DNA of 64,000 nt from Bacteroidales bacterium (GCA_017546605.1 JAFYSH010000006.1:1-64000), one strand, 5' to 3'; shown: positions 1 through 64,000, counted from the stretch's first letter. Notes: a model not told the origin generated them from the sequence alone. Program-made: numbers and translations.

Positions 1-87
1 TTCAAGATTCGGAGTAAACTCTTGTTGTTCACAAGAGGCTGCAAACATCATGATGAATGCAGACAATCCTAAAAGAATCTTCTTCAT
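1..87 (-). CDS. Putative lipoprotein, N-terminal fragment (cut by window edge)
   Basis: Only the first 29 codons are inside the window, reading leftward from an ATG at 87. They show a short Lys-Lys n-region, a hydrophobic stretch and a lipobox ending AASC, so the mature protein should begin at the cysteine near residue 19 and be lipid-anchored. The rest lies off the left edge, so no function can be given. The upstream region carries a 15-nt poly-G tract, which could make expression variable. Confidence 0.75.
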   Translation of the reverse strand, partial: MKKILLGLSAFIMMFAASCEQQEFTPNLE

Positions 88-204
88 GATTAAAAAGGTT
101 TAATAAATAGTTTTATAAAAAATTAATGGTATTACAATAAAAGCCAATGACACCAATTCCGTAAATTTAGAACAAATATCCTCAAGTCGTTCCAGGAATT
201 TTAC

Positions 205-219
205 GGGGGGGGGGGGGGG
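205..219. repeat. Poly-G homopolymer tract, 15 nt
   Basis: Fifteen consecutive G on the plus strand (C on the minus strand), about 118 bp upstream of the lipoprotein start at 87. Homopolymers of this length change length by slipped-strand mispairing. Here it would lie just upstream of the expected -33 region of that gene. It may also be a place where assembly length is unreliable. Confidence 0.9.
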
Positions 220-221
220 AA

Positions 222-240
222 ATTGCTGATTATCAGCAAT
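222..240. repeat. Inverted repeat, 9-bp arms, 1-nt spacer
   Basis: ATTGCTGAT and ATCAGCAAT flank a single T, two bases from the poly-G tract. As RNA it could fold with an 8-bp stem and TTA loop, followed on the plus strand by a T-rich stretch. No plus-strand gene precedes it. An operator is as likely as a terminator. Confidence 0.55.
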
Positions 241-394
241 ATATTTTTTAAATATCAACCATCATTACTTCCCAGCACAAGGCACCGGGAATATTCATTG
301 ACCCATGATGCTCGAGCACCAGATCACCCGTGGCTTCATCATAAGCAAGGATGAGACCACGTTTTCTGGAGCCAAGATAACAAAGGACTTTCCT

Positions 395-1306
395 TTAAAA
401 CACCTCCACCAACTGATGGATGAGTTTGTTGAATTCGAGGATCTCGGGATAAATCTGGTCAATTGCACATCTTTTTTTCAGCGATAAGGCCAGTTTGTGA
501 TGGGCCTTTTTCAAGGAGGTCAGTGCAGTCTTTCCTTTGCGCAGCAAGGTCTCACAATCCTTGAGCTGGCGCCGCTTCTCCAGGTAGAAGCGGTCTTCTT
601 CCCGCCCGGACAACGGAGTACATAGCTGCAGGTACAAGGCATATTCGGTAGCCAGTTCCACTTTTTCGTGTTCAATCCACTCTTTGAGTCGTGGGCCAGC
701 TATCATCACCGCCAGGGAGTCGCAATACATCCCCACCAACGTATCCGCCAGTTGGACATAATCCCGCACATATACGGCCTGTTTGCGCCGCACATAGGCT
801 TCGGCCCCAAAGCCCAAGACCTTGCCACTGAGCTTTGCATAGCCTTCCGGGAGCACCTGTTCCCCTTCCAGTTCGTTGTAATAATGAATTAAGGAATCCA
901 GGCTACGACCTACACCCCGCAATTCCACACCGTACTGCTCGTAACGCGTCGGTGCACAAAGTCGCTTCAATGCCAGAAAATAACTCCGCAACACATCCGA
1001 ATAGGACAGGTAACGTTTGATCATTTTCTCTTCCTTAATCTGAAAATCCACCATATCGTTCAACTGAGCGACCCGCAACTGGGGTGTGATCAAGGTGGCT
1101 GTAAAATAAAGATTCCGCTCCTGCCGATTGTTCGCAATCATTTGCAAAACTCGTTGCGGGAGGAAGCTGAGCGTATCGACTCGCTCGCACAAACTTTCCA
1201 CAGCGGTCAACTGGGTTGGATGTAAAACAGAACAAGAGGCTGTCAGTGTAAGGGCTAAACACAGCCCATAAAAAATGACGATTCGAAGGGATGAGGTTGT
1301 TTTCAT
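395..1306 (-). CDS. Lipoprotein of unknown function, helical
   Basis: 303 residues from the ATG at 1306; a TTG three codons earlier is possible but less likely. An N-terminal hydrophobic segment ends in a lipobox LTASC, so the protein should be exported and lipidated. The remainder is mostly predicted helical, rich in Leu, Arg, Glu and Tyr, with several heptad-like stretches (for example EEDRFYLEKRRQLKDCETLL near the C-terminus). I do not recognise the family. It is the last gene of the minus-strand set that includes galM and the second envelope module, 42 bp after galM. After the TAA the frame stays open for a further 48 codons. Confidence 0.75.
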   Translation of the reverse strand: MKTTSSLRIVIFYGLCLALTLTASCSVLHPTQLTAVESLCERVDTLSFLPQRVLQMIANNRQERNLYFTATLITPQLRVAQLNDMVDFQIKEEKMIKRYLSYSDVLRSYFLALKRLCAPTRYEQYGVELRGVGRSLDSLIHYYNELEGEQVLPEGYAKLSGKVLGFGAEAYVRRKQAVYVRDYVQLADTLVGMYCDSLAVMIAGPRLKEWIEHEKVELATEYALYLQLCTPLSGREEDRFYLEKRRQLKDCETLLRKGKTALTSLKKAHHKLALSLKKRCAIDQIYPEILEFNKLIHQLVEVF

Positions 1307-1348
1307 ACCCAACAAATCGTCACGTAAGCTATTTGTGACAAAGAATGA

Positions 1349-2434
1349 CTATCCTACCTTCACAAAACGAAAGACCGTCCGGCTCGCATACGGCTTTTCT
1401 GGCGATAACTCAGCAGAGGGCCACTCCGGATGATTCGGGGTATCCGGATACTTCTGAGTCTCCAAGCAGATAGCGGTATTGGGACCGTAAGAGATCCCTC
1501 GCTTACCCACCGCCGTATGGTCCAAGAAATTACCGGTATAGATTTGCAAACCCGGTTCACTGGTACAAACTTCCAGTCCGATACCGCTTTGCGGGCAATA
1601 AACGCTTGCAGCAATACGTTCTGCATCCCCTTGGGTATTCAAGCACCAGTTGTGATCGAAGCCATTGCCGTTGGCAATCTGCTCGCAAGCAAAGTTCTTC
1701 AAGTCCAGCCCTACCGGATGCGGAGTTCTGAAGTCCATCGGCGTACCTTCCACTGCATCAATCCGGCCCACCGGCAAGAAAGTGGTTCCCGTCGGAGTAT
1801 AACGATCGGCATCGATGAACAGCACGTGGTCTGCAATGGTCTGATTGGGATCTCCAGAGAGATTGAAGTAAGAGTGATTCGTCAGATTGATGACCGTTTT
1901 GGCATCACTGGTTGCACGGTAATCAATGATGAGCTCATTTTCTTCAGTGAGTTGATAGATAACCGTAGCCTGAACCGTTCCCGGGAAATTTGCGTCCCCA
2001 TCGGGAGAAGTCAAGGTGAGTTCCAAACGTTGCGATGAAACCTGCTTCACCTCAAAGATACAATAGTGCCAGCCATCCGGTCCACCGTGCAAACAATGGG
2101 TAAAGTTATTTTGCGGCAATTGGTAAACCTTACCATCCACCTCCAGATGACCATCTCCAATGCGGTTGGCATAACGCCCAATGACCGCACCAAAATCTGA
2201 CGGTGAATTGACCTTGTCCATAAACTGATCCAAGTTATCAAAAGCCAGCACCACATCCCGGAAGTGTCCCTCCCGATCCGGCACCCACATCGATACAATA
2301 CGAGCACCAAAGTTGGTAATACAAACTTCCATTCCCTGCTGGTTCCGTAAGACAAAAAGGTCCACGTTCACCCCATCTACCTGTTGTTGAAATTTTTTGG
2401 GGTCCAATCCTGCTGCTATTGTTTCCATACTCAT
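1349..2434 (-). CDS. galM: Aldose 1-epimerase (galactose mutarotase)
   Basis: 361 residues, normal length. It interconverts alpha and beta anomers of galactose and glucose and feeds the Leloir pathway. Visible family marks: GRYANRIG (residues 86-93), HGG at 117-119, NHSYFNL with the catalytic-acid His at 187, and the catalytic base Glu 325 in the ETQKYPDTPN block. No signal peptide is seen, so it is probably cytoplasmic. It starts one base after the stop of the outer-membrane barrel gene, so it appears to be translated with that operon. That is an odd partner; no other galactose gene is in the window. Confidence 0.95.
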   Translation of the reverse strand: MSMETIAAGLDPKKFQQQVDGVNVDLFVLRNQQGMEVCITNFGARIVSMWVPDREGHFRDVVLAFDNLDQFMDKVNSPSDFGAVIGRYANRIGDGHLEVDGKVYQLPQNNFTHCLHGGPDGWHYCIFEVKQVSSQRLELTLTSPDGDANFPGTVQATVIYQLTEENELIIDYRATSDAKTVINLTNHSYFNLSGDPNQTIADHVLFIDADRYTPTGTTFLPVGRIDAVEGTPMDFRTPHPVGLDLKNFACEQIANGNGFDHNWCLNTQGDAERIAASVYCPQSGIGLEVCTSEPGLQIYTGNFLDHTAVGKRGISYGPNTAICLETQKYPDTPNHPEWPSAELSPEKPYASRTVFRFVKVG

Positions 2435-2435
2435 G

Positions 2436-3053
2436 TTAAAAAGCGATACCTAATTTAAAGCCAATATTATTCAATCCGTTCAAGTCAAAATCACCATTGC
2501 GGTTGGTTGAATAGCTGTAATAAATAGCAAGATGGAAACCAAAATCTTGTTTATAGAACGGATATACAGTAAAGCCCAATTCCGGAGAAACATAGAATCC
2601 CCAATTGGAATACTCACTCATAAAGGTAGAGAAATACAGGGATTGGGTGGAATAGACCGCCCCGACCTTGGCTTCAAAGTACGGCTGGAACATTGTTCGC
2701 ATGAAACGATACCGGAATGTGGCTCCGAAAGGAACTTGGAACAACGAATGATCCAAGTCGGTGGTCAGTGCCGACCCATCCTCGAACCAGTAAGTTTTGG
2801 TGGGAATGTATTGGTTATTGGTATTGTAACTCAAAAAACCGCCGACTGCTATGGACGGAGTCAGGTAATATCCTCCTTGATAATATGCACCGTAACCCGA
2901 CGCGTGCGTCACAAAATCATTGGCAATCGGAACATTGTATTGCCATCCAAGGTTGGAGTAGGTGCGTTTTCCCATTTGCGCCATCGCCTGAAAACTGCTG
3001 GCAACAGCGAAAAAAACCATCATCAATGCAATTGTATACTTTTTCATCTTCAT
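2436..3053 (-). CDS. Small outer-membrane beta-barrel protein, module copy 2
   Basis: 205 residues with a signal peptide (cleavage likely after AMAQ, about residue 26) and a mature part of alternating hydrophobic and aromatic strands, many Gly-Tyr pairs and a terminal Phe, the usual signal for BAM insertion. The family is not known to me by name. It is clearly a paralogue of 4445-5059: both mature chains begin QMGKR, share QPYFEAK, SNWGFYVSPE and YYSYSTN, and end FKLGIAF. It follows the DUF4136 gene by 5 bp and precedes galM by 1 bp. A structural or surface role is likely; substrate unknown. Confidence 0.8.
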   Translation of the reverse strand: MKMKKYTIALMMVFFAVASSFQAMAQMGKRTYSNLGWQYNVPIANDFVTHASGYGAYYQGGYYLTPSIAVGGFLSYNTNNQYIPTKTYWFEDGSALTTDLDHSLFQVPFGATFRYRFMRTMFQPYFEAKVGAVYSTQSLYFSTFMSEYSNWGFYVSPELGFTVYPFYKQDFGFHLAIYYSYSTNRNGDFDLNGLNNIGFKLGIAF

Positions 3054-3058
3054 CGAAT

Positions 3059-3688
3059 TTAACGTTTGAGGTACGGTGATTGGGCAAATGCTTGGTGGAT
3101 AGATTCCGTCAGGCGATTCAAATCTTGCTTGAGAGAAGATCCTGTCGGTCCGCTCATAATCGCATTCCAGACAACCGGAAGACGTTGGTTTTCTCCCTGC
3201 ACGGCAGTAAGATCCAACAAATTGGAAATCATCATATTGGTAGAAGTAGTGTACATCATCGCGGACGGATAATAGAATCCGTACCAGTCACCCCAGTAAG
3301 CAGGAGACCAATAGCCCGGGCCATACCACCACCAGTAAGGATCGTAGTATTCCACATAGTATTGCGTAAAAATGATGTAGGTCAACTGCAAACCCAAATC
3401 TGCCTGACTGCGGTCAGCCACATAGGTATAACCACAATTTTCCATCTCACCTTTAAAGGTTTCAATAATGCTCAACGCATCCTTATCGCTCACGTAGTAA
3501 GGATCCTTTTCAATCCCAGCCACCAACAAACTATCGGGCACATGGTAGGTTTGGAATACCTTAAAATCAATCGCTTCTGCGGGGGTCGTATAGACCATAT
3601 AATCCTCATCGTGGTCTTGTGTGCGAGGCTGACGATAACACGACAAGGCCAACATAGCCACTAGCCCTAAACAAATAAACTTTTTCAT
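3059..3688 (-). CDS. DUF4136 family lipoprotein, module copy 2
   Basis: 209 residues. The N-terminus ends in a lipobox LALSC (Cys about residue 17), so it is a lipoprotein. The body fits the DUF4136 family: an early YxTPAEAIDFKVFQTYHVPDS block, a SQADLGLQLTYI strand, then a strongly aromatic segment (about residues 112-140) rich in Tyr, Trp, Gly and Pro, and a C-terminal helix ending IHQAFAQSPYL. The family function is unknown. A paralogue with the same layout is at 5085-5738. It sits between a DUF4251 gene and a barrel gene in the same order as the other copy. Confidence 0.85.
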   Translation of the reverse strand: MKKFICLGLVAMLALSCYRQPRTQDHDEDYMVYTTPAEAIDFKVFQTYHVPDSLLVAGIEKDPYYVSDKDALSIIETFKGEMENCGYTYVADRSQADLGLQLTYIIFTQYYVEYYDPYWWWYGPGYWSPAYWGDWYGFYYPSAMMYTTSTNMMISNLLDLTAVQGENQRLPVVWNAIMSGPTGSSLKQDLNRLTESIHQAFAQSPYLKR

Positions 3689-3720
3689 AGAATGTAACTA
3701 TTATTAATTTTCTAACTCAT

Positions 3721-4347
3721 CTATCGTGATTTACCCTCGAATATAGCCGATTCCTCATAAGGAAAGACTTCACCCTGCAGGTTTAAGCTCATGGAGTCAA
3801 AGTTCTGAGTAACCGTAGCCGAAGCCCGGTTGGTGGACGGACGCAAGTGGATCTGCACCTGCGCATGGATCCCTGTACCGATCACATCAAAAGAATAGGT
3901 CACTTTCCCTTTCTTTCCCTCGCGTACCTTGAATCCGGAGATACTACCATCCAAGGTCACTCCACCGATTCCATTCGGTCCTGCCGCCATGGTATTGGAG
4001 ACCACTTGGACAACCGCACGATCACCTTGCACGGCGATGAAATTGGTGGTCGGATTTACGTAGCCCACCGGTCCCCGCTTGAAAGACACATTGTCGGCTT
4101 GTAAAACAAAACTATGGTTCTCAATGGCCAGACGCGCTTGCACCCCCGCCAAGGAATCGGCCAAGGATTCAGCTCGTTTCTCCTCCTTGGAGCGCGCATT
4201 GAACTCCTGCATATCGTTCAACCAATTTTCATGATTTTGTCTGCGTCTTTCCTGACGTTCCGAACGGCTGTTCTGTGCGTACACATCCAACGAGAAAGCA
4301 GACAGGGCCAATGCCGCCATTAGAAAGAATGTAATAATCCGTTTCAT
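3721..4347 (-). CDS. DUF4251 family exported protein, module copy 2
   Basis: 208 residues with a signal peptide (cleavage near VYAQ). A charged, Arg/Glu-rich stretch (about residues 27-60) precedes the DUF4251 domain, seen in the pattern FVLQADNVSFKRGP, NPTTNFIAVQGDRAVVQ, GPNGIGGVTLDGSISGF and a C-terminal block on the theme of RASATVTQNFDS. The domain function is unknown; it is probably periplasmic. It is first in its three-gene module and has its own promoter box at 4376-4383. The paralogue is at 5761-6378. Confidence 0.85.
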   Translation of the reverse strand: MKRIITFFLMAALALSAFSLDVYAQNSRSERQERRRQNHENWLNDMQEFNARSKEEKRAESLADSLAGVQARLAIENHSFVLQADNVSFKRGPVGYVNPTTNFIAVQGDRAVVQVVSNTMAAGPNGIGGVTLDGSISGFKVREGKKGKVTYSFDVIGTGIHAQVQIHLRPSTNRASATVTQNFDSMSLNLQGEVFPYEESAIFEGKSR

Positions 4348-4375
4348 ACGATTACCAATTGGGTTAATGACGTTA

Positions 4376-4383
4376 CAAAAATA
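4376..4383 (-). promoter_or_regulatory. Promoter -7 box for the second envelope module
   Basis: TATTTTTG on the minus strand matches TAnnTTTG and lies 28 nt before the DUF4251 start at 4347. It overlaps the T-tract of the terminator that ends the first module, so terminator and promoter are packed together. No clear -33 TTTG was found. Confidence 0.5.
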
Positions 4384-4420
4384 ATAAAAAACCGCAGTAA
4401 AACGAGAGTTTACTGCGGTT
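4382..4420 (-). terminator. Rho-independent terminator after the first envelope module
   Basis: AACCGCAGTAAA (4390-4401) and TTTACTGCGGTT (4409-4420) form a perfect 12-bp stem with a 7-nt loop, followed on the minus strand by TTTTTATTAT. It lies 25 bp past the stop of the barrel gene at 4445 and separates the two module copies into two transcripts. Confidence 0.85.
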
Positions 4421-4444
4421 GCATGGTAAAATCATCACAAAATG

Positions 4445-5059
4445 TCAAAATGCAATCCCCAGCTTGAATCCCAGGTTGTTAAGTCCATGAATATCAAATC
4501 CGTCGTGATGATTGGTCGAATAGCTGTAATACGCAGCAAAATGAAAACCGACATCATCTTTATGGAACGGGTAGTAACTCAAACCAATTTCCGGAGAAAC
4601 GTAGAATCCCCAATTGGAAACCCGACTGATGAACGTGGACATATAGACACTTTGTAAAGAATACTCGGCCCCTATTTTTGCCTCAAAATAAGGCTGGAAT
4701 TCGCACCACGAAGCCCTCATCCGAACAGAAACCCCAAAGGGAGTCTGAAAAATGGAGCGATACAGATCGGTGGTTACGGCAGCCCCATCTTCCAATTGAT
4801 AGGTCTGCTTCGGGTAGTATTCATCATTCGTTCCAAAGCTACTGAACGTTCCAACCGCCAGCATCGGCGTTACATAATAACCACTTTGTATATATGCGCC
4901 ATATCCTTGAGCCCGATCTACAAATTGATTGCTGATAGGGGCATTGAACTGCCATCCGATATTGATATAACTCCTTTTACCCATTTGGGCATCGGCCTCA
5001 TTGACCAGCAGCAAGAATGCAAAGAGGCTCACCAGGAGGCAGGTTAACTTTTTCATCAT
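4445..5059 (-). CDS. Small outer-membrane beta-barrel protein, module copy 1
   Basis: 204 residues. Signal peptide with likely cleavage after EADA (about residue 24), then a barrel-like chain with alternating aromatic residues and terminal Phe. It aligns along its whole length with 2436-3053, with clear divergence in loops, so the duplication is not recent. It is third in its module, 25 bp after the DUF4136 gene, and followed by a strong terminator. A cysteine in WCEFQ is absent from the other copy. Ligand and function are unknown. Confidence 0.8.
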   Translation of the reverse strand: MMKKLTCLLVSLFAFLLLVNEADAQMGKRSYINIGWQFNAPISNQFVDRAQGYGAYIQSGYYVTPMLAVGTFSSFGTNDEYYPKQTYQLEDGAAVTTDLYRSIFQTPFGVSVRMRASWCEFQPYFEAKIGAEYSLQSVYMSTFISRVSNWGFYVSPEIGLSYYPFHKDDVGFHFAAYYSYSTNHHDGFDIHGLNNLGFKLGIAF

Positions 5060-5084
5060 TGTTAAAATTTAAAGGTTCATAACA

Positions 5085-5738
5085 TCAATTGATGGTTTGC
5101 GGCTGACGAACATCCAAATAAGTGGATTGTTTGAATGCCTGATCAATAGACTCTTTCATCCGGCGCACATCGTAATACAGACTCGGACCGGCAGGTCCTC
5201 CCATGTAAGCCGCCCACACCACATTCAAAGCTTTTCCATTCCCCGGATTAGCGGTAAGATCCACCATATCTGCCAACAATGCATTCGTCGAATAGGTATA
5301 AGTCATCGGACCAGGATAATAATATCCATACCAGTCTCCCCAGAAATTAGGGTTCCAATAACCCGGATAGTCAATCCACCAATACGGGTGTTCATAATAT
5401 TGCACAAAACGTTCGGTATGAACAATATACGTTAATTGCACCCCCAAGTCGGCTTCCGCCCGATTGGTGGTAGAGAGGTAACCATAATGAATCATATTGT
5501 CCGCAAATTCCTGAATCAACGCCTGTGCGTTCACCGATTCTGAATAATATGGCTGACTACCTTGACCGATAACCAACAAACTATCAGGCAGGTAAAAGAG
5601 TTTGAACTTTTGGAAATCCATACCCTTTGCCGGAGCAGTATAGACCAGGTACTCATTATCCGGGTCTAGCGTAGAGGGTTCTTTTTGGCATGCGACAGCC
5701 ACCAGAACCCCTATCATTAAATAGAGAATCTTTTTCAT
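5085..5738 (-). CDS. DUF4136 family lipoprotein, module copy 1
   Basis: 217 residues. Lipobox VAVAC (Cys about residue 17). The DUF4136 pattern is seen as YTAPAKGMDFQKFKLFYLPDS, AEADLGVQLTYIVHT, then an aromatic, Gly/Pro-rich segment (YWWIDYPGYWNP, FWGDWYGYYYPG) and a closing helix IDQAFKQSTYL. It is a paralogue of 3059-3688 with the same domain order and an extra C-terminal tail. Expected to be anchored in a membrane facing the periplasm. It lies 22 bp after DUF4251. Confidence 0.85.
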   Translation of the reverse strand: MKKILYLMIGVLVAVACQKEPSTLDPDNEYLVYTAPAKGMDFQKFKLFYLPDSLLVIGQGSQPYYSESVNAQALIQEFADNMIHYGYLSTTNRAEADLGVQLTYIVHTERFVQYYEHPYWWIDYPGYWNPNFWGDWYGYYYPGPMTYTYSTNALLADMVDLTANPGNGKALNVVWAAYMGGPAGPSLYYDVRRMKESIDQAFKQSTYLDVRQPQTIN

Positions 5739-5760
5739 CTTTCTAAAAATTAATGGGTTA

Positions 5761-6378
5761 TTACAAACTATTACCTTCTACGACCCTCGAGTTTTCATAC
5801 GGAACGACCTGTCCGGTCATCCAAACAGTGTTGGAATTGAAATTGGGATAGACAGTCGCTGTCGCACGGTTGCTGTCTGCATTCAGGTAGATTTCTACTT
5901 GTGCATTGATTCCGATGCCGACCACATTGAAGGAGAAGGCCACCTTTCCGGACCGGCTTCGCCTCAGCTCCCGAGCACTGATCACTCCTTCCACCGTTAC
6001 ACCTCCCAATCCATTCGGACCTGCAGGAAAGGCATTCGGTGCAATCTGAACAACCGCCCGGTTCCCTTTGATCGAAATAAAATTGGTCGCAGAGTTCACA
6101 AATACGACGGGACCTGTCCGAAAGGAAACACTTTCTGCCTCCAGCACAAAGTCCTGATTCTGAATAGCTGCATAGGCCTGCACCCCTGCAAGCGAATCAG
6201 CCAGATACCGCAGGTGACGGCGCTGGTCGGAGCGTGCACGAAATTCCTCCATATCCCGTTCCCATGCTTGGATCCGATCTCTCAGTCGATGCCCATCCCT
6301 GTGTTGGGCAACCGCTGGCAGGAACCCCAAGGCCAATCCCGCCAGACTAAAAATTAAAATTCTTGATAACCGTTTCAT
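5761..6378 (-). CDS. DUF4251 family exported protein, module copy 1
   Basis: 205 residues. Signal peptide (cleavage near PAVAQ), an Arg-rich linker with RHLRYLADSLAGVQAYAAI, then the DUF4251 domain: FVLEAESVSFRTGP, FVNSATNFISIKGNRAVVQ, GPNGLGGVTVEGVIS, and RATATVYPNFNSN. It is a paralogue of 3721-4347; the LADSLAGVQA block shared by both suggests a conserved binding surface. First gene of the module. Upstream is a pair of direct repeats (6413-6434) and no exact promoter box. Confidence 0.85.
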   Translation of the reverse strand: MKRLSRILIFSLAGLALGFLPAVAQHRDGHRLRDRIQAWERDMEEFRARSDQRRHLRYLADSLAGVQAYAAIQNQDFVLEAESVSFRTGPVVFVNSATNFISIKGNRAVVQIAPNAFPAGPNGLGGVTVEGVISARELRRSRSGKVAFSFNVVGIGINAQVEIYLNADSNRATATVYPNFNSNTVWMTGQVVPYENSRVVEGNSL

Positions 6379-6412
6379 AACATCACTTTTTAATCGTGTA
6401 CCTTAGAGAAGG

Positions 6413-6434
6413 CAAAGTGCATACCAAAGTGCAT
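6413..6434 (-). repeat. Direct repeat pair upstream of the first envelope module
   Basis: CAAAGTGCAT occurs twice with a 12-bp period (6413-6422 and 6425-6434), 35-56 bp before the DUF4251 start. On the minus strand each copy reads ATGCACTTTG, which ends like a -7 box but lacks its TA. It may be an operator or a variant promoter. Confidence 0.45.
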
Positions 6435-6454
6435 TCTAGTTCCTCCTGATTTTG

Positions 6455-6462
6455 TATCTTTG
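6455..6462 (+). promoter_or_regulatory. Promoter -7 box, plus strand, ahead of a candidate small RNA
   Basis: TATCTTTG, an exact TAnnTTTG match. No sizeable plus-strand gene follows; a transcript starting near 6468 would run into the terminator at 6582-6619. Confidence 0.5.
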
Positions 6463-6467
6463 CAAAT

Positions 6468-6619
6468 GGTTGATATTGCCTACTCGCAGCACGTGGAAAG
6501 CCCCCATTTCAAGGTTACAATGCCTATTATAAACTGATAAGCGAATATCATGGAAGATACGATATCGTGGTGTTATAATACAAAAAGATCTGACAAGGCT
6601 AGCCTTATCAGATCTTTTT
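6468..6619 (+). ncRNA. Candidate small RNA (or short peptide transcript)
   Basis: About 150 nt lie between a consensus promoter box and a strong intrinsic terminator on the plus strand. Inside are a possible 23-codon frame from the ATG at 6466 (MVDIAYSQHV...) and, in another frame, a longer open stretch without a start. Self-complementary pieces such as ACGATATCGT near 6569 could fold. It does not resemble SRP RNA, tmRNA or RNase P RNA as far as I can tell. The region could also be a decayed gene. Confidence 0.35.
6582..6619. terminator. Bidirectional rho-independent terminator
   Basis: A 38-bp near-perfect palindrome: AAAAAGATCTGA and TCAGATCTTTTT flank AAGGCTAGCCTT, itself a palindrome, with one C/A mismatch on each side. 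Both strands end in a T-run, so it can stop transcription from the DUF2795 side (minus) and from the candidate small RNA (plus). Confidence 0.85.
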
Positions 6620-6656
6620 CAATAATCCAATTCCAGATTATTAAGCTTTGAGTATC

Positions 6657-6878
6657 CTAATACTCCTCTTCGTTAAAGAAGAAATCTTCTTTGCTGGGAT
6701 AATCCGGCCAAATCTCTTCAATACTTTCGTACACTTCTCCATCATCTTCGAGATCTTCCAGATTTTCAATCACTTCCAAGGGCGCACCAGAACGAGTTGC
6801 ATAGTCAATCAACTCTTCTTTCGTAGCAGGCCAAGGAGCATCCTCCAAACGGGATGCAAGTTCCAAAGTCCAATACAT
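6657..6878 (-). CDS. DUF2795 domain protein
   Basis: 73 residues, acidic. The pattern MYWTLELASRLEDAPWPATK, then ELIDYATRSGAPLEVIENL, then DYPSKEDFFFNEEEY is the conserved short Bacteroidetes protein carrying DUF2795. No signal peptide or membrane segment, so cytoplasmic. Function is unknown. It is last in a minus-strand group after the cobalamin adenosyltransferase, but has its own promoter box at 6920-6927 and a strong terminator just downstream. Confidence 0.9.
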   Translation of the reverse strand: MYWTLELASRLEDAPWPATKEELIDYATRSGAPLEVIENLEDLEDDGEVYESIEEIWPDYPSKEDFFFNEEEY

Positions 6879-6919
6879 AAATTATTCCGTTATCTAGTGT
6901 TTTACTTTAAAATGGGGCG

Positions 6920-6927
6920 CAAAGGTA
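6920..6927 (-). promoter_or_regulatory. Promoter -7 box for the DUF2795 gene
   Basis: TACCTTTG on the minus strand, exact consensus, 41 nt before the start at 6878. Confidence 0.6.
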
Positions 6928-6937
6928 TATAAATAAT

Positions 6938-7471
6938 TTACGGCAACCAAAAATCTTCACAAATATGAGATTCAAGGTGTTGATAACGAGCCAGTGTGAA
7001 AAGGTAATCCGACAACCGGTTCAAATAACAGGCAGCACGAAGCACTTCTTCGTTTTCATCCTGCAGTGCAATGACGCTGCGTTCTGCCCGACGACAAACC
7101 GTTCTGGCCAGATGGCATTCAGCCGCTGAGCGAGGGGCTCCTGGTAACACAAACGAACGCATCGGCGGCAATTGGGCCGTCATCCGGTCAATTTCTTTTT
7201 CCAAAGCCACAATCTCATCATCCGAGAAAGTCTTGAGTTTTTCAACGGGTTTCTCAGTGGCCACATGCGCGGAAGCCCACATCAAGTTCTCTTGGATCCG
7301 TCTCAACAGCGCCTGGTGCTCATCAGATAGCGAACAGCGCAACACGGCGATTGCAGCAATCAGTTCATCCATATCTCCGTAAGCACAAACCCTGGGATCT
7401 GCTTTTGAAATCCGAGTACCACTAACCAATGCCGTGGTTCCCCGATCCCCTGTTTTCGTATAAATTGCCAT
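6938..7471 (-). CDS. pduO: PduO-type ATP:cob(I)alamin adenosyltransferase
   Basis: 177 residues. It transfers the adenosyl group of ATP to cob(I)alamin, making adenosylcobalamin. Family marks: N-terminal [26 protein letters not shown] nucleotide-binding region, [11 protein letters not shown], and the C-terminal CRRAERSV and [12 protein letters not shown] blocks with the Arg and Asp used for ATP binding. Cytoplasmic. Its first 50 nt overlap the end of the ABC ATPase gene in another frame, so the two are probably translated from one mRNA. No other cobalamin gene is near. Confidence 0.93.
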
Positions 7472-8180
7472 AATTCGTATTTATTAATTGTTCATCCCTT
7501 TCAATCCGACCATCTTTTAGACAGAGGATCCGATGTGCATAAGCTGCCACCTCCGGATCGTGCGTCACCAAGAGCAAGGTATTGCCCTGTTCGTGGATCT
7601 GCCGGAACAAGTTCATCACCTCCTGCGAGGTGGCTGAGTCCAAGTTCCCGGTCGGCTCGTCTGCCAAAATCACAGAGGGTTCTGTTATCAAAGCCCGTGC
7701 CAAAGCGACTCGCTGACGCTGTCCCCCTGACATCTCTTGCGGCTTGTGCTCCATCCGATCCTGCAATCCCACCCGAAGCAGTGCCTGTTCTGCACGTTTC
7801 TTACGCTCTTTCCGGGAAACTCCCGCATAATACAACGGCAAGGCAACATTCTCCCAAGCTGTATAGGCGGACAGCAGGTGAAAGGATTGAAAAACAAAAC
7901 CAATCTCCCGATTACGCACTCGTGCCAGTTCGACCGCTGTCATCTGACTGACATCCGTCCCGTGCAGTACATAACGCCCCGAAGTAGGCGTATCCAAACA
8001 GCCCAACAAATTCATCAAGGTTGATTTGCCCGAACCAGAGGGACCCATGATGGCAACAAACTCATTCTTCTGAATGGACAATGTCACTGCATCCAAGGCA
8101 CGGACTTCCTGCCCGCCGACCTGGTAGTATTTACAAAGATTGGTCAACTCCACTTCACAATCCCGCACCATTCCTTTCAT
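7422..8180 (-). CDS. ABC transporter ATP-binding protein (LolD/MacB type)
   Basis: 252 residues from the ATG at 8180, chosen because GGAAGGAAAA precedes it by about 10 nt; the frame is open further upstream. Walker [11 protein letters not shown]-loop FVFQSFHLL, signature [15 protein letters not shown], Walker [14 protein letters not shown] and switch His in VTHD are all present, so it should hydrolyse ATP. The type is that of LolD, FtsE and MacB, which work with FtsX-like permeases in lipoprotein release or efflux. No permease lies nearby. The last 50 nt overlap pduO and give a tail rich in Asn and Gly. Confidence 0.9.
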
Positions 8181-8289
8181 ACTGAGAAGTTTTCCTTCCA
8201 AAAATAAGAATAATTTGGCGGCTATCAAGTATATTTCGTAATATTGCTCGGATTTTTATCTTCTTAAAAAATTACACATTTTTAAAAAC

Positions 8290-8892
8290 ATGGCATACAG
8301 AAAGATTGACCAATATGACGAGGCAACCACACAGGCCCTGGCGGAACACTACCGCGCGATTCTGGAATTGTTGGGAGAAGATCCGGATCGGGAAGGTCTG
8401 CTGAAAACCCCCCTTCGTGTTGCAAAATCCATTCAATTCCTGACACAAGGCTACGAGATGGATGGCGGTGAAATCCTCCGTTCCGCAATGTTCAAGGAAG
8501 AATACCAACAAATGGTACTGGTCAAAGACATTGAACTATACTCAACCTGTGAACACCACATGCTTCCCTTTTATGGAAAAGCCCACGTTGCATACATTCC
8601 CAACGGCTACATTACCGGACTAAGCAAGGTTGCTCGCGTAGTAGAATGTTTTGCAAGAAGACTGCAAGTGCAAGAACGTCTTACCGTCCAAATTCGGGAC
8701 TGTATTCAAGAAACCCTCAACCCGCTGGGCGTAGCTGTCGTCATTGAAGCATCTCACATGTGCATGCAGATTCGTGGCGTACAAAAACAACACTCCGTAA
8801 CGACCACATCCGCATTTACCGGAGCCTTCTTAAAAGACATGAGAACCCGGGCCGAGTTCATGAATTTGATCGGAGTGGATCTTCACAAATAA
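8290..8892 (+). CDS. folE: GTP cyclohydrolase I
   Basis: 200 residues. It converts GTP to 7,8-dihydroneopterin triphosphate, the first step for folate and also the source of the queuosine precursor; tgt and queG occur later in the window. Zinc ligands Cys 87 and His 90 in STCEHH, and Cys 158 in SHMCMQIRG are present, as are [10 protein letters not shown] and [11 protein letters not shown]. It is divergent from the ABC gene with a 109-bp spacer. Its last 10 nt overlap the end of holA on the other strand. Confidence 0.97.
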
Positions 8893-9917
8893 AGAATCTT
8901 GGAAATCAGTTCCAACAACAAATCAGCATCGGTAGCCTCCCCACGGAGGTTACTTTTGCTTTTGGCATCTAGATCTCGGATTAGTAAGAGAATCCGGCAA
9001 CACTTGGCCAATGAGTAACGACGAGCTGCCGGCATAAAAGGCTTGGCATAGCGAATCCCCGCTTCTGCAGCTGCCTCCTCAAAGGAACAACGGCGCTGCT
9101 CCCGCAACACTTGAATCAACTCCAGACGATAGAAGAAATAGAACAGGTACCCAATTACCGGAGGCAAGGTCACCTTGGACGCTTCTGTCAAATAATGCGC
9201 AATCCGAAAGGCTCGCTCTGCCTCTCCTTTGGCCAAGGCATCACCCAACTCAATCGGATTGAACTCCCGACTCACGCCCGTATTCTTTTCGACAACTTGT
9301 GTTGTGATCCGAACTTCATCCGGCTCCATCGAACGGACAAACTTTTCCATCTCCAGAGCCAGCTTCCGCAAATCATTCCCCGCATACTCTCCCAATAGCA
9401 AGGCTGCATCCGGATCAATCCGTTTTCCCAGACTCTCCGCATAACGTTCAATCCATTGCGGAAGATTCCACTCACTAACTTTGGCAGACTCCAACACCTG
9501 AGCGTGTGCAACCAGGGTTTTACCAAACTTGGTCCGCTTGTCGATGTTCCTGCCCGAAAAAGCCAAAACTAACACCGTCGTTTCTGACGGACGCAATACA
9601 TAGGGCTCCAGTTCTTCAATCTTTTTCAACTGTTGAGCTTCCCGCACAATCACCAATTGACGTTCGGCCATCATGGGATAACGATTGCTGATGGCCATGA
9701 TTTGCTCAGCGGTTACCTCATTTCCATAAACGATGGTCTGATTGAAATCCCGTTCATGCGGCAACAAGGCATGTTCTTGAATACAGTCACACAACAGATC
9801 TACGTAATAGGGTTCCTCCCCCATCAACAAATAGATGGGAGCAAATCGCCCCGCCTCCACCTCCTGTTTGAGATGGTTAAAAACGGATAACGTATCACTC
9901 TTTGTCAGTTTTGCCAT
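8883..9917 (-). CDS. holA: DNA polymerase III, delta subunit
   Basis: 344 residues from the ATG at 9917. It is the clamp-loader subunit that opens the beta clamp. Marks: N-terminal [58 protein letters not shown], and the helical C-terminal part with [20 protein letters not shown]. An upstream in-frame extension exists but would read through the promoter box at 9922-9929, so the shorter start is preferred. The box ends 4 nt before the ATG, suggesting a leaderless mRNA. Convergent with folE, overlapping by 10 bp. Confidence 0.93.
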
Positions 9918-9921
9918 ACGA

Positions 9922-9929
9922 CAAATGTA
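9922..9929 (-). promoter_or_regulatory. Promoter -7 box for holA, leaderless arrangement
   Basis: TACATTTG on the minus strand, 4 nt before the holA ATG, so transcription would begin at or next to the start codon. Confidence 0.5.
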
Positions 9930-9941
9930 CAAACTAATTTC

Positions 9942-9949
9942 TATCTTTG
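9942..9949 (+). promoter_or_regulatory. Promoter -7 box for the HSDR_N gene
   Basis: TATCTTTG, exact consensus, 35 nt before the start at 9985. It lies back to back with the holA box, only 12 bp away. Confidence 0.6.
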
Positions 9950-9984
9950 CACCATAGATTTGGATAGAAATTGAAGTCTGAGAA

Positions 9985-10395
9985 ATGAATACCACCCTGT
10001 ATGATCCCTTACGACGCAAATCCATTGCGAGGACACCCGAAGAAGAAGTCCGCCAAGGCCTCATCCAGTGGTTTCATCAGGAAAAAGGAGTCCCCTTAAA
10101 TTGGATGATGTCCGAATATGGCTTCCGATGCGGCCAAATGTCCTACCGCGCCGATCTGGTGATCTTTGGCAAGGACCTGAAACCCGTCTTATTGGCGGAG
10201 TGCAAAGCTCCGAGCGTCCCGATTGATCGGACCGTGCTGGAACAAGGCTTACGCTACAACCGGATACTCCAAGTCAAGTACATGGTTTTCACCAACGGGA
10301 AAGTCACCTATGTGGTTCGACTCGACCCCGAGAAAAATGCATTTGTGTTTGAGGAAACCTGCCCCAACTATCCAGAATTGATCAAAACCCTATAG
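9985..10395 (+). CDS. Orphan type I restriction R-subunit N-terminal domain protein (HSDR_N_2)
   Basis: 136 residues, a single PD-(D/E)XK-like domain: RQGLIQWF, MSEYGFRCGQMSYRADLVIFG and LLAECKAP supply the Asp and Glu-x-Lys of the nuclease motif, followed by LRYNRILQVKYMVFTNG. The protein is far shorter than HsdR and has no helicase, and there is no methylase or specificity gene nearby. It is therefore an isolated domain, not a restriction system. It precedes cca by 13 bp and is probably co-transcribed. Role unknown; nucleic-acid binding or cleavage is an inference. Confidence 0.85.
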   Translation: MNTTLYDPLRRKSIARTPEEEVRQGLIQWFHQEKGVPLNWMMSEYGFRCGQMSYRADLVIFGKDLKPVLLAECKAPSVPIDRTVLEQGLRYNRILQVKYMVFTNGKVTYVVRLDPEKNAFVFEETCPNYPELIKTL

Positions 10396-10408
10396 CAGAA
10401 ATGGCGAT

Positions 10409-11848
10409 ATGGAGAGAAATGAAGACAAGCAAATATTTCAGATAGTCTCGGAAGAAGCACATCAACTGGGTGTACGTGCCTACATCATTGGAGGCTACGT
10501 CCGCGATACGTTGCTGGAGCGTCCCTGTAAAGACATCGATATTGTCGTTGAAGGCAGTGGAATCGAGCTCGCTGAGCGCGTAGCACAACGCCTCAAGACC
10601 AAAGTTTCCGTTTTCAAACGTTTTGGAACGGCTATGCTCAAGAAATGGGGCATCGAAGTGGAATTTGTTGGCGCACGAAAAGAATCCTATCGTTCCGACT
10701 CCCGCAATCCCATCGTAGAAACGGGCACCCTGGAAGAAGACCAAAAGCGTAGGGATTTCACCATCAACGCCATGTCATTCAGCCTACAAGCCGAAGACTT
10801 TGGAAAGCTCATCGACCCCTTTGGCGGCGAAAAGGACCTGGAGGCCAAATTGATCCGCACACCATTGGATCCGGACATCACCTACAGCGATGATCCCCTC
10901 CGCATGATTCGGGCCATCCGCTTTGCTACGCAGCTGCAATTCACCATCGTTCCCGAATCCTTCGAGGCCATCCAACGCAATGCCGACCGCCTGCACATTC
11001 TCTCCAAAGAGCGCATCTGCGATGAGTTGAACAAGATCATGAAAAGTCCCAAGCCCTCTTACGGCTTCCAATTACTATACGATAGCGGCCTACTGGAACA
11101 CATCCTACCCCAGCTTTGCTTGCTCAAAGGCGTAGAAACCCAAGAAGGAAAAGGCCACAAAGACAATTTCACGCACTCGCTGCAGGTATTGGACAATGTT
11201 GCCGAAACTTCCGATGATCTGTGGCTGCGTTGGGCTGCTTTGCTGCACGACATTGGCAAACCGAGAACCAAGAAATTTGAAGTCGGTATCGGATGGACCT
11301 TTCATAGCCACGAATTCATCGGTGCCAAAATGATCCCCGATCTGTTCAAGCAATTAAAATTGCCCTTGAACGAGAAAATGAAATATGTGCAAAAACTCGT
11401 CGGTCTTCACCTGCGTCCCATAGCCCTGGTACAAGATACCGTCACGGACTCGGCCATCCGACGCCTACTTTTCGATGCGGGCGATGACATTGACGATTTG
11501 ATGACTTTGTGCAGTGCTGACATTACCTCCAAAAACGAAATGACGGTACGCAAACACAAACGCAATTTTGAATTGGTCCGTCAAAAACTCATCGAGGTCG
11601 AAGAAAAAGATGCCATCCGCAACTTCAAACCTCCGGTGGACGGCGAACTGATCATGCGCGTTTTCAACATCACACCTTGTCACGCCATCGGCACCATCAA
11701 AGAATACATCAAGAACGCCATTTTAGACGATGGTGTAGAAAACAGTCTCCAAGCCACCTTGCCGCTTATGTACAAAAAAGGTGAGGAATTGGGACTCACC
11801 CCCATCCTCACCTTGGATCAACTACTGAAAGAGTTTTCAGACAACTAA
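10409..11848 (+). CDS. cca: CCA tRNA nucleotidyltransferase / poly(A) polymerase family, HD domain
   Basis: 479 residues. The N-terminal nucleotidyltransferase domain shows IIGGYVRDTLLERPCKDIDIVV with the two catalytic Asp, RRDFTINAMSFSL, and the RNA-binding RMIRAIRFATQL. A central HD domain shows HSLQVLDNVAE, AALLHDIGKPRTK and FHSHEFIGAKM. The C-terminal helical part is longer than in E. coli Cca, as is usual in Bacteroidetes. It adds or repairs the 3' CCA of tRNA. A poly(A) polymerase role cannot be excluded from sequence alone. Convergent with ettA, 11 bp apart. Confidence 0.93.
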   Translation: MERNEDKQIFQIVSEEAHQLGVRAYIIGGYVRDTLLERPCKDIDIVVEGSGIELAERVAQRLKTKVSVFKRFGTAMLKKWGIEVEFVGARKESYRSDSRNPIVETGTLEEDQKRRDFTINAMSFSLQAEDFGKLIDPFGGEKDLEAKLIRTPLDPDITYSDDPLRMIRAIRFATQLQFTIVPESFEAIQRNADRLHILSKERICDELNKIMKSPKPSYGFQLLYDSGLLEHILPQLCLLKGVETQEGKGHKDNFTHSLQVLDNVAETSDDLWLRWAALLHDIGKPRTKKFEVGIGWTFHSHEFIGAKMIPDLFKQLKLPLNEKMKYVQKLVGLHLRPIALVQDTVTDSAIRRLLFDAGDDIDDLMTLCSADITSKNEMTVRKHKRNFELVRQKLIEVEEKDAIRNFKPPVDGELIMRVFNITPCHAIGTIKEYIKNAILDDGVENSLQATLPLMYKKGEELGLTPILTLDQLLKEFSDN

Positions 11849-11859
11849 TAAGTGTAGTA

Positions 11860-13536
11860 TTACTCTTTCAGTTTCTTATACTTGAAGCGCTTGGGTTCCG
11901 CATTGCCTAAGCGCATTTTTTTATTCTCTTCGTATTCGGAGTAGGTACCCTCAAAGAAATAAACTTTGGATTCACCTTCAAAGGCCAAGATGTGGGTAGC
12001 AATCCGATCCAAGAACCAACGGTCGTGGGAAATCACCACTGCACAACCCGCAAAGTTCTCCAAACCTTCTTCCAACGCACGAATGGTATTCACATCCACG
12101 TCGTTGGTCGGCTCATCCAACAACAAGACATTGGCTTCTTGCTTCAAGGTCAAAGCCAAGTGCAAACGATTGCGTTCACCACCACTCAAGATGCCACATT
12201 TCTTTTCTTGGTCAGCTCCGGAGAAGTTGAAACGAGACACATAGGCACGTGCATTGACTTCCTTGTTGCCCAAACGCACATATTCCGAATCATCGGCAAT
12301 TGTTTCATACACCGTCTTGTCCGGGTCAATTTCCTTGTGCTGTTGATCCACATAAGCGATCTTTACCGTTTCTCCCACGGTAAATTCTCCTCGATCAACT
12401 TGCTCCATTCCCATGATCAAGCGGAACAAGGTGGTCTTACCGGCACCATTGGGGCCGATAACACCCACAATACCCCCTTGGGGCAACTTGAAGTCCAAAC
12501 CTTCAAATAGGATGCGGTCACCAAAACCTTTGGTCACATCCGTAGCCTCAATCACACGGCTACCCAAACGAGGTCCATTCGGAATGAAGATTTCCAAACG
12601 TTCTTCTTTTTGACGTCCATCTTCATTCAACATCTTTTCATAAGCTGACAAACGGGCTTTCGATTTGGCATGACGAGCTTTCGGAGCCATTCGTACCCAT
12701 TCCAACTCACGTTCCAGGGTCTTCCGACGCTTGCTCTCCTGTTTTTCTTCTTGTGCAAGACGTTTGCTCTTTTGATCCAACCAAGAAGAGTAGTTACCCT
12801 TCCAAGGAATCCCCTCTCCACGGTCCAATTCCAGAATCCATCCAGCTACATTGTCCAAGAAATAGCGGTCGTGGGTAACTGCAATGACTGTACCTTTGTA
12901 CTGTTGCAAGTGAGCTTCCAGCCATTGGATACTTTCGGTATCCAGGTGGTTGGTCGGCTCGTCCAACAAGAGCACATCCGGTTCGCGCAACAACAGACGG
13001 CACAAAGCCACCCGACGACGTTCCCCTCCACTCAAATTCCTGATCAAAGCATCCGGATCCGGACATTGCAAAGCGTCCATGGCCCGTTCCAGTTTGGAAT
13101 CAATATCCCATCCACCTACGTGGTCAATCTTTTCTGTCAGCTCACCTTGGTAGGCGATCAATTTGTTCATTTCATCATCTTCCAGGGGCTCGCAGAACTT
13201 CAAGTTCACAGCTTCGTACTCCTTCAGCAAATCCACCACTTCTTGCACCCCTTCCTCTACCACTTCTCGAACCGTCTTGGCATCGTCCAATTGCGGCTCT
13301 TGTTCCAGGTATCCTACGGTGTATCCAGGAGCCCAAACCACTTCTCCCTGGTAGGACTTTTCAAGACCTGCAATAATCTTCATCAAGGTAGATTTACCCG
13401 AACCGTTCAAGCCGATGATACCGATCTTTGCACCATAGAAGAAAGACAAGTAAATATCTTTAAGAATGACTCTATTGTTATGCGGTAAGATCTTTCCTAC
13501 CCCATTCATGGAAAAAATAATCTTTTCGTCTGCCAT
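11860..13536 (-). CDS. ettA: Energy-dependent translational throttle protein EttA (ABC-F)
   Basis: 558 residues from the ATG at 13536. Two ABC domains: Walker A GLNGSGKST and GPNGAGKTT, signatures NLSGGERRRVALCRLL and LSGGERNRLHLAL, Walker B DVLLLDEPTNHLD and NVLLLDEPTNDVD. The linker between them (about residues 245-320) is long and basic, as in ABC-F proteins that act in the ribosomal E site. EttA gates entry into elongation according to the ATP/ADP ratio. No membrane segment. Promoter box at 13554-13561. Confidence 0.95.
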   Translation of the reverse strand: MADEKIIFSMNGVGKILPHNNRVILKDIYLSFFYGAKIGIIGLNGSGKSTLMKIIAGLEKSYQGEVVWAPGYTVGYLEQEPQLDDAKTVREVVEEGVQEVVDLLKEYEAVNLKFCEPLEDDEMNKLIAYQGELTEKIDHVGGWDIDSKLERAMDALQCPDPDALIRNLSGGERRRVALCRLLLREPDVLLLDEPTNHLDTESIQWLEAHLQQYKGTVIAVTHDRYFLDNVAGWILELDRGEGIPWKGNYSSWLDQKSKRLAQEEKQESKRRKTLERELEWVRMAPKARHAKSKARLSAYEKMLNEDGRQKEERLEIFIPNGPRLGSRVIEATDVTKGFGDRILFEGLDFKLPQGGIVGVIGPNGAGKTTLFRLIMGMEQVDRGEFTVGETVKIAYVDQQHKEIDPDKTVYETIADDSEYVRLGNKEVNARAYVSRFNFSGADQEKKCGILSGGERNRLHLALTLKQEANVLLLDEPTNDVDVNTIRALEEGLENFAGCAVVISHDRWFLDRIATHILAFEGESKVYFFEGTYSEYEENKKMRLGNAEPKRFKYKKLKE

Positions 13537-13553
13537 AATAATCAATTTGTGGG

Positions 13554-13561
13554 CAAAAATA
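13554..13561 (-). promoter_or_regulatory. Promoter -7 box for ettA
   Basis: TATTTTTG on the minus strand, matching TAnnTTTG, 17 nt before the ettA ATG. Confidence 0.5.
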
Positions 13562-13569
13562 ACAATTAA

Positions 13570-14055
13570 TCACGAATTGTCCTTGCGTTTGATCATTTGA
13601 CGATAGGTAATTCCTCGCTCCTGCAACAAACGACGATCCAACGCACGCGTCGCACTGAAGCCCACTACCGCATAGTAGTCAACATCCTCCTTTTCCAGTT
13701 TATCACATAAGGCCTTATCTTCAAGCACCTTTTCCAACTCCTGCATCCGCAAATGGAACAGATAATCCCGAAAGTTTTCCCCAGAAACCGAGAAAGCCCT
13801 TGACAAATAGGTCCGATTAGTACCAACTATTGCCGCCAATTTATTCAGTGTCAACTCACTGTCTTTGTACAAGGCCTCTTTTTTAACAAGTCGATCCACT
13901 CGCATAAACAATGCCTTTGAACGTTGATATTCCTGACAATACGCCCGATTCTCCCGCTCCAAATTCCTATCTTGAGGCTGCTCAATCACAGCTCGAGCGG
14001 AGAATCCTCGTTCAGCCAATGTACGCAACCATGCACTAATGTTGTTTATTTTCAT
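13570..14055 (-). CDS. Small AraC-type DNA-binding protein
   Basis: 161 residues. The last 100 residues match an AraC DNA-binding domain: first helix-turn-helix LTLNKLAAIVGTNRTYLSRAF, linking helix FRDYLFHLRMQELEKVL, and a second, diverged helix-turn-helix VDYYAVVGFSATRALDRRLL followed by GITYRQM. The N-terminal 60 residues carry no sensor domain that I recognise. It overlaps the membrane AraC gene upstream by 20 nt, so the two are probably made together and may act as a pair. Target genes unknown. Confidence 0.8.
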   Translation of the reverse strand: MKINNISAWLRTLAERGFSARAVIEQPQDRNLERENRAYCQEYQRSKALFMRVDRLVKKEALYKDSELTLNKLAAIVGTNRTYLSRAFSVSGENFRDYLFHLRMQELEKVLEDKALCDKLEKEDVDYYAVVGFSATRALDRRLLQERGITYRQMIKRKDNS

Positions 14056-14959
14056 GATCTTTTCGTTGTTTCACATCCCTACACCACTCACCCGGCGTCT
14101 GACCGGTATTTAGCTTAAACGAAAAGGTGAAAGAAGCCTGATTTTTAAAACCACATTGTTGACACAACTCCATTAGGGTCATCCCTGGATCGGACTCATA
14201 CAATTGAATCGCCTCCTGAATCCGGAACGCATTGACGAACTCCCTGAAATTCACTTGTAACTCAATATTGATACACTTGGACAAATAGGTTTTATTGGTT
14301 CCTAACTCAAATGCCACCTCGTCCAATGTCAAATTCGGACGCAGATAAATTTTCTCATCCCGGAACAGACGCAACAAACGACCGGGTATGGATTGTTCAT
14401 CAAAATCCTCTGGCCGGAAACGCAAGGTAATCGGATGTTCTTCTGGAATCGCTACGGGGACCTCCTCCCGATCCACTTTAGCAGACCGGTCACCAAACAA
14501 GCGCAGCAAATGAACAAGCAACTCCACCTGCAGCAGCAAACCTCCCGAAATCGAAATCCACCTACCATACGGTTCTACCAATAACAGCAAACAAGCCACC
14601 AAATAGAGCCCCGTACCCACAAAAATGACCCGATGCATAGCCACGGGGCGTTTGAAAAGCAAGACACAAACAACCCGCAACTCATAAACCAGAAACAGAA
14701 AAGCCTGTTGTACCGACCACTCCCAATCCAAAATGGCTGACGGATTCGTTATTCGGATAACTGCCATCGTCAAAACCATGGAAAGACATCCCCAAGCATA
14801 GATTTGGATCAAAGCCCGGTACAATGAAACATTCAACAGGGGAAGGCTCAAGTCCAGTTTCCGACCATAATAGAACAAAAAAAAGGCAGCTGCCCCATAG
14901 ACAGCTACCCAAACCAACTGCGGCAATCCTACCGCAAAACTCATCATTCGCATCATCAA
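14036..14959 (-). CDS. AraC family regulator with N-terminal membrane domain
   Basis: 307 residues. The first 150 or so contain about five hydrophobic segments (for example GLPQLVWVAVYGAAAFFLFYY and VIFVGTGLYLVACLLLL). A linker is followed by an AraC domain: LTLDEVAFELGTNKTYLSKCI and MTLMELCQQCGFKNQASFTFSF, then TGQTPGEW. This looks like a membrane-bound one-component regulator in which the membrane part senses a signal. It overlaps the small AraC gene by 20 nt. No exact promoter box was found upstream. Confidence 0.88.
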   Translation of the reverse strand: MMMRMMSFAVGLPQLVWVAVYGAAAFFLFYYGRKLDLSLPLLNVSLYRALIQIYAWGCLSMVLTMAVIRITNPSAILDWEWSVQQAFLFLVYELRVVCVLLFKRPVAMHRVIFVGTGLYLVACLLLLVEPYGRWISISGGLLLQVELLVHLLRLFGDRSAKVDREEVPVAIPEEHPITLRFRPEDFDEQSIPGRLLRLFRDEKIYLRPNLTLDEVAFELGTNKTYLSKCINIELQVNFREFVNAFRIQEAIQLYESDPGMTLMELCQQCGFKNQASFTFSFKLNTGQTPGEWCRDVKQRKDHENKQH

Positions 14960-15048
14960 TAGTTCCTCCTCTGATTTGGGATGTTGTAAAGTTAGATAAT
15001 CCCCAAATGAGTCGGAAGGAATTCCAATTGCTCAGCGAATATTTATCT

Positions 15049-15078
15049 GATTTTAAAATTTTTCAGTTTTTTAAAATC
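15049..15078 (-). terminator. AT-rich inverted repeat, weak terminator candidate
   Basis: GATTTTAAAA (15049-15058) and TTTTAAAATC (15069-15078) pair perfectly around a 10-nt loop, just past the yitT-like stop. The stem has only one G-C pair per end, so termination would be weak. Confidence 0.35.
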
Positions 15079-15083
15079 TTTAA

Positions 15084-15983
15084 CTATTTACGGATTTGAT
15101 CGAATCCTTCTCCGTAAACACCTGAAACAGCGCCCATTGACATAAATGCATCTTTATCAATTTCTCGAATCATCCGCATGATAAAGCTGACTTCTGTCTT
15201 ACGCATAATTACCATCAGTACCTTTCCTTCTTTCTTGGTAAACCAGCCGGTTCCGTTCAAAACGGTAACTCCACGATGCAAATCATAGGTAACGCGGTCC
15301 GCAATTTCTTCGTATTTCTTCGAAAAGATAAACAACTGCACGGATTGTTTCGAACCAGAGATAAACATATCCAACGCACTACCACACACGAAGATCAGAA
15401 TGTAACCATAAACCAGGGTTGCCATCCGAGCACCAATACCTTGATCGGTAGGCACCAGCAAAGATGAAGCGACAATGAAAATATCGATCAGCAAAAGCAA
15501 ACGGCCCGGAGAGATATTGTAGTATTTGTTGATCATCAAAACGACAATATCCGTACCGCCGGTGCTACCACCTTGGTTGAAAGTAATGCCGATACCCACA
15601 CCGGTCATAATACCTCCAATAATGGTACAAAGGAGATTCCCGTTGGAAGACATTTGCGCGATGAACTCTTCCGGAATAATCATCGGCCACATCTCATAAG
15701 CAAGGGAGGCAATGATAATGGCAAACACGGTTTTAATTCCAAATCCCTTGCCCAAAACTTTAAGTGCAATCAACAAAAGGATCAAGTTGATGGCAAAGAA
15801 TGAATAACTTACCGGAATACCGGTAATGTATTGGATCACGGCTCCGATACCAGAGACGCCACCCCCTACTAGGTTATTGGGTAGCAAAAAGATTGACCAG
15901 CCGGCCGTATAACACAACAGACCGAACGTGATAATCAGATAAGCTTTGATTTCTTTTAGAACGTTTTTTACTTTCGGATCCAT
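15084..15983 (-). CDS. YitT family membrane protein (DUF2179)
   Basis: 299 residues. Five or six transmembrane segments in the first 200 residues (AYLIITFGLLCYTAGWSIFLL, FFAINLILLLIALKVL and others), with the family marks PNNLVGGGVSGIG and FNQGGSTGGTDIVVL, followed by a cytoplasmic C-terminal DUF2179 domain (ALDMFISGSKQSVQLFIFSK to GAVSGVYGEGFDQI). The family is common in Bacillota and Bacteroidota; the substrate is unknown. It begins 8 bp after leuS and is probably in one transcript with it. Confidence 0.92.
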   Translation of the reverse strand: MDPKVKNVLKEIKAYLIITFGLLCYTAGWSIFLLPNNLVGGGVSGIGAVIQYITGIPVSYSFFAINLILLLIALKVLGKGFGIKTVFAIIIASLAYEMWPMIIPEEFIAQMSSNGNLLCTIIGGIMTGVGIGITFNQGGSTGGTDIVVLMINKYYNISPGRLLLLIDIFIVASSLLVPTDQGIGARMATLVYGYILIFVCGSALDMFISGSKQSVQLFIFSKKYEEIADRVTYDLHRGVTVLNGTGWFTKKEGKVLMVIMRKTEVSFIMRMIREIDKDAFMSMGAVSGVYGEGFDQIRK

Positions 15984-15991
15984 AATAAAGA

Positions 15992-18754
15992 TTAGTATAC
16001 AATGTTGATAATTTTTGCAGGCACCACGATTACCTTCTTGACCGGAGCTCCCGCCAAGTATTTTTCGCAGTTCGGGTCTGCCAAGGCTAATGCCTCAACT
16101 TCTTTGGGAGTCAATGACTTGGAAAGTGTTAATTTAAAGCGCATCTTACCATTGAAAGATACGGGATATTCACAAGTATCTTCTACCGTATATGCCTCTA
16201 CATAAGTCGGGAAAGTAGCAGAGCTGATGCTTTCCGAATGCCCCAATGCTTCCCACAACTCTTCCGCCAAGTGCGGCGCAAACGGAGACAACAAAATGGT
16301 CAAAGGCTCCAGAATTTCCCGTTGGTGACATTGCAAATCAGTCAGTTCATTCACGGCAATCATAAAGGCACTCACCGAGGTATTGAATGAGAAATTTTCA
16401 ATATCCGTTTCAACTTTGTGGATGAGTTTGTGCAAAACTTTCAGGGCTTTCTTGTCTGCTGCACCTTCTTCAATCAATGATTCACCTTCGCGGAAGAAGA
16501 GCTTCCAAACCTTGCGCAAGAAACGGTGTACCCCATCAATACCTTTGGTATCCCACGGTTTGGATTGTTCCAGAGGTCCCAAGAACATTTCATACATCCG
16601 CAAGGTATCTGCTCCGTATTCTTCACAAATGCGGTCCGGGTTCACAACGTTGAACATCGACTTGCTCATCTTTTCAACCGCCCAGCCACAGATGTATTCG
16701 CCATCTTCCAAAATAAACTCAGCCTCCGCATAATCCGGCATCCATGCTCGGAATGCCTCAGTATCCAGACGGTCGTTGTTTACCAAATTGACATCCACAT
16801 GAATTTCCGTGGTTTCGTATTGGTCCTTCAGCCCCAAGGATACAAACGTATTGGTATTCTTGATGCGATAAACAAAATTAGAACGGCCTTGAATCATACC
16901 TTGGTTAACCAACTTACGGAAGGGTTCTTTTTCACAAACATGACCCAAATCGTACAAGAATTTGTTCCAGAAACGGGCATAAATCAAGTGACCCGTTGCG
17001 TGTTCGGTTCCACCAATGTACAAATCGACATTGCGCCAATATTGGTTGGCTTCGCGTCCCACCAAGGCTTCATCGTTGTGAGGATCCATGTAGCGGAGAT
17101 AATAGGCGCTGGAGCCTGCAAATCCGGGCATGGTACTCTTTTCGATCGGATATCCCTCATAAGTCCAGTCTTTTGCGCGTCCCAACGGGGGCTCTCCACT
17201 TTCTGTCGGCAAGAATTTGTCCACCTCCGGCAAGGTCAAAGGCAAAGCCTCAACCGGAATCGGACAAGGAATACCTTCCTTGAAATAAATCGGGAAAGGT
17301 TCTCCCCAGTAACGTTGACGTGAAAAAATCGCATCACGCAAACGGTAGTTGATCTTGCGTTGACCAATACCCATTGCCTCTACGCGATCAATGGCAGCCG
17401 GAATAGCTTCTTGCACTGACATACCATTCAAGAAGCCAGAATTGCACATGATGCCTTCTTTGGCATCAAAACTCTCTTGCGACACATCCGCTCCTTCAAT
17501 CAGGGGAATGATCGGAAGGTTGAATTGTCGTGCAAACGCATAGTCTCGGCTGTCGTGTGCAGGTACAGCCATAATCGCTCCGGTTCCATAACCGGACAGC
17601 ACATATTCAGAAACCCAAACCGGAACCTCTTCTCCGGTAAACGGGTTTTTCGCATACGATCCAGTGAACACACCTGTCACCTTACGGGTTTCAGCCATCC
17701 GTTCACGTTCGGTCTTTTTACGGGCAGCCAGCAGGTATGCTTCCACCTCTTCTTTCTTTTCCGGACGAGTGAGTTTTTCAACCCATTCACTTTCGGGTGC
17801 CAGGACCATAAAAGTCACCCCAAATACGGTATCTGCTCGGGTGGTAAAGATGGTCATATCAAACTCTTCGGATCCGTTGGAAACCTTGAAAATCATCTCG
17901 GCTCCTTGGGAACGTCCAATCCAGTTGCGTTGCATATCCTTCAATGAATCGGTCCATTCCAAGTCCTCCATATCGGTCAACAAACGTTCAGCATAAGCCG
18001 ATACGCGCAATTGCCATTGCTTCATCTTCTTCTGTTCAACCGGGTGACCGCCACGAATGGAAATACCTTCCTTCACTTCGTCATTTGCCAATACGGTACC
18101 CAAAGCCGGACACCAGTTTACAGAGGTTTCTCCTTGGTAAGCGATGCGGTAATTCATCAGCACAGCCGAACGAGCCGCTTCATCCATAGAGGCCCAATCT
18201 TCCGCACTGAAGCGCGGAGTCTCCGAGCAAGCTGCATGCACCTGTGCATTTCCTTCTGCGGCAAAACGAGCTTCCAACTCAGCAATCGGCTCTGCGCGTT
18301 GGGTATCCAAATTGTACCAATGGTTGAACATTTGCAAGAATGCCCATTGGGTCCATTTGTAATAGGCAGGATCACAAGTCTTCACCTCACGGGACCAGTC
18401 GTATGAAAAACCGATCTTATCCAATTGCTCCCGATAACGGGCAACGTTTTGTGTGGTGGTTGCTTCCGGGTGCTTACCCGTTTGGATTGCATATTGTTCT
18501 GCAGGAAGGCCAAATGCATCATACCCCATCGGGTGCAAAACATTGAAACCTTTCAGACGTTTGTAGCGGCTGAAAATGTCACTGGCAATGTATCCTAACG
18601 GGTGGCCGACGTGCAAACCCGCACCAGAGGGATAGGGAAACATATCCAGTACATAATATTTCGGTTTGGCAGCATCAATATCCACACGGAACGTTCCACG
18701 ATCCGCCCAATAACGTTGCCACTTTCCTTCAATCTCCAAGAAATTATATTCCAT
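15992..18754 (-). CDS. leuS: Leucyl-tRNA synthetase
   Basis: 920 residues, bacterial type. It charges tRNA-Leu. The catalytic core has HVGHP at 48-52 (the HIGH motif) and KMSKS in the last third ([18 protein letters not shown]). Between them is the CP1 editing domain, including [16 protein letters not shown] and [19 protein letters not shown]. The C-terminal part has the anticodon-binding helices and the small end domain [14 protein letters not shown]. Promoter box at 18796-18803. Confidence 0.98.
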
Positions 18755-18795
18755 TGTTTTTCAATAGCTTAATATATTAACTTCCAATTAACCTA

Positions 18796-18803
18796 CAAAG
18801 GTA
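18796..18803 (-). promoter_or_regulatory. Promoter -7 box for leuS
   Basis: TACCTTTG on the minus strand, exact consensus, 41 nt before the leuS start and inside the 55-bp gap after the M28-like gene. Confidence 0.6.
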
Positions 18804-18809
18804 TAAAAT

Positions 18810-20123
18810 CTATCGTTTTTCAAGACGAAATTCGATCGGAATTGTGTACTTGACCCGAACTTTCCGTCCACTCATCTGACCCGGTTTCCATTTCGGAGAA
18901 GCCGACACCACCCGTACTGCTTCGTTGTCCAAAGCCTCATGAACTCCCCGCACGACTTGTACATTCGTAACAGCCCCATCCGGCTCCACGATAAAGGAAA
19001 CCATGACAGTTCCTTGAATACCCTGACTCATTGGATAATCCGGGTAACGCAAATACCCATAAACCCACTGATCCAAGAAGCGACGTTCGTCTCCGTGGAA
19101 GAATTCCGGCGCACGATCCACATCTCGCGGCCCGTACACCGCCGCACCCGATTCGCCACTCGTCTCCAGAACCATTTGGATACCCGGTTGCCATTCGATT
19201 TTTTCATCCCGGCGGGCTGCCTCCAAAACAAAATTCAACACATAGCCACAGAGCGTCTCCATCGCCTCATAGTCCAGACTGGAAGCCACATCCCGCGTAG
19301 TACCGGCCTCCATCGACCGCCCCGATGTAAACAAAACAGTCGGAAGTTCCCGCTGATAGAAGGCCAGGTAATCTGATGACAAGGACATCGTCTCATTCCA
19401 GGTCGGCGCCGGATAACCCGATTCATTCCCCACTTGTAGGATCAAATCGGCTACCTCCTTTTGTGGACCGCCCGTAAAATAATAGTAGCGATAGCCAGAA
19501 GCCGGGCGTCCCACCTGTTGCAGATCCACCATAATGGACACTTGTTCAATCTCCGGAAAGGCCCGGTTCACAAAATACCAAGATCCAGCCTGAGCCTGTT
19601 GAGAAGCACCAAACGCAACCAAAATCACAGAACGACGCAATAAGAATGAACTTTTCTCCAACTGATCGGCCAATTCCAACAGCACAGCAAGCCCAGAAGC
19701 GTTGGCATCAGCACCCGGATAGAGTTGCGTTTCAGGCTTCCCATTCCGCATCAGTACGTGAGTTCCCAAGTGATCCAAATTCGCCCCAATGACCACAAAC
19801 TCTTCCCGCAACTGCGGATCATGCCCCTCAATAATCCCCACGATGTTTCGGGAGAACAACGTATCTCCTGCTTGCAAGATCGCAAACTCCTGACCATATT
19901 CCGGACAGAGTAGCTGGACACCCGATTTCTGCAAGCAATCCGCCACATAGGCAGCAGCCAGCTCCTCTCCTTCCGTACCGGCCTTTCTACCCTTCAACCC
20001 ATCTGCAGTCAAGGCTTGAACGTGTGTTTTGAGTCGTTTTACCAACTGGTCTTGAGCGACCAATGACGAAGCCGTAGCGCAGCCCAACAGCACGCTACAG
20101 AACAAGAATAATTTTAGTTTCAT
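18810..20123 (-). CDS. Degenerate M28 peptidase-fold protein fused to a TonB C-terminal domain
   Basis: 437 residues from the ATG at 20123. Signal peptide to about residue 24 (SSLVAQ). Residues about 40-300 follow the M28 aminopeptidase pattern (IGANLDHLG, GADANASGLAVLLELA, RRSVILVAFGASQQAQAGS, SSDYLAFYQRELPTVLF), but the expected first His is Asn 115, the catalytic EE is Ser 174-Gln 175, the Asp of NLD is Gln 202, and the late His is missing around 275-278; only Asp 139 remains. Residues about 358-437 are a TonB C-terminal domain (GIQGTVMVSFIVEPDGAV, KWKPGQMSGRKVRVKY, IPIEF). Probably periplasmic and non-catalytic; a binding role is inferred. Confidence 0.88.
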   Translation of the reverse strand: MKLKLFLFCSVLLGCATASSLVAQDQLVKRLKTHVQALTADGLKGRKAGTEGEELAAAYVADCLQKSGVQLLCPEYGQEFAILQAGDTLFSRNIVGIIEGHDPQLREEFVVIGANLDHLGTHVLMRNGKPETQLYPGADANASGLAVLLELADQLEKSSFLLRRSVILVAFGASQQAQAGSWYFVNRAFPEIEQVSIMVDLQQVGRPASGYRYYYFTGGPQKEVADLILQVGNESGYPAPTWNETMSLSSDYLAFYQRELPTVLFTSGRSMEAGTTRDVASSLDYEAMETLCGYVLNFVLEAARRDEKIEWQPGIQMVLETSGESGAAVYGPRDVDRAPEFFHGDERRFLDQWVYGYLRYPDYPMSQGIQGTVMVSFIVEPDGAVTNVQVVRGVHEALDNEAVRVVSASPKWKPGQMSGRKVRVKYTIPIEFRLEKR

Positions 20124-20150
20124 AGTTGGCAATAAAACAAGAATTAAGCC

Positions 20151-20182
20151 AAAAAAGAGGTCGGAAGAATTCCTCCGACCTC
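20151..20182 (-). terminator. Rho-independent terminator after gcvT
   Basis: GAGGTCGGA (20157-20165) and TCCGACCTC (20174-20182) form a perfect 9-bp GC-rich stem with an 8-nt loop; on the minus strand TTTTTT follows. It lies 24 bp past the gcvT stop. Confidence 0.9.
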
Positions 20183-20206
20183 AATCATTCATTTCTAGAC
20201 CTATCA

Positions 20207-21313
20207 TTACGCCTTGTAGAAGGGAGTCTTCACGACAACAGCCTTCAACAGACGATCACGGACTTTAATAAAGATTTCAGTTCCAAGTTTGAAGTGAGGA
20301 GCTGCGACATAAGCCATACCTACAGCTTTCTTAACAGAAGGACCCATGGTACCAGAAGTCACATAGCCAATTTCATTACCTTCTGCATCGCAAACCGGAT
20401 AACCATGACGAGGAATACCGCGATCTACCAATTCAAAGCCAACGAGTTTACGTTTCAGACCTTCTGCTTTTTGGTTCAACATGTATTCCTTATCCACGAA
20501 ATCACCTTTTTCGTCGCTGAACTTGGTCAACCAGTTCAAACCAGCTTCCAGGGGTGAAGTTGTGTCATCAATATCGTTACCATACAAGCAGAAGCCCATT
20601 TCCAAACGCAAGGTGTCACGAGCTCCCAAACCGATGGGACGGATACCTTCCTCTGCTCCGGCTTCAAAGACTGCTTTCCACAATTGTTCCGCATCTTCGT
20701 TAGCAACATATACCTCACATCCACCTGATCCAGTGTAACCGGTGGTAGAAAGAATTGCATTTTTGATACCACCCACTGTCAGTTTCTTGAAGGTATAGTA
20801 TTCCATATCCGTCACGTTTTCGTCACAGATCTTTTGCATCACTGCCAACGCTTTCGGACCTTGAATTGCCAATTGGCAAATTTCATCCGATGCATTGTAC
20901 AATTCTTTACCGGGTGTAATATTGAATTTGGGAGCAATTGCGCAAAGGTGTGTCCAATCCTTATCAATATTAGCAGCATTGGGAACCAAAAGGTATGTTT
21001 CCGCATCAATGCAATAAACCAACAAGTCGTCCACGATACCGCCTTTTCCATTCGGCATGCAAGAATATTGCACCTTGCCCGGATACAAAGCAGCCACATC
21101 GTTGGTAGTCACATATTGCAAGAAGGCCAATGCATTGGGACCTTTCACCCAAAATTCACCCATGTGAGAAACATCGAATACGCCAACAGCTTGACGCACC
21201 CAGTTGTGCTCATCATTAATTCCCACATATTCTACCGGCATGTTGTATCCGGCAAACGGTACCATCTTAGCACCTAATGCAATGTGTTTTTCAGTAAATG
21301 CAGTAGTTTTCAT
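20207..21313 (-). CDS. gcvT: Glycine cleavage system T protein (aminomethyltransferase)
   Basis: 368 residues from the ATG at 21313. It transfers the methylene group from the H-protein aminomethyl-lipoyl arm to tetrahydrofolate, releasing ammonia. Marks: [51 protein letters not shown] with [43 protein letters not shown], and the C-terminal [21 protein letters not shown]. The other gcv genes are not nearby. glyA, which also handles one-carbon units, is 11 kb away. The promoter box ends 3 nt before the ATG. Confidence 0.97.
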
Positions 21314-21316
21314 TTT

Positions 21317-21324
21317 CAAATGTA
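21317..21324 (-). promoter_or_regulatory. Promoter -7 box for gcvT, leaderless arrangement
   Basis: TACATTTG on the minus strand, 3 nt before the gcvT ATG. There is no room for a 5' leader or a glycine riboswitch. Confidence 0.5.
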
Positions 21325-21337
21325 TAAATCAATAATT

Positions 21338-21814
21338 TTATTCGTGCAATCCTTGCTCAATATCGTAGATCCAGATATCCTCCGGAGCAAACTCATATTC
21401 TGTCAAATCATCAATTGACTGATAGGCTTGACGGAAGGTATCATAACCACTGACAGCCACCGCATCAAAACCATTTTTGAAATGAATGGTTTGCGGGTGA
21501 TAACCCTCTTTTGCCAACAAAGCGACCATCTTTTCCACATTGGACTCCATCAAGAAACTTCCAACGACCACCAGGTAACGTCCCTCAAATTTGGGCTTCA
21601 TCGCTTCCAAAGCTTGTGCATAAGCGACTGAATCCGCTTTCGCCTGCAAAATAGAATCCCGTACAAACCGTGCTCGAGCCTCAGCTTCAGCCTCAATTCG
21701 CATACGTTCCAAGTCTTCAGAAGTAGGCTTTCCCAACATAGAGCGGAAGAAATCGCAACTGCTGACCAACATCATACCAGCCAACAGTGCAACAAGAAAT
21801 TTAGAAGTTTTCAT
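21338..21814 (-). CDS. SPOR-domain lipoprotein
   Basis: 158 residues. Lipobox LVSSC (Cys about residue 20). A charged helical stretch (LERMRIEAEAEARARFVRDSIL) is followed by a SPOR domain: RYLVVVGSFLMESNVEKMVALLAKEGYHPQTI, then FDAVAVSGYDTFRQAYQSIDDL. SPOR domains bind peptidoglycan stripped of stem peptides, usually at division sites, so a role in envelope or division is inferred. It sits 24 bp before gcvT in the same direction but has a separate promoter box. Confidence 0.85.
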   Translation of the reverse strand: MKTSKFLVALLAGMMLVSSCDFFRSMLGKPTSEDLERMRIEAEAEARARFVRDSILQAKADSVAYAQALEAMKPKFEGRYLVVVGSFLMESNVEKMVALLAKEGYHPQTIHFKNGFDAVAVSGYDTFRQAYQSIDDLTEYEFAPEDIWIYDIEQGLHE

Positions 21815-21840
21815 TAACAGGGTATTTTAGTTTATCCGAA

Positions 21841-21848
21841 CAAATTTA
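21841..21848 (-). promoter_or_regulatory. Promoter -7 box for the SPOR lipoprotein
   Basis: TAAATTTG on the minus strand, matching TAnnTTTG, 26 nt before the start at 21814. Confidence 0.5.
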
Positions 21849-21906
21849 AGGAATTCTCTTGCAACCACAAAAAAAATGTATATTTACAAATCAAAACAAA
21901 ATTTAT

Positions 21907-23265
21907 ATGAGAAGCAAAGAAGAAAACATCATACGCCGATTGGTCTTTTTATTCCGGGATATCACACGAGTTTCCAACGACTTGGATTTAGAAGGAGCTA
22001 CGACCAACATTACCCGTAATATCTCATTTAAGGGACCGAATGTCTACATTTTGGTAGCAGCAATCATCATTGCATCCGTTGGATTGAATGTCAACTCCAT
22101 CCCGGTAATCATCGGCGCCATGTTGATTTCCCCGCTGATGGGCCCCATCATTGGTATCGGATATGGAATGGGGGTCAACGACATGAACCTGCTGCGAAAA
22201 GCCGGAAAGAACTTGCTGATCATGGTGGCCTTCAGTTTGGTTGCCTCATTTCTCTACTTCCTGCTGACGCCGCTCTCACTGGAAAACCCCTCGGAACTGC
22301 TGGCCCGCACCAATCCGACCATCTTTGACGTACTCATTGCTTTATTCGGCGGTTTTGCCGGCATTATCGAAATCAGCCGCAAGGAAAAAGGTTCGGTATT
22401 TTCAGGCGTAGCCATTGCTACCGCCTTGATGCCGCCCCTCTGCACCAGCGGATATTCACTGGCTACTGGCCAATGGAGCTACTTCATCGGCGCAATGTAC
22501 CTCTTCTTCATCAACAGTGTCTTCATTGCGCTTGCTACCTTCATTACCGTCAAACAATTGCATTTCCCCGAAGCCAGCTTCACGGATCCGCTCCGGCAAC
22601 GGAAGGTACACCGTACCATCTCCATTTTGACCATCATTCTGATCATTCCGAGCATCTATTCAGCCATTGTTGTCACCAAAGAAAACCGGATCAGCCTGCG
22701 TGTCAACGAATTCATCAAGGAAAACAAAACCATGGCTCATAGCTACATTTATGATCACACGATTAATTTCCATGAAAAACCGGCCGAAGTCCGCATCTTC
22801 ATTGCGGGTGACGCGTTGAGCGATATAGAGAAAGAAGTGTTGTTCCAAAGCTTCGAAAAGCACGGTCTGCTGCGCACTCAGTTGAACATCCAACAAAATG
22901 TCGCAGACATTGAATCCGAATACGGCGAAAAAGCACTCTTCCAAAGCATCTTTGAGCGCAACGACCAAGAAATCCGCCGCCGGGAAGAGCTCATTGCCAA
23001 GATGGAGCAAGAGCTCAGACACTATCGCCAGCAAGAACTCCCTTATGAGCAAGTAATCCGGGAAATCATGGCCCAACATCCCGACATCGAGTCCTTCTCC
23101 CTGACCCGAGGAGCCGCAGTAGATCCCAACACGCTTCAAACCCAGGAAACCATCATCCTACTCATTCACTGGAAAGACCCGCTCAGCCTGGACGAATGCA
23201 AAAAAATCGAAGACTGGCTGAAGATCCGCCTGGATTTTGAAAATTTACACCTTGTCCAATATTAG
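21907..23265 (+). CDS. DUF389 family membrane protein
   Basis: 452 residues from the ATG at 21907; the frame is open 16 codons further up but that stretch is A-rich and unlikely to be coding. Several transmembrane helices occupy residues about 55-270, with the DUF389 marks SIPVIIGAMLISPLMGPIIGIGYGMG and GVAIATALMPPLCTSGYSLA. The C-terminal 170 residues are soluble, with a helical EEL/EQELRHYRQQ stretch. The function of the family is not established. It is followed 4 bp later by the CapA-like gene. Confidence 0.9.
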   Translation: MRSKEENIIRRLVFLFRDITRVSNDLDLEGATTNITRNISFKGPNVYILVAAIIIASVGLNVNSIPVIIGAMLISPLMGPIIGIGYGMGVNDMNLLRKAGKNLLIMVAFSLVASFLYFLLTPLSLENPSELLARTNPTIFDVLIALFGGFAGIIEISRKEKGSVFSGVAIATALMPPLCTSGYSLATGQWSYFIGAMYLFFINSVFIALATFITVKQLHFPEASFTDPLRQRKVHRTISILTIILIIPSIYSAIVVTKENRISLRVNEFIKENKTMAHSYIYDHTINFHEKPAEVRIFIAGDALSDIEKEVLFQSFEKHGLLRTQLNIQQNVADIESEYGEKALFQSIFERNDQEIRRREELIAKMEQELRHYRQQELPYEQVIREIMAQHPDIESFSLTRGAAVDPNTLQTQETIILLIHWKDPLSLDECKKIEDWLKIRLDFENLHLVQY

Positions 23266-23269
23266 GAAT

Positions 23270-24361
23270 ATGCCGGCTGCTATGCGCAAACGGATTACCC
23301 TACTACTGCTGTTCTGCTGTTCTGCCGTAACGGCAGTTGCACAAGACACACTCCGTTTGGTGTTCTTAGGCGACATCATGGCTCATCAAGCACAATTGCA
23401 AGCCGCCCGGCTACCCGGCAAAGACAGCCTATCTGCTCAAGCGTACGACTTTTCCTCGTATTTTCACCACATCCAACCGTTCTTGGAGCAAGCAGACTAC
23501 GCCATCGCCAATCTGGAATGCACCTTGGAAGCTCTTCCCTATACAGGCTACCCAAGCTTCTCGGCTCCGGCCACCCTACTCCAGGCTGCCCAAGCCAGCG
23601 GAATTGATGTGTTCCTATCTGCCAACAACCACATCGTAGACAAGGGACGGCGAGGATTGGAACAAACCTACAAAACCCTCCAAGAAGTTCAAGCACTTAG
23701 CACGGGATTTTACCCAGACAGCACCGACTATTTGCAACACGATCCTTTGATGCTGGAAGGAAAGGGCCAACGCATTGCCCTGATCAACTTCACCTACGGC
23801 ACCAATGGCATCTCAATTCCCAGCCCATGGATCGTCAACAAAATGGACCGGGCATCCGTTTCAAAAAGCATCGAACGTGCCCGCCAGCAAGACGCAGACT
23901 GGATCATCGCCCTTCCACACTGGGGATTGGAGTACCAGCTCACCCCACACAGTAGCCAAGCGGAATGGACCGAATTCCTACAACAACAAGGCGTACGCAT
24001 TATTGTGGGCACACACCCGCACGTAATACAACCCCTCATCTCCTCCTGGGACGGATACGGGCGAGAACTGCTCACCTGGTATTCGTTGGGCAATGCGATT
24101 TCCAACATGGGGGCGACCCATACACGTATTGGCTTTCTGGTTGAAGTTTCGCTCACACGGGACGCATTGGGAAGACACATCATCGCCGACTACCAAACCA
24201 TTTGGCTCTGGTGTTCCCGCGCAGGTGGCTATGAAAAAAACTACACCATCTTACCCATTGAGTCGTTCCTGGGCAAAAGGAATGAATTTTGCAACCCGGC
24301 CGACTACGACCGTATGCTCAAAGAATACAATACACTGAAACAATATTTTGAAAATCTATAA
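23270..24361 (+). CDS. CapA-family (PGA_cap) metallophosphatase-like protein, exported
   Basis: 363 residues from the ATG at 23270, preceded by TTAGGA; an ATG at 23282 is also possible. Signal peptide LLLLFCCSAVTAVAQ. The CapA fold is seen in LRLVFLGDIMAH, DYAIANLECTLE, DVFLSANNHIVDKG, WIIALPHWGLEYQ and IIVGTHPHVIQP, which carry the Asp, Asn and His metal ligands of the calcineurin-like superfamily. Relatives take part in poly-gamma-glutamate or capsule synthesis, but no such cluster is here, so the substrate is unknown. Its end lies 10 bp before the PhoH start. Confidence 0.88.
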   Translation: MPAAMRKRITLLLLFCCSAVTAVAQDTLRLVFLGDIMAHQAQLQAARLPGKDSLSAQAYDFSSYFHHIQPFLEQADYAIANLECTLEALPYTGYPSFSAPATLLQAAQASGIDVFLSANNHIVDKGRRGLEQTYKTLQEVQALSTGFYPDSTDYLQHDPLMLEGKGQRIALINFTYGTNGISIPSPWIVNKMDRASVSKSIERARQQDADWIIALPHWGLEYQLTPHSSQAEWTEFLQQQGVRIIVGTHPHVIQPLISSWDGYGRELLTWYSLGNAISNMGATHTRIGFLVEVSLTRDALGRHIIADYQTIWLWCSRAGGYEKNYTILPIESFLGKRNEFCNPADYDRMLKEYNTLKQYFENL

Positions 24362-24371
24362 CCCTGGATCT

Positions 24372-25409
24372 ATGAACCTTGACAAAACCATAGAACTCCA
24401 AGAAATCGATCCGATTTCTATCTACGGAGTCAACAACCGCAACTTGGAACGCCTGGAGGGCTACTTTCCCAAACTGAAGGTCATTGCACGCGGCAACGAA
24501 CTCAGACTACATGGAAACGCCTCAGACATCCAACGTTTTGAGCAAGCCCTGCAAAGCCTGATTGCTTTGCGCCGACGCAAAAGCCACCTGACTCCGGCCG
24601 ATGTGGAACAATTGTTTGAAGAAAAGGAATTTAGATCTGAAGAAAACAATACGGACCCCTACACCATCGTGTATGGAAATGAAGGCCGCATCATCACTGC
24701 CAGGACGCCAAGCCAAAAAAAGCTGGTGGATTTATACGCTAAAAACGACTTGCTGTTTGCAATCGGACCTGCCGGATCGGGAAAAACCTACACCGCCATT
24801 GCTTTGGCTGTCAAAGCTCTTAAAAATCGAGAAGTCAAGAAACTGATTTTAACCCGTCCTGCCGTAGAAGCTGGCGAACGTCTGGGATTCTTGCCAGGTG
24901 ATATGAAAGAAAAACTGGATCCATACCTCCAACCCCTGTACGATGCCCTGCACGATATGATCCATCCTAAAAAGCTACAGGCCCTGATGGAAGAAGGCAT
25001 CATTCAGATTGCTCCCTTAGCCTATATGCGGGGACGAACGCTGGACAGTGCCTTTGTCATCTTGGATGAAGCTCAAAATACCAGTCTGAGCCAATTGAAA
25101 ATGTTCTTGACCCGTATGGGCTGTCATGCGAAGTTCATTGTAACCGGGGATGCCACCCAAATTGACCTTCCCAACAAACAGGACTCCGGACTACTTAGAG
25201 GCATTGAGCTGGTACGAAACATTCCTGGAGTGGGGGTTGTTGAGTTTACAACGGGAGACATCGTACGCCACCCGCTGGTGAGCAAAATTGTCAAAGCATT
25301 TGACCAACTACCAACTGCCACCCGCACCACCGCCGCCAAAGCTTCCTCCTCCAAAGCCGCCACCAAAACCTCCGAAGCCTCCTCCGAAGCCTCCACCACG
25401 ATGGTGTGA
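24372..25409 (+). CDS. phoH: PhoH family P-loop ATPase
   Basis: 345 residues from the ATG at 24372. The N-terminal 100 residues resemble the KH-like part of PhoH (LKVIARGNELRLHGN); the ATPase domain has Walker A GPAGSGKTYTAIA, TRPAVEAGERLGFLPGD, Walker B FVILDEAQNTS and VTGDATQIDLP. PhoH proteins are linked to RNA metabolism and phosphate stress. The usual end is near KIVKAF. Here 33 more residues, mostly Ala, Ser, Thr and Lys, are encoded opposite the Gly-rich end of the TPM gene (25308-25409), so the tail looks like overprinting. Confidence 0.93.
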   Translation: MNLDKTIELQEIDPISIYGVNNRNLERLEGYFPKLKVIARGNELRLHGNASDIQRFEQALQSLIALRRRKSHLTPADVEQLFEEKEFRSEENNTDPYTIVYGNEGRIITARTPSQKKLVDLYAKNDLLFAIGPAGSGKTYTAIALAVKALKNREVKKLILTRPAVEAGERLGFLPGDMKEKLDPYLQPLYDALHDMIHPKKLQALMEEGIIQIAPLAYMRGRTLDSAFVILDEAQNTSLSQLKMFLTRMGCHAKFIVTGDATQIDLPNKQDSGLLRGIELVRNIPGVGVVEFTTGDIVRHPLVSKIVKAFDQLPTATRTTAAKASSSKAATKTSEASSEASTTMV

Positions 25410-26129
25410 CGAATGGCCTCCATTCAATAGAGAAGACCAGAAGATTGCATCCGCCACGGAGGCTGTCCGCGAACCAGTTCCATGGATCATGGTCGATCCG
25501 TGTTTCTTTTGTACGGCCATTACCAACACCGTCATCCCCACAATCAGCAACAAAAGAACAGCAACTCCCACCAATTCGCCAATCATTTCTTGCTGCTGGT
25601 ATTCCGCATAGGTAATCTCGCCGGCAGCCAAAGGCATCAGCACCTCCAAGGCTGCCACGACACCGCCATAATAATCATTCTCCTTAAAATGAGGAATCAA
25701 CTGCTGGTCCACAATTTGCTTGGCCACCCCATCGGGAATGGCCGGCTCCAAACCATAACCAACCGCGATAAAAACTTGCCCAGGTGTACGGGTCTTGGGT
25801 TTTATGAGCAAAACGATACCGTTGTCAAAACGATCGGACCCGATGCCCCAACGTTCCCCAACTTCCACGGCATATTCCATCGGAGAATAGTCTCCAAAAT
25901 CCGGAACAGCCAGCACTACAATCCGATTGGAGGTTCGCGCAGCAAAGTCAACCAACGTGCTTTCCATTTGGCGCTGTTGGCGCTCTGAAAATAAACCGAC
26001 ATAATCATTGACTGCCGTAGGAACAGAAGGCTTCGGCGGAATCTGCGCCGACAGGGAAAGGGTCAGCGTCGCCAATAGCAAGAGCAGCAAGCCCCTACTC
26101 GCCAAATGAAATCTCATCACTTTGTTCAT
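25308..26129 (-). CDS. TPM-domain membrane protein with Gly-rich tail (YgcG-like)
   Basis: 273 residues. Signal peptide (LLLLLATLTLSLSAQ), TPM domain about residues 40-165 (VNDYVGLFSERQQRQMESTL, GDYSPMEYAVEVGERWGIGS, DNGIVLLI, FIAVGYGLEPAIPDGVAKQI), then one transmembrane helix (LVGVAVLLLLIVGMTVLVMAV) and a tail of GGGFGGGFGG repeats ending GGSW. The domain probably faces the periplasm. It overlaps the upstream TPM gene by 35 nt and the phoH gene, on the other strand, by 102 bp. Function unknown; TPM domains occur with LemA, as here. Confidence 0.9.
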   Translation of the reverse strand: MNKVMRFHLASRGLLLLLLATLTLSLSAQIPPKPSVPTAVNDYVGLFSERQQRQMESTLVDFAARTSNRIVVLAVPDFGDYSPMEYAVEVGERWGIGSDRFDNGIVLLIKPKTRTPGQVFIAVGYGLEPAIPDGVAKQIVDQQLIPHFKENDYYGGVVAALEVLMPLAAGEITYAEYQQQEMIGELVGVAVLLLLIVGMTVLVMAVQKKHGSTMIHGTGSRTASVADAIFWSSLLNGGHSSHHRGGGFGGGFGGFGGGFGGGSFGGGGAGGSW

Positions 26130-26532
26130 TGATATCGTCGGATTGATACGGAAAATACTGTTTTAATTGAAGTCCAGATTGACGAATGGCGGCAACCAGG
26201 CCATCCACAAAGGCACCTGCCGCAAAATCAGCCAACAGCTGATCTTTGACAGCATTCCAGAAATTAGACGGCACTACTTGATGAATCCCCTGATCCCCGA
26301 CAATGGCCAACTTATGTGCCTGATAAGCTACATAAATCAAAACCCCATTGCGCTGGGCCGTTTCATACATCTTCAACTGATCGAACAGGCAGACCGCCCG
26401 CTCCATCGGATCTCCTGCACACAAGGACTCAATGTGGACGCGGATTTCTCCCGAAGTATTGCGTTCGGCTTCCTCGATGGCTGCCACAATGCTACGCTGT
26501 TGCGCCTTCGTCAAGAATTTGGATGCCCCCAT
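26095..26532 (-). CDS. Second TPM-domain protein, short, without signal peptide
   Basis: 145 residues. TPM domain in FLTKAQQRSIVAAIEEAERNTSGEIRVHI, MYETAQRNGVLIYVAYQAHKLAIVGDQGIHQ and FWNAVKDQLLADFAAGAFVDGLVAAI. There is no signal peptide or membrane helix, unlike its neighbour, so it may act on the cytoplasmic side. It overlaps the longer TPM gene by 35 nt and follows lemA by 13 bp. The tail is acidic (SDDINEQSDE). Confidence 0.9.
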   Translation of the reverse strand: MGASKFLTKAQQRSIVAAIEEAERNTSGEIRVHIESLCAGDPMERAVCLFDQLKMYETAQRNGVLIYVAYQAHKLAIVGDQGIHQVVPSNFWNAVKDQLLADFAAGAFVDGLVAAIRQSGLQLKQYFPYQSDDINEQSDEISFGE

Positions 26533-26545
26533 GAAACCGTCTGTT

Positions 26546-27136
26546 TTAGAAGGTTACTACCGGAGCCGCTGATGCGCCTTGCTCGGCCTCAAAATAAGGC
26601 TTCTTCTCAAAACCAAACCAGTTGGCCACCAAGTTTCTCGGGAAAGTACGCAAGGCCGTATTATAGGAGCGAGCCGCTTCGTTGAAACGTTTGCGTTCAA
26701 CCGCGATACGATTTTCAGTTCCACTCAATTCGGCTTGTAATTCCGAAAAATTCTGGCTGGCTTTCAAATCCGGATAATTTTCAGTCAACATCAGCAAACG
26801 GCCCAGTGCTTGACCCAACTCACCTTGAGCTTGTTGGTATGCAGCCAATTGCTCGGGCGTAGCTTGCTCCGGATCAAGGGTCATCTGCGTAGCGCGTGCA
26901 CGTGCTGCCACAACATTCTCCAAGGTAGCCGATTCATGCGCAGCATATCCCTTCACGGTTGCAACCAAATTCGGGATCAGGTCAGAGCGACGCTGATACA
27001 CATTTTCCACTTGGGACCATGCGGCAACCACTTGTTCTTCCATGCGAACCAAACCATTGTAGGTACTCTTGAACCACAAAAATACCAGAAGGACAACGGC
27101 AACAATACCGATGCCCCAAATCATACTTTTCTTCAT
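26546..27136 (-). CDS. lemA: LemA family protein
   Basis: 196 residues from the ATG at 27136. One N-terminal transmembrane helix (MIWGIGIVAVVLLVFLWF), then the LemA helical bundle: STYNGLVRMEEQVVAAWSQVENVYQRRSDLIPNLVATVKGYA, ESATLENVVAARA, and LSGTENRIAVERKRFNEAARSYNTALRTFPRNLVANWFGF. The family function is unclear. It is grouped with the two TPM genes, a common arrangement, and 19 bp after the FISUMP lipoprotein gene. Confidence 0.95.
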   Translation of the reverse strand: MKKSMIWGIGIVAVVLLVFLWFKSTYNGLVRMEEQVVAAWSQVENVYQRRSDLIPNLVATVKGYAAHESATLENVVAARARATQMTLDPEQATPEQLAAYQQAQGELGQALGRLLMLTENYPDLKASQNFSELQAELSGTENRIAVERKRFNEAARSYNTALRTFPRNLVANWFGFEKKPYFEAEQGASAAPVVTF

Positions 27137-27155
27137 CGTATTTTGCTTTAATTGA

Positions 27156-28157
27156 TTATTCTGCGATACGCACACAGCGAACTGTCATTCCAAAATCCTG
27201 TTTCCCTGCAAAATGGAACTGACAATCTGCGTAGTTGTAGTAGATATACCGGTAATAAGCCATCTGCTCGTCCCGTTCAGCTGCCGACCACCACATACCG
27301 TATTTGTTCACGTTCTCAAAACGGTGATAAGTATCCGTTGTATTACCTGCAGGGAAAGCATTCCAACCATAAGCATTGTAGTGCTTGTGATCCGGGCTGT
27401 ACGGCCACATCCGTTCTGCATTTTCATAAGCCTCTACGGAGAGAAGCCCCCCTAAAGCTGGCCAGTTAACAAAGAAATCGCTCACTGCACCTTCCGAGAT
27501 TGCGGAAGCCAGATCTGCCCAGTCTTCTGCTGTCGGAACACTCCAACCTTCCGGGCACACCCCTTGGGGTCCATTACCAAGACCACTTCCAGCTTGACCA
27601 CCGGTTGCATCATTCCACGAATAATAACGGCCATAAATCCGATTCATCAATTCGTTATTTGAATAGGCAACACCTGCACCCTCATAGGCCAAGTTTTCAA
27701 CAAACCAATCCAGATTCCCAATGGTACGATATTGATAAGAGCGGTGGTCCCGTTCGTCCAAGAAGACAGCAGTACCCGGCATCAATTCGTGCACCGAACC
27801 ATTAAAAACGGTGTCCAAGGCTTGAATGGACTGGGTATTGGTTTCTTGAAGATAGCCCTCGTAACGAGCAAAGCAGGTCACCCAATAAACCGCCGCAGAA
27901 TCTGGAATCACCAAACGGATCGATTTTGCATTCAAGGTAGTATCCCCATCAAAAATCCAGTTGTATTCCACATCTGCCGGCTTTGTAATCCCTTCTCCTT
28001 CCAGGGCCACCTCAAGCGTATCTCCTACAATGCAATAATCCTGCAAAGAATATTCGATCTCCCCTTCCATGTAGTTATAACTTTTATCATCATCCTCTCC
28101 ACAAGAAGACAGAAAAAGCATCGCCAAAGACAACAGTGCCCAACCTATTTTTTTCAT
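27156..28157 (-). CDS. Lipoprotein with a Fibrobacter succinogenes paralogous (FISUMP) domain
   Basis: 333 residues. Lipobox FLSSC (Cys about residue 19). An Ig-like or PKD-like stretch (about residues 40-120) is followed by the FISUMP domain: AVFLDERDHRSYQYRTIGNLDWFVENLAYEG, RYYSWNDATGG, GVCPEGWSVPTAEDW, and MWWSAAERDE to FGMTVRCVRI. Such domains are found on surface proteins of anaerobic Bacteroidetes and Fibrobacteres; binding partners are unknown. First in the run toward lemA and the TPM genes. Confidence 0.9.
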   Translation of the reverse strand: MKKIGWALLSLAMLFLSSCGEDDDKSYNYMEGEIEYSLQDYCIVGDTLEVALEGEGITKPADVEYNWIFDGDTTLNAKSIRLVIPDSAAVYWVTCFARYEGYLQETNTQSIQALDTVFNGSVHELMPGTAVFLDERDHRSYQYRTIGNLDWFVENLAYEGAGVAYSNNELMNRIYGRYYSWNDATGGQAGSGLGNGPQGVCPEGWSVPTAEDWADLASAISEGAVSDFFVNWPALGGLLSVEAYENAERMWPYSPDHKHYNAYGWNAFPAGNTTDTYHRFENVNKYGMWWSAAERDEQMAYYRYIYYNYADCQFHFAGKQDFGMTVRCVRIAE

Positions 28158-28208
28158 TGTAATGGATATTTCAATTCGCTAATAAAATACAAAAGTGCGA
28201 AAAATTTC

Positions 28209-28216
28209 TAAATTTG
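28209..28216 (+). promoter_or_regulatory. Promoter -7 box for apbE
   Basis: TAAATTTG, matching TAnnTTTG, 41 nt before the apbE ATG. It is joined at its last base to the palindrome at 28216-28232. Confidence 0.55.
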
Positions 28217-28232
28217 TATGAAAATTTCATAC
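28216..28232. promoter_or_regulatory. Palindrome over the apbE transcription start, operator candidate
   Basis: GTATGAAAATTTCATAC: two 8-bp arms around a single A, beginning at the last base of the -7 box. A repressor dimer site is a natural reading; the regulator is not known. Confidence 0.45.
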
Positions 28233-28257
28233 CAAAATAACATTGAATCCGGACAAG

Positions 28258-29274
28258 ATGACAAGACATTTCCGCCTGTTTTTTTTGATAATTATTCCCC
28301 TAACATGTATGCTGTTGGCTTCCTCCTGCAAGCACTCATCCACCTATATCCGGCTAACTGGACTGGCCCAAGGCAGCACCTACCTGATTACCTACTCGGA
28401 GACCGATGAAAAGGGAGTATCCATTGCAGCCACGGCAACTGAAGTCCAAGAACGGATTGATGCCGGCTTTGAACGAATCAACAACTCCGTATCAGGCTAC
28501 CACCAAGGATCAACCCTCTCCCGCATCAACCGGAATGAATCCACACAGACCGACAGTATCTTCCGAGATCTCTTCCGCATCTCCCAACAAATCTGGAAAG
28601 AAACGGATGGTCTGTTTGACCCGTCAGGCGCACCCTTATACGATCTGTGGGGCTTCGGCTTTCAGCAGCGAGCAATGATTTCAACCCATCAGATTGACAG
28701 TCTTCAAGAATTCATCGGTATGGATAAGTTCCGATTGGACGGTGAACAGCTCATCAAAACAAATCCCAACGCCCGGCTGAATTTCAATGCAATCGCCCAA
28801 GGTTATACCTGCGACTACATCGCCCGGATTTTGGATTCTCTACACATTCAAAACTACCTCATTGAAGTCGGCGGCGAAGTATATGCCAAGGGGGTGAATG
28901 CTCAGGAAAAGGCCTGGCGCATTGGCATTGACCGCCCTGAAGACGGAAACAATCAGCCGGGAGCGCAATTGCAAGAAATTGTCAATATCAGCAACCAAGG
29001 ACTCGTCACCTCCGGCAATTACCGAAAATTCTACGTGGAAAACGGAAAGAAGTACGCCCACACCATCCACCCCAAGACCGGAGAGCCCGTACAACACAAC
29101 CTTCTGAGTGCAACCATCTTGGCTACAAACGCAACCCTAGCTGATGCCTATGCCACCTACTGCATGGTGTTGGGACTGGAAGCCTCCGTTGAATTTCTCT
29201 CCTCCCGCCCCGATCTCCAAGGTTACCTCATCTACAGCGAGGGAGATGCTATGCTAACCGTTGTAGCGCAATAG
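28258..29274 (+). CDS. apbE: FAD:protein FMN transferase
   Basis: 338 residues from the ATG at 28258. N-terminal lipoprotein-type signal with LLASSC (Cys about residue 24). ApbE marks: GLAQGSTYLITY, ETDGLFDPSGAPLYDLWGF, LNFNAIAQGYTCDYIARILD, NYLIEVGGEVYAKG, SGNYRKFYV, YAHTIHPKTGEPV and the metal-binding ATLADAYATY. It moves FMN from FAD onto Thr of target proteins, which in this genome should include RnfG and RnfD encoded at 35-37 kb. Periplasmic and Mg-dependent by family. Confidence 0.95.
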   Translation: MTRHFRLFFLIIIPLTCMLLASSCKHSSTYIRLTGLAQGSTYLITYSETDEKGVSIAATATEVQERIDAGFERINNSVSGYHQGSTLSRINRNESTQTDSIFRDLFRISQQIWKETDGLFDPSGAPLYDLWGFGFQQRAMISTHQIDSLQEFIGMDKFRLDGEQLIKTNPNARLNFNAIAQGYTCDYIARILDSLHIQNYLIEVGGEVYAKGVNAQEKAWRIGIDRPEDGNNQPGAQLQEIVNISNQGLVTSGNYRKFYVENGKKYAHTIHPKTGEPVQHNLLSATILATNATLADAYATYCMVLGLEASVEFLSSRPDLQGYLIYSEGDAMLTVVAQ

Positions 29275-29287
29275 TAAGTGTCTTGAC

Positions 29288-29317
29288 AAAAAAAAGGCTG
29301 ACCATCACTGGCCAGCC
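29288..29317 (-). terminator. Rho-independent terminator after pnp
   Basis: On the minus strand GGCTGGCCA and TGGTCAGCC pair over 9 bp (one G-U) with loop GTGA, then TTTTTTTT. It lies 22 bp past the pnp stop. Confidence 0.9.
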
Positions 29318-29338
29318 CTATTTGAATCGCTATAAAAA

Positions 29339-31588
29339 TTACTTGCGTTCTCCACGCTCGCGACGTTCTCCTCTCTCTGTGCGTTCACCTCTACGTTCGC
29401 CACGATCATTACGACGATCGTTGTTGCGACGTTCGCCTTCCGGACGAGGTTTGCGAACCGGTTCTACCCAACCTTCCGGTTTTTCCATCAAAGCACGACG
29501 GGACAGACGCATCTTACCGCTCTTACCATCGATTTCCAAGAGTTTCACATCTACTTCGTCGCCTACTTTCAAGACATCTTCCACTTTCTCTACTTTGGTG
29601 TAATCCAATTCAGAGATGTGCAAAAGTCCTTCTTTACCCGGCAAAATTTCAACGAAAGCACCGAATTCCAAGATAGAAACCACCTTACCATGGTAAGTTT
29701 CGCCCACTTCGGGAACGGTGGTAATATCTTTGATACGTTTCAAAGCTGCATCCATGGATTCTTTGTTTTCACCAAAGATGTCCACGATACCCATTTCGTT
29801 TTCTTCAGTAATGGTGATCGTAGTACCTGTCGTCTTTTGGATGTCTTGGATCACTTTACCACCGGTTCCAATAACAGCACCGATGAATTCACCCGGGATC
29901 ACAATTTGAACAATACGAGGAACGTGAGGTTTGTAGTCTTCTCTCGGTTCTGAAATGGTCTTCATCATTTCACCCATAATGTGCAAACGTCCTTGGCGAG
30001 CTTGTTCCAAAGCTTTTTCCAACACTTCATAAGAAAGACCGTCTACTTTAATATCCATTTGCGTAGCGGTGATACCGTCCACACTACCGGTCACTTTAAA
30101 GTCCATGTCTCCCAAGTGGTCTTCATCACCCAAGATATCTGAAAGGATGGCATATTTACCACTCTTTGCATCTGAAATCAAACCCATTGCAATACCTGAA
30201 ACCGGTTTTTTGATTTTCACACCTGCATCCATCAACGCCAAAGTTCCAGCACATACCGTTGCCATGGATGAAGAACCATTCGATTCCAGAATATCAGAAA
30301 CTACGCGTACTGCATAAGGATTTTCAGCGCCTACCGGCACCATCGGCTTCAAGGCGCGGAATGCCAAGTTTCCGTGACCTACTTCGCGACGGCCAATACC
30401 ACGTTGCGGACGAGCTTCACCTGTTGAGAACGGCGGGAAGTTGTAGTGGAGAACGAATTGCTCAGTTCCTTGCACCAATACTTCATCCAGTTCTTTCATA
30501 TCCAACTTGGTACCCAAAGTAACGGTGGTCAAAGATTGGGTTTCACCACGGGTAAAGATAGCAGAACCGTGCGCACAAGGCAAATAGTCCACTTCTGTCC
30601 AAATCGGGCGAATTTGGGTAGTATTACGACCATCCAAACGAACGCCTTCGTCAAGAATCATACGACGCATCGCTTCTTTTTCCACATCGTGGTAGTAACG
30701 AGCTACCAAAGGAGCTTTTTCATCGCGTTCCTCTTCCGGCAAAGTAGCCATGAATTCTTCGCGCAAAGCATCAAAAGCTTCTCCGCGTTCGTGTTTCGCA
30801 GTACCTGCTTTCGCAATCGCATAGCATTTGTCGTAGCAATAAGTACGAACTGCTTCGCGCAACTCTTCATCGTTGCGTTCGTGGCAATAAGCACGTTTTT
30901 CTACCTTGCCCACTTCTTGCATCAATTCCAATTGGGCTTGGCATTGGATTTTGATTTCTTCGTGAGCGAATTTGATAGCTTCCAACATATCTTTTTCGGA
31001 AACTTCCTTCATCTCACCTTCCACCATCATAATATTATCGCAGGTAGCTGCCACCATGATATCGATGTCGGCTCCTTCCATTTGTGAGAACGTAGGGTTG
31101 ATCATCAATTGACCGTTTACACGTGCCACACGAACTTCTGAAATCGGACCATTGAAAGGAATATCGCTGACAGCCAATGCTGCTGAAGCAGCCAGACCAG
31201 CCAACGCATCCGGTTGAATGTCTTTTTCTGCAGAAATCAAATTAACAGTTACAAAAACTTCCGCGTGGAAATCATCCGGGAATAACGGACGGAGCGCCCG
31301 GTCAATCAAACGGGCAATCAGGATTTCATAATCTGAAGCGCGACCTTCGCGTTTCATGAAGCCACCGGGGTAGCGGCCCGCTGCCGCAAATTTTTCTTTG
31401 TACTCAACAGAAAGGGGCATAAAGTCCACATCTTCTTTAGCCTCTTTAGCACAACAAACTGTGGCGAGCAACATCGTGTTACCCATTCTTACAACAACTG
31501 ATCCATCAGCTTGTTTTGCCAGTTTCCCGGTTTCGATTTCAATCACCCGACCATCTCTAAGGGTGATACTTTTTTTAACTACGTTCAT
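29339..31588 (-). CDS. pnp: Polyribonucleotide nucleotidyltransferase (PNPase)
   Basis: 749 residues. Two RNase PH domains ([40 protein letters not shown] with [23 protein letters not shown] and the catalytic [17 protein letters not shown]), a KH domain ([17 protein letters not shown]), an S1 domain ([33 protein letters not shown]) and an Arg/Glu/Gly-rich tail (last 40 residues). It degrades RNA from the 3' end with phosphate. The basic RGERR tail is an extension beyond the usual 700 residues and may add RNA affinity. It lies downstream of rpsO, with a terminator between. Confidence 0.98.
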
Positions 31589-31615
31589 ATCTTTTTTCTT
31601 AAAACAGCTACATAT

Positions 31616-31651
31616 AAAAAAAGGGATGTCCTACCGTTGACGGACACCCCA
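31616..31651 (-). terminator. Rho-independent terminator between rpsO and pnp
   Basis: On the minus strand GGGGTGTCC and GGACATCCC form a 9-bp stem (one G-U) with a 10-nt loop, followed by eight T. It lies 19 bp past the rpsO stop, so pnp probably depends on read-through or a separate start. Confidence 0.88.
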
Positions 31652-31669
31652 TAGACTTTGAGAAATCTC

Positions 31670-31945
31670 TTACTTACGAAGATTAAGATCTTTCACAATC
31701 TTTCTGTATCTCTCAATATCCTTAGCCTTCAAGTAATCGAGCAAACGACGTCTTTTACCAACCAAACGAAGCAACGCACGTTGGGTGCCGTAGTCCTTCT
31801 TGTTTGCTTGAAGGTGTTTTGTCAAGTGAGCGATACGGTAGGAAAATAATGCAATTTGACCCTCAGGAGAGCCGGTGTCCTTATTAGACTTCCCGTATTG
31901 TCCGAAAATCTCTTGCTTTTTGTCTGCGGATAAATACTCTGCCAT
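31670..31945 (-). CDS. rpsO: 30S ribosomal protein S15
   Basis: 91 residues, usual length. Contacts 16S rRNA in the platform and is needed for early 30S assembly. Marks: YGKSNKDTGSPEGQIALFSYRIAHLTKHLQANKKDYGTQRALLRLVGKRRRLLDYLK. It is upstream of pnp, as in many bacteria. The leader holds a palindrome (31974-31989) that could take part in control. Confidence 0.98.
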   Translation of the reverse strand: MAEYLSADKKQEIFGQYGKSNKDTGSPEGQIALFSYRIAHLTKHLQANKKDYGTQRALLRLVGKRRRLLDYLKAKDIERYRKIVKDLNLRK

Positions 31946-31973
31946 AATTTAAGCAATTGATGTTTATTGTTTT

Positions 31974-31989
31974 GTCCCAAAATTGGGAC
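31974..31989. promoter_or_regulatory. Palindrome at the rpsO transcription start
   Basis: GTCCCAAAATTGGGAC, perfect 16-bp palindrome, 2 bp downstream of the -7 box. It would form an operator in DNA or a short hairpin at the 5' end of the mRNA. Confidence 0.45.
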
Positions 31990-31991
31990 TG

Positions 31992-31999
31992 CAAAGGTA
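31992..31999 (-). promoter_or_regulatory. Promoter -7 box for rpsO
   Basis: TACCTTTG on the minus strand, exact consensus, 46 nt before the rpsO start. Confidence 0.6.
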
Positions 32000-32048
32000 A
32001 ACAATTTTCCGGAGTCTCCAACTAATCTTGCAATATTTTCCCAAAAGA

Positions 32049-33329
32049 CTACCAATTATTCAAAGGCATGCCGTTCATTTTCATACGAACTTGGTCCTTC
32101 ACCTTGGCAATCACTTCTTCGTTTCCAACATTGCTCAATACTTCATCGATCAACTCAACGATACCGTCCATATCTTTTTCAACCAATCCACGAGAGGTAA
32201 TTGCAGGAGTACCTACACGAATACCGGAAGTTTGGAACGGTGAACGGCTGTCAAACGGCACCATGTTCTTGTTCACGGTAATGTCTGCTTGCACCAAGGT
32301 CTTTTCTGCCACCTTACCGGTCAAATCCGGGAATTTAGTACGCAAGTCGATCAACATCAAGTGGTTGTCAGTACCACCAGATACTACTTTGTATCCGCGT
32401 TTGATAAATGCTTCTGCCATAGCAGCTGCATTTTTCTTCACTTGGAGTTGGTATTGTTTGAATTCCGGTTGCAACGCTTCAAAGAATGCGACTGCTTTAG
32501 CAGCGATACAGTGCTCCAGGGGACCACCTTGGATACCCGGGAATACGCTGGAGTTGATTACGGCAGACATCTTCTTGATTTCGCCTTTCGGAGTCTTGAT
32601 ACCGAACGGGTTGTCGAAATCTTTACCGATCAAGATGATACCACCGCGAGGTCCACGCAAGGTCTTGTGAGTAGTGGAAGTTACGATGTGTGCATGTTTC
32701 ACCGGGTTTTCCAACAAACCTGCTGCGATCAAACCTGCCGGGTGCGCCATATCCACCATAAAGATAGCACCTACCTTGTCTGCGATCGCACGCATACGTG
32801 CCCAATCCCATTCACGAGAATATGCAGAAGCACCACCAACGATCAACTTCGGACGATATTCCAAAGCCTTACGTTCCATATCATCATAATCCACCAAACC
32901 GGTTTCTTCGTTAAGTTGATAACCAACAGCTTGGTAAAGAATACCTGACATGTTCACGGGAGAACCGTGAGTCAAGTGACCACCGTGAGCCAGATCCAAG
33001 CCCATGAATGTATCTCCCGGCTTGAGGCAAGCCATGAATACGGCCATGTTCGCTTGTGCACCGGAGTGCGGTTGCACGTTGGCATACTCAGCACCAAAGA
33101 GTTCACAAATACGGTCGATCGCCAATTGTTCTGCTTGGTCAACCACTTCGCAGCCACCGTAATAACGAGCACCCGGGTAACCTTCCGCATATTTATTGGT
33201 CATTACGGATCCCAAAGCCATCAGGACTTGATCCGACACAAAGTTCTCAGAAGCGATCAGCTCAATACCGTGTTTTTGTCTGTTCTCTTCTTGTTTGATG
33301 AGTTCTGCTATTTTTAAATCTTGTTTCAT
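32049..33329 (-). CDS. glyA: Serine hydroxymethyltransferase
   Basis: 426 residues. It converts serine and tetrahydrofolate to glycine and methylene-tetrahydrofolate. Marks: [53 protein letters not shown], the PLP lysine in [17 protein letters not shown], and a C-terminal [14 protein letters not shown]. Cytoplasmic PLP enzyme. It shares a 60-bp divergent promoter region with the methyltransferase gene at 33390. Confidence 0.98.
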
Positions 33330-33345
33330 AGTGTTGATAAATTCA

Positions 33346-33353
33346 TACCTTTG
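33346..33353 (+). promoter_or_regulatory. Promoter -7 box for the SpoU methyltransferase
   Basis: TACCTTTG, exact consensus, 36 nt before the ATG at 33390. It is only 2 bp from the oppositely directed glyA box. Confidence 0.55.
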
Positions 33354-33355
33354 TG

Positions 33356-33363
33356 CAAAAATA
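33356..33363 (-). promoter_or_regulatory. Promoter -7 box for glyA
   Basis: TATTTTTG on the minus strand, matching TAnnTTTG, 26 nt before the glyA start. Two polymerases could not use this and the plus-strand box at the same time. Confidence 0.5.
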
Positions 33364-33389
33364 GAAAAAAAGCCCCAAAATTTGCAATT

Positions 33390-33920
33390 ATGTTTCGAAA
33401 AACTTTAAACTGCGAACTGAACCGTCTCACGCCTGCCGATTACCAAGCTGCCACCAAACGGAATGCCGTCCTGATCCTGGACAACATCCGCAGCCAGCAC
33501 AACATCGGATCGGCTTTCCGGACCGCTGACGCATTTCTGGTAGAAAAAATCTACTTGTGTGGTATCTGCGCCACTCCGCCGAGTGCTGAGATTCACAAAT
33601 CCGCCTTGGGTGCTGAATTTACCGTGGCTTGGGAGCACGTGGAAGACACCCTTAGTCTCGTGCGCAGTTTGAAAGAAACCGGCTATACCATTGTCTGTGT
33701 AGAACAGACCGACAACTCGACCCTCCTACCCGATTTCCGCACCGATCCCGACAAAAAATACGCCTTTGTCTTCGGGAATGAAGTCAAAGGCGTTCAGCAA
33801 ACCGTCGCCAACGAAAGTGATATCGCATTGGAGATTCCACAATTCGGAACCAAGCACTCACTCAACGTATCCGTCAGTATCGGTATTATTCTCTGGTCGG
33901 CATTGGGCCACCAATCATAA
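33390..33920 (+). CDS. SpoU/TrmH family RNA 2'-O-methyltransferase
   Basis: 176 residues from the ATG at 33390. SPOUT knot motifs: motif 1 [20 protein letters not shown], motif 2 [12 protein letters not shown] and motif 3 [21 protein letters not shown]. It has only the catalytic domain, with no N-terminal substrate-binding extension, so it is closest to the small TrmH or TrmL type. The exact RNA target cannot be told from sequence. Confidence 0.9.
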
Positions 33921-33926
33921 ATCCGC

Positions 33927-34199
33927 TTACGGATTCATCAGATCCTTGTTGACAAAGCGAATGATGTCGTAGATGGAATCAATCGCCGCTGCGGCAGGTC
34001 CTTCCGGTTCAATCATTTTAGCACGGTTGTAAGCATTGATTGCTTCACCCCACAATTGTTCGCGACGGTAAATACCGCCCAACAAATACCACGCAGCCGC
34101 GTGATTGGGTTCTTGTTCCAACAAGGCCAACACCTGTTCAAGTGCTTCTTTCACTTGCCCGCCTGCTAAAATCTTTTCAATTTCAAGTAACCGTTGCAT
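33927..34199 (-). CDS. Small TPR protein
   Basis: 90 residues. About two tetratricopeptide repeats: QVKEALEQVLALLEQEPNHAAAWYLLGGIY and WGEAINAYNRAKMIEPEGPA, followed by a short helix DSIYDIIRFVNKDLMNP. No signal peptide. It follows rnfA by 12 bp and so ends the dnaB-rnf transcript. A link with Rnf is inferred only from position. Confidence 0.8.
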   Translation of the reverse strand: MQRLLEIEKILAGGQVKEALEQVLALLEQEPNHAAAWYLLGGIYRREQLWGEAINAYNRAKMIEPEGPAAAAIDSIYDIIRFVNKDLMNP

Positions 34200-34211
34200 A
34201 GACTCTTTTAC

Positions 34212-34808
34212 TTAAACCAATCCACTAAAGCCCATAAACGCCATTGCCAGGATACCGGCTGTAACCAAGGCGATGGGAACTCCACGAAAAGCTTTGGGTA
34301 CTTCTGACAACTCCAGTTGTTCGCGAATTCCCGCAAAAATCACCATGGCCAAACCAAAGCCAACTGCACAAGCCGTTGCATAGACCACCGACTGGGCCAA
34401 GTTCAACATATGCACTTGATCTCCAAAGGTAAATTCTTTAGAAACCACCATGATAGCCACACCCAATACACAGCAGTTTGTGGTAATCAAAGGCAAGAAA
34501 ATTCCCAGTGCCTGGTACAACGAGGGCGAGATTTTCTTTAACACAATCTCCACCATCTGCACCAGTGAGGCAATAACGAGAATAAATACGAGCGTTTGCA
34601 TAAATTCAATCTGCAACGCCACCAAGAGTTGTTGCAGCAAATAGGTCACCAGGGTTGAAATTGCCATCACAAAAGCAACTGCACCGGACATACCAATCGC
34701 CGTACTGACTTTGTTTGAAACCCCCAAAAATGGACAGATTCCTAGAAATTGCGACAGCACTACGTTATTCACGAACACTGCCGATATGATCAAGATGATA
34801 TATTCCAT
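34212..34808 (-). CDS. rnfA: Rnf complex subunit RnfA (RsxA)
   Basis: 198 residues, about six transmembrane helices. Marks: [35 protein letters not shown] and [15 protein letters not shown]. RnfA and RnfE form the inverted membrane pair that holds an iron-sulphur centre and takes part in ion translocation. It is last of the six rnf genes, 6 bp after rnfE. Confidence 0.97.
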
Positions 34809-34814
34809 AGTCGA

Positions 34815-35405
34815 TTACTGAATTTTGGATTTGACAAATTTGTTGTACAACACCATCAGGTAGCCCAATGCAATGAAGGCTCCGGGAGCCAGCACAAACG
34901 CCAGAATGCCATCTCCTTCCAGAAACTTCCATCCAAAAGCTGAACCGCTACCCAAAACCTCACGTACCAAGCCCAGTACGGTCAAGGACAAGGTAAAGCC
35001 CAAGCCTGTACCAATTCCATCACAAGCCGAATTCAAAACCGTATTGCGGTTTGCGAAGGCTTCTGCACGTCCCAGCACAATACAGTTAACAACAATCAGC
35101 GGAATGAACAAGCCCAAGGTTTCGTACAACGAAGGCACAAATACCTGCATCAACAATTGCAGGATGGTCACCAGAGAAGCAATCACAACAATATAAGAAG
35201 GAATCCGGACCTTGGAGGGAATCCATCCGGCGATCAAGGAAACGACCATGTTGGAAAGAATCAGCACGAATGTCGTTGCCAGCCCCATCCCCATACCGTT
35301 GATGGCGGATATAGTGGTTCCCAATGTAGGACACATCCCCAGAATCAGCACAAATGTCGGATTCTCTTGAATAATCCCACGGGTAATCATTTTCAATTTT
35401 CCCAT
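34815..35405 (-). CDS. rnfE: Rnf complex subunit RnfE (RsxE)
   Basis: 196 residues from the ATG at 35405, which has a strong GAGGAGG 8-9 nt upstream; the longer frame would run into rnfG. Six membrane helices. Marks: NPTFVLILGMCPTLGTTISAINGMGMGLATTFVL, FIPLIVVNCIVLGRAEAFA and GIGTGLGFTLSL. Paralogue of RnfA within the complex. It starts 1 nt after the rnfG stop. Confidence 0.96.
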   Translation of the reverse strand: MGKLKMITRGIIQENPTFVLILGMCPTLGTTISAINGMGMGLATTFVLILSNMVVSLIAGWIPSKVRIPSYIVVIASLVTILQLLMQVFVPSLYETLGLFIPLIVVNCIVLGRAEAFANRNTVLNSACDGIGTGLGFTLSLTVLGLVREVLGSGSAFGWKFLEGDGILAFVLAPGAFIALGYLMVLYNKFVKSKIQ

Positions 35406-35406
35406 T

Positions 35407-35997
35407 TTATAGTTCCTCCTCGTTTGTTTTTTCAATCAATTGATAGGCCTCATAGGCTCGTTTCAACGCATCAGCAAATGCCCGTGAAGTAATGGTCGAT
35501 GCAGTAATGGCATCAATATCACCGCCATCTTTTTTGACCGCCAACCGAAAATTGGCCGGATGAACCCCTTTGAACTGTTCGCTAAAATTGCTCTTGGAAG
35601 CATCCATCTTGTCGCCCAAACCCGGCGTTTCCCCATGTGAAACAACGGATGTATTATAAATCGTACCATCCGGCAGGAAGCCTACCATCAGCGTAATCCG
35701 TCCTCCAAAGCCCTTATTGGAGAATGTTTTTATGGCGTAGCCCACCAAATTCCCTTGCAGGCTTGCCGGATAAACCGCAATGGCATCGGATCCTACCATA
35801 ACGTCGAACTGATCCTGAGAGGGTTCATTATCAAAAGCAGGAAGAACTGCTGCAATGGATTGGTTGGTTTTTGCCAGGTTCACAGCTGCAATCGGCTCCT
35901 GGGTCAATGCATTCACAACTGCCAACAATCCAGAACAAACAAAGCAAATCAGGAACAAGCACAATACCATGTTCCGAAACGAAGAAACTTTAGCCAT
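35407..35997 (-). CDS. rnfG: Rnf complex subunit RnfG
   Basis: 196 residues. One N-terminal membrane helix (NMVLCLFLICFVCSGLLAVVNAL), then a periplasmic FMN-binding domain: GFGGRITLMVGFLPDGTIYNTSVVSHGETPGLGDK and the flavin attachment site DAITASTITSRAF, where the Thr takes FMN as a phosphodiester put there by ApbE. It overlaps rnfD by 8 nt. Confidence 0.96.
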   Translation of the reverse strand: MAKVSSFRNMVLCLFLICFVCSGLLAVVNALTQEPIAAVNLAKTNQSIAAVLPAFDNEPSQDQFDVMVGSDAIAVYPASLQGNLVGYAIKTFSNKGFGGRITLMVGFLPDGTIYNTSVVSHGETPGLGDKMDASKSNFSEQFKGVHPANFRLAVKKDGGDIDAITASTITSRAFADALKRAYEAYQLIEKTNEEEL

Positions 35998-36994
35998 TCT
36001 TCACCTCCTTGGCAAATCTTGCCGGTTTGATGTATTTGTTAATCAAAGGTACCACTGAGTTCATAATCAAAATCGCAAATGAGATTCCTTCAGGATAGGA
36101 ACCGAACATCCGGATCAACATGGTAATCACACCAATACCAACCCCGTAAATTACCATTCCCCGTGCTGTCATCGGAGAAGTTACATAATCGGTTGCCATG
36201 AAGATGGATCCGATCAAAACACCACCCGTCAAAATATTGAACAACGGATCCATATATTGATTCGGATCGATGAGCCAGAAAATTCCAGAGAACAAAGCAA
36301 TCGTCAAGAAAATAGTTACCGGAATATGCGGACGAATAACCCTACGGAACAAGAGGTATGCAAAGCCCAACAACAAGGCAAAAGCCGAGACTTCACCAAC
36401 GGAACCTCCGGTCTTTACAAACAACATCTGGAAGTAGCTCAAATCGAGTGAATTCGCCAAGATCTCTTCCACACTCAAACCCTGCGCAAGTCCTTCCTTT
36501 ACCAAAGCCAGCGGTGTTGCGCCTGTTGTCGCATCCACACCCGCACGGAACCAGGATTCTGGAATGGTCCAGTCCGTCATCAGGACCGGAAAGGAGATCA
36601 GCAAGAAAACACGACCTACCAAAGCCGGATTGAAGATATTTTGACCCAGACCGCCAAAAGTCATTTTTGCAACGCCAATGGCCACAATGGAACCAATTAG
36701 CATCAACCACCAGGGTGAGTTCGGGGGTAAGTTCAAAGCCAACAAGACCCCGGTAACAGCAGCCGACAGGTCACTGATGGTCACCTCTGTTTTCAAAAGG
36801 TATTTTTGGATAACATACTCAACGCCCACACAGGTCAAGGCCCCTACAACCACCAACTGGATGGCCGAAAATCCAAAAAAGTAGATGGATACCAGCAAGG
36901 AGGGAGCCAAGGCGATCAAGACATCCATCATGATCCTCCGTGTATTCTCTGCACTATAGATGTGAGGAGCAGGCGAAACCAATAATTTTCTCAT
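35990..36994 (-). CDS. rnfD: Rnf complex subunit RnfD
   Basis: 334 residues, eight to ten membrane helices. Marks: SPAPHIYSAENTRRIMMDVLIALAPSLLVSIYFFG, LPPNSPWWLMLIGSIVAIGVAKMTFGGLGQNIFNPALVGR, the FMN site TTGATPLAL (Thr in TGAT), and ATDYVTSPMTARG. It carries a covalent FMN inside the membrane and is part of the ion path. It lies 30 bp after rnfC. Confidence 0.96.
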   Translation of the reverse strand: MRKLLVSPAPHIYSAENTRRIMMDVLIALAPSLLVSIYFFGFSAIQLVVVGALTCVGVEYVIQKYLLKTEVTISDLSAAVTGVLLALNLPPNSPWWLMLIGSIVAIGVAKMTFGGLGQNIFNPALVGRVFLLISFPVLMTDWTIPESWFRAGVDATTGATPLALVKEGLAQGLSVEEILANSLDLSYFQMLFVKTGGSVGEVSAFALLLGFAYLLFRRVIRPHIPVTIFLTIALFSGIFWLIDPNQYMDPLFNILTGGVLIGSIFMATDYVTSPMTARGMVIYGVGIGVITMLIRMFGSYPEGISFAILIMNSVVPLINKYIKPARFAKEVKNG

Positions 36995-37024
36995 ACTTCC
37001 TAATATTTCAAAAGTTCAGGTGCA

Positions 37025-38365
37025 TTATTTTTTGGGACGGCTGCGCAAAATCCGGATCACTTGTCCTTTGCCAACCCGAATGTTGTCCAACAAAGGCAAT
37101 TGGGCCGGACAGGTATACAAACAACAGCCACACTCAATACAATCTTGTACACGATTGGCCTCCAGTTCATCCATCCGGGAAACCTTCGCCAACTTGTTCA
37201 ACAGATAAGGCTCCAAGCCCATCGGACAGACTTGCACACATTTGCCGCAGCGGATGCATTGGGTCTGGGGTTTGCGCTTGGTTTGTTCTTCCGTCAACAC
37301 CAGCAAAGCTGATGTACTTTTCACAGAGGCTGCCTCAATGTTGGCCACTGCTTTGCCCATCATCGGACCACCACTGATCAATTTGACAGCTTGTTCCGGA
37401 AGACCGCCTACCGCATCCAACATTTTGTTAAAAGGAGTACCTACGCGCAAACGGAAGTTCCGTTGTTGTTCGGTACAATCCCCGGTAATAGTCACAATAC
37501 CCTCAAACAAAGGTTTATTTTTCTGAACGGCTTCATATACCGCCAATGCTGTACCACAGTTTTGCACGACCGCACCCGCATCAATGGGCAAACCCATCGC
37601 CGGAACACGACGTCCAATCAAAGCATCAATCAGCTGTTTTTCTCCTCCTTGTGGATATTTCTTCTTCAATGATACCACTTCTATTTCCGGATATTCGCTA
37701 CTGAAACGGCGCAAACTTGCAATGGCATCCGGCTTGTTTTCTTCCACGCCAAAGAAGCATTTTTTCACATCCAAAGCCTTCATCATCAAACGGGCTCCGA
37801 TCAGAATCTGCTCCGGCATCTCCAACATAATCCGATGGTCAGAAGTCAAGTACGGCTCACACTCCGCACCATTGATCAACAAGTAATCAGCCTTTTTACC
37901 CGGAGGCGGTGTCAGCTTGATGTGGGTCGGGAACGAAGCTCCACCCAACCCTACAATCCCGCAATCCGCAATGCGCTTGAGGATTTCTTCTTTGGTTGCT
38001 GTGATTTCCCGAACAATGGTTTGTGAACGATCAATCGAAGGCTCCCATTCATCGCCCTCCACATCAATGATAATGGTGTTCACCTTATTTCCAGCCAAGT
38101 CAGCAACCGGTTCAATAGAAGCCACGGTTCCAGACACCGAGGAGTGGATGCAAGCAGACATAAAACCGGTTGGTTTACCAATCAACTGTCCCACCTTGAC
38201 CCGATCTCCTTTGGCCACCACCGGCTCTGACGGAGAGCCCAGGTGCTGCGCCATGGAAATATAAACGCGACTCAATACCGGAAAATCTTCAATCGCAGCT
38301 CCAGCAGATATTTTATGATCGTGGGGATGAACGCCTCCCAATGCAAACGTTTTCTTCATAGCCAT
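37025..38365 (-). CDS. rnfC: Rnf complex subunit RnfC
   Basis: 446 residues. NADH-binding and FMN-binding domains related to complex I NuoF (GLGGASFPTHIKL, DYLLINGAECEPYLTSDHRIML), then two [4Fe-4S] motifs CIRCGKCVQVCP and CIECGCCLYTCP near the C-terminus. Peripheral, on the cytoplasmic side. It is the NAD(H) site of the complex. The start codon shares a base with the rnfB stop (TAATG). The C-terminal tail is short, without the long Ala-rich extension of some proteobacterial RnfC. Confidence 0.96.
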   Translation of the reverse strand: MAMKKTFALGGVHPHDHKISAGAAIEDFPVLSRVYISMAQHLGSPSEPVVAKGDRVKVGQLIGKPTGFMSACIHSSVSGTVASIEPVADLAGNKVNTIIIDVEGDEWEPSIDRSQTIVREITATKEEILKRIADCGIVGLGGASFPTHIKLTPPPGKKADYLLINGAECEPYLTSDHRIMLEMPEQILIGARLMMKALDVKKCFFGVEENKPDAIASLRRFSSEYPEIEVVSLKKKYPQGGEKQLIDALIGRRVPAMGLPIDAGAVVQNCGTALAVYEAVQKNKPLFEGIVTITGDCTEQQRNFRLRVGTPFNKMLDAVGGLPEQAVKLISGGPMMGKAVANIEAASVKSTSALLVLTEEQTKRKPQTQCIRCGKCVQVCPMGLEPYLLNKLAKVSRMDELEANRVQDCIECGCCLYTCPAQLPLLDNIRVGKGQVIRILRSRPKK

Positions 38366-39222
38366 TATGCTTGTTTTTCTACTTCAACTTCCTTCGGAAG
38401 ACGGATCGGGAAATTCACTTCCACAATAGCTCCTGTCGGACAAGCCTCTGCACACTTGCGACACAGACGGCATTTGTTGAAATCGATGTATGCTACATTA
38501 TTTTCTACTTTTACAGCTTCAAAGGGGCAGACTTTTACGCACTTCATACAACCGATACAAGCTGCCGAGCAAGCTTTTCGTGCAACTCCACCTTTGTCCT
38601 GACTGACACAGGAAACATAGAGACGACGTGACTTCGGTCCTTTGTTGCGCAATTCTATAATATTTTTCGGACATGCTGCCACACAATTACCACAAGCGGT
38701 ACACAGCTGCTCATCCACAACCGGCAATCCAGTCCGGGGGTTCATCGTAATTGCACCAAAAGGACAAACAGCCACACAGTCCCCTTGACCCAAGCAGCCA
38801 TAACGGCAAGCAGTATCACCGCTGTACAGCCCTGCCATGACCCGGCAAGAAGCTGCACCATCGTAGATACTGGTACGCGGACGATTATCAAGCGATCCGG
38901 AACAACGCACTACCGCTACACGGGGAGCCGCTTCCGCAATCTCCTTACCCAAACGAGCCGCTACCTGCTGCATCACGGGATTTCCACCAACAGGACAGAA
39001 CAAGCCATCCAATTCTGCCGCCTTCACACAACGCTCAGCGAAAGCACGGCAACCCGCCGAACCACATCCGCCACAATTGGCTCCTGGCAACAAGGCCTCC
39101 ACATCATCAATCCGGGGATCCTCCTCCACCTTGAACTTCTGTGCAACAAAATAGAGCACCATGGCCAATATCAGGCCCAGCGCACTCAAACAAGCAATCG
39201 TAATCAGAATGGTACTGCTCAT
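38365..39222 (-). CDS. rnfB: Rnf complex subunit RnfB
   Basis: 285 residues. N-terminal membrane helix, then the CxxC-type cluster in LPGANCGGCGSAGCRAFAERC, and several ferredoxin motifs: CRYGCLGQGDCVAVCP, CTACGNCVAACP, CIGCMKCVKVCP and CRLCRKCAEACP. It is the entry point for electrons from ferredoxin. First of the rnf genes. Its start overlaps the rseC-like stop by 4 nt. Confidence 0.96.
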   Translation of the reverse strand: MSSTILITIACLSALGLILAMVLYFVAQKFKVEEDPRIDDVEALLPGANCGGCGSAGCRAFAERCVKAAELDGLFCPVGGNPVMQQVAARLGKEIAEAAPRVAVVRCSGSLDNRPRTSIYDGAASCRVMAGLYSGDTACRYGCLGQGDCVAVCPFGAITMNPRTGLPVVDEQLCTACGNCVAACPKNIIELRNKGPKSRRLYVSCVSQDKGGVARKACSAACIGCMKCVKVCPFEAVKVENNVAYIDFNKCRLCRKCAEACPTGAIVEVNFPIRLPKEVEVEKQA

Positions 39223-39644
39223 GATCTAATCTTTTCGATTGTGAATACAAACTCTTTTTTCAATTGATCCCGTAATAACCAAAGGATCATATAATAAACA
39301 GCAAGCCCACCCAGGCAGGACAACCCCACCCACAAGTCCTGCTGCAATAATGGGGGTAAAATTAATAATAAAATCATCAAAATAGCCAATGGAAACAAAT
39401 AAGAGAAGACCACGGCCTTAAATCCCATCGTTTGCGCCAACTGGACACGAACCGGCTCCCCTACTTCATATACCTGACCCATCTCCGGTTCCACCTGAAT
39501 GAGTTTGATATCTTGGTCCGATGCCATACAAGCCGACTTCGCATGACAAGTCGAACAAGCAGACTGACGAAGAAGTTCCACCGATACCAACCGAGGTTGC
39601 ACATCCACCACCTTACCGGTATGCTCTACGATTACTTTTCCCAT
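39219..39644 (-). CDS. rseC: RseC/MucC family (SoxR-reducing system) membrane protein
   Basis: 141 residues. N-terminal soluble part with VIVEHTGKVVDVQPRLVSVEL and a Cys motif CSTCHAKSAC, followed by two membrane helices (AVVFSYLFPLAILMILLLILPPLL; LSCLGGLAVYYMILWLLR). In gammaproteobacteria RseC helps Rnf (Rsx) reduce SoxR; in Bacteroidetes the gene usually precedes rnfB, as here. 13 bp after dnaB. Confidence 0.92.
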   Translation of the reverse strand: MGKVIVEHTGKVVDVQPRLVSVELLRQSACSTCHAKSACMASDQDIKLIQVEPEMGQVYEVGEPVRVQLAQTMGFKAVVFSYLFPLAILMILLLILPPLLQQDLWVGLSCLGGLAVYYMILWLLRDQLKKEFVFTIEKIRS

Positions 39645-39657
39645 AAGTTCCGTTCAA

Positions 39658-41187
39658 CTACATCGGCATATCAAAGTCAGAATTCGGCGCCATCGCACTG
39701 CTGCGCGAAGCATTCATGCCGGATTCCATCGGGCGGTTTGAATTTTCGAAAGAAAGATGATCCACCTCATCATAATCGACAAAACGGGCTTCATTGGCAC
39801 GGAACTTCATCTTCACATCGGCCGTTGAACCATTCCGGTGCTTGGCAATGATCAATTCCGTATAGCCAGGTTCCACTTCTTCATCCTGTGTCTGATAGTA
39901 GTCTGGCCGGTGGATGAACATTACGATATCCGCATCCTGTTCGATCGCACCAGACTCCCGCAAGTCACTCAATTGGGGTCGTTTGCTACCTCCCCGGGTC
40001 TCAACGGCACGACTCAACTGCGACAAGGCAATGATCGGAATATTCAATTCCTTTGCTATGGATTTCAAGGATCTTGAAATGTTAGAAACTTCCTGTTCGC
40101 GCATACCCCGCAATTCCGGAGGTCCCGTCATCAACTGCAAGTAGTCAATGATGATGAGTTTGACATTGGCATTGCGCACCAAGCGACGGGCCTTGGATCT
40201 GAACTCAAAAATGGACAATGAGGGAGTGTCATCGATGTACAAAGGAGCCTTGGAAAGTGCTTTCAAACGTTCATTGATCTGCACCCATTCGTATTCTGCC
40301 AATTTGGTACCACCCCGAATTTTGTCCGAGGACAAACCCGTTTCAGAAACCATCAAACGTTTCACCAACTGCACGGAAGACATTTCCAATGAAAATACAG
40401 CTACCGGTGTATTGGTATTGACCGCCATGTTTCGGGCCATAGTCAAGACGAATGAGGTCTTACCGACCGCAGGACGAGCCGCCAAAATAATCAAATCGGA
40501 CTTCTGCCAACCCAGGGTAATCCGGTCGATGCCAGTAAATCCGGAAGAAACACCGCTCAATCCATCCTCTCTGGTTTGATTCTCTTCCAATTCGCGCAGC
40601 GCTGTCCCTATCACATCCACAATGGGTTGGGTCTCGCGCTTCATGTTCCGCTCTGCCAACGTAAAGAATTTTTGTTGGGTGGTATCCAACAAATCATCCA
40701 CAGGAATATTATCATCAAAAGCAGAACGTTCCACCTCGTGCGCAATCATAATGGATTCACGCTGGATGTACTTCTGCAAAAGGATTTTGATGTGATAGTC
40801 CACGTGCGCTGCTGCACCAATTTTAGCACTCAATTCGGTCAAATAAAAAGGACCACCCACCGCCTCCAAATCCTGCTTCTTCTTCAACTCTTCAGCAACC
40901 GTATAAATGTCGATCGGGTTCCGCGCAGTAGCCAACGACTGGATCGCCATAAAAATCTTCCGGTTGGCTTCCTTGTAGAAACAATCGGCAGAAAGTTGAT
41001 CCAATACTTCCGGCACCACATGGGGCTCCAACAACAACGCCCCCAAAACGGCCTCTTCCACCTCCAGCGCTTGAGGTGGCGTCAATCCCAAATCATAGCT
41101 AATGCTATTGAGGGCATCTTTCCGTTGCGATTGTTCTCGTTCTTTCGCATCGGATCTTCGTTTTGTAGATTTATAAGGAGCAGGCAT
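39658..41187 (-). CDS. dnaB: Replicative DNA helicase
   Basis: 509 residues. N-terminal primase-interaction domain (LEVEEAVLGALLLEPHVVPEVLDQL) and RecA-like motor with Walker A ARPAVGKTSFVLTMA, VAVFSLEMSS, LIIIDYLQLM, IALSQLSRAVETRG and an Arg-rich finger region DLRESGAIEQDADIVMFIHR. No intein is present. The C-terminus ends in a Met/Asn-rich tail. It heads the operon that continues into rseC and rnf. Confidence 0.97.
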   Translation of the reverse strand: MPAPYKSTKRRSDAKEREQSQRKDALNSISYDLGLTPPQALEVEEAVLGALLLEPHVVPEVLDQLSADCFYKEANRKIFMAIQSLATARNPIDIYTVAEELKKKQDLEAVGGPFYLTELSAKIGAAAHVDYHIKILLQKYIQRESIMIAHEVERSAFDDNIPVDDLLDTTQQKFFTLAERNMKRETQPIVDVIGTALRELEENQTREDGLSGVSSGFTGIDRITLGWQKSDLIILAARPAVGKTSFVLTMARNMAVNTNTPVAVFSLEMSSVQLVKRLMVSETGLSSDKIRGGTKLAEYEWVQINERLKALSKAPLYIDDTPSLSIFEFRSKARRLVRNANVKLIIIDYLQLMTGPPELRGMREQEVSNISRSLKSIAKELNIPIIALSQLSRAVETRGGSKRPQLSDLRESGAIEQDADIVMFIHRPDYYQTQDEEVEPGYTELIIAKHRNGSTADVKMKFRANEARFVDYDEVDHLSFENSNRPMESGMNASRSSAMAPNSDFDMPM

Positions 41188-41214
41188 GAAGTAAACAGAT
41201 GTTAACGTTTGTGC

Positions 41215-41259
41215 TAAAAAACAACATCCGCCCTCTCAACAAATGCTGGGAAGCGGATG
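41215..41259 (-). terminator. Rho-independent terminator after the zinc-ribbon gene
   Basis: CATCCGC (41225-41231) and GCGGATG (41253-41259) pair around a 21-nt loop; the minus strand continues TTGTTTTTTAG. It separates the M23-MerR-Nif3 run from the dnaB operon. Confidence 0.7.
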
Positions 41260-41286
41260 CTTGATTATACGTTTCAGTAATATATA

Positions 41287-42108
41287 CTATTCTTGTTCAA
41301 ATTCAGAGCTAACCAAAATCCGTCCGCAGTATTCACAAACAATGATTTTTTTGCTCAAAGCGATGTCCAACTGACGTTGCGGCGGAATCTTGTTGAAGCA
41401 GCCACCACACGCATCACGTTTAACAGTTACAACTGCCAAACGGTTGCGCGCATTCGAACGCACTTTCGCATAAGCCACCATCATACGTTCATCCAAGGTC
41501 GCAGCCAATGCTTCACGTTCCTTGCTCAATTCTTCTTCTTCACGAGAAGTTTCATCGATGATGGACACCAATTCTTCTTTCTTGAGGTTCAAGTCCGCTT
41601 CACGACCTTCAATCTCTTCTTTGGTTTTTTCAATTTCGGCCTTTTTCTCAGCGATGAGCGCAGTGCTTTCAGCAATACGTTTATTGGCCAATTGTTTTTC
41701 CAAATCCTGAAATTCGATCTCTTTGGTCAAAGAGTCGTATTCACGGTTGTTGCGAACGTTGCCGCGTTGTTCTTCATATTTGACAATCAAAGCTTGTGCT
41801 GCCTCGATATCGTTCTTTCGTTGTGCAATGGCTTTTTCTGCATCCTTCACTTCAGCTTGATATTTAGCCAGACGGGTTTTCAAGCCTTCGATCTTATCTT
41901 CCAAATCACTCACTTCTTCCGGCAATTCACCACGAAGCAGGTGAATGCGGTCAATTTTAGTGTCAATTTCTTGGATTCTGTAGAGGGTGTGCAGTTTCAC
42001 CTCCATACTCATATCCGTATCCGCCATATTCTTGGACAAAGACACGAATGTTTCCCGATTGTCAATGGGAGGCGTCACCAACGCTGTTTTTTTCACTTTA
42101 GTTGCCAT
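41287..42108 (-). CDS. Coiled-coil protein with C-terminal C4 zinc ribbon
   Basis: 273 residues. Residues about 45-215 are a long charged coiled coil (for example EIDTKIDRIHLLRGELPEEV, LEKQLANKRIAESTALIAEKK, EEELSKEREALAATLDERMM). The last 40 carry CGGCFNKIPPQ and CEYCGRIL, the four zinc ligands of the DUF164-type zinc ribbon. The family is common in Bacteroidetes; a role with nucleic acid has been suggested but is not shown. It lies 5 bp after the Nif3 gene. The frame on the opposite strand is open but is only its shadow. Confidence 0.9.
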   Translation of the reverse strand: MATKVKKTALVTPPIDNRETFVSLSKNMADTDMSMEVKLHTLYRIQEIDTKIDRIHLLRGELPEEVSDLEDKIEGLKTRLAKYQAEVKDAEKAIAQRKNDIEAAQALIVKYEEQRGNVRNNREYDSLTKEIEFQDLEKQLANKRIAESTALIAEKKAEIEKTKEEIEGREADLNLKKEELVSIIDETSREEEELSKEREALAATLDERMMVAYAKVRSNARNRLAVVTVKRDACGGCFNKIPPQRQLDIALSKKIIVCEYCGRILVSSEFEQE

Positions 42109-42113
42109 ATCGA

Positions 42114-42908
42114 TCAGTAATAATATACCGGGTTATTGTTTTGCTCAGTTTTGCGAACCGCAAAGTTAGGAATTTTTTCTTTAAGTATTGTAAAGAAGCG
42201 ATCAACAATACCAATTTCGCTCTCAAAGTGCCCTACATCCACCAACCAGCAAGTCTGATCAGTAAAAAAATGGTGGTAAGACAAATCACCGCACAAAAAA
42301 GCATCCGCACCAGCTTTCCGTGCTGCCGATAGCAAGGAGGAACCACTACCGCCACAAACTGCAACCCGTCGAATCGGACGGCTCAATGGCGCAGAAGTTC
42401 GCAAACAAGGAGTTCCAAAAGCAGCTTTAACGCGCTCCAGAAATTGATCAGCCGGCACCGGCTCTGACCAATTACCGACCATTCCCAAACCAACCGAACG
42501 ACCATCCGGTCCTACAGCTTTCGGATCCGGATCCAAAATTTCACAATCGGTCAATCCCAAGCGGTCTGCCATCCAACCACTGACCCCATCAAAAACTTTG
42601 TCCGCATTGGTGTGAGCCGAATAAATGGCAAGATCTGCCCGGATGGCCCGATACACAAGCGAACCGATCGCATCCGTAGGGTCGATCCGTTTCAAACCAT
42701 GAAAAATCAACGGGTGATGAGTAATGATCAGGTTCGCACCACAAGCAATCGCCTCATCCAACAACGCAGGTGTACAATCCAAGCCCAACATGACACCAGT
42801 AACCTCTTGCTGAGGATCTCCGATACAAAATCCGGCATTATCCCATGACTCTTGAAAAATTCGAGGCGCAAATTCTTCCAGAACCGCAACTACTTCCCAG
42901 GCTTTCAT
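42114..42908 (-). CDS. Nif3-like dinuclear metal centre protein
   Basis: 264 residues. Marks: FAPRIFQESWDNAGFCIGDP, ANLIITHHPLIF with two His ligands, IYSAHTNADKVFDGVSGWMADRLGL, and near the end RVAVCGGSGSSLLSAARKAGADAFLCGDLSYHHFFTD and VDVGHFESE. These bind two metal ions in a hexameric GTP cyclohydrolase II-like fold. Activity is not established. It overlaps the MerR gene by 4 nt. Confidence 0.94.
   Translation of the reverse strand: MKAWEVVAVLEEFAPRIFQESWDNAGFCIGDPQQEVTGVMLGLDCTPALLDEAIACGANLIITHHPLIFHGLKRIDPTDAIGSLVYRAIRADLAIYSAHTNADKVFDGVSGWMADRLGLTDCEILDPDPKAVGPDGRSVGLGMVGNWSEPVPADQFLERVKAAFGTPCLRTSAPLSRPIRRVAVCGGSGSSLLSAARKAGADAFLCGDLSYHHFFTDQTCWLVDVGHFESEIGIVDRFFTILKEKIPNFAVRKTEQNNNPVYYY
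42161..42168 (-). promoter_or_regulatory. Possible internal promoter box for the zinc-ribbon gene
   Basis: TAACTTTG on the minus strand inside the 3' end of the Nif3 gene, 52 nt before the next start. It may be chance. Confidence 0.3.
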
Positions 42909-43249
42909 ACTTGATCCGATTTCAATTGGTTCAACATAGCAGCCATCTCCTTCAACTCTGCCCGAATCGTTTCCAGCGTACGCACTACTTTTTCTTGCCG
43001 GTCAACCCCTTCCGGACTGGCCTTCATCTGCTGGGCCGCACCTTCCAAGGTCATCCCCCGCTCTTTTACCAAGTAGTGGATGAGTTCCAATTTACGAAAA
43101 TCCTCAGCTGAGAACAGACGATTTCCCTTTCTGTTGCGCTCAGGCTTGATGACCGAAGAAAATTTCGACGTCCAAAAACGTACCAACGAAACATTTTCGC
43201 CCAAATGCTCCGCAACTTCTCCGATTGTGTAATATAGTTTTGTTTCCAT
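42905..43249 (-). CDS. MerR family transcriptional regulator
   Basis: 114 residues from the ATG at 43249. N-terminal winged helix KLYYTIGEVAEHLGENVSLVRFWTSKF, NRKGNRLFSAEDFRKLELIHYLVKERGMTLEGAAQQM, followed by a short coiled coil (VVRTLETIRAELKEMAAMLNQL) for dimerisation. There is no metal or drug-binding tail. An earlier start at 43282 would overlap the M23 gene. It lies between an M23 peptidase gene and Nif3, an order often seen in Bacteroidetes. Confidence 0.93.
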   Translation of the reverse strand: METKLYYTIGEVAEHLGENVSLVRFWTSKFSSVIKPERNRKGNRLFSAEDFRKLELIHYLVKERGMTLEGAAQQMKASPEGVDRQEKVVRTLETIRAELKEMAAMLNQLKSDQV

Positions 43250-43250
43250 C

Positions 43251-44207
43251 TCAATCCATCGATTGACCGGTGTTGATTGCAATGCGAATCATATCCCGGT
43301 ATTGTTCTGGCGTTAATTCCACAAAGAAATAGTTGATGGGGTCCACGTAAGATCCATTCAGCAACACTTCATAATGCAAGTGAGGTGCAAAGGCCATCCC
43401 CGTATTTCCTACCCGACCAATTACAGCGCCCCGTTTTACCGATTGTCCCTCACGAACAGAAATGGTTCCCAAATGCGAATACGTTGTTTCATAACCGTGT
43501 TTGTGCCGAATCCGAATAAAATTCCCCTTTCCCCGTTCAGATTTCACCACATCCGCAACGATACCGTCCGCTGTCGCATAGACCTCAGTCCCAACACCTG
43601 TAATCAAGTCCAGTCCCGTATGCTCCACCAACGACTTATAAAAAGGCTGAATGCGTTTACCTACGGTGGCACCGGTTTGCTGAACAATAAAATCCGCCAC
43701 GGGAATCAGCGATGGAATTTCCTGAATGGAATAACTTCCCGCTTGAACCATTGAATCCAGTCGCTGCGCTGCATAACGTGTCAATTCGGCCTGATAAACC
43801 ATCTGTTTGAGCCTGTAGGCCGTCGATCTTACCAACCCTGCTGCCATGGCCGAATCCGGATCATAGCTCAACTCTCCCTCATGTCCATACTCTTCAAAAT
43901 GAGGAGGATCTGCATCAAAAATACGACGATACAACTCATGATCGCGTTCTTGCAAACCCTGAATCACCCGATCCAAATGCTGACTGTTTGCTGCCAGTTC
44001 TTCGTACATTGCCTCAATTGCCTTACTTTCCTGACGCATCTGACGTTGCTGGTCGGTCGTAAAAAGTAATGCGATAATCAGATAATAAAAAATGGACAAG
44101 CCAATACTCCACAGAAGCAAACGAAGAAGACGCCCTGCTCTCCGTTTCAAAAAGGATTCCTCCTTGTTTACCCACAGTTCTTCTCCGTCGAAACGAAAGA
44201 ATTTCAT
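43251..44207 (-). CDS. M23 family metallopeptidase, membrane anchored
   Basis: 318 residues. One N-terminal membrane helix (about residues 30-50, LLLWSIGLSIFYYLIIALLF), a coiled-coil stretch, and a C-terminal M23 domain with the zinc ligands in EHTGLDLI and HLHYE and the catalytic His region YSHLGTISVREGQSVKRG. These peptidases cut peptidoglycan cross-bridges. All key residues are present, so it should be active. It overlaps the next M23 gene by 4 nt. Confidence 0.93.
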   Translation of the reverse strand: MKFFRFDGEELWVNKEESFLKRRAGRLLRLLLWSIGLSIFYYLIIALLFTTDQQRQMRQESKAIEAMYEELAANSQHLDRVIQGLQERDHELYRRIFDADPPHFEEYGHEGELSYDPDSAMAAGLVRSTAYRLKQMVYQAELTRYAAQRLDSMVQAGSYSIQEIPSLIPVADFIVQQTGATVGKRIQPFYKSLVEHTGLDLITGVGTEVYATADGIVADVVKSERGKGNFIRIRHKHGYETTYSHLGTISVREGQSVKRGAVIGRVGNTGMAFAPHLHYEVLLNGSYVDPINYFFVELTPEQYRDMIRIAINTGQSMD

Positions 44208-45181
44208 ACTTCACCTCCCGATGTCAGACTGCGGACAATCAATTGATAGTCTTCCGCAGGGAGATCCATATCAAAGAATTTATACGGATTGACCGAACGG
44301 TCTTTGTGGATAATTTCATAGTGAAGGTGAGGACCGGTTGATTTACCACTGTTTCCCATCTCGCCCAACTGATCTCCACGCTTGAGGCTTTGTCCTCTTG
44401 AAACCAATACTTTACTCAAGTGCGCATAACGGGTTTTGTAGCCAAATCCATGATCCACTAACACGAAGTGACCATATCCGAAGAAGTCAAAGCCAACATC
44501 GATTACCGTAGCGTTGCCGGTCACATACACCGGAAGCCCCATTTTTCCAGCCAGGTCCAACCCTTCGTGAAAACGGGTCTTTCCATCCTTGGGGTCCTTA
44601 CGATAGCCATAGGCAGAAGTCAGCCGCGTCTGATCCGGAGCTACCGGACAAATGGTCGGCATGCAAAAAGACATCTGGTCGGCCGTTTTTGCCAAGGGGG
44701 CCACATCATCGTACGAATGTGACTGGATGTAGGCTTTTTTACTGAGGATATCGAAATTTTCCACGTAATCGGACAAGCGTCCGTTCGGATCCATCATTTC
44801 CAGATAACTGTAACGGTCCACGCCACCAATACCCGCATTGCGAACCTCCTCCGAAATCTCGTCCATGCCGAACACCGGACGATAGACTTTGTTGTCCCGG
44901 CGTTGCAATTCGTTCAAAATTTGGTAGTTCTTCTCGAGAGAAACATTCAGTTCGTCCAACTTGGAATGCCATTCCGCCACACGGCGTTCTACCAGCACTT
45001 GCTTGGGAGTCTTCCAGCCCAAGACCTCGGTGTATAAGTAATAGTACCCGAAAAACGCCACAAAACTCATCAGGAACAACAGCGTCTGACGAATACGACG
45101 TTGCCGTTGAGACTCCTCAACCACCTCGTAAGTCAGCGTTTCCTTGTTGAGCCGATAACGAATTTTCGGACTTTTTTTCAT
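44204..45181 (-). CDS. M23 family metallopeptidase, membrane anchored, second copy
   Basis: 325 residues from the ATG at 45181; an ATG at 45193 is also possible. Basic N-terminus, one membrane helix (TLLFLMSFVAFFGYYYLY), coiled coil, and an M23 domain with HEGLDLA, YAHLSKVLVSRGQSLKRG and HLHYE. It has the same layout as the downstream M23 protein and is probably a tandem paralogue. First gene of the run to the zinc-ribbon gene. Promoter box at 45206-45213. Confidence 0.93.
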   Translation of the reverse strand: MKKSPKIRYRLNKETLTYEVVEESQRQRRIRQTLLFLMSFVAFFGYYYLYTEVLGWKTPKQVLVERRVAEWHSKLDELNVSLEKNYQILNELQRRDNKVYRPVFGMDEISEEVRNAGIGGVDRYSYLEMMDPNGRLSDYVENFDILSKKAYIQSHSYDDVAPLAKTADQMSFCMPTICPVAPDQTRLTSAYGYRKDPKDGKTRFHEGLDLAGKMGLPVYVTGNATVIDVGFDFFGYGHFVLVDHGFGYKTRYAHLSKVLVSRGQSLKRGDQLGEMGNSGKSTGPHLHYEIIHKDRSVNPYKFFDMDLPAEDYQLIVRSLTSGGEV

Positions 45182-45205
45182 ACTAATACCCATAATATTA
45201 ACACG

Positions 45206-45213
45206 CAAATTTA
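45206..45213 (-). promoter_or_regulatory. Promoter -7 box for the M23-MerR-Nif3 operon
   Basis: TAAATTTG on the minus strand, 24 nt before the ATG at 45181. Confidence 0.5.
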
Positions 45214-45233
45214 TATATTTTTGATAAAAAAAC

Positions 45234-45241
45234 TATTTTTG
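45234..45241 (+). promoter_or_regulatory. Promoter -7 box for alaS
   Basis: TATTTTTG, matching TAnnTTTG, 29 nt before the alaS ATG at 45271. Confidence 0.55.
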
Positions 45242-45270
45242 TAGCTGAATTATTAGCAATCGATTGTTTT

Positions 45271-47892
45271 ATGATGACGTCAAAAGAGATAAGATCCAAA
45301 TTTTTAGAGTTTTTCGCCTCTAAAGGCCACCAAATTGTTCCATCCGCTCCGATGGTTGTCAAAGGTGATCCGACCCTGATGTTTACCAATGCTGGTATGA
45401 ACCAGTTCAAGGATTGGTTTTTGGGCAACAGCGAAATCAAATACCCGCGCGTAGCCGACTCCCAAAAATGTTTGCGCGTAAGTGGAAAACACAACGACCT
45501 GGAAGAAGTCGGTCACGACACCTATCACCACACCATGTTTGAGATGCTCGGCAACTGGAGTTTTGGTGATTATTTCAAAGAAGAAGCCATCGACTGGGCT
45601 TGGGAACTGTTGACCGAAGTATATAAATTGGACCCCAACCGCCTGTATGCAACCATCTTCGAAGGAAATCCGGAAGAAGGCGTTTCGTTGGACAACGAAG
45701 CAAAAACATACTGGCTCAAACACTTGCCTGAAGAGCGCATCATCCTGGGTAACAAAAAAGACAATTTCTGGGAAATGGGGGAAACTGGCCCCTGTGGACC
45801 TTGCAGCGAAATCCACATCGACTTGCGTAGCGATGAAGAACGGGCTGCCCTTCCCGGCGTTGCCTTGGTCAACCAAGGACACCACCTGGTCATCGAAATC
45901 TGGAACTTGGTATTCATCCAATACAACCGCAAAGCGAACGGCAGTTTGGAGCCCCTGCCCAAAAAACACGTAGATACCGGTATGGGGCTGGAACGTCTGG
46001 TAATGGCCATCAACGGATTCAAGAGCAACTACGAGGGCGACTTGTTCCAACACCTGATTGCAGAAATCTCCAAACTCAGCGGTTGCCAATATACAGCTTC
46101 AGAAGACATCGCTGTGGCTATGCGCGTGATTGCAGACCACATCCGTGCCATCAGTTTCTCCATTGCAGACGGCCAATTACCGTCCAACGTAAAAGCGGGT
46201 TATGTCATCCGCCGGATCCTTCGCCGTGCTGTACGCTATGCCTACACCTTCTTGGGTGTCAATACCCCCTTCCTGTGCCGTTTGGTACCTGCTTTGATTC
46301 GGGAAATGGGAGAAGCTTATCCGGAGCTCCAACAACAACAGACTCTGATCGAACGGGTGATCAAAGAAGAAGAAGAAGCATTCTTGAGAACCTTGGAAAA
46401 AGGTATCCGCCTGATGGACCAAATGCTGGAAAAAGCCAAAGACAGCAAGATCATTTCCGGCGAGGATGCATTTACCCTATATGATACATTCGGCTTCCCC
46501 ATTGACTTGAGCGAACTGATTGCCAAGGAAAAGGGATATTCCATTGATTTGGAGGGATTTGAAAAAGAACTCGGAAAGCAGAAAGAACGTGCACGGAATG
46601 CAGCAGCAGTGGAAGAAAGTGACTGGATTGAAATCCTTCCGGAACAAACTTCTTCGTTCATTGGCTACGACGCAACCGAAGCCGATGTACGCATTCTGAA
46701 ATACCGCACCATCAAATCCCGCAACAAAGAACTGATTCAAGTGGTGCTGGATCAAAGTCCGTTCTATGCAGAAAGTGGCGGACAAGCTGGCGACAGTGGA
46801 ACTTTGACTTGTGGTAACGAAACCATTCACATTTCCAACACCATCAAGGAAAATAACCTCAACATTCACCTGGCGGACCGCATCCCGGCCGATCCCACTG
46901 CCATTTTCCACGCTTCCATCAACTTGGAACGTCGTCAGGATACAACTAACAATCACTCGGCAACCCACTTGCTCCACTACGCTCTTCGTGAACTGATCGG
47001 CACCCATATTGAGCAAAAAGGTTCCAGTGTAACGGCTGAATCATTCCGTTTTGACTTCTCCCACTACGAAAAAATTGGTCCCGAAAAATTGCGGGAAGTT
47101 GAACGCAGAGTCAACCAGTTGATTCGCCAAAATATCCGCAAAGAAGAATTCCGCGACCTGCCCATCGAAGAAGCCCGTAACCTGGGAGCGATGGCATTGT
47201 TCGGCGAAAAATATGGCGATCATGTACGCGTCATCCGTTTTGGTAAATCTGCTGAGTTATGCGGTGGCACCCACGTGGACGCAACCGGAAACATCGGCTA
47301 CTTCCGAATTCTGTCTGAGTCTGCCGTTGCTGCCGGAGTCCGTCGTATCGAAGCGGTAACCGGACGACAAGCAGAATTGAGCATCGAAATCATGGCCGAC
47401 CAGGCACAAACCATCCGAGAACTGTTTGGACAATCCCCGAACTTGGTTCAATCCATCAAGAAATTGTTTGGCGAAAACGAAAACTACCGCAAAGCCTTTG
47501 AAGAGGTGAACCGAGAACGCGTACAAAACTTGAAAAAGACCGTTCAAGAAAATGCTACTGTCATCAACGGCATTACGGTTTACCGTCTGCAAATTGGCAC
47601 CTACATGCCTGACATCATCAAAGACCTGGCATTCCAACTGCACAAAGACAGCACCCGCGCTATTTTTGCAGCAGCATTCCGTTCAGGAGAAGACAAACCC
47701 TCATTGGTATTGATGTACAGCGATGACTTGGTTGCTGAAGGAAAAGATGCTTCCAAAGACATCAAACTGGCGGCTCGTTTTGTTCAAGGCGGTGGCGGTG
47801 GACAAAAGTTCCTTGCTACAGCTGGTGGTAAGGTAACCGAAGGTCTTTCCCAAGCATTGGAAACCCTGATTGATAACGCGGTAAAAGCTTAA
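45271..47892 (+). CDS. alaS: Alanyl-tRNA synthetase
   Basis: 873 residues. Class II core ([48 protein letters not shown]), editing domain with [13 protein letters not shown] and [13 protein letters not shown] zinc/catalytic motifs, and the C-Ala region ending [18 protein letters not shown]. It charges tRNA-Ala and clears mischarged Ser and Gly. The start could be the first or second of two adjacent ATG codons. The LptF-like gene follows 4 bp later. Confidence 0.98.
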
Positions 47893-47896
47893 GCCT

Positions 47897-49366
47897 GTGA
47901 GAAAGCTCGACCAGTTCCTCATCAAATCCTTTTTGGGACCCTTTCTACTGACGTTCCTCATCGTTGCTTTCATCTTTGTGATGAACACCTTGTGGCTCTA
48001 TGTCGATGAACTAGTCGGAAAGGGTTTGAGTTTTTGGATCATCCTGGAATTCCTGTTTTGGGGATCCGTTACCATGATGCCCCACGCCTTGCCCTTGGCA
48101 ACCTTGTTGGCCTCCATCATGACCTTGGGGAACTTGGGAGAAAATAACGAATTGCTGGCCATGAAAGCGGCCGGCATTTCGTTGCAACGCATCCTGGCGC
48201 CCCTAATTGGTGTGGCTGTTTGCATCAGCATCGGCGCCTTTTATGTTTCCAACAACTTGATTCCTGTCGCATTCAACAAAATTTACACGTTGCAATACGA
48301 TATCGGAAAGACGAAAGAAGAGATCAAGATCCCAACCGGCACCTTCTACAACGGCATCGAAGGTTTCACGTTGCGCATCAGCGAACACAACAAGGACACG
48401 GATATGATGTACGACGTGATGGTGTACGACCACAAGGATCGCGAAGGCAATATCAGCGTTGCGGTAGCAGACTCCGGCCTTATCAAGTCCAATACCGACA
48501 AGACCGCATTGATCTTCATCCTATTCGATGGTATTTCTTACGAAGAAAGCAATACCCGGAAATACAAAGACACTTCGTACGTGGTCAACCGGATCCGTTT
48601 CAAACGACAAGAAGTCATCATTCCGCTGGAAAATTACAATTTCCAAAAGTCCGATGACGACCGCTATGGCAATGAAATCATGGCGCAAGACTTGAAAGAA
48701 TTGCGTCATGACCGGGACTCCCTGTCGTTGTTGTTGCAACAAACCTTGAAAAAACAGCAAGAACGCTATGGCGTTGGAAATGGCACTTCCTTTGGCTACC
48801 AACTCGACAGCCTCAAGGGAAGGAACATCCACCAACCCTATCCTTTGGACTCTTCGTACAAATGGTCCAGCATCCATGAAGAGCACCGTCATGTTGCGAT
48901 GGCTGCCAAGAACCTAAACAGCAACATCTCTGTCTTGGAGTCGTATGAAAATGAGATTTATCCTTACGCGCGTTCATTAAGACGAATCAACCTGGAATCG
49001 TTCCGAAAGTTTACCCTATCCTTTGCCTGTCTGATCTTCTTCTTCATTGGCGCGCCAATGGGTGCAATCATCCGAAAAGGCGGCTTGGGTACCCCTGTGA
49101 TTATTTCAGCCTTGTTCTTCGTCGTCTATTGGGTCGTTGATATTTCTGGTAAAAAACTGGCTCGAGACGGTGTGATTACGCCGATGTTCGGCGCCTTTAT
49201 CTCTACCCTGGTGCTACTGCCCATTGGTGTATTCCTCACCATCAAATCCACCAAGGACTCATCTCTGTTCAATGCAGAGATGTACATCAATGCCATCAAG
49301 AAATTTTTCAAGGAACTGCCTACGCAGATCAAACTAATATGGAACATCTTCAGAAGAAAAGCATAG
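47897..49366 (+). CDS. LptF/LptG family permease
   Basis: 489 residues from a GTG start. Six membrane helices in two groups of three: residues about 12-130 (SFLGPFLLTFLIVAFIFVMNTLWLYVDELVGKGL) and about 370-455 (FTLSFACLIFFFIGAPMGAIIRKGGLG). The periplasmic beta-jellyroll between them is longer than in E. coli LptF, with a helical insertion around residues 255-360. It forms part of the LptB2FG transporter that moves LPS from the inner membrane. It follows alaS by 4 bp and overlaps fmt by 28 nt. Confidence 0.93.
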   Translation: MRKLDQFLIKSFLGPFLLTFLIVAFIFVMNTLWLYVDELVGKGLSFWIILEFLFWGSVTMMPHALPLATLLASIMTLGNLGENNELLAMKAAGISLQRILAPLIGVAVCISIGAFYVSNNLIPVAFNKIYTLQYDIGKTKEEIKIPTGTFYNGIEGFTLRISEHNKDTDMMYDVMVYDHKDREGNISVAVADSGLIKSNTDKTALIFILFDGISYEESNTRKYKDTSYVVNRIRFKRQEVIIPLENYNFQKSDDDRYGNEIMAQDLKELRHDRDSLSLLLQQTLKKQQERYGVGNGTSFGYQLDSLKGRNIHQPYPLDSSYKWSSIHEEHRHVAMAAKNLNSNISVLESYENEIYPYARSLRRINLESFRKFTLSFACLIFFFIGAPMGAIIRKGGLGTPVIISALFFVVYWVVDISGKKLARDGVITPMFGAFISTLVLLPIGVFLTIKSTKDSSLFNAEMYINAIKKFFKELPTQIKLIWNIFRRKA

Positions 49367-50316
49367 TTTTTATGGGGACACCCGACTTTGCAGTCGGCAT
49401 CCTCGAAGCCATGTTGAATGCCGAATACCACATCGTGGGAGTAGTCACCACACCGGACAAACCCAGTGGCCGTGGCCTCAAAGTCAACCGCAGTGCTGTC
49501 AAAGAGTTTTTGCTGCAACGGGAAGCAAACACTGGGATTTCCATTCCCTTGCTCCAACCGGTCTCTCTCAAAGACCCTGCATTTTTGGAGGCCCTCCAGA
49601 GCTGGCAAGCGGATCTATTCGTAGTAGTCGCCTTCCGCATGCTTCCGAAAGTGGTTTGGAGCATGCCCCCGATGGGAACATTTAACCTTCATGCCTCACT
49701 GCTGCCCCAATACCGGGGTGCTGCCCCCATCAACTGGGCCATCATCAACGGAGAGACCCGCACCGGCGTAACCACCTTCTTCTTGGATGAACACATGGAC
49801 ACAGGAGCGATCATCGGACAAGCAGAAGTCTCGATTGGTCCCGATGAAAATGTTGGATCCCTGCACGACCGTTTGATGGAAGTAGGTAAAACATTGGTTT
49901 GCGACTCAATCCGTCGCATCTTCCAAGGTGAGGTAGAAGCCTTGCCTCAAGAGGAACCGGGCCAACTACTTCCAGCACCCAAATTATCCCGGGAAACCGG
50001 TTTATTGGATTGGCAACAAGATGCGAACCAACTGCACAACCTGATCCGTGGCCTGTCTCCCTACCCGGGGGCCCATAGCCAGCTTCGTATGCAAGACAAA
50101 GCATTGGATGTAAAGATCTACGCAGGACAACCCTCCGATCAAAACAAACCCAACTTAAAACCGGGCGCAATTACAACAGACGGAAAGTCCTATTTCCGTG
50201 TTCAATGCGGAAATGGCTCGCTGGATATTCTGGAGCTACAATTACCGGGCAAAAAGCGACTGAACATCCGGGAGTTTCTTGCCGGATGGCGTGCTACTGA
50301 AGCCTATTTTGAATAG
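49339..50316 (+). CDS. fmt: Methionyl-tRNA formyltransferase
   Basis: 325 residues. It formylates the initiator Met-tRNA using 10-formyl-tetrahydrofolate. Marks: IVFMGTPDFAVGILEAML, GVVTTPDKPSGRG, FNLHASLLPQYRGAAPINWAIINGETRTGVT with the catalytic Asn/His pair, and the C-terminal tRNA-binding domain. The first 28 nt overlap the LptF-like gene. The end is 4 bp from the convergent lptG-like stop. Confidence 0.97.
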   Translation: MEHLQKKSIVFMGTPDFAVGILEAMLNAEYHIVGVVTTPDKPSGRGLKVNRSAVKEFLLQREANTGISIPLLQPVSLKDPAFLEALQSWQADLFVVVAFRMLPKVVWSMPPMGTFNLHASLLPQYRGAAPINWAIINGETRTGVTTFFLDEHMDTGAIIGQAEVSIGPDENVGSLHDRLMEVGKTLVCDSIRRIFQGEVEALPQEEPGQLLPAPKLSRETGLLDWQQDANQLHNLIRGLSPYPGAHSQLRMQDKALDVKIYAGQPSDQNKPNLKPGAITTDGKSYFRVQCGNGSLDILELQLPGKKRLNIREFLAGWRATEAYFE

Positions 50317-50320
50317 GTTC

Positions 50321-51412
50321 CTATTTGGGTGCCATCCGGTACAGAACCACTGCAATCACCGCAAATACAGCATTGGGCAACCACAATGCCACAATGGGCG
50401 GGAGCGTATCCGTTACCACAAACATCTCGCTTAGACGCAAGAAGAGGATGTAAGAAAAACTAAGCGCAATCCCTATCCCTAGGTTCAGGCCGATACCTCC
50501 CCGACGCTTTTGAGACGAGAGCGAAACGCCCATCAACGTTAGGATGAAGGCTGAAAAAGGTACGGCAAAACGACTGTGTTTTTCAATCAAAGAGTACTTG
50601 ACCATCTTATCACCACGCATCCTCTGCATGGCAATCAGGTCTTCCAGCTCGCGATAGGTCAAAGATTCAACCGTCTTGTCACTCCGATAGAAATCATCCA
50701 CAATCAGGTTAATCACCGTATCCTTGCGCGTTCCTTTCCGAATTTCTTCACGATCTCCAATGTAGTCCCGGATGAAGTAATTTTTCAGACGCCAACCCTG
50801 CAGCGTTGAGTCCCAGGCTGCAGACTCCGCAGACAACTTGGAAACCATTTCACTTCCTTCAAATTTCTCAAGAGTAAAATTATACGCTGTATTGTTCCAC
50901 GTACTGAAAGACTCTACATAGGCGAATTCTCCCGGAGCAATCTGATAATGGATATTGCGTTCTTTGTTGTGATAGCGACCCCCCTTCACATATTGTTGCT
51001 CAAAGGCCAGGCGTTCTTTATTCGCCGGCGGAATAATGAACAAGTTCAAAACCAAGCTGACCGCCATGATGGCCAAGGCCGAAAGGAAATAAGGATACAG
51101 CATGCGTGCGAAGCTCACTCCACCGGATAGCATCGCAATGATCTCACTATTGGCCGCCAGCTTTGAGGTAAAGAAGATTACCGTCACAAAAACGAATAGC
51201 GGACTGAACATATTGACAAAATAAGGGATGAAGTTGACATAGTAGTCAAACACAATTGCCCCAAAAGGAGCCTCATTATCCACCAGTTTGTCAATTTTTT
51301 CACTGATATCAAAAATGATCACAATGACAATGATCAACAACAAGGCCACCGCAAAAGTCCCGATGAACTTCCGGATGATGTATTTGTCAAGTGTTTTTAT
51401 TCTTAAATCCAT
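50321..51412 (-). CDS. LptF/LptG family permease, second member
   Basis: 363 residues, the usual LptG length. Helices at the N-terminus (FIGTFAVALLLIIVIVIIFDISEKIDKLVDNEAPFGAIVFDYYVNFIPYF) and C-terminus (AVPFSAFILTLMGVSLSSQKRRGGIGLNLGIGIALSFSYILFL) around a periplasmic jellyroll (HYQIAPGEFAYVESF). With the 47897 gene it would give the FG pair. It lies 32 bp after tgt on the minus strand. Confidence 0.93.
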   Translation of the reverse strand: MDLRIKTLDKYIIRKFIGTFAVALLLIIVIVIIFDISEKIDKLVDNEAPFGAIVFDYYVNFIPYFVNMFSPLFVFVTVIFFTSKLAANSEIIAMLSGGVSFARMLYPYFLSALAIMAVSLVLNLFIIPPANKERLAFEQQYVKGGRYHNKERNIHYQIAPGEFAYVESFSTWNNTAYNFTLEKFEGSEMVSKLSAESAAWDSTLQGWRLKNYFIRDYIGDREEIRKGTRKDTVINLIVDDFYRSDKTVESLTYRELEDLIAMQRMRGDKMVKYSLIEKHSRFAVPFSAFILTLMGVSLSSQKRRGGIGLNLGIGIALSFSYILFLRLSEMFVVTDTLPPIVALWLPNAVFAVIAVVLYRMAPK

Positions 51413-51444
51413 AGTGTCAATTTAAAAAGCACCAATCGTCAGAA

Positions 51445-52575
51445 CTACAAACGGGTTTCCAACCGCCGGACCGTTGCATTCTTCCAAGCCAGGAAGTCAC
51501 CTTGTTCTATATGCAGACGAGCCTGACGAACCAGATCCAGGTAGAAGGCCAGGTTGTGCTCACTCGCTATTTGTGCAGCCAGCATCTCTCCTGAAATGAA
51601 CAAATGTCGCAAGTATGCCTTGGTATAGTAGGTATCCACAAATGAGGTTCCTTTGGGATCGATCGCAGAAAAATCTTGACTCCACTTCTTGTTCCGGATA
51701 TTGATAATACCATCCCAGGTAAACAACATTCCGTTCCGTCCATTACGGGTAGGCATTACGCAGTCAAACATATCCACACCCCGAGCAATGGCCTCCAAAA
51801 TATTCATCGGCGTTCCCACCCCCATCAGGTAACGAGGCTTGTCCTTCGGAAGAAGGGGATGAAGCACTTCGATCATCTCATACATTTGTTCCGTCGGTTC
51901 ACCAACCGCCAGTCCACCAATAGCATAACCTTCTCGGTTCAGGGAGACTGCGTGTTCAGCGGCACGACGGCGCAACTCGGGATAGACACAACCCTGAACA
52001 ATCGGAAAATAAGTCTGACGATAACCATACAACGGTTCTGTACGATCAAAATGAGCAACGCCCCGCTCCAACCACTGCTGTGTCAGTCGCAACGATTTTT
52101 CAGCATACTTGAAATCAGCATCGCCCGGCGTACACTCATCCAAGGCCATGATAATATCGGCGCCGATGATCCGCTGAATATCCACGTTGTTCTCCGGTGT
52201 AAAAAGATGCTTGGAGCCATCAATATGTGAACGAAAGGTACAACCCTCCTGGGTCAACTTCCGGTTTGCAGCCAATGAAAACACCTGAAATCCACCACTA
52301 TCCGTCAGGATCGGACGATCCCAATGAATGAATTTGTGCAAACCTCCTGCCTGACGCAATGTATCCAAGCCGGGACGCAGATACAAATGGTAGGTATTTC
52401 CCAAAATGATTTCAGCACGAATATCGGACTCCAAATCACGGTGATAAACACCTTTAACGGATCCGATAGTGCCTACAGGCATAAAAATGGGCGTTTCAAT
52501 CGTTCCATGATCTGTAACGATCCGACCGCGGCGGGCATTGCTTTCGCGATCATTGCACAATAGGGTAAATTCCAT
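51445..52575 (-). CDS. tgt: Queuine/preQ1 tRNA-ribosyltransferase, lacking the zinc cysteines
   Basis: 376 residues from the ATG at 52575. It swaps guanine 34 of certain tRNAs for preQ1. The barrel is complete: Asp 92 in LTDSGGFQVFSL, GYAIGGLAVGE (217-226), RYLMGVGTP, and the nucleophile Asp 271 in FDCVMPTRNGRNG. The zinc site is not: where bacterial Tgt has DPxCxCxxC, residues 306-314 read DPKGTSFVD, so all three Cys are replaced; His 340 (EHNLAFY) is kept. The fold is probably stable without zinc. queG lies about 1.2 kb away. Confidence 0.95.
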   Translation of the reverse strand: MEFTLLCNDRESNARRGRIVTDHGTIETPIFMPVGTIGSVKGVYHRDLESDIRAEIILGNTYHLYLRPGLDTLRQAGGLHKFIHWDRPILTDSGGFQVFSLAANRKLTQEGCTFRSHIDGSKHLFTPENNVDIQRIIGADIIMALDECTPGDADFKYAEKSLRLTQQWLERGVAHFDRTEPLYGYRQTYFPIVQGCVYPELRRRAAEHAVSLNREGYAIGGLAVGEPTEQMYEMIEVLHPLLPKDKPRYLMGVGTPMNILEAIARGVDMFDCVMPTRNGRNGMLFTWDGIINIRNKKWSQDFSAIDPKGTSFVDTYYTKAYLRHLFISGEMLAAQIASEHNLAFYLDLVRQARLHIEQGDFLAWKNATVRRLETRL

Positions 52576-52595
52576 ATACGTTAACAAAGAAACCT

Positions 52596-52603
52596 CAAAG
52601 ATA
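52596..52603 (-). promoter_or_regulatory. Promoter -7 box for tgt
   Basis: TATCTTTG on the minus strand, exact consensus, 20 nt before the tgt ATG. Confidence 0.6.
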
Positions 52604-52641
52604 ATGAATCTTTACCAAATCAGAAAATAGCCCCAAACCAC

Positions 52642-52672
52642 AAAAAAAGGAGAAAGTCAGCTGACTTTCTCC
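52642..52672 (-). terminator. Rho-independent terminator after the threonine dehydrogenase gene
   Basis: A 24-bp perfect palindrome whose halves are GGAGAAAGTCAG (52649-52660) and CTGACTTTCTCC (52661-52672); the minus strand continues with seven T. It lies 25 bp past the stop at 52698. Confidence 0.88.
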
Positions 52673-52697
52673 CCTATCTGGATGGCCAAGGCCTTCT

Positions 52698-53651
52698 TTA
52701 TTTTCCCAATTTTTGAGCAATGCATTTGAGCATATCGTCCACCATTGCATCCAAATCCCATTGAGGATTCCAGCCCCATTCTTCACGAGCGCAAGAGTCA
52801 TCCAAGGAATCCGGCCATGAGGCAGAAATTGCTTCTTTAACAGGATCCACATCATAGTCAAAGGTTGCGTGCGGAACACGTTCTTTAATCTTGGCAAACA
52901 ATTCACGCGGGTTGAAGCTCATGCAAGTAACATTGAATGAGTTGCGGTGAACCAATTTTGCAGGATCAGCTTCCATCAATTGGGTCAGGGCGTTCAATGC
53001 ATCCGGCATGTACAACATATCCATGTAAGTATTTTCCGGAATCGGGCAGGTATAATGACCGTTTTTGATGATTTCATAGAATACTTCTACAGCATAGTCA
53101 GTAGTACCACCACCCGGCAATGCACCGTTAGAAATCAGACCCGGGAAACGTACGCTTCGGGTATCTACACCAAAGCGGCTGAAATAATAATCAGAAAGCA
53201 ACTCGCCAGTTACTTTGCAAACTCCGTAAATGGTATTCGGACGCATGACTGTATCTTGGGGAGTCTTGGTATGCGGGGTATTGTGACCAAATGCACCAAT
53301 GGAACTCGGGGTAAACAACGCTGTCTTGAATTCTTTTGCCAAGTTCAAGGAGTTCAGCAAGGCTCCCATGTTGATGTTCCAAGCAACATCCGGCATGCGT
53401 TCTCCTGTTGCAGAAAGCAGTGCCACCATGTTGTAAATTGCATCCACTTTATATTTCTTAACCAACTCACCGTAAGCCTGAAAATCAGTAGCATCCAATT
53501 TTTCAGCAATCGCATTCTGCGAGAGACGGGTTACCACTTCATCTTTCAAGTCTGCAGCGATTACATTGTCGTAACCGTAATTTTTTTGCAAGTGGGGTAT
53601 CAATTCTGTGCCGATCTGTCCACCGGCGCCGACAACCAAAATACGTTTCAT
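52698..53651 (-). CDS. SDR-type (UDP-galactose-epimerase-like) L-threonine 3-dehydrogenase
   Basis: 317 residues from the ATG at 53651. NAD-binding GAGGQIGTELIPHL at the N-terminus, DAIYNMVALLSATGERMPDVAWNINMGAL, FTPSSIGAFGHNTPHTKTPQD, and the catalytic Tyr-x3-Lys in TIYGVCKVTGEL. The blocks RFPGLISNGALPGGGTTDYAVE and YMDMLYMPDAL are those of the SDR-type threonine dehydrogenase, not of sugar epimerases. It would oxidise threonine to 2-amino-3-ketobutyrate. The usual partner kbl is not in the window. Confidence 0.88.
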   Translation of the reverse strand: MKRILVVGAGGQIGTELIPHLQKNYGYDNVIAADLKDEVVTRLSQNAIAEKLDATDFQAYGELVKKYKVDAIYNMVALLSATGERMPDVAWNINMGALLNSLNLAKEFKTALFTPSSIGAFGHNTPHTKTPQDTVMRPNTIYGVCKVTGELLSDYYFSRFGVDTRSVRFPGLISNGALPGGGTTDYAVEVFYEIIKNGHYTCPIPENTYMDMLYMPDALNALTQLMEADPAKLVHRNSFNVTCMSFNPRELFAKIKERVPHATFDYDVDPVKEAISASWPDSLDDSCAREEWGWNPQWDLDAMVDDMLKCIAQKLGK

Positions 53652-53676
53652 TTCAGATTCAAAAGTTTTATTAACG

Positions 53677-53684
53677 CAAAAGTA
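53677..53684 (-). promoter_or_regulatory. Promoter -7 box for the threonine dehydrogenase
   Basis: TACTTTTG on the minus strand, matching TAnnTTTG, 25 nt before the ATG at 53651. Confidence 0.5.
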
Positions 53685-53716
53685 ATCATTTTTCCCGTAT
53701 CTGTACATTTTCCTTA

Positions 53717-53724
53717 TAACTTTG
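53717..53724 (+). promoter_or_regulatory. Promoter -7 box for queG, near-leaderless
   Basis: TAACTTTG, matching TAnnTTTG, 6 nt before the queG ATG at 53731. Confidence 0.5.
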
Positions 53725-53730
53725 CATACG

Positions 53731-54747
53731 ATGAACTTTCTTGATGACATTTCCCAACTCAGCCAGGAACTCGGATTTGTAGATTTCGGTATAGCGGAGG
53801 CCTGTGCGCTTTCCCGCGAGCAAGAACAACTCACCGCCTACCTCCATGCAGGTCATCACGGACGAATGGGCTACCTGGAACGTAACCCGGCACAACGTTG
53901 CGATCCCTCCCTACTGGTAGCAGATGCCGCATCAGTCTGGATCTTTCTGGCCCCCTACCTGCCAGCCCCGCCATCCCCGGCTTTCGCAAGGATTGCCGGC
54001 TATGCGCAAGGGAAAGATTATCACCTGCTCATCAAAGAACGCTTGTACCGGTTGTTGCAACGCATCCAAACTCACTTTCCCCAGACCCAAGGACGCGCCT
54101 TCACCGATTCCGCTCCCTTATTGGAACGAAGTTGGGCTGTCCGCTGCGGGCTAGGCTTCATCGGTCGCAATGGACTGCTCATTCACCCCCAGTACGGTAG
54201 CCGGGTGCTCATCGGAGCGCTGGTACTCAATACCCCTATTGATGCGTTATTGGACGCCCTACCCCAGAAGTCACTAACCGCACAAAAAATCTTCCGGAAA
54301 GACGATCTTCCCCAATTGAAAGATGCCCGGAACCGTTCTCTGGGCTGTGGCCATTGTAATCTGTGTCTAAAAAACTGTCCTGGACAAGCCCTTGTTGCGC
54401 CCTATTGCTTGGATGCCCGTAAATGCATCGCCTATCGAACCTTGGAAGAACCGGCCATGATCAAAGCAGAAGCCAAACGACAAGGAGCCCCGATTCCTGC
54501 CCGAGCCGGAGTCAAACGGCCATTGACAGGCTGGCTATATGGCTGTGATGCCTGTCAAGAAATCTGCCCTTGGAACAAGAAAGCCCTGCAACAAGGATGG
54601 CCGGAGCTGCACTGTTACCAAGAAACCTTGTCCAACCTACAACGTAGCGATTGGGAACAGATGGACGAAATCACGTTCAAGAGTCGCTTTCCGGACAGTC
54701 CATTGCTGCGCTGTGGCCTACCCAATTTATCCGACGAATCCCTATAA
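53731..54747 (+). CDS. queG: Epoxyqueuosine reductase
   Basis: 338 residues from the ATG at 53731. It reduces epoxyqueuosine in tRNA to queuosine, the last step of the pathway, using cobalamin and two [4Fe-4S] clusters. Marks: FGIAEACALSREQEQLTAYLHAGHHGRMGYLERN, FTDSAPLLERSWAVRCGLGFIGRNGLLIHPQYGS, CGHCNLCLKNCPGQAL, and YGCDACQEICPWNKKA. The window also codes a cobalamin adenosyltransferase at 6.9 kb. Promoter box 6 nt upstream. The GSCFA gene follows by 17 bp. Confidence 0.95.
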   Translation: MNFLDDISQLSQELGFVDFGIAEACALSREQEQLTAYLHAGHHGRMGYLERNPAQRCDPSLLVADAASVWIFLAPYLPAPPSPAFARIAGYAQGKDYHLLIKERLYRLLQRIQTHFPQTQGRAFTDSAPLLERSWAVRCGLGFIGRNGLLIHPQYGSRVLIGALVLNTPIDALLDALPQKSLTAQKIFRKDDLPQLKDARNRSLGCGHCNLCLKNCPGQALVAPYCLDARKCIAYRTLEEPAMIKAEAKRQGAPIPARAGVKRPLTGWLYGCDACQEICPWNKKALQQGWPELHCYQETLSNLQRSDWEQMDEITFKSRFPDSPLLRCGLPNLSDESL

Positions 54748-54764
54748 ATAACGCAATACAGACT

Positions 54765-55649
54765 ATGGAACTATACACCCCCGTTTTGGAAACCCCTTGG
54801 TCAAATCCCATCTCCTGTGAAGAAACCATCACCGTTTTAGGATCTTGCTTCGCCGCTGAATTGGGTAAACAAATGGAGAATCTGCAACTCCCCGTCTGCA
54901 ACAATCCGTTTGGGGTCTTGTACAACCCGGCCTCGGTTGCAAAATCCATCCATTACTTACTTCCATCCGACTTCTTATTCAGTCAGAAAGATGTCATTGC
55001 CCGCGACAACGGGTGGACCTCCTTTTCCCACCACGGTTCCTTTACCTCCTCTACCCCAGTCGGTTTTTTGAGTCGGGCCAACAACGCCCTGATTCTATCC
55101 CGGCTGCAATTTGCCGCATCCACCCGCGTGGTCGTATCACTGGGTACAGCCTGGTGCTATCGCCACCTGGAAACAAATCAAATTGTCTCCAATTGTCATA
55201 AAATACCGGCCAAAGAATTCCAACGGGAGTTTCTGGAAGTAGAAGAAGCGGTCGCTTGCCTGGCCGAAGCCATTCGAGCCACAGAACAGGCTGCCCAAGC
55301 TGGAAAAATCCAACCGAAAGAATGGATCTTTACTGTTAGCCCCATCCGTCACCGCAAAGATGGCTTGCACGACAACCAACTCAGCAAGGCCACTCTACAA
55401 TTGGCAGTACGACAACTACAAGCCCAATTTGACCACGTCCGATACTTCCCGGCCTACGAAATTCTCCTAGACGAACTGCGTGACTACCGTTACTATGCAG
55501 AAGACCTGGTTCATCCCTCTACCGTAGCCGTCCGATATATCTGGGAACGCTTTGTCTCAACGGCCTATGCCCCTGCACAACAAGAAGAATTACGCCAACG
55601 GGAGAAACAAGCCCGGCAGCTACACCACCGGCCAATTCAAAAAAATTAG
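54765..55649 (+). CDS. GSCFA domain protein
   Basis: 294 residues from the ATG at 54765. The name-giving motif is in ITVLGSCFAAELG near residue 25, followed by NPFGVLYNPASVAKSIHYLL and, further on, FTVSPIRHRKDGLHDNQLSKATL and EDLVHPSTVAVRYIWERF. The fold is expected to be an SGNH/GDSL-type hydrolase: Ser in GSC, and His in DLVHPS. No signal peptide. The substrate is unknown. The last residues are basic and Gln-rich. Confidence 0.92.
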   Translation: MELYTPVLETPWSNPISCEETITVLGSCFAAELGKQMENLQLPVCNNPFGVLYNPASVAKSIHYLLPSDFLFSQKDVIARDNGWTSFSHHGSFTSSTPVGFLSRANNALILSRLQFAASTRVVVSLGTAWCYRHLETNQIVSNCHKIPAKEFQREFLEVEEAVACLAEAIRATEQAAQAGKIQPKEWIFTVSPIRHRKDGLHDNQLSKATLQLAVRQLQAQFDHVRYFPAYEILLDELRDYRYYAEDLVHPSTVAVRYIWERFVSTAYAPAQQEELRQREKQARQLHHRPIQKN

Positions 55650-55651
55650 AC

Positions 55652-55659
55652 TATCTTTG
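55652..55659 (+). promoter_or_regulatory. Promoter -7 box for the alkyltransferase, leaderless arrangement
   Basis: TATCTTTG, exact consensus, directly after the GSCFA stop and 4 nt before the ATG at 55664. Confidence 0.5.
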
Positions 55660-55663
55660 CTGC

Positions 55664-56269
55664 ATGAATCCCTATTTGTCATTAACCGTACGTTGTGAAA
55701 CGCCCGACTCCCTGTCGTTACAAGAGTCGTATCTGAAAATTGTGTACGGTTTTGCAGAAGGGCCCTTTGGCGATATGCTCGTGGCCATCGCCCCGGAGGG
55801 GATTTGTGAGCTGGCCTTCGTCCGAGAAGACCCTCAAGCCTTGCTGGCCAAGATGCGGATCAAATACCGAAATGCCTACTTTATCCGCAAGGACATCGAG
55901 GCCAAAAAGATCCTGTTCCAGATATTTTACTCGGATGAGCCCACCGACCTGCCGTTGTTTTTGGTAGGTACGCAATTCCGCCTACAAGTTTGGATTCGAA
56001 TGCTGGACATCCCCGTGGGAGGCTTGCTGTACTACAGCGAACTGGCAGAGTGGCTGGACAAACCCAAAGCTACGCGCAGCGTTGCCTCAGCTGTCGCCGA
56101 CAACCCCATTGCCCTGCTGATACCCTGTCACCGGATTGTCCCCAAAGGTGGAGGGGTCGGTTCCTACCGGTGGGGAACTGTTCTCAAAACTGAACTAATC
56201 ATGTGGGAACACCTGATCACTACCCCGGAAAAAGACGCCGATTCGTGTCCAGATCCCATTCGGAATTAG
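55664..56269 (+). CDS. ogt: Methylated-DNA--protein-cysteine methyltransferase
   Basis: 201 residues. It removes alkyl groups from O6-guanine in DNA onto its own cysteine, Cys 155 in IPCHRIVP. GTQFRLQVWIRMLDIPVGGLLYYSELAEWLDKPKATRSVASAVADNP precedes it, and GGGVGSYRWGTVLKTELIMWE follows. The N-terminal 25 residues are an addition to the usual start. The last 24 codons lie opposite the end of the SDR gene; they include the conserved TELIMWE helix plus a tail rich in Asp and Pro. Confidence 0.94.
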   Translation: MNPYLSLTVRCETPDSLSLQESYLKIVYGFAEGPFGDMLVAIAPEGICELAFVREDPQALLAKMRIKYRNAYFIRKDIEAKKILFQIFYSDEPTDLPLFLVGTQFRLQVWIRMLDIPVGGLLYYSELAEWLDKPKATRSVASAVADNPIALLIPCHRIVPKGGGVGSYRWGTVLKTELIMWEHLITTPEKDADSCPDPIRN

Positions 56270-56983
56270 GTGCATAAGCGCGGCTATCATCTGCCAGCGC
56301 CGATCCACAACCAAGGTATTTTTTCTGCGATCCAAGCCCTTAATAATACAAGCGACAGCCCGATCAACCGACATGGTCATCGGATATTGGTGACCTTTGA
56401 TAAAATCGGTATCCACAAAACCGGGATGAATGGAGGTAAAATGCACCTTTGATCGGCGAGCTACGGCCAATTGTCGCAGGGCCTTAAGGTAAAAGGCTTG
56501 AAAATGCTTTGTCGCAGAATATCCAGGGGCAACACCCAATGCGCGGAGTCCGGCAATCGAGGAGATCACAGCAAAATGCCCCGCCTGTTGCTGCTGATTC
56601 CAGCTATGATACATCCAGACAGCCACCTTGACAAAGGCCTGCACATTCACTTGTACTGCATGTACTTCCAGTTCTTCCTCCAAAGGAAGATTACCGAATC
56701 CATAGCCAGCCGCATAGATGCACAAATCAACGCCCCCTAGTTGCTGCACCACGCAGGCCAACTCCTCCGTCACTCGTTGATCCGTCACATCAAAGGCACG
56801 CGTTAACAACGGATAACCGGCATACTCCTGCTGCAATGCATCCAGCAAAGTTTGACGTCGGCCTGTTACGGCAACGCGACAGCCCCGTTTCAAATAACTA
56901 ATGGCCAATTGGCGTCCGATACCGGAGGTTCCACCAACGATGAGTACTCGCTGCGGAAAGGTTGTTACTCGCTTTCTCTTCAT
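56195..56983 (-). CDS. Short-chain dehydrogenase/reductase
   Basis: 262 residues. Rossmann fold VLIVGGTSGIGRQLAISYLKRGCRVAVTGRRQ, YAAGYG, and catalytic SSIAGLRALGVAPGYSATKHFQ (Ser, Tyr, Lys). An extra HPGFVDTDFIKG block fits classical SDR proteins. Substrate unknown. The last 24 codons overlap ogt antisense. The promoter box at 56992-56999 is 8 nt before the start. Confidence 0.92.
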   Translation of the reverse strand: MKRKRVTTFPQRVLIVGGTSGIGRQLAISYLKRGCRVAVTGRRQTLLDALQQEYAGYPLLTRAFDVTDQRVTEELACVVQQLGGVDLCIYAAGYGFGNLPLEEELEVHAVQVNVQAFVKVAVWMYHSWNQQQQAGHFAVISSIAGLRALGVAPGYSATKHFQAFYLKALRQLAVARRSKVHFTSIHPGFVDTDFIKGHQYPMTMSVDRAVACIIKGLDRRKNTLVVDRRWQMIAALMHLIPNGIWTRIGVFFRGSDQVFPHD

Positions 56984-56991
56984 AGTAATGA

Positions 56992-56999
56992 CAAATGTA
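56992..56999 (-). promoter_or_regulatory. Promoter -7 box for the SDR gene
   Basis: TACATTTG on the minus strand, 8 nt before the ATG at 56983. It touches the T-tract of the ribosomal operon terminator. Confidence 0.45.
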
Positions 57000-57029
57000 A
57001 AAAAAAACGCGCTCCGAAGAACGCGTTTT
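56998..57029 (-). terminator. Rho-independent terminator of the spc/alpha ribosomal operon
   Basis: On the minus strand AAAACGCGTTC, tetraloop TTCG and GAGCGCGTTTT: an 11-bp stem with one G-U and the very stable C(UUCG)G loop, then a T-run. It lies 19 bp past the rplQ stop. Confidence 0.93.
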
Positions 57030-57048
57030 CTTTCTGAAAAGCTCTGCC

Positions 57049-57510
57049 TTATTCTGCTTGTGCTTCTTCTGCTGCCGGAGCTGCTTTTTTGGCACGTGAA
57101 CGACGGGTAGCTTTCTTTTCTTCTTTCTTGGGAGCTGCTGCAATAGCTGCTTCGTTGAAATCTACCAATTCGATAATTGCCATATCAGCGGCGTCACCTT
57201 GTCTGAAACCAGTTTTCAAGATGCGGGTATATCCACCGGGACGTTCTGCAATCTTGGGTGCAATTACACGGAACAATTCGGTAATCGCTTCTTTTTGTTT
57301 CAAATAAGCAAATACAGTACGGCGTGAGTGAGTTGAATCATCCTTTGATTTGGTAATCAGGGGTTCTACGTACTCTCTCAAAGCCTTTGCTTTGGGTAAG
57401 GTCGTCTCAATGCGCTTGTGCATAATCAGGGATACTGCCATATTGGCCAACATCGCTTTGCGGTGTCCTGTCTTGCGACCTAAGTGATTGAATCCTTTAT
57501 TGTGCCTCAT
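57049..57510 (-). CDS. rplQ: 50S ribosomal protein L17
   Basis: 153 residues. Marks: [45 protein letters not shown] and [18 protein letters not shown]. The C-terminal 35 residues are an Ala/Lys/Glu-rich extension, usual in Bacteroidetes. It overlaps the end of rpoA by 14 nt and is last of the operon. Confidence 0.98.
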
Positions 57511-58549
57511 TTTCTTCTACTTCTTCTACAGGTTGTTCTTCATTTTGATTTCTCTTTTTAACCTCAATGTTGTATTTGGTAACGTCAATACCGAAATTCA
57601 GTTTAACGCGTTCCAACAACATATCGATTTCGTTCATTGATTTCTTACCGAAGTTTCTGAAACGGATCAATTCTGAGCGTTGCAAAGAAACCAGGTCGGC
57701 AAAGTTCTCAATGTGCGCTGCCTTCAAGCAGTTCAAGGCCCGTACAGACAATTCCATATCAGACAACTTGGTCAGCAAGAGGTGACGCATACGCAATGCT
57801 TCTTCATCCAATACTTCAGGTGCGCTCTTTTCTGCCGGAATTTCCAAGGAAATCTTTTCGTCAGAGAACAACATGAAGTGGTGGATCAAAATCTTGGCGG
57901 CTTCGGTCAAAGCATCCTTGGGAAGGATGGATCCATCCGTCGTAATTTCGAGATTCAGCTTTTCGTAGTCGGTCTTTTGCTCTACACGGTAGTTTTCAAC
58001 CGAATACTTCACGTTCTTAATGGGGGTGAAGATAGAATCAATGGCAATCGTACCGATAGGAGCTGATTCAACTTTGTTCTCTTCTGCGGGAACATAGCCT
58101 CTGCCTTTACCGATTTTCAATTCAACCACTAACTTCACGGAAGGTTCCATTGAACAGATGTGGAGATCCGGATTCAGAACAGAGAAGTTTGCCAAATGTT
58201 TGCTGATATCACCTGCCTTGAATTCATCTTGACCAGTGAGAGTAAAAGAAACGGTTTCACTTTCTTGTTCTTTGACTTCTTGTTTGAAACGAACTTGTTT
58301 GAAGTTCAGAATCATATCAACTACGCCCTCAATCACACCCGGAATGGTATCAAATTCATGATCCACACCCTCGATTTTAATTGAGGTGATGGCAAATCCT
58401 TCTAATGAAGATAAGAGTATGCGGCGCAATGCGTTACCAATGGTAATTCCGTATCCGGGTTCCAAAGGGCGGAACTCAAAACGGCCAAAGGACTCATTAG
58501 CGTCAAGCATAATGACCTTATCGGGTTTTTGAAATGCTAAAATTGCCAT
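57497..58549 (-). CDS. rpoA: RNA polymerase alpha subunit
   Basis: 350 residues. N-terminal domain with [48 protein letters not shown]-terminal domain about residues 265-325 with [49 protein letters not shown] Glu/Gln-rich tail follows. The alpha dimer nucleates polymerase assembly and the C-terminal domain contacts UP elements and activators. Confidence 0.98.
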
Positions 58550-58558
58550 TATATTCTA

Positions 58559-59161
58559 TTATTTAGAGTAAAGCTCGACGATCAATTGTTCGTTGATATT
58601 TTCAGGAATTTCAGTACGTTCAGGGAGGTTCAAGAATTTACCTGCCATGTTTTCTACATTCCATTCCAACCAAGCGTAACGAGCGGTTCCGGATACTGAG
58701 TTTTGGATAACTTCCAAGCTCTTTGATCTTTCGCGAACTCCGATCACTTGACCAGGTTTCACCAAAGTAGAGGGAATGTTGCAAACGCTACCATCCAATA
58801 CAATGTGGCAGTGTGTCACCAATTGACGAGCTGCTGCACGGGTAGGAGCGATACCCAAACGGTAAACCAAGTTGTCCAAACGTGATTCCAAGAGGAACAA
58901 CAAGTTTTCACCAGTACGGCCTTTCATGCGAGAAGCCTTTTGGTACAAATTGCGGAATTGTTTTTCCAACAGACCGTAGGTATATTTAACTTTTTGTTTT
59001 TCACGCAATTGAACACCGTACTCAGAGGTTTTCTTGCGTTTTTTAGCCAACCCGTGTTGTCCCGGAGGATAATTTTTCTTTTCGAAGAATTTATCCGGAC
59101 CGAAAATGGGTTCACCAAATTTGCGGGCGATTTTCGTAGTAGGCCCTGTATATCTTGCCAT
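58559..59161 (-). CDS. rpsD: 30S ribosomal protein S4
   Basis: 200 residues. Marks: [51 protein letters not shown] and an S4 RNA-binding domain ([33 protein letters not shown]). No zinc-finger cysteines are present, so this is the C-minus type. It lies 9 bp before rpoA. Confidence 0.98.
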
Positions 59162-59190
59162 AATGAATTAACGTTTAACTTTATTAAAAA

Positions 59191-59580
59191 TTATACTCTA
59201 CGACGACCTTTGGGACGGCAACCATTGTGCGGCAGGGGAGTCACATCAATGATTTCAGTTACTTTAATACCTGCACCATCCAAAGTACGGATAGCAGATT
59301 CACGACCTGCACCGGGACCTTTTACATAAGCTTTAATGCTGCGCAAACCCAAATCATAAGCGACTTTTGCTGCATCAGCTGCTGCTACTTGAGCTGCATA
59401 GGGAGTATTCTTTTTAGAACCTCTAAAGCCCATTTTACCGGCTGAAGACCAGCTGATCACTTGCCCTACGCTATTGGTAAGCGTTACAATCACGTTGTTG
59501 AAGGTAGATGAAATGTGAGCTTCACCGTAAGCATCAACCTTAACGACTCTTTTCTTGCTAGATGTTGTTTTCTTTGCCAT
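59191..59580 (-). CDS. rpsK: 30S ribosomal protein S11
   Basis: 129 residues. Marks: [46 protein letters not shown] and [18 protein letters not shown]. Part of the 30S platform near the E site. 29 bp before rpsD. Confidence 0.98.
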
Positions 59581-59598
59581 AATAACTTTCAGGTTCTA

Positions 59599-59976
59599 TT
59601 ATTTGGTTGCTTTCTTCTTATTCGCAACAGTTTTCTTACGACCTTTGCGAGTACGGGCATTGTTCTTGGTGCTTTGTCCACGTACGGGAAGTCCGAGACG
59701 GTGACGAATGCCACGGTAACATCCGATATCCATCAGACGTTTGATGTTCAACTGGATTGATGAACGGAGTTCACCTTCAATTTTGTACTCTTCTGCAATC
59801 TTGGTACGGATTGCTGCGACTTGGTCATCGTTCCAGTCCTTTACTTTGAGGTCAAAGTCAATCCCGCAATCGGTAAGGATCTTTTGAGCAGAACTACGGC
59901 CAATACCAAAGATATAGGTCAAACCTATTTCTCCGCGTTTGTTTTTCGGTAAATCAACACCGGCTATACGTGCCAT
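59599..59976 (-). CDS. rpsM: 30S ribosomal protein S13
   Basis: 125 residues. Marks: [71 protein letters not shown] and a basic tail. It sits in the 30S head and contacts the large subunit. 18 bp before rpsK. Confidence 0.98.
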
Positions 59977-60014
59977 AATCTTTTATCTAATTTTATTGTT
60001 TTACAAATTAAAAA

Positions 60015-60131
60015 TTATCCTTGGCGCATTTTAAATTTAGGATTCTTTTTGCAAATAATGTACAGACGGCCTTTGCGCTTTACAATCTTACAATCCTCGC
60101 TACGCTTTTTAATGGATGCTTTTACTTTCAT
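60015..60131 (-). CDS. rpmJ: 50S ribosomal protein L36
   Basis: 38 residues, [20 protein letters not shown], then [18 protein letters not shown]. Two of the zinc ligand positions of the C-plus form are kept (Cys 14 and Cys 27), so the zinc site may be partial. It lies 12 bp after infA and 38 bp before rpsM. Confidence 0.95.
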
Positions 60132-60143
60132 TGCTGTAAGTTT

Positions 60144-60362
60144 TTATTTGTATCTGAAAGAAATTCTTCCTTTGGTTAAATCATAAGGGGACATTTCAAC
60201 CCGTACTTTATCGCCGGGGAGGATACGAATGTAGTGCATTCTCATCTTCCCAGAAATATGGGCAATTATTACGTGGCCGTTGTCCAGTTCTACTCGAAAC
60301 ATCGCATTAGACAACGCTTCAATAATAGTACCTTCTTTCTCGATAGCAGCTTGTTTTGGCAT
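60144..60362 (-). CDS. infA: Translation initiation factor IF-1
   Basis: 72 residues, one OB fold (S1-like): [66 protein letters not shown]. It binds the A site of the 30S subunit during initiation. 21 bp after map. Confidence 0.98.
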
Positions 60363-60383
60363 AAATGTTTATTCTCCTTAAAA

Positions 60384-61148
60384 TTAACAATTTTCTATAA
60401 AGTCGAATGTTGACAGGACTTCTGCTCGTTCTTTCCGTACGACAACCATCAGCTCAAAATGAGCGGATTTTTGTTTGTCTGCGGTACTAACTGCCCAGCC
60501 ATTTTCGTGCAGATAGATCGCTTTCCCGCCGGCATTAACCATCGGCTCAATGCAGATGACCATACCTTCTGAGAGTTTCTTTCCTCTACCCGATTTTCCG
60601 TAATTGGGAACTTCGGGATCTTCGTGCATGTTGGATCCGATTCCGTGTCCAACAAATTCACGAACTACTGAGAATCCAAAACTTTCAGCATAGGATTGAA
60701 CAGCGTGGCTAATGTCCCCGATACGGTTTCCTTCGACTGCTTTACTGATGCCGCGATACAAAGACTCCTTGGTTACATCCAGAAGTTTCCGGGTCTGAGC
60801 ATCCACCTCCCCAACCGGGAAGGTGTATGCTGAGTCACCGTAGAAGCCTTTATAAATAGTACCACAATCGACGGATACGATGTCGCCTTCTTTCAAGCAG
60901 TAGTCAGAAGGAAATCCATGAACCACCACATCATTTACTGAAAGGCACAAAGTGTAAGGGAATCCGCCATAACCGAGGAAGCCCGGAACTGCACCGTGAT
61001 CACGGATGAAAGCTTCAGCGACTTTGTCGAGTTCCATTGTAGTCACACCGGGAACTACACGCTTACCCACTTCAGCCAAGGTGCGGGATACCAAGAGTGC
61101 ATTCTCTTTAAGAATTGCGATTTCTTCTTCGGTTTTGATCCTGATCAT
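60384..61148 (-). CDS. map: Methionine aminopeptidase, type I
   Basis: 254 residues. It removes the N-terminal Met from new proteins. The five metal ligands are visible: Asp in VSVDCG and GFYGDSAYTF, His in REFVGHGIG, Glu in ICIEPMV and the last Glu in SAHFELMV. There is no N-terminal extension. 20 bp after secY. Confidence 0.98.
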   Translation of the reverse strand: MIRIKTEEEIAILKENALLVSRTLAEVGKRVVPGVTTMELDKVAEAFIRDHGAVPGFLGYGGFPYTLCLSVNDVVVHGFPSDYCLKEGDIVSVDCGTIYKGFYGDSAYTFPVGEVDAQTRKLLDVTKESLYRGISKAVEGNRIGDISHAVQSYAESFGFSVVREFVGHGIGSNMHEDPEVPNYGKSGRGKKLSEGMVICIEPMVNAGGKAIYLHENGWAVSTADKQKSAHFELMVVVRKERAEVLSTFDFIENC

Positions 61149-61168
61149 AATTCAAAGAACTTTATCGA

Positions 61169-62488
61169 TTACATACCGGAACGGCCTTTGAGACGTCCCG
61201 TTTTCATCAAACCGTCGTAGTGACGCATCAACAAATAGCTTTCAATTTGTTGGAGCGTATCAAGCACTACGCCTACAAGAATCAACAAAGAAGTACCGCC
61301 ATAGAATTGAGCGAATTGGTTGTTGATTCCGAGCATCATTGCGAAGGCCGGCAAGATTGCCACGATTGCCAAGAAAATAGAACCGGGCAAAGTAATGCGG
61401 GACATCACACTTGAAATATATTCAGCAGTTTTCTTACCAGGCTTAACACCCGGGATAAAACCACCATTCTTCTTCATTTCATCAGCCATCATAGTCGGAT
61501 TGACGGTAATAGCAGTATAGAAATAAGTGAAGAGGATGATCAACATAGCGAACGTGAAGTTGTACCAGAATCCGGTATAGTCGCTCATCACCGCAGCAAA
61601 ACCACGGGTTGCGTCAAAACCTGCAAAAACCAACGGGAACATCATCAACGCTTGAGCAAAGATGATCGGCATAACGCCAGCAGCATTGATTTTCAAAGGA
61701 ATGTATTGACGTACACCACCATATTGTTTGGTGCCTACGACACGTTTAGCGTATTGTACAGGAATTTTGCGTTTGCCTTGTACCAAAGCGATACAGCCGA
61801 TGAAGATGAAGAACAAAATCACCAGTTCCACGATGAGCATCAAGGGGCCGCCGTTGGTTTGACCAAAACGGGTACCAAATTCAGCAATCAAAGCGAAAGG
61901 CAAGCGAGCAATAATACCCACCATAATGATCAAGGAAATACCATTGCCCAAACCACGGTCAGTAATGCGTTCACCCAACCACATGATGAACATCGTACCA
62001 CCAATCAAAACGAGTGTAGCGAAGATGTTGTAAGAGAAGCCTTTCACCAAGAAAGCTGCTTCAGGAAGTTGTGAATGCAAGTTGGTAATGTACGCAGGAC
62101 CTTGAAGCGCCAAAATAGCGATGGTCAAGTAACGGGTCCATTGATTCATTTTTCTACGACCGCTTTCTCCTTCACGTTGGAGGCGTTGGAAGTAAGGTAC
62201 CATAACGCCCAAGAGTTGGATCACGATCGAAGCAGAGATATAGGGCATTACCCCCAAGGCAAAGATAGATGCATTTCCGAACGCACCGCCGGAAAACATA
62301 TCCAACAAGCCTACCAGACCACTGGAGGCCTGGCTTTGCAAGTTGGCAAGTTGCGTCGGATCAATACCCGGAATTACTACGAAGCTACCCAAACGGTAAA
62401 CTACGAGCAAAAGGATGGTATAGACGATCCGAGTGCGCAACTCTTCTATCTTGAAGATATTCTTTATAGTATCAAAGAATCGTTTCAT
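61169..62488 (-). CDS. secY: Protein translocase subunit SecY
   Basis: 439 residues, ten membrane helices. Marks: VYRLGSFVVIPGIDP, GLLDMFSGGAFGNASIFALGVMPYISASIVIQLL, the plug and pore-ring segments, the cytoplasmic loop with VQGKRKIPVQYAKRVVG, and the last loop KKNGGFIPGVKPGKKTAEYI. It forms the Sec channel. 7 bp after rplO. Confidence 0.98.
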   Translation of the reverse strand: MKRFFDTIKNIFKIEELRTRIVYTILLLVVYRLGSFVVIPGIDPTQLANLQSQASSGLVGLLDMFSGGAFGNASIFALGVMPYISASIVIQLLGVMVPYFQRLQREGESGRRKMNQWTRYLTIAILALQGPAYITNLHSQLPEAAFLVKGFSYNIFATLVLIGGTMFIMWLGERITDRGLGNGISLIIMVGIIARLPFALIAEFGTRFGQTNGGPLMLIVELVILFFIFIGCIALVQGKRKIPVQYAKRVVGTKQYGGVRQYIPLKINAAGVMPIIFAQALMMFPLVFAGFDATRGFAAVMSDYTGFWYNFTFAMLIILFTYFYTAITVNPTMMADEMKKNGGFIPGVKPGKKTAEYISSVMSRITLPGSIFLAIVAILPAFAMMLGINNQFAQFYGGTSLLILVGVVLDTLQQIESYLLMRHYDGLMKTGRLKGRSGM

Positions 62489-62495
62489 TGATTTT

Positions 62496-62942
62496 TTAGA
62501 TTACAGTTGCGGTTCCACCCACAGCTTCGATTTTTGCAATAGCAGATTTAGAGAATGCGTTAGCGACTACTTCGATCTTAGCGGTCAATTCGCCATTACC
62601 GAGGATTTTCACTTTGTCATTCTTTGAAATCAATCCAGCTTCCATCAAGGTATCAATACCGATGGCGGTGATGTTCATTTTTTCGCTTACTGCTTGCAGA
62701 ATAGAAACGTTAATACCTTTGTATTCTACACGAGTAGGGTTTTTGAAACCGAACTTGGGCAAACGACGTTGAATCGGCATTTGACCACCTTCAAAACCTT
62801 TCTTACGGGAGTAACCTGAGCGGGCTTGAGCACCTTTGTGACCGCGAGTTGAAGTTCCTCCGTGTCCAGATCCTTCACCACGAGCGATGCGCTTTTCTCT
62901 ACCGAGAGCACCTTGTGCAGGTTGCAAGTTATGTAATTTCAT
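62496..62942 (-). CDS. rplO: 50S ribosomal protein L15
   Basis: 148 residues. Marks: MKLHNLQPAQGALGREKRIARGEGSGHGGTSTRGHKGAQARSGYSRKKGFEGGQMPIQRRLPKFGF and GVEIK-like VNVSILQAVSEK region. Binds 23S rRNA late in assembly. 18 bp after rpmD. Confidence 0.97.
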   Translation of the reverse strand: MKLHNLQPAQGALGREKRIARGEGSGHGGTSTRGHKGAQARSGYSRKKGFEGGQMPIQRRLPKFGFKNPTRVEYKGINVSILQAVSEKMNITAIGIDTLMEAGLISKNDKVKILGNGELTAKIEVVANAFSKSAIAKIEAVGGTATVI

Positions 62943-62960
62943 TGCTTAATTCCTCTTAAA

Positions 62961-63140
62961 TTAAATCTGTTCAACTTTTACCAAGTGAAGGACTTTTTGA
63001 ATCATACCTTCGGATACGGGAGTAAGTTCAACTTCAACAGTTTGATTCATACGACGCAATCCCAAAGATACCAAGTTTGCAATTTGCACTTTGGTTGCAC
63101 CATTCTTACTCTTAACTTGTGTAATTCTTACTTTTGCCAT
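62961..63140 (-). CDS. rpmD: 50S ribosomal protein L30
   Basis: 59 residues, beginning MAKVRITQVKSKNGATKVQI and ending QKVLHLVKVEQI; the block VSLGLRRMNQTVE is the L30 rRNA-binding signature. Short enough to be missed by a length filter. It lies between rpsE (14 bp) and rplO (18 bp). Confidence 0.95.
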   Translation of the reverse strand: MAKVRITQVKSKNGATKVQIANLVSLGLRRMNQTVEVELTPVSEGMIQKVLHLVKVEQI

Positions 63141-63154
63141 AATTGCTTCCTCCC

Positions 63155-63673
63155 TTAACCTTTAAATACTCTTTGCATAGGAATTCCGCGAACGCCAGCA
63201 ACCATATATGCATCACGCATTTCTACCAAGGCAGCAACGGTAGCTTTTACCAAGTTGTGCGGGTTGGAAGAACCTTTGGATTTCGCCAAAACGTCGTGAA
63301 CACCTACTGATTCAAACACGGCACGCATTGCACCCCCTGCTTTCACCCCGGTACCGGGAGCTGCAGGTTTCATAAATACGCGAGCACCACCGAATTTTGC
63401 TTCTTGTTCGTGCGGGATGGTTCTCTTGTTCAAAGGAATCTTCACGAGATTCTTCTTTGCATCCTCAACGGCTTTTGCAATAGCTGTGGTAACTTCGTTT
63501 GCTTTTCCAAGGCCATAACCTACTACACCTTTTTCGTCACCGACTACTACGATAGCGGCAAAGCTGAAGTGACGGCCCCCTTTGGTTACTTTCGTAACAC
63601 GTTGGATTGCAACCAATCTGTCTTTCAATTCCAAATCGGTGGTCTTTACTTTCTTTACATTAATGTCTGCCAT
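63155..63673 (-). CDS. rpsE: 30S ribosomal protein S5
   Basis: 172 residues. Marks: [47 protein letters not shown] and [26 protein letters not shown]. It shapes the mRNA entry region and decoding fidelity. 5 bp after rplR. Confidence 0.98.
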
Positions 63674-63678
63674 AACTC

Positions 63679-64000
63679 TTAGAATTTAAGGCCGCCTTCA
63701 CGTGCAGCGTCAGCCAAACTTTTTACTCTTCCGTGATAGAGGTAACCTCCGCGGTCAAAAGCGATGGTAGTAATACCTTTGGCCATAGCGCGTTCTGCTG
63801 CCAATTTACCAACCAATTGAGCCACTTCGATTCCACTCTTATTTTTTACCTCTTCGATCAATGCTTTATCTTTAGAGGATGCAGATGCCAAGGTTACGCC
63901 GTTAACATCATCGATGAACTGAACGTAAATGTTCTTGTTGCTTCTAAATACCGACATTCTCGGTTTTTCTGCAGTACCGTTAACCGCTTTACGGATGCGG
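63679..64000 (-). CDS. rplR: 50S ribosomal protein L18, cut by the right edge
   Basis: 106 codons before the stop are in the window; the frame stays open to base 64000 and the true start lies beyond. The internal Met at 63957 is not the start, because [14 protein letters not shown] before it is the usual L18 sequence. Marks: [29 protein letters not shown] and [27 protein letters not shown]. It binds 5S rRNA. Confidence 0.97.

Follow-up and report, generated by a model that had tools for sequence, protein, structure and literature searches.

Gene organization of the locus

The window, by which we mean the whole 64,000-nucleotide stretch of DNA analysed here, comes from a gut bacterium and carries two tandem gene trios, each encoding a DUF4251 protein, a DUF4136 lipoprotein and an eight-stranded barrel in that order. 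All six ORFs lie on the minus strand. Copy A (6378-4445) is transcribed first and is followed head-to-tail by copy B (4347-2436), with a strong terminator in between. The features of the locus, in the direction of transcription, are as follows.

6412-6427, minus strand: sigma-54 (-24/-12) type promoter, candidate for copy A, TTGGTATGCACTTTGC, 33 nt 5' of the ATG
5761-6378, minus strand: copy A DUF4251 protein, 205 aa; signal peptide ending AVA before Q (by inspection); PF14059 7.9e-28, 97.6 bits
5085-5738, minus strand: copy A DUF4136 lipoprotein of 217 aa, with QKEP after the lipobox Cys; PF13590 1.2e-17, 65.2 bits
4445-5059, minus strand: copy A predicted outer-membrane beta-barrel, 204 aa; C-terminal Phe; OMP_b-brl PF13505 2.2e-5, below the curated cut-off
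4390-4420, minus strand: copy A intrinsic terminator, 12-bp stem and T run; dG -16 kcal/mol, z -6.0
4376-4383, minus strand: possible housekeeping -7 box of copy B, TATTTTTG, just behind the copy A terminator
3721-4347, minus strand: copy B DUF4251 protein, 208 aa; PF14059 5.6e-29, 101.3 bits; model ma559025302d3
3059-3688, minus strand: copy B DUF4136 lipoprotein of 209 aa, with YRQP after the Cys; PF13590 2.2e-19, 70.8 bits
2436-3053, minus strand: copy B predicted outer-membrane beta-barrel, 205 aa; eight strands; PF13505 7.2e-8, above the cut-off; AlphaFold2 pLDDT 89.9

An earlier note on this DNA had described two adjacent trios of the same order and direction, the first with a strong terminator of its own. 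The six ORFs were confirmed with the coordinates listed above and the Pfam assignments agree, both copies passing the curated cut-offs of PF14059 (27 bits) and PF13590 (32.8 bits), while the terminator was recovered with the stem, folding energy and T run given in the list. No further DUF4251 or DUF4136 genes were found in this genome, of which the assembly is 87% complete.

Several minor features were seen around the trios. On the plus strand, window positions 6457-6612 hold a TATCTTTG box, a short frame and an overlapping frame resembling a frameshifted small gene, the whole ended by a two-way terminator. A small DUF2795 gene (PF11387) with its own terminator lies upstream of the trio on the minus strand at 6658-6878, and an intergenic run of G residues is located at about 206-219.

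Protein families, folds and export signals

Both DUF4251 proteins score above the PF14059 cut-off, and the copy B model, in which a beta domain follows a long N-terminal helix, has the fold of the structural-genomics proteins of this family (PDB 3fyf and 4gdz; TM 0.80-0.92). Both DUF4136 proteins combine a PF13590 score above the cut-off with a lipobox cysteine, a residue found in lipobox-like form in 98 of 104 homologues, and by sequence they belong with the structural-genomics protein PDB 4f54, their solved relative (2.7e-48). In the papers that we found, no function is assigned to DUF4251, DUF4136, the barrel, 3fyf, 4gdz or 4f54, and none of these papers describes the trio, in agreement with the earlier note. 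DUF4251 has a single mention, in an expression table for low iron (PMC10434189), and a Burkholderia operon includes DUF4136 as a member of unknown role (PMC5192318). Two candidate relationships were tried and rejected: a profile comparison showed no similarity between the DUF4136 protein and the LptE-like protein of this genome (probability 0.9%), and the fold matches of DUF4251 to LolA or lipocalins are non-significant (E 0.02 and above, TM about 0.3).

The model places the barrel in the eight-stranded OmpX/OmpA class, with eight predicted strands, a signal peptide and a C-terminal aromatic residue; 99/106 homologues end in Phe. It has no sequence relatives in the PDB, and the folds nearest to the copy B model are those of Ail, OmpX, OmpA and NspA (11-18% identity). 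The window barrel is like these proteins in its eight strands, size, C-terminal Phe and confident model, but unlike them it is encoded immediately downstream of a DUF4136 lipoprotein gene in almost all of the loci seen. With Ail, OmpX, OmpA and NspA as the best structural matches, one may envisage a surface role in which an OmpX/Ail-like barrel serves adhesion or protection and is displayed with the lipoprotein, although the similarity is one of fold at low sequence identity and we regard such a role as unlikely. The DUF4136 lipoprotein start C-(Q/H/R)-K-(E/D)-P recalls the lipoprotein export signal (LES) of Bacteroidetes, namely C-X-K-(D/E)2 after the lipid-bearing cysteine with K-(D/E)2 as the minimal form (PMC5080379), and to that extent would speak for surface display. 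Even the minimal form differs from what is seen here, however, since copy A (CQKEP) has the Lys and one acidic residue followed by Pro, and copy B (CYRQP) lacks both the Lys and an acidic residue.

In Bacteroidales, nutrient uptake commonly involves a lipoprotein paired with a barrel. On this general ground, the barrel could be a small channel or docking protein and the lipoprotein its binding partner, the two copies serving two ligands as the earlier note had proposed, and the fold matches of DUF4251 to lipid-binding proteins such as LolA and lipocalins, weak and below significance, would fit. The barrel, however, belongs to an OmpX/OmpA/NspA-like class that usually has no substrate-sized pore, and no recognisable transport gene accompanies the operon in the loci examined. 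We therefore consider ligand capture or uptake improbable, and the proposal of different ligands found no support.

Distribution of the trio and of the DUF4136-barrel pair

Of 247 genomes of the order, 59 contain DUF4251, 39 a close relative of the DUF4136 protein and 38 the barrel. The DUF4136 and barrel genes adjoin nearly everywhere across the order, with DUF4251 mostly at other places or absent. A scan of the named genomes that bear the barrel yielded 80 loci, 48 of them of the Cryptobacteroides type (L094-L141) and 32 others. All 48 of the former, which form no random sample because they were located through the barrel, carry DUF4251, DUF4136 and barrel genes in this order, once each and with varying neighbours. 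The DUF4136-barrel pair stands without DUF4251 in 31 of the 32 other loci (Bacteroidaceae, Coprobacter, Barnesiella, Parabacteroides and Rikenellaceae). When 150 genomes were drawn evenly from the window's own family, a close barrel was found in 10, with DUF4251 adjoining in nine. The exception is G263, the one further genome of the genus, which has a single DUF4136-barrel pair at the corresponding position (with a downstream epimerase that is 75% identical) and in which no DUF4251 was found (assembly 86% complete).

The trio is a fixed unit in one clade only, the Cryptobacteroides-type Bacteroidales, and outside this clade the unit conserved across the order is the DUF4136-barrel pair; under the refuting condition that the earlier note had set, DUF4251 is a clade-specific and not a core partner. 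The earlier note's suggestion of a conserved unit is supported within the clade, both in the 48 loci and in the family sample, but not as a general rule, in view of the pair-only loci outside it and of G263. The main rival to the explanation that we propose below is that the pair alone is the functional unit, with DUF4251 as a co-regulated passenger that has a separate periplasmic job. This is a real but lesser possibility: it is favoured by the wider order, where DUF4251 is moreover present in many genomes that lack the pair, and by G263, which despite the loss of DUF4251 keeps the pair and its sigma-54-type site TTGGTACAAACTTTGT, whereas it is opposed by the 48 conserved loci, all of which keep DUF4251 first in varied genomic contexts, and by the window itself, where both copies retained DUF4251 after an old duplication. 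Tandem copies of the DUF4136-barrel pair that arose separately and lack DUF4251 were also seen in other families (L161, L171 and L172; G135 and G232).

History of the duplication

The proteins of copies A and B are 51% (DUF4251), 48% (DUF4136) and 60-61% (barrel) identical. Their third codon positions are just 36-40% identical, and the synonymous sites are therefore saturated and the duplication is old. Copies A and B are sisters in the maximum-likelihood trees of all three families (support 94/95 for the barrel, 87/88 for DUF4136 and 93/88 for DUF4251). Each tree alone is moderate evidence, since all support values stay below the starred level and the DUF4251 tree brings long branches together, but the agreement among the three is stronger evidence than any single tree. 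As the copies are sisters in three families, the trio was probably duplicated as one block within the genus, and the comparison of paralogue trees supports the old joint duplication that had been suggested earlier. The genes of G263 nest as sister of copy A in the DUF4136 and barrel trees; in broader quick trees, the DUF4136 gene of copy B was unplaced. The simplest history would be a block duplication in the genus, after which G263 lost copy B and the DUF4251 gene.

Copy B has the longer branch in each of the family trees (0.66 vs 0.29, 1.24 vs 0.23 and 1.03 vs 0.59). At 55 near-invariant DUF4251 positions, 12 are changed in copy B vs 4 in copy A; the copy B barrel and DUF4136 protein retain nearly all of their near-invariant positions.

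A candidate sigma-54 promoter upstream of the trio

The new observation of this work is that the trio operons bear a putative sigma-54 (-24/-12) motif, which is present at copy A and absent from copy B. The motif, TTTGGYnCGyACTTTG[CAT], has the GG-N10-GC spacing of sigma-54 promoters and is in most cases found some 45-52 nt 5' of the start codon. In the form TGG-N8-TTG[ACT] it was found in 38/51 trio upstream regions vs 7/308 for other genes in the same loci (Fisher p about 5e-33, a value that is overstated because related genomes are not independent). It precedes 3/40 pair-only DUF4136 genes, or 0/40 in a tighter form, and 1/28 lone DUF4251 genes. Sigma-54 control of the trio appears to be specific to one clade and, given that pair-only loci elsewhere lack the site, may not mirror the basic job of the pair.

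The site of copy A, which has the GG-N10-GC pattern 33 nt from the start codon and is conserved in relatives, is a candidate promoter at 6427-6412 that the earlier note had missed. Scans of the genome and of the window detected no sigma-54 motif in the 97-nt spacer before copy B. The box that the earlier note had assigned to copy B is indeed present in this spacer but is weak on its own, because such a form arises in 10% of shuffled spacers; copy B is probably read from a housekeeping promoter. As a general trio promoter the housekeeping -7 box was rejected, the strict form TAnnTTTG occurring at chance level in 48 upstream regions (6 seen, 6.9 expected). With a terminator between them and differing promoters, the two copies look like separate transcripts, as had been claimed, and the promoter difference supports that part of the earlier proposal in which the two versions serve different conditions.

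We consider it very unlikely that the upstream motif is an operator or the promoter of another sigma factor. At many loci the -12 element ends in A or T and the evidence is that of sequence, which leaves some room for such a reading, but the GG-N10-G spacing, the consensus and the position fit the sigma-54 pattern, the same motif precedes grpE, and RpoN is encoded in nearly all of these genomes.

Sigma-54 machinery and putative regulon

RpoN is encoded in the bacterium's own genome and in 140/150 genomes of its family. The genome has two full-length sigma-54 activators, of which one, an NtrC-like response regulator, is encoded next to a histidine kinase, and the other has no receiver domain and is directly followed by an LptE-like lipoprotein gene (C17:5437, L199). 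A genome-wide search with the motif TTGGYNNRNNNTTTGC returned 19 sites vs 6 for the reversed control. Five intergenic sites lie 33-47 nt 5' of genes for a malic enzyme, an enolase, a GrpE-like protein, a choloylglycine-hydrolase-family protein and of copy A, the names of the four non-trio genes being read from N-terminal sequence and not from a profile search. Enolase and malic enzyme suggest that the putative regulon concerns metabolism besides stress. The sites of a small candidate regulon, 34-47 nt upstream, were recorded at C6:41656, C9:12561, C9:41123 and C19:19872 (L205, L208, L209 and L216).

Chaperone and protease genes of Bacteroidota are reported to be enriched for sigma-54 promoters (PMC12316311), and grpE of B. 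thetaiotaomicron is sigma-54-dependent according to a statement in the same source that cites other work. The regulon described there (grpE, groES and other chaperone/protease genes) shares its promoter form with the trio, and the grpE of the present genome carries this form too. The trio products are likewise predicted to be at the cell exterior, in line with the 'bacterial exterior' theme of sigma-54 (PMC3162934). What differs is that we found no mention of the DUF4251-DUF4136-barrel trio as a regulon member.

Proposed role of the trio

Our preferred explanation, to which we would give an even chance, is that the trio is a stress-inducible sigma-54 operon for outer-membrane maintenance, block-duplicated in the genus, of which copy A kept the sigma-54 promoter and copy B lost it and diverged faster. 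Sigma-54 RNA polymerase would switch on the trio within the sigma-54 stress and proteostasis programme of Bacteroidota. After the duplication, copy A would have stayed sigma-54-driven and inducible, and copy B would have left this control, probably for a housekeeping promoter. The eight-stranded barrel would reside in the outer membrane with the DUF4136 lipoprotein anchored beside it, the periplasmic DUF4251 protein would be an added partner recruited by the clade, and the three together may keep the outer membrane stable, or repair it, under stress. The step from a grpE-like sigma-54 promoter to envelope stress is one that we infer. A more specific mechanism, which we think has a small chance of being correct, is a dedicated sigma-54 quality-control complex in which DUF4251 would carry a lipid or an unfolded client through the periplasm and hand it to a DUF4136-barrel acceptor, duplication and promoter replacement having given inducible and constitutive versions.

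Under the preferred explanation of a stress-inducible maintenance operon, three uncharacterised exported families gain a testable setting, a clade-wide operon under putative sigma-54 control in a phylum where sigma-54 appears to assume heat-shock duties. The DUF4136-barrel pair also occurs in cultured Parabacteroides and Coprobacter, which offer a genetically more accessible test of its core function, and the duplicated locus would clearly illustrate how, after a block duplication, one copy loses its promoter and diverges faster.

The neighbourhood of the pair elsewhere is also of relevance. In 12 ruminant Bacteroidaceae loci (L143, L150, L151, L153, L154, L156-L159, L164, L165 and L170), the same DUF4136-barrel pair comes directly after genes for an S41 protease and an NlpE-domain lipoprotein of the envelope-stress type, in that order, and this position points to envelope quality control. 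In the window's clade, the first slot belongs to DUF4251 and this arrangement was not seen. In L150, the S41-NlpE-DUF4136-barrel cluster lies directly 3' of the gene for ribosomal protein S16.
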